From: Candidatus Cloacimonadota bacterium
Lineage (GTDB): Bacteria > Cloacimonadota > Cloacimonadia > Cloacimonadales > Cloacimonadaceae
Assembly (NCBI GenBank): GCA_017995495.1
Contig: JAGOIS010000004.1
Span: forward strand, 1-25,279
DNA length: 25,279 bases
Reading direction: 5' to 3'
In this document: one piece after another, positions 1 through 25,279 of the stretch
Numbering within the stretch: position 1 is the stretch's first letter
How the letters are laid out: the number at the start of each line of letters is the position of its first letter
Notes under the pieces: generated by a model
What the model saw: the letters and a program-made list of their open reading frames with translations, nothing else
Database searches by the model: none
Told to the model about the DNA's origin: nothing
Translations under genes and position numbers: made by a program

Positions 1-2268
1 CACCGCGCCGATCAGGGTTACCAGGTCGGCCAGCGCCAGTTTCAGGGATTCTTCATCGCCTTGGTTAAGATTTACCCAAGCCCTTTGGTAGAGGGCATTG
101 TAGTGGTATTCACTGTCCGGATCATCAACCAGCTTGTCGAACCTACGGTTGGCTGCTGAGTAATAATTCCCCGGCTCGTTGGCATCGGAGCCAATCAGGA
201 AATAGAGCACGCCCAAACGGTAGATTGCTTCGTCATGGAAAGGCGAGTCGTCGTATTTGCCTGAATCCACCAATTCCGTATAGGCGTTGATGGCGTCCTG
301 GAAATCCTCTTCAGTGAATTTTAGCTCTTCCGGACGTTCCTGATATGGATTGGTTTTTCTGAACTGCTCCATTTGATTGTATTTGGTCACTCGTTTGATT
401 TCACTGCTGAGATAACCAGTATTATAGAGGGCGCGGTCACGCAGGAAGAAATCCGGTTCTATCTCCAGAGCTCTTTGGTAATATGCCAGAGCCTTTTCGG
501 GTTGATCAAGGTCCACCGCGTATTGCAGTTCCGCCATGTTGTAATAGATGACGGCGTTGTTCAGCAGATAGCCGCCGCTGGGTTGTTCCATGGCCTTGAA
601 ATCGGGATTGGAGGCCACAAAATCCTCATGCCGCTTCAGCAGGTCAGCTTTTTCCTTGACTATGGCCAGATATTGTGCCCGCTGCTCATCTTCGCTGAGT
701 GAATCTGCCCTGGCCTTGCCCAGTTGCTCGCGGTAGTGGATTCTCCGATAATCCACCATCAGTCCCAGAAAATCCAGATTAGCGATGAAGGTCTCGTCGA
801 TCGGGAACTGCCCCTTGCCGGCTTCAAGTGCCAGTTGGTATTGCTCGTCTATCACTTGTTGCTGGTCTTTGGGGTAGTTTTCCCGGATCATGGAGACCAT
901 CACATCCTCAAGCTCAGGCAGGAGATTGTCCAAGGATCTTTTATCGCGGTAAGTGGCGTAGTATTCATCCAACAACTCCATGAAAAGCGCTTCCTCCACG
1001 TTGTCCTGATGCTTGCGGAAAGAGAGATAGCGCTCCTTACGGTTTTGCAGATCGGCGATCTTCTCCACGTATTCCTGCCGCTCCGGAAGCAGATCTATGT
1101 TCAGGCTGGAATAATTCTGTTCAGCCATGATCTCGTCTATTCGGTCCACCACATCTGTGTACAAAAAGATGTTGCGTTCAATGTCCATCAAGCGCTTCAT
1201 CTCCATGTCGCTGAAGCCTTTGCCCACTACAGATGCATCTTCACTCTCAAACAGGTCGTAGCGCCGGTCAAAAAAGCGGTCCATGATGTCGAGCACGCGC
1301 CCATACATCGCTGAAGTATCCTTGAGTTGCTTCAGTAAGATAGCCCCTTGCCGGTATTTGGCAAAAACCTCCGTATCGGGGCTACTGAAATCTGGAGATG
1401 CCATCAGGTCCAAATCTATTGGGGGCAGAGACTTAAACGGTTGAATGTATTCCTTTAGATTGTCCAGGAGCCTCATCTCTTCTGTGGCAATCCTGTCCAA
1501 GGCCTCAGTAAACTGCAAGCCAGGGATGGCTTTAAACTCGTTGTACAAGTCCTGAAGGTCTTTCTGGATTACTGAGACCTTCTCTTTTAGGACCTCGGCC
1601 TTGGCAAGGGTGGGATCTGCGTAGAATGATTTCAGGTCAAGCTGTTCCAAGCGGCTGATGATGTTGTTCCTGCGCCGGACAAAGCTGTCTGTGATCCAGT
1701 TTTTGTTTTTCTCATATGCATCTATGTAGCCTTGAACCTTGGACTCTTCGGCGTCCTCCGCCAGCAGGTCTGCCCAGAGAAACATATAGGTGGGATAGTA
1801 TTTTCCGGTCGAGAAGCGGTTAAGAACGTCTTCAAGGAAAGGCGCCGCCGTTTGTTTGTCCTGCTTCTGGATATAATCCACCGCCCTGTAGTACAGGAGC
1901 AGATTCAGCATCATCCTGGCATCGTCCCCCAACTTGGGATCATTGATCAGGACATCAAAATAGGGGATCGCCGACTTCGGGTCGTCCACCACCGAATAGA
2001 AATGGCCGACCAGATAGAGTAAATCAGCTTCGTCCAGTTTGCTCAAGCTCTCATAATGGATGAGATATTCTTCAACTGCCTGCGCCTTGTTTTCCACAAT
2101 CAGTTGGGGAAGCCTGTCTTTTAGAAAATCTACTGCTGCCATTACTTTTGGGTCAGAGTATACCCCAACCCTGGGGTTTCCTGTTAGGTTGGCGTCCTGT
2201 GCATGCGCCAGCGCAAAAGGAGCCACAATCAGCATCAGCAAGAGATACAGTTTGATGAGTTTTTTCAT
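1..2268 (-). CDS. Exported TPR-type repeat protein, C-terminus outside window
   Basis: The minus strand is open from an ATG at 2268 to the window edge, giving 756 codons with no stop, so the C-terminus is missing. Residues 1 to about 23 form a classical signal peptide (MKKL, then a leucine-rich core, then ALAHA), which predicts export to the periplasm or outer membrane. The mature part is almost wholly helical, acidic and tyrosine-rich. It carries TPR-like helix pairs, for example near the N-terminus (YLVGHFYSVVDDPKSAIPYF) and around residues 610-640 (YNMAELQYAVDLDQPEKALA), with further AIYRLGVLYF-type helices after that. TPR proteins are protein-binding scaffolds and no enzyme motif was seen. 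The ribosome site is weak (GAGCGGGG just before the ATG). It lies 156 bases downstream of the YjbH-like gene on the same strand and is probably functionally linked to it. The precise family is not recognised. Confidence 0.8.
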   Translation of the reverse strand, partial: MKKLIKLYLLLMLIVAPFALAHAQDANLTGNPRVGVYSDPKVMAAVDFLKDRLPQLIVENKAQAVEEYLIHYESLSKLDEADLLYLVGHFYSVVDDPKSAIPYFDVLINDPKLGDDARMMLNLLLYYRAVDYIQKQDKQTAAPFLEDVLNRFSTGKYYPTYMFLWADLLAEDAEESKVQGYIDAYEKNKNWITDSFVRRRNNIISRLEQLDLKSFYADPTLAKAEVLKEKVSVIQKDLQDLYNEFKAIPGLQFTEALDRIATEEMRLLDNLKEYIQPFKSLPPIDLDLMASPDFSSPDTEVFAKYRQGAILLKQLKDTSAMYGRVLDIMDRFFDRRYDLFESEDASVVGKGFSDMEMKRLMDIERNIFLYTDVVDRIDEIMAEQNYSSLNIDLLPERQEYVEKIADLQNRKERYLSFRKHQDNVEEALFMELLDEYYATYRDKRSLDNLLPELEDVMVSMIRENYPKDQQQVIDEQYQLALEAGKGQFPIDETFIANLDFLGLMVDYRRIHYREQLGKARADSLSEDEQRAQYLAIVKEKADLLKRHEDFVASNPDFKAMEQPSGGYLLNNAVIYYNMAELQYAVDLDQPEKALAYYQRALEIEPDFFLRDRALYNTGYLSSEIKRVTKYNQMEQFRKTNPYQERPEELKFTEEDFQDAINAYTELVDSGKYDDSPFHDEAIYRLGVLYFLIGSDANEPGNYYSAANRRFDKLVDDPDSEYHYNALYQRAWVNLNQGDEESLKLALADLVTLIGAV

Positions 2269-2319
2269 AACCCCGCTCACTTATCGTCCAGTGTTTACAT
2301 CCTACCTGTTATAAGCAGG

Positions 2320-2353
2320 ATTCAGGATGCAGCCGGGGGGTCGCATCCTGAAT
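2320..2353. repeat. 11-bp perfect inverted repeat (hairpin) between two minus-strand genes
   Basis: ATTCAGGATGC at 2320-2330 is the exact reverse complement of GCATCCTGAAT at 2343-2353, with a 12-base loop rich in G on the plus strand and C on the minus strand. It lies between the stop of the YjbH-like gene (2425) and the start of the TPR gene (2268). Neither strand has a T-run after the stem, so it is not a standard intrinsic terminator. It could be an RNA processing or stabilising hairpin, an attenuator or a protein-binding site. The structure is seen directly; the role is unknown. Confidence 0.6.
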
Positions 2354-2424
2354 CTCAACCTTGACCAAGGGAAATATGTACGTATTAACCCGGATATATG
2401 CCTATTAGAGACAGGCGTGAAACA

Positions 2425-3570
2425 TTATTCGTTTGCTTCCTTAAGCTCCTGTAGCCATATGCGAAGGTCTTCCAGCGCTTTTTGCGCCTTTTGCCGCTCT
2501 TCACGGAGAAGCCTCAATTCAGCCAACAGGTCCTTAACCTCGGGAGAAAGCTCTTTGTATGCGCTCGCTTCCACTATGCCCGGCACGGGAAGCTTTGAGC
2601 CTGGGGTAACGATCGCCACTTCTCCAGGTTGATCGGTGGCCACAATCACTTCATCGTCAGCCCCTATCTGAGGCTCCAGATCTTTGGCGGAGGCATACAG
2701 ACTCAGATCAGGACGGGTGGTGGCTCCCTTTTCGGAGAATCTGTCGAACATATAGGAAAGACCCAAGGCTATGCGAAGATTGTTTTCGTAACCATTGCCT
2801 TCAGAGCCCTTGGCCAGATCTTCCACTGCTTCAGCTCCCAAGCGGACGCTGAAATTCTTGATCGTGTACTTCAGGCCGGCATTGAAGTCCTTGCCGTCAT
2901 ATTCACCCTGAACGGCAAAATTGTCCCAAGGTGAAACCTCGATCGAGGCAAAGGCTCCGCTAAACCAACGTGAACGAGGCACCTGACCGGTGTACCGGTT
3001 GGCTCCGATCCCCAGATTGAACATCCAGTCCACTCCACCCAAAACCACCTGTTTGGAAGCGACAAAGTAAGGGGAGTAGTACTCGTAATCTGTTTTGTCC
3101 GGATGATCTATCCAGCCGAGGTCATGTGGATCGTATTCAGCAGATGGCGCGCCGTTATCTCCTATCTCAGGATCCCAATAGGGTCTATAATCCTGGGCCC
3201 GGCGTCGATTGATGGGAGACAGAATATTGTCCATGCCGATGGCGATCTGGGGGATCTTGGGCGTCTCCTCGAATACTTTCACCTTGGCATTAAAGAAATA
3301 AACATAGTCTCCACCAAAGAAGTCGAGCTGGATCCGGTCGAACAAACCCACGCCCAGCATCCCGTATAGGTTGACCCCATTCTTATCGGGATCAACATAA
3401 CCAGGTTTTTCCACATGCCTGTAATAGCCGGCCAGAACCACATGCGCCGCTTTGTGAGGAATAACATACGCGTCTGGCGTGCGCAGCAATCCCATCGTCT
3501 GGAACGGCGCAGCTTCAATGATGCCGATCATGGCTGCCAGAACAATTACGCTCAATATAACTTTTCTCAT
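2425..3570 (-). CDS. YjbH-like outer-membrane beta-barrel protein with C-terminal coiled coil
   Basis: Encodes 381 residues from the ATG at 3570. That start has GGAGGG six bases upstream; the alternative GTG at 3582 would place this ribosome site inside the gene. Residues 1 to about 20 are a signal peptide (MRKVILSVIVLAAMIGIIEA). The mature protein opens with a GLLRTPDAYVIPHKAAHVV-type segment. Many alternating aromatic/glycine strands follow (LAGYYRHV, YGMLGVGLFDRIQLDFF, PYFVASKQVV, WMFNLGIGANRYTG, FAVQGEYDGKDFNAGLKYTI). This pattern resembles the YjbH/DUF940 exopolysaccharide-associated barrel family. The last 40 or so residues are highly charged and helical (LLAELRLLREERQKAQKAL), a likely periplasmic coiled coil. 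A proline-rich linker joins the two parts. The family assignment rests on pattern resemblance; the outer-membrane location is better supported than any specific function. Confidence 0.75.
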   Translation of the reverse strand: MRKVILSVIVLAAMIGIIEAAPFQTMGLLRTPDAYVIPHKAAHVVLAGYYRHVEKPGYVDPDKNGVNLYGMLGVGLFDRIQLDFFGGDYVYFFNAKVKVFEETPKIPQIAIGMDNILSPINRRRAQDYRPYWDPEIGDNGAPSAEYDPHDLGWIDHPDKTDYEYYSPYFVASKQVVLGGVDWMFNLGIGANRYTGQVPRSRWFSGAFASIEVSPWDNFAVQGEYDGKDFNAGLKYTIKNFSVRLGAEAVEDLAKGSEGNGYENNLRIALGLSYMFDRFSEKGATTRPDLSLYASAKDLEPQIGADDEVIVATDQPGEVAIVTPGSKLPVPGIVEASAYKELSPEVKDLLAELRLLREERQKAQKALEDLRIWLQELKEANE

Positions 3571-3611
3571 ACTTCCCTCCACCTTTCGGTGTTTTTCTTA
3601 GTCTCGGGTCA

Positions 3612-3639
3612 TAAATATGATTGACAGATTTTCCGTCAA
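3612..3639 (-). promoter_or_regulatory. Candidate promoter for the YjbH-like gene
   Basis: On the minus strand TTGACG (3639-3634) is followed after 16 bases by TATTTA (3617-3612), 41 bases upstream of the ATG at 3570. The -35 box sits in a dyad, TTGAC-N9-GTCAA (3621-3639), which could be an operator or could simply contain -35-like boxes for both divergent genes. This is a consensus match only. Confidence 0.35.
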
Positions 3640-3654
3640 GCTTTTTTTTGCTTA

Positions 3655-4035
3655 ATGCAATCACAAAAAGCAAAAGAAATTTTCCATGTTGGAGAGGACC
3701 TGGCCGCCAAATTCCTGGAAAAAAAGGGTTACACAATTCTGCGCAGGAATTATCGGGCCAAGACAGGCGAGATCGATATCATCGCCACTCACGAAGATGT
3801 GCTGGTCTTCGTTGAGGTCAAGACACGCTCCAAACACTCTATCAGGCAAGCTTTGATGAACGTTTCACACACGAAGCGGAAACGTATATCACTCACTGCT
3901 CAAAGATATATTATTCAAGAGCCGGATTGTGTCAAGACAAGAATTCGCTTCGACATCATAGTTTTGTTGTATTTCAGCAACACCGACAGCTATCAGATTG
4001 AACACCTTGAAGATGCGTTTCTGCCGGAATTGTAA
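3655..4035 (+). CDS. yraN: YraN/UPF0102 family nuclease-like protein
   Basis: Encodes 126 residues, close to the usual family length of about 120. The conserved N-terminal helix is present (GEDLAAKFLEKKGYTILRRN), followed by the restriction-nuclease-like core: GEIDIIA at about residues 38-44 and VFVEVKTR at about 51-58. These carry the D...E-x-K acidic/lysine arrangement of the endonuclease-like fold. The biochemical role of UPF0102 is not settled; a link to DNA processing is assumed from the fold. The ATG at 3655 is the only reasonable start, since an in-frame TGA lies at 3622, yet it has no Shine-Dalgarno sequence (a T-tract precedes it), unlike nearly all neighbours. It is a single gene, divergent from the YjbH-like gene and convergent with the GWxTD genes. 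Confidence 0.9.
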   Translation: MQSQKAKEIFHVGEDLAAKFLEKKGYTILRRNYRAKTGEIDIIATHEDVLVFVEVKTRSKHSIRQALMNVSHTKRKRISLTAQRYIIQEPDCVKTRIRFDIIVLLYFSNTDSYQIEHLEDAFLPEL

Positions 4036-4206
4036 ATTTTTTTTCTTGGATTGTATGATCATTGCCGAATTACTCTGGCAAATATTACGCCTCGCAGCGC
4101 TGAATTCTTCTGCGGCTTACCGTAACAAACCGTTTAACATATAATTACAGCGGCAGTCAAGAACACCCGGCTTCCATGCCCATGCTTGCAATCCTCTGTG
4201 GTGGGA
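4036..4206. other. Convergent intergenic spacer, no clear feature
   Basis: These 171 bases separate the ends of yraN (plus) and the second GWxTD gene (minus), where terminators would be expected. A T-rich run follows the yraN stop but has no convincing stem before it, and no strong hairpin with a T-run was found on the minus strand. No ORF, tRNA-like fold or repeat was recognised. Confidence 0.4.
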
Positions 4207-5541
4207 TCAGTTATAGAGTTTGCTCGTATCAAAATCGTCACCCAGATAATAGAGGTAATCCGGGTTCGAGCTTTCCTGCTGATCGCCCTCCACGTAAATC
4301 AGGCGGTAGTTCCCATTCATCTGGATATCCAGAAACAGATACACGGCTTTGTTTCTACCCTGGTATTTCCAGATCTGGTAATCCTTGCGGACGAAGCGGG
4401 CTTCGTCGGAGGAAGTGCCTTTTTCGATCTCATCCGGTTTGCCCTGGCGGATGTGGATGCGACCCATGTCTGAAGTCCAACCTTGTTCGAAATGACTGAA
4501 GTATTGATTGGAATAGTCGACTCTTTCCCTGATTTGGTCCAGCAAAGACTGAGTGTCGATCTTCCCCGTTTGGGCAATGGATTTCCAGCTCTGGGAGATG
4601 AATCTGCGTTTGGTTGCTTCGTCGTAATCCTTCCAAGTGTTGGTGGAAGTGGCTCCCGAGAAATATTTCAGCAGCTTGAAATCGTCTTCGGGATTTGCGA
4701 AAACAAAGAACTGGTCTTGCTTCGGCTCAGTTACGAAGAAGATGAACTCCCGTTCCTGGCTCAGTTCCCCCAGTTGGAGTTCCACCGCCCCAGTGTATTT
4801 GCCGGGATCAAGCTTTTCCAAGGGAATCCGCAGCGAGAGGCCTTCGCTGGGTAAATTTGGTGTATAATCCAGAAATCTGTCAAACACAATCACGCTGTCC
4901 TTTTCCACCGTCATCACCAGCATTCCAGGTTGGCCGATCAGATCTGCCGGAGGATAGGTTTCAAAATAGATGGAGAGGTCTTCACTCTCGGTTTTATCAA
5001 AGATCAGGGAAGGTTGGGGCTGATACAGGATGTTATTACGGTGGAACTTGCCCAGGTAGCTGCTGCTGTCCGGTCGCACAAAACTGCATAATTCAAGGTC
5101 GCTTAGCAGGTCCTGGCCACCCAGGGGTTCTGTCTGGAAAAACCAACTGGCGGTCTTGCGTGAATTCAGGTCTTTGGCATTGATGCGGAAGAGGTAAGGC
5201 TTGCCATTCAGGCTGAAGCTCAAGCGGTTGAGATAGAATTTATTGGAGCGGGAGTCGTTTTTATTGGAGATGCCGATATTGTCCCGCACCGATTGTTCAA
5301 AAACCACGCTGTCGCCTTCCACGACTTCCACATTCAGGTCCACCTCGGCAAAATACCCGCCTCTCTGGGCCAGGAACCAGAGATTGCTGTATGGTATCTG
5401 GTAATCGATATGGAGGATGGTGCTTTTGTCGGTTCCCAAAAAACGTTGCGGGGCCACGTGCATGGTAAAGGTCTCAGCCGCGGACAAAGACCCCAGGGCC
5501 GAAATGATCAGGCAAAGCGCCATCGCTTTAATACTCTTCAT
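4207..5541 (-). CDS. Exported GWxTD-domain protein, second of a tandem pair
   Basis: Encodes 444 residues from the ATG at 5541, which has GGAG eight bases upstream and is followed by a clear signal peptide (MKSIKAMALCLIISALGSLSAA). The frame stays open to 5682, but that extension lacks a signal-peptide pattern and lies inside the upstream gene. The N-terminal two thirds look like beta-sandwich modules (Ig-like strands such as LHIDYQIPYSNLWFLAQ and LRIPLEKLDPGKYTGAVELQ). The C-terminus carries the family signature at about residues 354-370, here GWTSDMGRIHIRQGKPDEIE, followed by a WKY...LFLDIQ...YRLIYV beta tail. The GWxTD family is typical of Bacteroidetes, Gemmatimonadetes and related phyla, and its function is unknown. 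The start overlaps the upstream paralogue by 14 bases. The signature has Ser where the family name has Thr. Confidence 0.88.
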   Translation of the reverse strand: MKSIKAMALCLIISALGSLSAAETFTMHVAPQRFLGTDKSTILHIDYQIPYSNLWFLAQRGGYFAEVDLNVEVVEGDSVVFEQSVRDNIGISNKNDSRSNKFYLNRLSFSLNGKPYLFRINAKDLNSRKTASWFFQTEPLGGQDLLSDLELCSFVRPDSSSYLGKFHRNNILYQPQPSLIFDKTESEDLSIYFETYPPADLIGQPGMLVMTVEKDSVIVFDRFLDYTPNLPSEGLSLRIPLEKLDPGKYTGAVELQLGELSQEREFIFFVTEPKQDQFFVFANPEDDFKLLKYFSGATSTNTWKDYDEATKRRFISQSWKSIAQTGKIDTQSLLDQIRERVDYSNQYFSHFEQGWTSDMGRIHIRQGKPDEIEKGTSSDEARFVRKDYQIWKYQGRNKAVYLFLDIQMNGNYRLIYVEGDQQESSNPDYLYYLGDDFDTSKLYN

Positions 5542-6643
5542 CCTTGTTCTCCAGTTTATATTGGCCGAAACCGCCGGTGTCGGTGAACGTGAACTCCAGT
5601 TTCTGGCTGTAATAGGTCCAGACAATATAGGGGTACAGGTCCAGCGGATGCACTTCACTGTGAGTTTCATCCGGTTCGCCATATTTAATGTATATTCTAC
5701 CCCGGTCGGATTTCCAACCCTTCAATCTTTTGTGGATCGTGAAGCGTTCATCTGCAGTGATAACCCTCTGGTAGAAAGCCTCACGGGCCTCATTGCGCAA
5801 GGTTCCCGGGCTGGGATCGTGAACCTGCCAGAATTTCTCTATCACTTCGGGATACATGTCCTCCGGAATCGCCCGCAGGCTTTTCCATTCATTCTGACTG
5901 GCAATGTAGCGCAGCTGCTGGATCTGGTCCTGATAATCGTAGCGTGAGTTGTAGGCAAACCACTGGCTGTAGAGAAAGGGGTCCATGTCGTAGCGGATGT
6001 TTCCTTCAAAGATACTGACTCGCAGGCTGTCCAATGCGCCGGCGTTTGCCAGATCGGTCAGGTCCGCGTCATACTCACCCTGCGGGGACGCGAATTTGAT
6101 CTGGTCTGTGATCCCGGTGATGTGAACGCTGTCGGCCACCAGACTGAATTTTTGCCGGATCTGGCATTGTTCCACGGGGCGAGGCAGTTGCCGCAAAGAT
6201 CCGGGCTGGAAGGTGACGCCCTCTTTGCGGAGTATAAAATAGGGTTGGCCGATCTCGGTATAATTCTCCCCCACCACAAAGTTACGTTTCAGATCGATCT
6301 TGTCTCCCCCGCTCAGATTACGCAGGCGCAGCAAGGCCTGATAGCTGCCCGGACCGATATCGGAGCTGAAATGCACTGGCAGTGCGGTATTCTGCAGCCA
6401 GTCACGATTGGGCACCACAAAGCTCTCGTCGAAGCTCAGCGTCTTTTTGGTCCTGGTGTTTTTAAGCTCCATCACCAGTTGGTATTTGGATTCCGTCACG
6501 CCTTTTTTGAACACCAGCGTGTTGTAGGGGATCATCACCCAGAAATCCACCCCCTCCCGATAGTGCTCAAAGATCATCTCCTGGGCTGGCAAAACAGAGG
6601 CCAGGGCCAGGAAGATCAGCAGGATCTTATATGCTTTTCTCAT
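5528..6643 (-). CDS. Exported GWxTD-domain protein, first of a tandem pair
   Basis: Encodes 371 residues with a signal peptide (MRKAYKILLIFLALASVLPAQ). The family signature lies at about residues 309-325, GWKSDRGRIYIKYGEPDE, followed by the usual aromatic beta tail (YIVWTYYSQKLEFTFTDTGG). The segment before the signature is helical (ERFTIHKRL and QFLRYIASQNEW-like stretches), and the N-terminal half is strand-rich. The ATG at 6643 lies inside the last codons of dnaE (17-base overlap), with GAGG about ten bases upstream, so translation is probably coupled to dnaE. It is a paralogue of the next gene, sharing general layout and C-terminal domain though the N-terminal halves have diverged. Export to the periplasm or outer membrane is predicted; no catalytic motif was recognised and the function is unknown. 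Confidence 0.9.
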   Translation of the reverse strand: MRKAYKILLIFLALASVLPAQEMIFEHYREGVDFWVMIPYNTLVFKKGVTESKYQLVMELKNTRTKKTLSFDESFVVPNRDWLQNTALPVHFSSDIGPGSYQALLRLRNLSGGDKIDLKRNFVVGENYTEIGQPYFILRKEGVTFQPGSLRQLPRPVEQCQIRQKFSLVADSVHITGITDQIKFASPQGEYDADLTDLANAGALDSLRVSIFEGNIRYDMDPFLYSQWFAYNSRYDYQDQIQQLRYIASQNEWKSLRAIPEDMYPEVIEKFWQVHDPSPGTLRNEAREAFYQRVITADERFTIHKRLKGWKSDRGRIYIKYGEPDETHSEVHPLDLYPYIVWTYYSQKLEFTFTDTGGFGQYKLENKDEEY

Positions 6644-9600
6644 CGTAGCTGAACCTCAGCGTGAAATTGAACTGCTGTTCTTCCAGCCATTGCAGAAAGG
6701 CGTTGCCGGGAAACATCTTCCGTTGCGCCTCCAGCTGAAAACTGTCCCCGTCATCGGTGGTAACGCTGGTCCTGAGCACAAAACCGCCTCCCGCTTTATC
6801 CGTGTGGGAGGCATATTCATCCACAAACTCTTTTGATATGCGGGGCAAGGTGATATTGAGGCGGATCTCACCCCGCAGATACAGGGGCAGATCATCCAGC
6901 GGGACCAGATTGCTGGGGCTGACCCGGGGCATGCTGTCCTCAGCGCCGTTGTAACCGGATCTGGCCCCAAAGACAAAGAAGATGCTCCCCGTGGCCAGCT
7001 TGGCAAAATGCTTCTCGTAATCCTGGTTGAACAGCGCCACCTCAAAGCGTCCGCTGAGGTCCTCGAATTCCACCAAGGCATAGGGATTGCCTTTGTTGTC
7101 ACGCTTGCGGGAAATCCCGGAAACTATGCCGGCCAGCACCAGCTCTTTGCCGTTATGGCTCTTGATGTTTTGCGAGTTGGCGTTGGTGAGGTGCTTCACC
7201 AGGCTGCGGTATTCGTAAAGCGGATGCCCTCCCATATAGAATCCCAGCACCTCTTTTTCCCTTTCCAATTGATAGGCGTAGTTCCAGGGATCCTCCACCG
7301 GCAGGGGCGGATAATATTCTTCAGTCGAACCATCGGAGGCGATGATGTCAAACAGTGAGGTTTGGCCTATTTTCTTGTCTTTTTGGGCGCCGGCGTTGAA
7401 GGTAAGCGCCTGTTCGATCACGGCCCATTTTTGCGCCCGGCTGCCTTCCAGCTCATCCATCGCTCCGCTGGCGATCAGGCTTTCCAGCACGGTTTTGTTC
7501 ACCGCGTTGCTGTCCAGACGGCTGCAGAAATTGAAGATGCTGGTGTACGGTCCGGCTTTCTGCCGTTCCTCCACGACCGCGGCGATGGCGGCCTCGCCAA
7601 GATTCTTGATGGCTTTCAGGCCGAACATCACTTCCTTTCCGCGCACGCTGAATTCCTTGTCGCTGCGATTGATATTGGGAGGCAGGATCTTGATGCCCAT
7701 AGCCTTGCAGACCTCGATCTTGATCGGGATCTTGGCCGCATCATCCTCCAGCGAAAGCAGCGCCGCCATGAATTCCACCGGATAATGGGCTTTCAGCCAG
7801 GCCGTGCGGTAGGCCACCAGCGCGTAGCAGGTGGCGTGGCTCTTGTTGAAGGCATATTGCGCGAAATCAAGCCAGTCGTTCCAGATTTTGTCCGCCACGC
7901 GATCCTGCACCCCGTTTTCCAGGGCCCCGTTGGTGAACAGTTCCTTGAACTGCATCAGCATGTCCAGGCTCTTTTTGCTCATGGCCTTGCGCAGAGTGTC
8001 AGCCTGGCCCCGCGTGAATTTTGCCATCTCGATGGAGATCCGCATCACCTGTTCCTGATAGACCGTCACCCCATAGGTTTCTTTCAGGGTCTTTTCCATC
8101 ACGGGATGGTCGTAAGCCACCTTTTCCCGCTTGTGTTTGCGGGCGATGTAGTTGTCGATGAACTTCATAGGCCCCGGGCGGTACAGCGCCACCATCGCGA
8201 TCAGGTCCTCAAACATGTTTGGCTTCAGGTCCATCAGATATTTGCGCATGCCATCGCTTTCAAACTGGAAAACCCCGTCCGTATCCCCCTTGCTTAGCAA
8301 CTGGAAGACTTTTTTATCGGTCAGGTCCAGATTGTCGATATCCAGTTCCGTGCCGTGCGCTTCTCTCACCAGGTCCACCGTTTTCTGGATCAGGGTAAGG
8401 GTCTTCAGCCCCAGAATGTCCATTTTAAGGAACTTCAACTCGTCCAGCCAGCGGCCTTCATATTGCACCAGAATGTTTGTTTCAGCTTCCTTCTGGGTGC
8501 TGCGGGTGAGGGGGATGTATTCTTTCAGGTCGCCGGGCGCGATCACCAGTCCGGCCGCGTGGATGCCGGTTTGGCGGATCAGCCCTTCCAGCACGATGCT
8601 GTGTTTGTAGATACTCTGATAGAGTTCGTTATTGTCGATCAGGTGCCGGAAATCCGGCGAATCCTTGTAAGCTTCTTCCAGGTTTTTGTTAAAGGGGATG
8701 GTCTTGGTGATGTTGTTAGCTTCAGAAGCGGGCACCATCAGCACTCTGGCCACATCCTTGATCACCGATTTGGCGCCCAAGGTGCTGAAGGTGATGATCT
8801 GCGTAACGCTCTCCCGGCCGTATTTTTGGACAATGTAGTCAATCACGCGGCCGCGTTTTTGGGCGCAGAAATCGATGTCAAAATCCGGCATGCTGATACG
8901 GTCCGGATTGAGGAAACGCTCGAACAGCAGTCCGTAGCGGATCGGATCGATCTGGGTGATGTTGAGCAGGTAGGCCACTATGCTGCCGGCTCCGGAACCG
9001 CGGCCCGGTCCCACCGGCACCCCCTGTTTGCGGGCGTTGTCGATCAGGTCCTTCACCACCAGGTAATAACCGTCAAAACCCATACGGTGGATCACGTCCA
9101 GTTCAAAATCGATGCGGGCCCTGACCTCATCCCGCATCTCGGGATATTTTTGCCTGGCAGCCTCTTCGCAGAGCGCGCGCAGATAGCAGCCCATGTCCTC
9201 AAACTCAGGCGGTGTCTCGATCTCGGGCAGTAGAAACTCGTCGTATCTCAGTTCCAGATCGATCATATCAGCGATCTTCAGCGTGTTCGCGTAAGCTTGG
9301 GCCGCCTCGGGAAACAGGCTGCGCATTTCGTCTGGATCCTTGAAATAAAGCTGGTCTGTGTTGTACTTCATCCGGCCGGGATCGTTGAGAGTTTTGCCGG
9401 TTTGGATGCAGAGCAGGATGTCGTGGGCTTCGTGGTCTTCCTTGCGCAAATAGTGGCAGTCGTTGGTGAGCACCAGCTGCTGGCCCATTTCCTTGGCCAG
9501 TTTGATCAGAGCCGGCATCACGTCGCGCTCGATATCCAATCCGTGGTTCTGGATCTCTATGAAGTAGCGGTCTCCGAACACCCGCTGATACCAGCACACA

Positions 9601-10067
9601 GCTTCCCGGGCCTCCTCTTCGCGGCCGTTCGCCAGCAGCGAAGCTATTTCGCCTTTCACGCAAGCGCTGAGGCAGATCAAACCTTCGCTGTGTTTTTCCA
9701 GCAGGGATTTGCTGATCCTGGGTTTATAGTAGAATCCGTCGATAAAAGAAAGGGAGGACAGCATCATCAGGTTCTTGTAGCCGGTGAAATTTTGGGCCAG
9801 TAAAACGAGGTGGTAGCGCGTGTCGCTCTTGTTGTGTTCACTGTCCAGCTCGCCGTTGATGATGTAAGCCTCGGTGCCGATGATGGGTTTGAGGCCGGCT
9901 TTGCGGGCTTGTTTGTAAAAATCGATCACCCCGTACAGATTGCCGTGGTCGGTGATCGCCACTGCCGGCATACCGTATTCCTTGGCCAAAGCCACCATCC
10001 GGTCCACCCGGCAGGCGCCGTCCAACAAGCTGTACTGTGTGTGGTTATGCAAGTGCACAAATGACAT
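6627..10067 (-). CDS. dnaE: DNA polymerase III alpha subunit with intact PHP domain
   Basis: Encodes 1146 residues, the normal length for DnaE1. The N-terminal PHP domain keeps all the metal-ligand positions I can match to the Thermus type: H5/H7 (HLHNHTQYSLLDG), D16, D40-H41 (TDHGNLYG), E66 (GTEAY), H78 or H86, C136, and D203/H205 (TNDCHY). The polymerase core has GPGRGSGAGS (about 353-362), the catalytic PDFDIDF (394-400) and the third acidic residue D550 (KMDILGLKTL). These are followed by VYQEQVMR, FNKSHATCYALVAYRTAWLK and a C-terminal OB-like domain. The start at 10067 has GGGAGAG seven bases upstream and begins with the standard MSFVHLH; the frame is open to 10199 but that stretch is not conserved-looking. 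It heads an operon with two GWxTD genes. Confidence 0.97.
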   Translation of the reverse strand: MSFVHLHNHTQYSLLDGACRVDRMVALAKEYGMPAVAITDHGNLYGVIDFYKQARKAGLKPIIGTEAYIINGELDSEHNKSDTRYHLVLLAQNFTGYKNLMMLSSLSFIDGFYYKPRISKSLLEKHSEGLICLSACVKGEIASLLANGREEEAREAVCWYQRVFGDRYFIEIQNHGLDIERDVMPALIKLAKEMGQQLVLTNDCHYLRKEDHEAHDILLCIQTGKTLNDPGRMKYNTDQLYFKDPDEMRSLFPEAAQAYANTLKIADMIDLELRYDEFLLPEIETPPEFEDMGCYLRALCEEAARQKYPEMRDEVRARIDFELDVIHRMGFDGYYLVVKDLIDNARKQGVPVGPGRGSGAGSIVAYLLNITQIDPIRYGLLFERFLNPDRISMPDFDIDFCAQKRGRVIDYIVQKYGRESVTQIITFSTLGAKSVIKDVARVLMVPASEANNITKTIPFNKNLEEAYKDSPDFRHLIDNNELYQSIYKHSIVLEGLIRQTGIHAAGLVIAPGDLKEYIPLTRSTQKEAETNILVQYEGRWLDELKFLKMDILGLKTLTLIQKTVDLVREAHGTELDIDNLDLTDKKVFQLLSKGDTDGVFQFESDGMRKYLMDLKPNMFEDLIAMVALYRPGPMKFIDNYIARKHKREKVAYDHPVMEKTLKETYGVTVYQEQVMRISIEMAKFTRGQADTLRKAMSKKSLDMLMQFKELFTNGALENGVQDRVADKIWNDWLDFAQYAFNKSHATCYALVAYRTAWLKAHYPVEFMAALLSLEDDAAKIPIKIEVCKAMGIKILPPNINRSDKEFSVRGKEVMFGLKAIKNLGEAAIAAVVEERQKAGPYTSIFNFCSRLDSNAVNKTVLESLIASGAMDELEGSRAQKWAVIEQALTFNAGAQKDKKIGQTSLFDIIASDGSTEEYYPPLPVEDPWNYAYQLEREKEVLGFYMGGHPLYEYRSLVKHLTNANSQNIKSHNGKELVLAGIVSGISRKRDNKGNPYALVEFEDLSGRFEVALFNQDYEKHFAKLATGSIFFVFGARSGYNGAEDSMPRVSPSNLVPLDDLPLYLRGEIRLNITLPRISKEFVDEYASHTDKAGGGFVLRTSVTTDDGDSFQLEAQRKMFPGNAFLQWLEEQQFNFTLRFSYDEKSI

Positions 10068-10095
10068 CTCGGTCTCTCCCTTTGCTCTGAAAGCA

Positions 10096-10124
10096 TAGAT
10101 TTGAACCTGGCGGGTTTTTGTCAA
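10096..10124 (-). promoter_or_regulatory. Candidate dnaE promoter
   Basis: On the minus strand TTGACA (10124-10119) is followed after 17 bases by a weak -10 match, AATCTA (10101-10096), placing a start site about 20-25 bases before the dnaE ATG at 10067. The -35 box is perfect; the -10 box is poor. Confidence 0.3.
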
Positions 10125-10283
10125 AGGAATATTTGGAGGCCTGGCCAAGCCTCTGTGGGACAGCGAATCGCGCTGTTTATATGCAACCCTGCGGATCATC
10201 AGGTTGGATCCCTCGGCATTAAGCGTGGCAGAAATACAATTCCCCTCAAAAGATCTTTGTGTGTCGAATCCGTGAATCTCCAG

Positions 10284-10358
10284 CGATCAATACGGAATAA
10301 ATACGGAATCAATACGGATTTCATCCGTATTGATTCCGTATTTATTCCGTATTGATCG
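10284..10358. repeat. 75-bp palindrome: 36-bp perfect arms of 11-bp iterons
   Basis: The left arm 10284-10319 is the exact reverse complement of the right arm 10323-10358, with a three-base centre (TTC, 10320-10322). Four more flanking pairs (CCAG at 10280-10283 with CTGG at 10360-10363) form if one base is bulged. Each arm is made of three head-to-tail 11-base units of the form AT(C/A)AATACGGA, starting at 10286, 10297 and 10308, with the right arm holding three in the opposite orientation. A period of 11 bases is close to one helical turn. It sits between the divergent dnaE and rnfC genes. The first 21 bases of the iteron array recur exactly at 22734. It could be a dispersed repeat, a cruciform, an RNA hairpin or a multimeric binding site. 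Confidence 0.95.
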
Positions 10359-10616
10359 TCTGGGCCGGGCAGGAAGATCGTCTGCCGGATACATGGCTTT
10401 ATTATCCTGCGATGTGTAAGAATCTTCCTGACCTCGCGCGCGTACATTCTTGTTTGCTAACTTCGCGCCGGCGCGGGCCCAATGGAGACTTTTGCCAAGT
10501 GGGTATCCTATACCCCGAACGGAGCCAAAGAAAAAAAACCTTGCCTAAAAAACTCGTGCGCAATTTGTGGAACGCAAAAATGTTCCGGCTCGTGCAGAGC
10601 TATAATGGGAGCGTCA

Positions 10617-11939
10617 ATGAGGTTAAAAACCTTTCCCGGGGGAGTTCATCCCCACGATCACAAGCATTTTTCCGCCTCCGCCCCGATCGAGCAGATGCCT
10701 TTGCCCAAGCGGGTGGTGATATCCATGTCCCAGCATATCGGCGCGCCTTCTGTTCCAATCGTGAAAGTGGGCGACGAGGTCAGGACCGGGCAGAAGATCG
10801 CCGAAGGCGGAGGATTCGTCTCCATTCCCCAGCACGCCTCGATCAGCGGTAAAGTTACCAAAATCGACATTTTTCCGCATCCCGCAGGAGCCTCATCCCT
10901 GGCCATCGAGATCAGCGGAGACGGCTCGGACGACTGGATCGAACTGAGCGATGATCAGGACTTCATGGCTCTCTCAGCCGAGGAAATGAAGAACCGCATC
11001 GGCGAAGCCGGCATCTGCGGCATGGGCGGAGCGGGATTTCCAACCTTTGTGAAACTATCGCCCCCGGCGGACAAACCCATCGACACGGTGATCCTCAACG
11101 GGGTGGAGTGCGAACCATATCTGACCGCTGACGATCGCCTGATGCTGGAAAAGACCCAGGAAGTGGTGAGCGGTCTGAAGATTTTGATGAAGATCCTGAA
11201 CGCCAAACAAGGCCTGATCGGCATCGAAGCCAACAAGCCGGACGACATCGCCGCGATGAAAAAGATCCTGGCCTCCGAAAGCGGTTTCAGCGTGGTTCCC
11301 CTCAAGCTGCAATATCCGCAGGGAGCCGAAAAACAGCTTATCTATGCCGCAACGCGCAGAAAAGTGCCCGCCGGCGGACTTCCCATGGCTGTGGGCGTGG
11401 TGGTGCAAAACGTGGCCACCGCCTATGCCATTTACGAAGCTGTGCGTTTCAGGAAACCGCTTGTGGACAGGGTGATTTCAGTCACCGGAAGCATCGTAGC
11501 CCAGCCCAAAAACCTCAAAGCCCGCATCGGCACGCCCTTTTCCGAGCTTCTGGACTATTGTGGCGGCACCACCGCCGGGATCGGCAAGATCATTTCCGGC
11601 GGGCCTATGATGGGATTTGCCCTGCCGTCTCTGGACGCCCCGCTCGGCAAAGGAAGCTCCGGGTTGGTGCTGATGGGCGAAAAAGAAGCCTTGACCCTGG
11701 AGGAGCGAAATTGCCTGCGCTGCGCCCGCTGCGTGGATGTTTGCCCTATGAATCTGCTGCCAAGTTCGATTGCCCAGGCTGTGAAGGCAGGAGAAATGGA
11801 GATCGCGCTCAAGGCCGGGCTGGAAGACTGCATGAAATGCGGAAGCTGCGCCTACGTCTGCCCCGCGCATATCCGTCTTGTCCAGTGGATCGACACCGGC
11901 AAGATCCGCCATGCCGAAACCCTGCGCGGCAAGAAATAG
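10617..11939 (+). CDS. rnfC: Rnf complex subunit RnfC (NADH/FMN-binding, 2x[4Fe-4S])
   Basis: Encodes 440 residues. RnfC is the cytoplasmic NAD-binding subunit of the Rnf ferredoxin:NAD+ oxidoreductase, which pumps Na+ or H+. The N-terminal domain starts in standard form (MRLKTFPGGVHPHDHK, PLPKRVVISMSQHIGAP, VKVGDEVRTGQKI). The complex-I-51-kDa-like nucleotide domain follows, with GICGMGGAGFPTFVKL at about 132-147 and NGVECEPYLTADDRLM at 161-176. Two ferredoxin-type motifs close the protein: C366/C369/C372/C376 and C405/C408/C411/C415. The ATG at 10617 has GGGAG six bases upstream and matches the family start. The frame is open upstream to an ATG at 10482, adding 45 residues with five cysteines; that longer form lacks a ribosome site and its codons look unlike the rest of the gene. 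First gene of rnfCDGEAB. Confidence 0.96.
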   Translation: MRLKTFPGGVHPHDHKHFSASAPIEQMPLPKRVVISMSQHIGAPSVPIVKVGDEVRTGQKIAEGGGFVSIPQHASISGKVTKIDIFPHPAGASSLAIEISGDGSDDWIELSDDQDFMALSAEEMKNRIGEAGICGMGGAGFPTFVKLSPPADKPIDTVILNGVECEPYLTADDRLMLEKTQEVVSGLKILMKILNAKQGLIGIEANKPDDIAAMKKILASESGFSVVPLKLQYPQGAEKQLIYAATRRKVPAGGLPMAVGVVVQNVATAYAIYEAVRFRKPLVDRVISVTGSIVAQPKNLKARIGTPFSELLDYCGGTTAGIGKIISGGPMMGFALPSLDAPLGKGSSGLVLMGEKEALTLEERNCLRCARCVDVCPMNLLPSSIAQAVKAGEMEIALKAGLEDCMKCGSCAYVCPAHIRLVQWIDTGKIRHAETLRGKK

Positions 11940-11946
11940 AGGTTGG

Positions 11947-13059
11947 ATGATGAAAGAAAGATATTCAGTTTCCCCCGCGCCGCATTTGCATGACCGCACC
12001 AGCATCCCCAACGTGATGTGGAACGTGGTGCTGGCTTTGCTGCCGGCTTTGGGTTTCGCGGTTTGGTACTGGGGCTGGCGCTCGCTCTGGCTAACGCTGT
12101 TGGGCGTGCTCGCCGCCGTGGGCACCGAAGCTTTGATACAGTGGCTGCGTAAAGTTCCCATCCGGGTTTCCGACGGCTCTGCAGTGCTCACGGGCATGCT
12201 GCTGACCTTCAATATCTCAGCTTCTTCGCCTTGGTGGTTGCCGGTGGTGGGTTCTGTTTTCGCGATCGCCATCGGCAAACAGGTTTTTGGCGGGCTGGGC
12301 AACAATCCCGTAAACCCTGCCCTGCTGGGACGCGCCTTTCTTTTGGCATCCTGGCCTTCGCTGATGACGGGGATCCAATCCTGGAAGCTGCCAAGAACCA
12401 CCTCCTTCATGAGCGGGATCGATCCCCGGATCATTGACCCCAACCTGCAGGGAGTTTCCGCCAAAGCCTATGAACTGGTAACCGGCGCCACACCCCTGAA
12501 CGTTGCCCACACCCTGCGAGACAGCTCATTCGTGAACACCCTGGCAGCCACCAAGGAAGTCAGCCTGGACCTGGGCAACAAGATCTTCAACGGCATGATC
12601 GACCTCGGCACCCTCAAAAATCTGTTTTGGGGCAACATCGGAGGCTGCATCGGCGAGGTTTCCGTGTTCGCCCTGCTGCTGGGAGCTGTCTATCTCCTCT
12701 GGCGCAGAATCATCGAATGGCGCATACCCTTCTTCTATTTATTGACTGTTTTTGTGCTCACCTTCCTCTTCGGAGGGATCCAGGGCACCGGCTATTCGCT
12801 GACCATTCCCGTGTTCCATCTCTTTGCCGGTGGACTGATGCTGGGCGCCTTTTTCATGGCCACGGACTACACCACCAGTCCGATCACCAAAAACGGGCGC
12901 ATAATATATGCCATCGGATGCGGCGTCCTTACAGTCATCATCCGCCTGGTGGGAGGATATCCTGAAGGGGTGTCTTATGCCATTCTCTTTATGAATGTGA
13001 TGACCCCTCTCGTCGACATGCTCACCCGGCCCAAAGCCTTCGGGAGGTTGAAGAAATGA
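11947..13059 (+). CDS. rnfD: Rnf complex membrane subunit RnfD (covalent FMN)
   Basis: Encodes 370 residues, an integral membrane subunit with about nine or ten hydrophobic helices. The family landmarks are VSPAPHLHDRTSIPNVMWNV at the N-terminus, DGSAVLTGMLLTFNIS at about 76-91, and GGLGNNPVNPALLGRAF at about 115-131. The flavinylation motif TGAT lies at 179-182, where the last Thr carries covalent FMN in characterised RnfD/NqrB. FMATDYTTSPIT follows in the C-terminal half. The start is one of two adjacent ATGs (11947 or 11950) after AGAGG at 11938-11942; spacing slightly favours 11950. It begins seven bases after rnfC and its stop overlaps the rnfG start by ATGA. Flavin transfer would need an ApbE-type enzyme, which is not in this window. 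Confidence 0.96.
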   Translation: MMKERYSVSPAPHLHDRTSIPNVMWNVVLALLPALGFAVWYWGWRSLWLTLLGVLAAVGTEALIQWLRKVPIRVSDGSAVLTGMLLTFNISASSPWWLPVVGSVFAIAIGKQVFGGLGNNPVNPALLGRAFLLASWPSLMTGIQSWKLPRTTSFMSGIDPRIIDPNLQGVSAKAYELVTGATPLNVAHTLRDSSFVNTLAATKEVSLDLGNKIFNGMIDLGTLKNLFWGNIGGCIGEVSVFALLLGAVYLLWRRIIEWRIPFFYLLTVFVLTFLFGGIQGTGYSLTIPVFHLFAGGLMLGAFFMATDYTTSPITKNGRIIYAIGCGVLTVIIRLVGGYPEGVSYAILFMNVMTPLVDMLTRPKAFGRLKK

Positions 13060-13631
13060 AATTCTTCCTCAAACTTGGCCTCATCCTGTTGGTTTTTTGC
13101 ATCATCGCCACAGCGCTGCTGGCCTACGTGAATTCCATCACCAAACCCAAGATCGACGCTCTGAAGATAAAGGAAGCGGAGGAAGCCAGGAACAAACTTA
13201 TCCCCGGCGCCGCCTTTGAATCCCGCACGATCAGCATCCCAGACGCGGATTCGATTGTTTACTACGTGGCCACGGATGAAAAGACCAAGGAACTGAAAGG
13301 CTACACCTTCACAGCTGCCAGGGCAGGCTATTCAAGCACCGTGAAGACCATGGCCGCCGCTAGCCCTGATTTTAAGCTGCTCGACATCCAGGTGATCGAG
13401 CAAGCTGAAACCCCGGGCCTGGGAGCCAACTGCGTAAAGCCGGAATTCGCCGTCAAATTCAGGGATAAAACCCCCGCTGAACTAAAGGTGGATAAAGACG
13501 GTGGTAAGATTGCCTCCATGACTGGAGCCACCATCACCACCAGGGCGGTCACAAACTCGCTCAGGGAACTGATCGACGTGATCAAAAAGGACGTGGAGTC
13601 CAGGCCGGCCCAGGCGGAGGTGAACCCATGA
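13056..13631 (+). CDS. rnfG: Rnf complex subunit RnfG (covalent FMN)
   Basis: Encodes 191 residues with one N-terminal transmembrane helix (about 5-26, LKLGLILLVFCIIATALLAY) followed by a periplasmic FMN-binding domain. The conserved AETPGLGANCVKPEF block lies at about 117-131. The flavinylation motif is at about 154-162 (SMTGATITT), with T159 the predicted FMN attachment site by family comparison. RnfG relays electrons on the outer face of the membrane to or from RnfD. The start has GGGAGG upstream within the end of rnfD and shares ATGA (13056-13059) with the rnfD stop. The lysine- and glutamate-rich stretch after the membrane helix is normal for the family. Confidence 0.95.
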   Translation: MKFFLKLGLILLVFCIIATALLAYVNSITKPKIDALKIKEAEEARNKLIPGAAFESRTISIPDADSIVYYVATDEKTKELKGYTFTAARAGYSSTVKTMAAASPDFKLLDIQVIEQAETPGLGANCVKPEFAVKFRDKTPAELKVDKDGGKIASMTGATITTRAVTNSLRELIDVIKKDVESRPAQAEVNP

Positions 13632-14221
13632 GTTTCATGAAAGAACTTGCCAAAGGGATCATCACGGAAAACCCGACTTTCGTGATCGTGCTGGGTATGT
13701 GCCCCACCCTGGCCACATCCACTTCAGTAAACAACGCCCTCGGCATGGGGGCCGCTGCCACCTTTGTGCTCGTCTGCTCGAACATCCTGATCTCCTTGAT
13801 CAAGAACATCACCCCGGACAAGATCCGCATCCCTGTGTACGTGGTTGTGATCGCCGCCTTCGTGAGCGTCGTGGATATGGTGATGGCTGCCTATGTGCCA
13901 GCCCTGCACAAATCACTGGGGCTCTTCATCCCGCTGATAGTGGTCAACTGCATCATCCTGGGACGCGCCGAAGCCTTTGCCAATAAAAACAACGTTATGA
14001 ATTCCCTGGCCGACGGCATCGGCATGGGGCTGGGTTTCACCCTCGCGCTCACAGTTGTGGCCACTTTCAGGGAGATCCTGGGTAACGGCACTTGGGCTGG
14101 CATGCGGGTGATGCCCCATTCCTATAATCCCATGCTGATCGCCATCCTGGCTCCCGGAGCCTTTATCACTCTGGGCTTGCTTATGGCCACGATCAATATG
14201 CTGAAGGGGAGGATACAATGA
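13628..14221 (+). CDS. rnfE: Rnf complex membrane subunit RnfE
   Basis: Encodes 197 residues, an integral membrane protein with about six helices, homologous to NqrD. The family signatures are ENPTFVIVLGMCPTLATST at about 14-32 and LIVVNCIILGRAEAFA at about 103-118. C25 and C108 sit at the positions that, together with two cysteines of RnfA, hold an intramembrane [2Fe-2S] cluster in solved Rnf/Nqr structures. GGAGG lies seven bases before the ATG, inside the 3' end of rnfG, and the two genes overlap by ATGA at 13628-13631. The next gene, rnfA, overlaps in the same way. Confidence 0.95.
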   Translation: MSFMKELAKGIITENPTFVIVLGMCPTLATSTSVNNALGMGAAATFVLVCSNILISLIKNITPDKIRIPVYVVVIAAFVSVVDMVMAAYVPALHKSLGLFIPLIVVNCIILGRAEAFANKNNVMNSLADGIGMGLGFTLALTVVATFREILGNGTWAGMRVMPHSYNPMLIAILAPGAFITLGLLMATINMLKGRIQ

Positions 14222-14820
14222 ATTTTCTGGGACAGCTTTTCGTGATGGCGGTGAGCGCCATCTTCATCCAGAACTTTGTCCTTTCGCGTTTCCTGGGCCT
14301 CTGCCCCTATCTGGGTGTGTCCAAAAAGATGGATTCCGCCTTTGGCATGGGCATGGCGGTGATCTTTGTGATGACCATGACCTCGGCGATCACCTTCCTG
14401 ATCGACAGATATCTTCTGGTGGCCTACAATCTTGAATACTTGAGAACCCTGGCCTTCATCCTCACCATCGCCGCCCTGGTGCAGTTTGTGGAAATGGTAA
14501 TCCAGAAAAACGCCCCCGCCCTCTACAAATCCCTGGGCGTCTATCTGCCCCTGATCACAACCAACTGCGCCGTTCTGGGCGTCGCGATCCTCAATATCAC
14601 CCCCCTGGCCGATGGCTCAACCTACAATTTCCTGTTTGCCACCTTGAATGGATTCCTCTCCGGGGTTGGCTTCACCTTCGTGCTGCTCGCCATGGCCGGC
14701 ATTCGCGAAAGGCTTGCTTTGGTGGACATGCCAAAAAGTATGCACGGTTTTGCCAGCGGACTGATTTTGGCCGGGATCATGGCCCTGGCTTTCTACGGCT
14801 TCATGGGCCTCAAGATCTGA
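14218..14820 (+). CDS. rnfA: Rnf complex membrane subunit RnfA
   Basis: Encodes 200 residues with six predicted membrane helices, homologous to RsxA/NqrE. The N-terminus carries FIQNFVLSRFLGLCPYLGVS (C29), and the second conserved cysteine is in LITTNCAVLGVAILN (C117). These match the two RnfA ligands of the intramembrane [2Fe-2S] site shared with RnfE. The ATG overlaps the rnfE stop (ATGA, 14218-14221), with GGGGAGG just upstream. The stop is followed directly by the strong ribosome site of rnfB (GGAGGAAGG). Confidence 0.95.
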   Translation: MNFLGQLFVMAVSAIFIQNFVLSRFLGLCPYLGVSKKMDSAFGMGMAVIFVMTMTSAITFLIDRYLLVAYNLEYLRTLAFILTIAALVQFVEMVIQKNAPALYKSLGVYLPLITTNCAVLGVAILNITPLADGSTYNFLFATLNGFLSGVGFTFVLLAMAGIRERLALVDMPKSMHGFASGLILAGIMALAFYGFMGLKI

Positions 14821-14833
14821 GGAGGAAGGCTTG

Positions 14834-15862
14834 ATGCAACTTATTCTCATTATTCCGCTTACCGCTTCGCTGGCATCCCAGATCGGCACACCGGTGATCA
14901 TTCTCGGCGCCATGGGCCTGATCTTTGGGCTCATCCTGGCCTTCGCCGCCAAGGTCTTCTCTGTCAAGATCGATCCCCGCGTGGAACAGATCCTATCCGT
15001 GCTGCCCGGCGCCAATTGCGGGTCCTGCAGCAAAGCTGGCTGCGCCGGATACGCGGAAGCCATTGTCCATGAAGGCGCGGAGGTGAATCTGTGCGCGCCC
15101 GGAGGGACTGCCGCGGCTGCGGCCATCGCCAACATCATGGGCACGGAGGCGGGAGCAGTGCAAAAAAAAGTGGCTGTGATCCACTGCAGTTCCGGAGGCA
15201 CAGAAAACACGAACTGGAAATACGCCTACGCTGGAGTCGAGAACTGCCTTTCCGCCATCAACATCGCCGGCGGCCCCAATCAATGTTCCTGGGGCTGCGT
15301 TGGCTACAACGATTGCCTGCGTGCCTGTAAGTTCGACGCCATCAGCATCGACGCATGTGGGATGCGCGTGATCGACCCGGAGAAATGCACCGCCTGCGGA
15401 GCCTGCGTGAAAGCATGTCCCCGCAAACTGATCGATCTCGTGCCGGTTAAAAACACGGTTTACATTAAATGCTCTTCCCAAGACAAGGGTCCCGCGGCCA
15501 AACAATCCTGCGGCAGCGAAAAACCCTGCATCGGCTGCGGTATCTGCTCGCGCAAATGCCCTGTGCAGGCCATCACCATCGAGAACAATATCGCCCGCAT
15601 CGATTACAGCAAATGCATCAACTGCGGCATCTGCGCCACTGCCTGCCCCACAGGCGCCATAGAGGACCTGTTGTGCGGCACCCGGAAGAAAGCCCAGATC
15701 GTTGACGAACTCTGCATCGGCTGCACCATCTGTGCCAGAAGCTGTCCCGTGGAGGCGATCAGCGGAGAGGTGAAACAAGTGCATGTGATCCACAGGGACA
15801 AATGCGTCGGCTGCGAGATCTGCGTAAGTAAATGCCCCAAACAGGCGATCAAGATGGTATAA
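14834..15862 (+). CDS. rnfB: Rnf complex ferredoxin-like subunit RnfB, extended cluster set
   Basis: Encodes 342 residues from the ATG at 14834, which has GGAGG eight bases upstream; a TTG at 14831 would be closer to that site but is less likely. An N-terminal membrane helix (about 18-42) is followed by the four-cysteine domain C62/C65/C70/C87 (NCGSCSKAGC). Then comes a C118/C138 region and an atypical ferredoxin motif, C151/C155/C161/C165. Five canonical CxxCxxCxxxC motifs start at 185, 232, 261, 294 and 324. Proteobacterial RnfB/RsxB is about 190 residues with two ferredoxin clusters, so this is the long form known from anaerobes such as acetogens. It probably accepts electrons from reduced ferredoxin. 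Last gene of the operon, followed by a terminator. Confidence 0.95.
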   Translation: MQLILIIPLTASLASQIGTPVIILGAMGLIFGLILAFAAKVFSVKIDPRVEQILSVLPGANCGSCSKAGCAGYAEAIVHEGAEVNLCAPGGTAAAAAIANIMGTEAGAVQKKVAVIHCSSGGTENTNWKYAYAGVENCLSAINIAGGPNQCSWGCVGYNDCLRACKFDAISIDACGMRVIDPEKCTACGACVKACPRKLIDLVPVKNTVYIKCSSQDKGPAAKQSCGSEKPCIGCGICSRKCPVQAITIENNIARIDYSKCINCGICATACPTGAIEDLLCGTRKKAQIVDELCIGCTICARSCPVEAISGEVKQVHVIHRDKCVGCEICVSKCPKQAIKMV

Positions 15863-15897
15863 ACAACCGGCACACGGTTTAGCAGACTGACTCATTG

Positions 15898-15925
15898 AAG
15901 GCGGGAACCAGCTTCCCGCCTTTTT
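15898..15925 (+). terminator. Intrinsic terminator after rnfB
   Basis: GGCGGGAA (15900-15907) pairs perfectly with TTCCCGCC (15913-15920) around a five-base loop. Two flanking A-T pairs extend the stem to ten, and TTTTT follows at 15921-15925. It begins 36 bases after the rnfB stop and closes the rnf operon. Confidence 0.92.
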
Positions 15926-16007
15926 ATATGGAGGGCATGTCAGCAGGATTAATCCCCGATTCGCAAGGTATGGAAGGCTTCCAGGTTCAGGGACCGCAAT
16001 TTTGCAA

Positions 16008-16036
16008 TTGACACAATCCGCCCATCCAAAAAAATA
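16008..16036 (+). promoter_or_regulatory. Candidate gcvPA promoter
   Basis: A perfect TTGACA lies at 16008-16013, with an A+T-rich weak -10 match (AAAATA, 16031-16036) after 17 bases, 36 bases before the gcvPA ATG. Just upstream are a direct repeat of GCAATT (15996 and 16004) and an inverted repeat TGGAAG-G-CTTCCA (15971-15983) that could be an operator. No glycine riboswitch core was recognised. Confidence 0.35.
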
Positions 16037-16072
16037 GAAAAAATCATAATTTCAGATCCAGATGGAGAGATA

Positions 16073-17422
16073 ATGCCCTATATTTCCAACACGGACGCGG
16101 AACGACGCGCCATGCTCGAACGGATCGGCGTCGCTTCTTTCGAAGAACTGATCGCCGCAATCCCGGAGGCGATCCGCCTGAAAGAACCGCTGGCGATGGA
16201 CCCGCCACTTTCGGAACTGGAGATGTCCCGAAGGATCCAGGAACGCACCTGCGGAAACGTCTGCACGCAAAAAGCGAGTTCCTTCCTGGGAGCCGGGGTT
16301 TACGACCATTTTATCCCTGCCGCGGTGGACACCATCGTGTCACGGCCGGAATTCTTCACCGCTTACACCCCTTATCAGGCAGAGGTGAGTCAGGGTACCT
16401 TGCAGTTCATTTATGAATACCAGACAATGATCTGCGAACTCACAGGGATGGAAATTGCCAATGCCTCGATGTACGACGGCGCCTCAGCGATCGCGGAAGC
16501 CATATTGATGGCGGTGCGCAAGAACCATCTTGCCAAAGCGATCCTGCCCGCCGGGCTGCATCCGGAATACGTGAAAGTGATCAAGGCATACACGGAAGGG
16601 ATCGGGGTGGAATTGATCACTTGTGAGGCCACGAACGGCGTTACGGACCTTGATAACCTGACAGCCAAAATGGATGACACAGTAGGTTGCGTGGTGATAC
16701 AGACCCCCAATTTCTGGGGCAACATCGAACCAGCGCAGCAACTTGAACAACTGGTGCACAAATACCCCAAGGCCCTGCTGATCGTCGCCGTTGACCCGAT
16801 TTCCCTGGCGATCCTGAACGCGCCGGGTTCCTACAACGCGGATATCGTTGTCGGGGAAGGCCAGGCTCTGGGAAACAGCATGTATATGGGCGGACCGCTG
16901 TTCGGTTTCTTCGCCACCCGCTTGGATATGGCTCGCGCCATGCCAGGCAGGATCGTTGGCGGAACCCTGGATGTTGAAGGCAAAAGAGCTTACGCCCTCA
17001 CCCTGCAAGCCCGTGAACAGCACATCCGCCGCGCCAAGGCAACCTCCAACATCTGCTCCAATCAGTCACTGTGCACTTTGGCGGCAACAGTTTATCTGAG
17101 CCTCATGGGTCGGTCCGGACTGGCTGAAGTCGCCATTCAATCCACCCAGTTGGCCCATTATATGGCGGAGCAGATCGCCACCGTGCTAGGATTTTCACTG
17201 GCCTGGCCGGATACACCTTTCTTCAAGGAATTCGCGGTCAACTGCCAGGTCCCGGCAGAGCAGGTGATCAGCGACATGCTCGATCACGGCATCTACGCCG
17301 GGGTGGACCTGGGCAGATTCGGACAGAACGATCACGGCCTGCTGATAGCCGTAACGGAGAAAAAGACCGTGGCTGAGATCGATGACTATGTGGAAACGCT
17401 GCGGGAGATGCATTATGAGTAA
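16073..17422 (+). CDS. gcvPA: Glycine decarboxylase P-protein subunit 1
   Basis: Encodes 449 residues, the usual length of the N-terminal half enzyme of the split PLP-dependent glycine dehydrogenase (decarboxylating). Family landmarks are MPYISNTDAERRAMLERIG at the N-terminus, SFLGAGVYDHFIPAAVD at about 69-85, and FFTAYTPYQAEVSQGTLQ at about 93-110. ELTGMEIANASMYDGASAIAE follows, and GGPLFGFFATR lies near the middle of the C-terminal half. With GcvPB it decarboxylates glycine and passes the aminomethyl group to lipoylated GcvH. GGAG lies five bases before the ATG. The gene overlaps gcvPB by eight bases. gcvT and gcvH are not in this window, so they must be elsewhere if a full cleavage system exists. 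Confidence 0.96.
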   Translation: MPYISNTDAERRAMLERIGVASFEELIAAIPEAIRLKEPLAMDPPLSELEMSRRIQERTCGNVCTQKASSFLGAGVYDHFIPAAVDTIVSRPEFFTAYTPYQAEVSQGTLQFIYEYQTMICELTGMEIANASMYDGASAIAEAILMAVRKNHLAKAILPAGLHPEYVKVIKAYTEGIGVELITCEATNGVTDLDNLTAKMDDTVGCVVIQTPNFWGNIEPAQQLEQLVHKYPKALLIVAVDPISLAILNAPGSYNADIVVGEGQALGNSMYMGGPLFGFFATRLDMARAMPGRIVGGTLDVEGKRAYALTLQAREQHIRRAKATSNICSNQSLCTLAATVYLSLMGRSGLAEVAIQSTQLAHYMAEQIATVLGFSLAWPDTPFFKEFAVNCQVPAEQVISDMLDHGIYAGVDLGRFGQNDHGLLIAVTEKKTVAEIDDYVETLREMHYE

Positions 17423-18869
17423 GACCATCTTTGAGAAAAGCACCTCCGGCCGCAGGGGAGTCACCCTCCCCAGGCGGGAATTGCATACTGAAGTGAAGGA
17501 ATTGATAGCTTCCGAGCATCTGAGAGCGGAAGCTCCCAGATTGCCAGAACTTAGTGAGATGGACGTGATGCGCCATTATATTGAGCTTTCGCACAAGAAC
17601 CACTTCATCGAGAAAGGGCTTTACCCCCTGGGCAGCTGCACCATGAAATACAATCCCAAAGCCCACGAAGCCCTGGTGCGGCATTCCTGTTTCAACAACA
17701 TCCATCCCTATCAGCCGGAATCGACTCTACAAGGCTCGCTGGAAATCCTTTACGAACTGCAGCAAGACCTGGCCGAGATCTCCGGAATGCACAAAGTGAC
17801 GTTGCAACCTGTGGCCGGGGCCCAGGGCGAATTCACCGGCATCAAGATCATTGCCGCCTATCACAAGGCCAGGGGCAATCACCACAAGACCAGGATCATC
17901 ATCCCGGATTCAGCTCACGGCACCAATCCCGCCACCTGCTCGCTGGTGGGCTACGACGTGGTGGAACTGAAGTCCGACGCGCGCGGACGCTGCGACCTGG
18001 AACATTTGAAAAGCATCGTGGATGAAAGCATTGCCGGCTTCATGCTCACTAATCCCAACACTCTGGGCCTGTTCGAAGACCAGATCAAAGAAATCGCGGA
18101 CATCATCCATTCTGTGGATGGCTTGATCTATATGGACGGCGCAAACCTGAACGCTCTCTTGGGAATAGTGCAGCCTGGCAGGATCGGCTTCGATGTGATG
18201 CACTTCAATCTGCACAAGACTTTCGCCACGCCCCACGGCGGAGGCGGGCCTGGCAGCGGGCCTGTGGGTGTGGGGAAAAAACTCGCGCCCTATCTGCCTG
18301 TGCCCACCATCGGCCACAACGACGACGGATACTTCTTCGATTACGGCCACGCGGATACCTCCATCGGCAAGGTGCACACTTTTTACGGCAATTTCGCCGT
18401 GCTCCTGCGCGCGTACATTTATATCAAGATGTTGGGTGCCGAAGGTTTGTGCAGGATCTCGGAAAACGCCCTGATCAACGCCAACTATCTGATGGCCCTG
18501 CTTAAGGACCATTATCATATTCAACACCCAGAATTCTGCATGCACGAGTTTGTGGCCGATTCACTGTGGCAAAAGAAAGAACACGGCGTGAGCACCCTGG
18601 AAATCGCCAAAAGGCTCTTGGACAAAGGTTTCCACGCCCCCACGGTTTATTTCCCCCTGATCGTTCCCGAAGCCATGATGATCGAGCCGACAGAGACTGA
18701 AAGCAAGGATTCCCTGGACGCTTTTGCCGCCGCGATGATAGAAATCGCGCAGGAATGCCGCGAAAATCCGGAATTATTACATGAAGCCCCGCTCACCACG
18801 CCGGTGCGCAGGGTGGATGACGTTCGTGCTGTCAAGATCCTCGATGTGGCCTTCCCCATCAAGGACTAA
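17415..18869 (+). CDS. gcvPB: Glycine decarboxylase P-protein subunit 2 (PLP-binding)
   Basis: Encodes 484 residues from the ATG at 17415, which has GGGAG upstream and an eight-base overlap with gcvPA. The frame is open to 17382 but that extension is not family-like. It carries the C-terminal half of P-protein: GLYPLGSCTMKYNPK at about 68-82, LQPVAGAQGEFTGI at 130-143, and DSAHGTNPATCSLVGY at 165-180. The PLP-lysine motif is FNLHKTFATPHGGGGPGSGP with K268 as the predicted Schiff-base lysine. ITS partner is GcvPA, with which it forms the active heterotetramer. It is followed after only 30 bases by ompH, and no terminator is visible in that gap. Confidence 0.96.
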   Translation: MSKTIFEKSTSGRRGVTLPRRELHTEVKELIASEHLRAEAPRLPELSEMDVMRHYIELSHKNHFIEKGLYPLGSCTMKYNPKAHEALVRHSCFNNIHPYQPESTLQGSLEILYELQQDLAEISGMHKVTLQPVAGAQGEFTGIKIIAAYHKARGNHHKTRIIIPDSAHGTNPATCSLVGYDVVELKSDARGRCDLEHLKSIVDESIAGFMLTNPNTLGLFEDQIKEIADIIHSVDGLIYMDGANLNALLGIVQPGRIGFDVMHFNLHKTFATPHGGGGPGSGPVGVGKKLAPYLPVPTIGHNDDGYFFDYGHADTSIGKVHTFYGNFAVLLRAYIYIKMLGAEGLCRISENALINANYLMALLKDHYHIQHPEFCMHEFVADSLWQKKEHGVSTLEIAKRLLDKGFHAPTVYFPLIVPEAMMIEPTETESKDSLDAFAAAMIEIAQECRENPELLHEAPLTTPVRRVDDVRAVKILDVAFPIKD

Positions 18870-18899
18870 ACGCACAATCAGCTCAATTTTGGAGAACAA

Positions 18900-19517
18900 A
18901 TGAAAAAAACACTGATATTGTTGATCATCAGCCTGGGAATGATCTCACTCGGCTTTGCCGAAGTCAAACTCGGCTATGTGAACACAGACCGGCTGCTGCT
19001 GGAAAGCAACGAAGCAGCAGAGATTTCGCGCCTGTTCAACTTGGACAAACAAAACTGGAGCAACCAGATCAAGACCTTGGACGAGGAGATCAAGCGCATG
19101 GAGCGCAACTTCGAGATCGACAAGCTCACCAAGACCGAAGCCGCCAAACGCGACGCCCAGGCCAAGATCGACGCCAAAAAGGTGGAGGCCGGACGCATGC
19201 TGGAAGAGTACTTTGGCGAAGGCGGCAAAGCGGAACAACGCTACCGCGAGCTGATCGACCCCCTCACGCTCAAAATCCACGACATGATCGTGAAAACCGC
19301 TGAAGATGAGAAATACACCATGATCTTCGATGTGAGCATGGGTACGGTCCTCTATGCCCTGCCCGCGCTTGACCTCACCGAACAGATCCTTTTGGAACTC
19401 AACAAAGACACCCTGCCGCCCGCCGGGGAAGGGGTCCTCGAAAACGAGATCAAGCCCGAAGATACTTTCAAAACTGAAGAAGACAAGAAAGAAGATTTCC
19501 CCGATTTCAAACCATGA
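18900..19517 (+). CDS. ompH: OmpH/Skp-family periplasmic chaperone
   Basis: Encodes 205 residues with a signal peptide ([20 protein letters not shown]). The mature start, [16 protein letters not shown], is the classic Skp/OmpH opening. It is followed by a long charged coiled coil (about residues 45-125, rich in K/E/R) and the closing strand region [16 protein letters not shown] at about 140-155. An acidic, probably disordered tail of about 30 residues follows (EEDKKEDF). Skp-type chaperones escort unfolded outer-membrane proteins through the periplasm. GGAG lies six bases before the ATG. The stop overlaps the lpxD start by ATGA (19514-19517). Many diderms have bamA before ompH; here gcvPB takes that place. 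Confidence 0.92.
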
Positions 19518-20551
19518 GGAATTTCGGTTCCGCTCTGTCCGGAGCGGAGATCCAGGCGATCTGCGGAGGTGAATTCAGGGGCGATGAAAGCCTGCGGATA
19601 ACCGGCGTTGCCGAGCCCGCTGAAGCCAGCTCCGGTGACGCTGTATACTGGGAGCAGGAAAGGCTTTTGGACAGCGTCCGCGGTTCGCGGGCCGGCTTGA
19701 TCATCTGCCCTCCTCAGAAAGCGCCAACCCTGCCGGGCAAGAATCTGCTCGAGCATCCCCGGCCGGCTTTCGCGATGTTGAAACTGGTAAGTTGGTGGTT
19801 AGAAAGCACGTCGGAAAAACCCCGCCCCGGCATCCATCCCTCCGCGGTGGTTGATCCCAGCGCGGTGATCGCCGCTGACGCGCACATTGCCGCTTTTTGC
19901 GTGATCGGTGCGGATTGCCGGATCGGAAGCGCCGCGGTGATCGAAGAACATTGCTCGATCGGAACCGGAAGCCGGATCGGAACGGGCTCCAGGCTGTATC
20001 CCCGGGTGACACTTTATCCCGGCTGTGAGATCGGCGATCAGTGCGTCATCCACAGCGGAGCGGTGCTGGGCGCGGATGGTTTTGGCTTTATCCTGGAAAA
20101 AGGTGTCCAGCACAAGATCCCCCAGGTGGGCAATGTGGTGATCGGCAACCGGGTGGAGATCGGCGCCAATTCCACCGTGGACAGGGGCACCCTTGGTCCC
20201 ACCAGCATTGGCGATGGCACCAAGATCGACAATCTGGTCCAGATAGGTCACAATTGCCGGATCGGGAAGCACTGTGTCCTCTGCGCTCAAGTGGGCCTGG
20301 CTGGCAGCACCTTGATGGGCGATTATGTCTACATGGCGGGAAAATCGGGCTCTGCGGGGCATCTGTGCATTGGCGACAGAGCCATGGTCGGCGCCCAGGG
20401 CGGTGTCACTCACGACCTGCCGGCCGATGGCAAATATTGGGGCACTCCGGCGATCGACGCTGGCTTCTACAAACGCGTCCTGGCCATCCAGAGAAAGCTG
20501 CCCCAGATCTACTGCCACTATCGTGAACAAGCAAAAAACCCAGGGGATTGA
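19514..20551 (+). CDS. lpxD: UDP-3-O-acyl-glucosamine N-acyltransferase LpxD
   Basis: Encodes 345 residues, the normal length. The enzyme adds the second acyl chain from acyl-ACP to UDP-3-O-acyl-glucosamine in lipid A synthesis. An N-terminal uridine-binding domain (about 1-100) is followed by a left-handed beta helix of hexapeptide repeats from about 107 ([14 protein letters not shown] onwards). The family block GADGFGF lies at about 186-192, [17 protein letters not shown] at 219-235, and [13 protein letters not shown] at 239-251 with H246 the predicted catalytic base. It shares ATGA with ompH and lacks its own Shine-Dalgarno sequence, so it is probably read by translational coupling. Three bases separate it from lpxC/fabZ. 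Confidence 0.96.
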
Positions 20552-20554
20552 GCG

Positions 20555-21952
20555 ATGACAGAATTTAAGCACACCATCAAACAAGAGGTCACCTACACCG
20601 GCATCGGTTTGCATTCCGGAGAGATCTCCACCATCCGCTTCAAACCGGCCGGAAAGGATGAAGGCATTGTCTTCATCCGCATCGACCTGCCGGAAAAACC
20701 GGAGATCCTGGCTGACATCGACCACGTGGTGGATATCTCCCGCGGCACCACGATCGGCTTGAACGGCGTAACTGTTGGCACCATCGAGCACGTTCTGGCT
20801 GCCATCAAGGGCCTTACGATCGATAATATCCGCATCGAGATCGACGGCCCCGAAGTGCCGGTGGGAGACGGTTCGCCCCTGGTTTTTCTGAGGCTGCTGA
20901 AACAAGCCGGTTTTGAAGAGCAGGACGCCGAGCGGACTTATTTCGAATTTGATGAAGCCATCAGCTATTCCTGCCCGGAAGAGAATGTGGACGTGGTGGT
21001 GGTGCCCTCAAACGAGCTGAAAGTGACCTTCATGATCGACTACAAGCATCCCTATCTGAGCACCCAGTACACTTTTATGCCCCATATCCGGCACTTTGAG
21101 CGTGAATTCGCCGGTGCCCGCACTTTCTGCTTCATCAACGAGATCCTCAAACTCAAGGAGCAGGGCCTGATCAAAGGCGGCTCTCTGGACAATGCCCTGG
21201 TTATCGCCGAACCAAACATGAGCGAGTCCGAACTGGTGCATCTGCGCGAGGTTTTTGCCTATCACCAACCGATCACAGTTTCTCCCCTCGGCATCCTGAA
21301 CAGCCATCCCCTCAGATACAGCAATGAATTTGTGCGCCACAAGGTGGTGGACCTCATTGGCGACATCGCTCTGCTCGGAATGCCGATCCGGGGCCACATA
21401 CTCGCCGCCCGCAGCGGCCACAAAACCAATGTGGAGCTGGTGAAAAAACTCCGTCAGATCCAACTCACCCAGGCCTTGAAAAAGAAATACCAGAAAATAC
21501 ACACTGAGGATGTGGTGTTCGACACCAACGCCATCATGAGCATCATCCCCCACCGCTATCCCTTCCTGCTGTTGGACAGGATAATTGAGCTCAAGGCTGG
21601 CGAATCGATTGTCGGGATCAAGAATGTGACCATCAACGAACCATTTTTCCAGGGCCATTTCCCCGGACACCCAATCATGCCCGGAGTGCTTATCGTGGAA
21701 GGCATGGCTCAAACAGGCGGCATCATTTTGCTGCGCCAGATGGATGATCCGAAGGAGTGGGTGGCCTATTTTGCCTCCATCGACAATGTCAAGTTCCGCA
21801 AACCGGTTTTGCCCGGTGATACCCTGCGCTACGAACTGAGAGTGATCTCGCTCAAGCGCCACATGTCCAAGATGCACGGCGAAGCCTTCGTGGGCGATGA
21901 AAAAGTGGCTGAGGGCGATTTCCTGGCCTTGCTCCAAAAAAAGGAAAAATGA
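20555..21952 (+). CDS. lpxC/fabZ: LpxC-FabZ fusion: UDP-3-O-acyl-GlcNAc deacetylase / 3-hydroxyacyl-ACP dehydratase
   Basis: Encodes 465 residues in two enzyme domains. LpxC (about 1-310) catalyses the committed step of lipid A synthesis. It has the conserved E78-H79 (TIEHVLAA), ARTFCF at 188-193, SLDNALVI at 210-217, H262 and D266 (FVRHKVVDLIGD), and H289 (ARSGHKTN). These positions supply the zinc ligands and catalytic residues. FabZ (about 325-465) has HRYPFLLLDRI at 333-343 and GHFPGHPIMPGVLIVEGMAQ at 367-386, with H368 and E382 the catalytic pair. Fused LpxC-FabZ is known from Bacteroidetes, Chlorobi, Cloacimonadota and relatives. The stop shares ATGA with lpxA (21949-21952). The fusion fixes a 1:1 ratio of the two activities, which compete for the hydroxyacyl pool. 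Confidence 0.97.
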   Translation: MTEFKHTIKQEVTYTGIGLHSGEISTIRFKPAGKDEGIVFIRIDLPEKPEILADIDHVVDISRGTTIGLNGVTVGTIEHVLAAIKGLTIDNIRIEIDGPEVPVGDGSPLVFLRLLKQAGFEEQDAERTYFEFDEAISYSCPEENVDVVVVPSNELKVTFMIDYKHPYLSTQYTFMPHIRHFEREFAGARTFCFINEILKLKEQGLIKGGSLDNALVIAEPNMSESELVHLREVFAYHQPITVSPLGILNSHPLRYSNEFVRHKVVDLIGDIALLGMPIRGHILAARSGHKTNVELVKKLRQIQLTQALKKKYQKIHTEDVVFDTNAIMSIIPHRYPFLLLDRIIELKAGESIVGIKNVTINEPFFQGHFPGHPIMPGVLIVEGMAQTGGIILLRQMDDPKEWVAYFASIDNVKFRKPVLPGDTLRYELRVISLKRHMSKMHGEAFVGDEKVAEGDFLALLQKKEK

Positions 21953-22722
21953 GCCGGATCCACCCCACCGCGATGATCCATCCCGGAGCCGTGATCGGCC
22001 CGGATTGTGAAATTGGCCCCTGGTGCCAGATCGGCGAAGATGTGGTTTTGGGCGGGGGAAACATCCTCCACGCCAATGTGATCATCATGGGTTGTACGCG
22101 GATCGGCGCTGAAAACAAGATCTTCCCCCACGCCGTGATCGGCACTGATCCCCAGGACCTTAAATATCGCGGCGCCAAATCCGGGGTCCGGATCGGCGAC
22201 CGCAACCTGATCCGGGAATTCGTGACCATCAACCGTTCCAACCAAACCGACGAACTGACGGCTGTGGGAGATGACAACCTCCTGATGGCCTATGTCCACG
22301 TGGCGCATAACTGCAATATCGGCTCCGGCTGCGTGATTTCCAACTCGGCCCAGTTGGCAGGCCACGTGGTGGTCGGAGACCAGGCCAGCATCGGAGGTTT
22401 GACCGCGGTACACCAATTTGTGCACATCGGCACACACGCCTTTGTGGGCGGTGCTTCAGCCGTAAAAAAAGACATCGCCCCCTACACCCGTGGCATGGGA
22501 AATCCCTATAAAACTGTGGGTCTGAACAGCGTTGGCTTGACGCGAAATGGGTTTGCGCAAGACACGCTTGCCGCCATCAAAGAGATCTACAAGCTCTTTT
22601 ACCAGAGTGGTTTAAACGTATCCCAGGCCATGGCGGAAGCCGCCAAATGGCACGGACTCACACCTGAACAACAAATCTTTGTGGACTTTGTCCGCGCGGG
22701 CCAAAGGGGTCTCTCCCACTGA
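21949..22722 (+). CDS. lpxA: UDP-GlcNAc 3-O-acyltransferase LpxA
   Basis: Encodes 257 residues, the normal length. This is the first lipid A enzyme, moving a 3-hydroxyacyl chain from ACP to UDP-GlcNAc. A left-handed beta helix of hexapeptide repeats starts at residue 4 (IHPTAMIHPGAVIG). GTDPQDLKYRG lies at about 65-75, REFVTINRS at 89-97, and AYVHVAHNCNIG at 114-125, where H120 aligns with the catalytic His125 of E. coli; the following residue is Asn rather than Asp. GGLTAVHQFVHIG and RGMGNPYKTVGLNSVGLTR complete the signature before a helical C-terminus. The ATG overlaps the lpxC/fabZ stop, with AAGGA just upstream. Last gene before a repeat and a terminator. Confidence 0.97.
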   Translation: MSRIHPTAMIHPGAVIGPDCEIGPWCQIGEDVVLGGGNILHANVIIMGCTRIGAENKIFPHAVIGTDPQDLKYRGAKSGVRIGDRNLIREFVTINRSNQTDELTAVGDDNLLMAYVHVAHNCNIGSGCVISNSAQLAGHVVVGDQASIGGLTAVHQFVHIGTHAFVGGASAVKKDIAPYTRGMGNPYKTVGLNSVGLTRNGFAQDTLAAIKEIYKLFYQSGLNVSQAMAEAAKWHGLTPEQQIFVDFVRAGQRGLSH

Positions 22723-22733
22723 CCGCTCCCATT

Positions 22734-22755
22734 ATCAATACGGAATAAATACGGG
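22734..22755. repeat. Half-copy of the dnaE/rnfC iteron repeat
   Basis: Two head-to-tail 11-base units, ATCAATACGGA (22734-22744) and ATAAATACGGG (22745-22755), reproduce units one and two of the palindrome at 10286-10306. The match is 21 bases long and exact, and the final base of the second unit differs. No inverted arm follows. It lies between the lpxA stop and the terminator stem, and the flanks share no similarity with those of the first copy. Confidence 0.9.
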
Positions 22756-22775
22756 AAAGGCGCGTCAGCCTTTTT
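22756..22775 (+). terminator. Short intrinsic terminator after lpxA
   Basis: AAAGGC (22756-22761) pairs with GCCTTT (22768-22773) around a six-base loop, and the stem runs into TTTTT (22771-22775). The stem is short, so read-through into the wecA-like gene is possible. The iteron repeat abuts the 5' foot of the stem. Confidence 0.6.
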
Positions 22776-22778
22776 GCA

Positions 22779-22807
22779 TTGACAAAAAACTGCCAGCGCA
22801 GATTGTT
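22779..22807 (+). promoter_or_regulatory. Candidate promoter for the wecA-like gene
   Basis: A perfect TTGACA at 22779-22784 directly follows the terminator T-run. The position 17 bases downstream (22802-22807, ATTGTT) is a poor -10 match. The distance to the ATG at 22834 is suitable. Only the -35 box supports this call. Confidence 0.25.
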
Positions 22808-22833
22808 GGTTGATCTGAACATTGGAGATGAAC

Positions 22834-23937
22834 ATGGAAAATAGGACATGGGAATACGCCAGCGTGTTCATTATGTCCTGGTTGCTCGTTTACGGCCTCA
22901 CGCCGTTTATCATCAAGCTTGCCAAGGCGCTTAATTTTGTGGACAAGCCTGAAGCCAGGAAAATGCATCTGAAAAGTGTGCCCTACATGGGCGGGCTGAG
23001 TGTGTTCATCGGCTTTTTCCTGCTCTGCATATACGATGTGACGATATCCGCCAGCCGCAGCTTTGATCCGGCGATGCTGGGTTATCTGGGTGGTTCGCTC
23101 CTGATCATGTTGATCGGCCTCGTCGATGACAAGATGGGCATGCATCCGGCGATCAAAATGCTGGGGCAAGTTGCGGTGAGCCTGATCTTTATCCTGACAA
23201 ATTTCCAGATGCAGGAGTTGCGGCAAATGTTCGGCTCTGTCTACATCTCATTGCCGGTGATGTTGATCTGGATGGTGGGATTGATGAACGCGCTGAACTT
23301 TTTGGACAACATGGACGGCATCCTGAGCGGGATCGCGGGGATCCTGGGTCTGGGATTTTTTGCCTTCAGCCTGGCCAACACCACAGGTTCAAACGGTTCT
23401 GAAATGTCCTTCATCGGTTTGATCTCGCTGAGTTTTTCCGGCAGCGCCCTCGGCTTTCTGCCCTTCAATTTCAATCCTGCCAAGATCTTCCTGGGCGACG
23501 CGGGCTCGATGTTCATCGGCTATTTCCTTTCCTCGATGGGCATCCTGATGGCGCGCTACGCAGTGTTGACAAGGGAAAACAACCTGTTTTACCTGCTGCC
23601 GGTTCTGCTGCTCAGCTACGCCATGTTCGACATTTCGCTGGTAAGCTACACCCGCAAACGCGACGGCCGCCACGTGATGCAGGGAGGCAAAGACCATTCC
23701 ACCCACCGCATCAACACCGCGCTTGGCTCCATCAAGGTTACCGCCCTCATCATCTACGCCATCAACATCTTGATCGTGCTAACCACCATCATCATCTTCA
23801 TCACCGGAAACCAAGTGCTGTTGGTGGTGACGACCCTCATGCTGGCCACATTCTTCATCGTGTTCGGCCGCAAGCTGGACCAGATCCCGATCGTGGTGCC
23901 CAGCAACCAGCAAAAAAACCAGAAGGCGGATAAATGA
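22834..23937 (+). CDS. Undecaprenyl-phosphate GlcNAc-1-phosphate transferase (WecA/TagO-like)
   Basis: Encodes 367 residues from the ATG at 22834, which has GGAG six bases upstream; a TTG at 22822 and an ATG at 22828 are alternatives that crowd or include that site. The protein is a polytopic membrane enzyme of about ten or eleven helices, belonging to the polyprenyl-phosphate HexNAc-1-phosphate transferase superfamily. Motifs in order are VPYMGG at about 49-54, GLVDDKMGMHP with D98-D99, NALNFLDNMDG with N152, N155, D158 and D161, FLGDAGSM at 219-226, and the cytoplasmic loop KDHSTHR at 286-292. The HxxHR loop, and the absence of the MraY signature, place it with WecA/TagO rather than MraY. 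It would start a lipid-linked surface glycan. The sugar specificity (GlcNAc versus another HexNAc) cannot be read from sequence. It overlaps the next gene by ATGA. Confidence 0.9.
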   Translation: MENRTWEYASVFIMSWLLVYGLTPFIIKLAKALNFVDKPEARKMHLKSVPYMGGLSVFIGFFLLCIYDVTISASRSFDPAMLGYLGGSLLIMLIGLVDDKMGMHPAIKMLGQVAVSLIFILTNFQMQELRQMFGSVYISLPVMLIWMVGLMNALNFLDNMDGILSGIAGILGLGFFAFSLANTTGSNGSEMSFIGLISLSFSGSALGFLPFNFNPAKIFLGDAGSMFIGYFLSSMGILMARYAVLTRENNLFYLLPVLLLSYAMFDISLVSYTRKRDGRHVMQGGKDHSTHRINTALGSIKVTALIIYAINILIVLTTIIIFITGNQVLLVVTTLMLATFFIVFGRKLDQIPIVVPSNQQKNQKADK

Positions 23938-25279
23938 CAGGTTTTCAACGCCTGGGAGCAGAGTCCCGGAGACCGGAAGCACTCAACAGGCCCGTAAGAA
24001 GCCTGGGCCTGTTGCTTTTTCTGATGCTCCTGCTCGCGCTTGGCGCCTGCGAGATCAACAAGTTGAGAAGCGCGGAGGACCATTACGACAACCAGCGCTA
24101 CGCGGCGGCGATCCAGGAACTGGATGATTACATCCAGAACGGACGCAACGGAGCGCTCGTCACCCGCAGCGAGATCCTGCGCGGGCAGTGCTATTATGAG
24201 CTTGGCTTGCTGGCGTTGCAGCGTGAAAACTATGACCTGGCCATCAAGTTTTTCAAACTCGCAAATTCGGAGGAATCCGACCAGGCCTTGGGGCGGATCT
24301 ACAAAGATCTGGCCGACAAGGCGTTGCAGCAGGGAAATGAACAGCTCTCCCTGGATCTGGTCAACGCCGTCCTGCGAGAGATCCCCCGCTCGGAATTAAC
24401 CTCTGAGATGCTGAGCCGCAGGATAAGTTTCCACCTGGACACATTCATCGACCATGAAAGCGCCTGGCAGGATTACATGGACCTCTATGAAGGTTATCCG
24501 AACAACCTTTACGAGGTGGCGGCTCGAAAACAGATCCTGCGCATCATCCCCGCCAAGGTCGATTATGCCCGCAGGCTTTACAACACAGGTTATTACAGCG
24601 ACGGACTGCGCATCCTCTTTGAACTGGGAAAATTCCCGGTGGTGGACAACACCGCCAACAACCAGATGATCGCCGAAGCCTACATTGGCCAGGCTGAAAG
24701 CTATCTCAAGGGTCAAAACTACCTGGAGGCGGACCGCTTCTTCCGCATCGCGGTGCAGTATGACCCCGGCAAAAAATCTCAGGTTGACCGGCGTTTGGAA
24801 CAGGTCGCGTCGCTCTTCATCAACCGCGGTGATGAGCTGGTGGCCCAGCGGGATTTTGAAAACGCCCTCATCCACTATCAAAGGACCTACGACATCATCC
24901 CCGATTACGCCCTTGCCAACCAGGCCATAGCCCGGATGAACACCATCAGGGAAAACGTCGCCCGGGCCCAGGAGATCCAAAACCAGGCGGAGAAAGCCGA
25001 GCTTTCCGGAAATTACTCCGAAGCGCTCAATCTCTACCGTCAGGCGGGCAATCTGGACAGCAGGGCGGATTTGAGCACCAAGATCTCCCAAATGCAGAAC
25101 CTGATCTCGGCCCAGGCCGATCCAGAGAGATTTGCCCGGCGCATCCTCAACGAATACCGGGGCGGGGTGCTCAACATCCGCATCCAAAGGCAAAAACAGG
25201 TGTTGCTGAGGGCATACAATCCCAACGAGATCCGCGATTGCGGCTGGACGGTCATGATCTCCTCCGGCCAGTTTAAATA
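23934..25279 (+). CDS. TPR-type lipoprotein, C-terminus outside window
   Basis: The frame is open from the ATG at 23934 to the window edge (448 complete codons), so the C-terminus is missing. A basic N-region of about 24 residues is followed by a hydrophobic core and a lipobox, LGAC, with C39 as the predicted lipidated cysteine; the N-region is unusually long for a lipoprotein signal. The mature part is helical with TPR-like pairs. Examples are AEDHYDNQRYAAAIQELDDY at about 47-66, LALQRENYDLAIKFFKLA, AESYLKGQNYLEADRFFRIA and AEKAELSGNYSEALNLYRQA. Such proteins act as assembly or binding scaffolds on the inner face of the outer membrane or on the periplasmic side of the inner membrane. The start shares ATGA with the WecA-like stop, with GGCGG nearby. 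No specific family was recognised. Confidence 0.85.
   Translation, partial: MTGFQRLGAESRRPEALNRPVRSLGLLLFLMLLLALGACEINKLRSAEDHYDNQRYAAAIQELDDYIQNGRNGALVTRSEILRGQCYYELGLLALQRENYDLAIKFFKLANSEESDQALGRIYKDLADKALQQGNEQLSLDLVNAVLREIPRSELTSEMLSRRISFHLDTFIDHESAWQDYMDLYEGYPNNLYEVAARKQILRIIPAKVDYARRLYNTGYYSDGLRILFELGKFPVVDNTANNQMIAEAYIGQAESYLKGQNYLEADRFFRIAVQYDPGKKSQVDRRLEQVASLFINRGDELVAQRDFENALIHYQRTYDIIPDYALANQAIARMNTIRENVARAQEIQNQAEKAELSGNYSEALNLYRQAGNLDSRADLSTKISQMQNLISAQADPERFARRILNEYRGGVLNIRIQRQKQVLLRAYNPNEIRDCGWTVMISSGQFK

Follow-up and report, generated by a model that had tools for sequence, protein, structure and literature searches.

The window (the whole 25,279 bp stretch of Candidatus Cloacimonadota DNA analyzed here) contains the divergently transcribed genes dnaE and rnfC, separated by a 550 bp gap that extends from the dnaE start at 10067 (minus strand) to the rnfC ATG at 10617 (plus strand). 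A palindrome scan places a 75 bp perfect inverted repeat within this gap at positions 10284–10358, with two 36 bp arms flanking a TTC center. Each arm at this locus consists of ATCAATACGGA-ATAAATACGGA-ATCAATACGGA-T plus an outer CG, and the exact 36 bp arms, three-base center and three 11 bp units per arm described in the initial annotation are thus confirmed. The features of the region are as follows; the two genes were recognized by their Pfam domains, with starts taken from a codon-usage gene finder made for this analysis.

6627–10067, minus strand: dnaE (DNA polymerase III alpha), a neighbor whose start lies 218 bp from the core (Pfam, gene model).
10278–10285, plus strand: left outer flank CTCCAGCG, a variant of the family outer arm (G)GCTCC-nnnn (copy listing, position counts).
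10284–10358, no strand assigned: full perfect inverted repeat of the dnaE-rnfC copy, with 36 bp arms (palindrome scan).
10286–10356, no strand assigned: 71 bp core of a dispersed element, two 34 bp perfect arms plus a TTC loop (sequence; the same 71 bp in 27 of 41 copies in the genome).
10286–10296, plus strand: 11 bp unit 1 of the left arm, ATCAATACGGA (sequence).
10297–10307, plus strand: 11 bp unit 2 of the left arm, ATAAATACGGA (sequence).
10308–10318, plus strand: 11 bp unit 3 of the left arm, ATCAATACGGA (sequence).
10320–10322, plus strand: TTC loop, which orients the palindrome (TTC in all 41 copies listed for the 21 bp center).
10323–10356, minus strand: right arm with three units, the reverse complement of the left arm (sequence).
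10357–10364, plus strand: right outer flank CGTCTGGG, corresponding to nnnn-GGAGC(C) in decayed form (copy listing, position counts).
10617–11939, plus strand: rnfC, a neighbor whose start lies 260 bp from the core (Pfam, gene model).

Separately from the palindrome, a conserved block of the form TTGCCTAAA...GGAACGCAAAAATGTT..GGCTCG..AGAGC..GGGAGCGTCAATG is present upstream of rnfC at 10540–10620 of the window and in several relatives, and is possibly a promoter and leader structure.

The dnaE-rnfC palindrome has a computed single-stranded DNA fold of -45 kcal/mol, far below that of 200 dinucleotide shuffles (z of -14.2 and -16.5 for the two strands), and three fragments of this sequence type fold at -45 to -53 kcal/mol (also computed as single-stranded DNA), in support of the strong hairpin suggested at the outset. 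Such a hairpin could form in any transcript crossing this copy. An intrinsic terminator is rejected, in agreement with the initial annotation: there are no terminator-like sites in window positions 10060–10640, and a G+C-rich stem followed by a T-run is lacking. A known RNA family is likewise rejected, as no Rfam family reaches its gathering score and the top matches, to microRNA hairpin models, reach 42.6 bits where the gathering score is 83.

A search of the genome and its relatives for the 11-base unit, which the initial annotation had recommended, reveals that the palindrome belongs to a dispersed family. The window's metagenome-assembled genome (MAG), referred to here as G000 (1,493,285 bases, 71% complete), contains 41 copies of the 21 bp center, 38 of them with no mismatches and three with 1–2 mismatches outside the TTC loop. 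The 11-mer AATACGGAATM occurs 144 times in G000 and its reversed control not once, which puts the palindrome far beyond chance. When up to two mismatches to the 21 bp center are permitted there are 60 copies in G003, 57 in G011, 56 in G033, 36 in G009 and 11 in G018, with none for the reversed control in each; three genomes of the same genus have 36–60 copies of their own versions, and several others of that genus have no match at this threshold. G003 has 118 places at up to three mismatches, and 57 of one exact central type. Across the phylum, 27 of 124 genomes match at up to two mismatches (the reversed control gives single matches in five genomes), and the 11 with at least four copies (G000, G003, G007, G009, G011, G018, G020, G029, G033, G060 and G063) all belong to the window's family. 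An exact-pattern search of 84,980 species genomes, from which the window's own genome was possibly left out, matched named MAGs in two cases only, JAJBBF01 (57 stretches) and JAKQNV01 (12), each of them from Candidatus Cloacimonadota. The exact pattern has no matches in viral contigs, the element has no blastn match in plasmids, and it is not described in any of the titles or abstract openings returned by a literature search that reached few subscription journals or preprints.

These copies also bear on whether the palindrome could be an assembly or foldback artifact, for which the only hint is that a number of copies lie about 200 bp or less from contig ends. Such an artifact is untenable given 41 differently flanked copies in one MAG and independent MAGs carrying their own versions, and the flanks of some orthologous sites align right up to the element; we assign it a negligible probability. 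The initial annotation had counted absence at this locus in close relatives, together with evidence of a foldback artifact, as refuting its observation; since dnaE was found within reach of rnfC in some relatives only, such absence does not point to an artifact. The family is a dispersed hairpin repeat of the Cloacimonadota, neither an artifact nor, on the evidence, a local operator.

In its full form the element reads (G)GCTCC – four variable bases – 34 bp arm – TTC – 34 bp arm – four variable bases – GGAGC(C), with a 71 bp core and a length of up to 93 bp when the outer arms are included. The number of units varies occasionally (loci L062 and L069), and there is a four-unit form in G016. The flanking 4-mers are drawn from a small set that is alike on the left and right sides, the common ones being GGCG, CGCG and CATT in G000, CAAT in G003, and CATT, CAGC, CAGT and TGCG in JAJBBF01; neither GTAG nor CGTC is among the ten commonest on either side in each copy set. 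The left and right 4-mers of a copy agree in 7 of 39, 35 of 58, 8 of 56 and 1 of 12 cases in the four copy sets, near the shuffle means, which fits a reassortment of flanks without proving it.

None of 168 copies lies within a gene predicted by our own gene finder, and the 126 copies with both neighbors visible occupy 61 tandem, 38 convergent and 27 divergent gaps. The two largest clusters of neighboring genes resemble long secreted proteins and protein kinases (judged by eye, not against a family library). One explanation is that the element works mainly as RNA, as a very stable stem at transcript ends (an mRNA stabilizer, an RNase III site or an unusual bidirectional terminator) kept by selection. 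The very stable computed folds are consistent with this, as are the convergent copies and the closer spacing to gene ends (median 109 bp) than to gene starts (207 bp). However, the divergent gaps include that of dnaE-rnfC, where there is no terminator-like T-run, no Rfam family was recovered at gathering score, and a role as RNA leaves the in-step sequence change between species (see below) unexplained. We therefore regard it as improbable.

The initial annotation also proposed a locus-specific operator setting the output of dnaE or Rnf. The location between two divergent starts favors an operator or attenuator of this kind, as does the fact that G008 and G005 each have an iteron palindrome, of different sequence, upstream of dnaE; three unit sequences are represented relative to the dnaE match (-291 to -217 in G000, -317 to -271 in G008 and -348 to -281 in G005). 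G003 has an element 1.3 kb upstream of its dnaE match. A scan of the 1.5 kb preceding dnaE in G002, G004, G001, G010 and G012, and of the 0.86 kb seen for G006, found no palindrome (arm score of at least 11). The proposal is nonetheless not sustained. The same element is present at 40 other G000 places, in convergent, tandem and divergent gaps; no palindrome (arm score of at least 16) is present in the rnfC loci of G003, G011, G002, G001, G004, G005, G010 and G012; the palindromes in the rnfC loci of G007 and G008 are other elements; and nothing tested ties the element to either operon. A local operator is thus highly unlikely, and the dnaE-rnfC copy probably serves neither dnaE nor rnf in a dedicated way.

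It is apparent that many of the sites are shared between species. Using a threshold of at least 150 bits and an offset of no more than 160 bp, strong orthologous partners were identified for 21 of 41 G000 copies among the 58 in G003, for 22 of 58 G003 copies in JAJBBF01, and for 10 of 41 G000 copies in JAJBBF01. (A looser earlier count of 24 of 41, 31 of 58 and 16 of 41 took in apparent paralogous matches to C-terminal domains, and the criteria were then tightened.) The pairs are mostly one-sided, with matches on both sides in 1 of 23 for G000-G003, 4 of 22 for G003-JAJBBF01 and none of 10 for G000-JAJBBF01. Nine groups of orthologous sites were aligned and have homologous flanks, in some reaching the element edge. 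On the orthologous side of the neighboring gene, an element was present in 23 of the 39 tests made over 758 kb of G003. The figure was 3 of 22 (P = 0.001) for long gaps lacking an element in the query, and 14 of 117 (P = 2e-8) when non-element gaps of all lengths are counted. The elements are not evident as synteny breakpoints, the neighbor being conserved across 18 of 39 element gaps and 15 of 22 other long gaps (P = 0.12). Eight sites are resolved on both flanks, and at these G003 has the element at five, a decayed copy at one and none at two; in the last two the intergenic DNA has diverged so far that a junction is no longer discernible. Neither a clean empty site nor a target duplication was seen among these eight sites. 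The shared positions fit poorly with frequent transposition.

Between G000 and G003 an ortholog pair differs at 5.39 positions per 71 bp core and any cross-species pair at 5.13, yet copies within a species differ at only 1.55. Over the three species comparisons, the own-species distance is smaller than the ortholog distance in 21 of 23, 10 of 10 and 22 of 22 pairs. Copies at orthologous sites are therefore as different as any cross-species pair and alike within a species, and so evolve in concert within each species while many sites stay shared. The orientation of the loop at orthologous sites is kept in 34 cases and flipped in 19. Recent duplication, gene conversion or selection had been raised to account for the lack of drift between the arms, and the homogenization seen here supports that suggestion. 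The elements offer a clean natural example of short dispersed bacterial repeats evolving in concert, in which many sites are common to species with RnfC proteins 88–89% identical to that of the window and the copies are nearly identical within each genome.

The 11 bp period is a property of the family at large. In stretches of 18 genomes, 11 is the best internal period for 45 palindromes (match of at least 0.6, a cut-off of our own choosing), and there are 22 others, seven of which have a period with a rounded match of at least 0.6, one of them a borderline 11. The strongly periodic palindromes thus number 45 with period 11 and seven otherwise, or 20 and one when G003 is excluded, and the 11 bp units first noted at dnaE-rnfC are borne out. 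Other family members have palindromes with the same period and different unit sequences, such as TCATCCTTAGG in G008, TTAATCAAGCC and GTCATTGCGCG in G005, CATTGCTTACC in G021 and GCATTACGGTA in G016; there are, then, species-specific dialects of the 11 bp unit.

One interpretation is that the copies serve a co-evolving DNA-binding protein (a chromosome organizer, nucleoid protein or global regulator) as binding sites, with six 11 bp units on approximately one helix face loading a multimer and the dialects following changes in specificity. The predominance of period 11 (45 of 52 strongly periodic palindromes), the sharing of positions between species and the three different iteron palindromes that G000, G008 and G005 have 200–350 bp upstream of the dnaE match are all in accord with this. 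Changes relative to the consensus are also more often in both arms (15) than in one (8) in G000. However, there are several reasons to consider binding-site selection a rather unlikely explanation. First, 27 of 41 copies are identical over 71 bp including the loop, which exceeds the usual need of selection for binding. Second, a single central one-arm mismatch is common to 36 of 58 G003 copies, which looks like copying and not selection for a symmetric site. Third, no regulator stood out by eye among the 22 largest neighbor clusters. Finally, there are the same-genus genomes that lack a match to the center. Selection of binding sites can add to copying but explains the asymmetry poorly.

Near-identity over 71 bp, the asymmetric mismatch that copies have in common and the coordinated sequence change at shared sites together point to copying onto resident sites, by gene conversion or targeted re-insertion. 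We therefore consider it reasonably probable that the dnaE-rnfC palindrome represents one member of a dispersed family of non-autonomous, REP/REPIN-like hairpin repeats in the Cloacimonadota, which have arms of tandem 11 bp units and are copied or homogenized in place. The excess of one-arm over two-arm changes in G003 (43 and 15) and JAJBBF01 (37 and 13) counts against this reading. The copying process would act on a folded single strand or cruciform with a stem of about 34 bp, a 3 nt loop, a 4 nt variable foot and an outer GGCTCC/GGAGCC clamp, and ectopic gene conversion or re-targeting onto resident copies may then overwrite the old copies in place. Gene conversion was reportedly proposed for REPs by Higgins in 1988. 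The old question of whether REP-like repeats are kept alike by transposition, gene conversion or selection by a binder becomes testable with these elements.

A candidate for the enzyme involved is provided by Y1_Tnp (PF01797) genes, which are present in 36 of 49 genomes of the family. The two members that were scored are of the IS200/IS605 type (NF033573) and fall far short of the RAYT cut-off, and one of these two matches solved IS200-type transposases; a search of a defence library with one Y1 protein gave no match. Among 20 Y1 proteins, DH[IVL]H and WQ are each present in 19 and Y---Q--HH in 17, the three without the latter being broken or cut. The Y---Q--HH motif is the signature given for TnpA-Y1 subclass 1.2 in the portions of Quentin et al. 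(2018, PMC6006769) drawn on here. An iteron palindrome lies within 1.5 kb at 7 of the 20 Y1 loci examined, a subset of the listed Y1 places, where 1.8–2.5 are expected (P = 0.002–0.014), and in the relatives G007, G009 and G011 it is found within about 30–260 bases downstream of the Y1 gene, that of G009 being of another unit type. A Y1 gene is present in all 11 genomes with at least four copies and in 25 of 38 others (P = 0.02, a statistic that ignores phylogeny). Excluding G003, there are two iteron palindromes in 478 kb of genomes lacking Y1 and 18 in 625 kb of those bearing it (P = 0.0015); counted per genome, they occur in 2 of 8 and 6 of 9 respectively, which is not significant (P = 0.15) and again ignores phylogeny. 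Against a link, several of the Y1 genes are bordered by short hairpin arrays of their own, and in the set of 168 copies a main-cluster Y1 gene lies within 1.5 kb of only one G003 and one JAJBBF01 copy (the other main-cluster members in the neighbor clustering are loci that we added to that set). The subclass-1.2-like Y1 (HUH) transposases are the best candidate enzyme, the link being circumstantial; more tentatively, such a transposase might cut and join the foot of the element, which would make the element a candidate substrate for these poorly understood enzymes.

The hairpin units around subclass-1.2-like Y1 genes are of the GTCCC..GGGAC type followed by TTTAGATA (loci L172, L174, L175, L180 and L184). 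There are none in the G003 stretches (758 kb) or the G000 loci (123 kb), and two in one JAJBBF01 locus holding such a Y1 gene; these arrays look local, not dispersed.

A class-2 RAYT was also considered as the partner. RAYT genes on contigs C2 of G003 and C54 of G011 have an element about 275 and 330 bp downstream, respectively, and appeared promising, but an iteron palindrome was found at just these 2 of 30 class-2 RAYT loci (the G011 gene being the 98% identical relative of that in G003), with 3 expected, and this candidate was rejected. Outside these 30 loci, a RAYT gene on contig C45 of G020 has an element 650 bp away. The class-2 RAYT profile NF047646 scores above cut-off for G003 and below it for G020. 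The 98% identity of the RAYT-like protein encoded at G003:C2:78045-78674 and G011:C54:1465-2094, in two genomes with RnfC proteins 89% and 88% identical to that of the window, may reflect recent transfer or strong constraint.

The elements share several attributes with REP, BIME and REPIN sequences and their TnpA-REP (RAYT) genes, including high-copy intergenic hairpin repeats (41 copies in G000, all 168 mapped copies outside predicted genes), species-specific families and the co-occurrence of Y1 HUH genes. For REPINs, PMC3116915 describes hairpins in which changes across the arms compensate each other; in the present element two-arm changes predominate in G000 (15 and 8), where 36 of 40 copies have no arm mismatches, but one-arm changes predominate in G003 and JAJBBF01 and, at 22 and 1, in JAKQNV01. 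There are also clear differences. At 71–93 bp the element is longer than the 20–40 bp given for REPs in the sections of PMC3733652 used here; its arms are tandem 11 bp iterons; and many positions are common to species with the sequence rewritten in place. The same sections sort most REPs by a GTAG or CGTC foot, neither of which is among the common flanks, and the element is therefore classed as REP-like and not as a REP. In contrast to REPtrons, class-2 RAYT genes are not enriched beside it. The relevant portions of Quentin et al. (2018, PMC6006769) list TnpA-Y1 subclass 1.2 without REP and in Cyanobacteria and Bacteroidetes, whereas the Y1 proteins carrying its signature here are from Cloacimonadota, where some of the genes are accompanied by short hairpin arrays and some lie close to iteron palindromes. 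MITEs and TIRtrons are likewise short palindromic non-autonomous repeats, and TIRtrons pair such repeats with Y1 genes according to the sections of PMC3733652 used here; however, no target duplication was seen for the present element at junctions that are not resolvable, and no autonomous parent with the same ends was found.

There are also parallels with two other systems. The iteron arrays of plasmid replication and partition sites have 11 bp direct units in approximately helical register, as does the element, but the latter occurs as dispersed chromosomal copies in inverted pairs, and neither a Rep or Par gene nor a recombinase was seen by eye among the 22 largest neighbor clusters. DNA uptake sequences similarly have species dialects and inverted unit pairs between genes, but are present in thousands of copies and not tens, and the 11-mers here are grouped within palindromes among the matches listed, except for two on contig C82.

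A more far-reaching proposal, which we offer tentatively as a possibility and not an expectation, is that these are a new class of chromosomal element, namely iteron palindromes at fixed intergenic sites whose 71 bp text is overwritten in place by homing-like copying. All of the copies would shift jointly to a new 11 bp dialect, probably through an HUH (subclass-1.2 Y1) enzyme that recognizes the 11 bp repeated hairpin, with the resident copies as its targets.

Two further observations were made. First, an IS-end-like motif, GTCCTAAAA(A/T)AGTTGA, is present just outside the outer arm in ten cases among the 168 copies, representing three species (L012 in G000; L064, L069, L225, L231, L252, L261 and L270 in G003; L073 and L135 in JAKQNV01). 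It lies 17 bp from the core edge in nine of the ten, and the tenth (L069, at 6 bp) fits, as its right arm lacks one 11 bp unit. Several of the contigs with this motif terminate nearby. The elements resemble hot spots at which IS insertion is precisely placed; they may mark such hot spots and explain some contig breaks in Cloacimonadota MAGs. Second, elsewhere in the window (20555–21952) there is an LpxC-FabZ type fusion gene, with an LpxC and a FabA-like domain.
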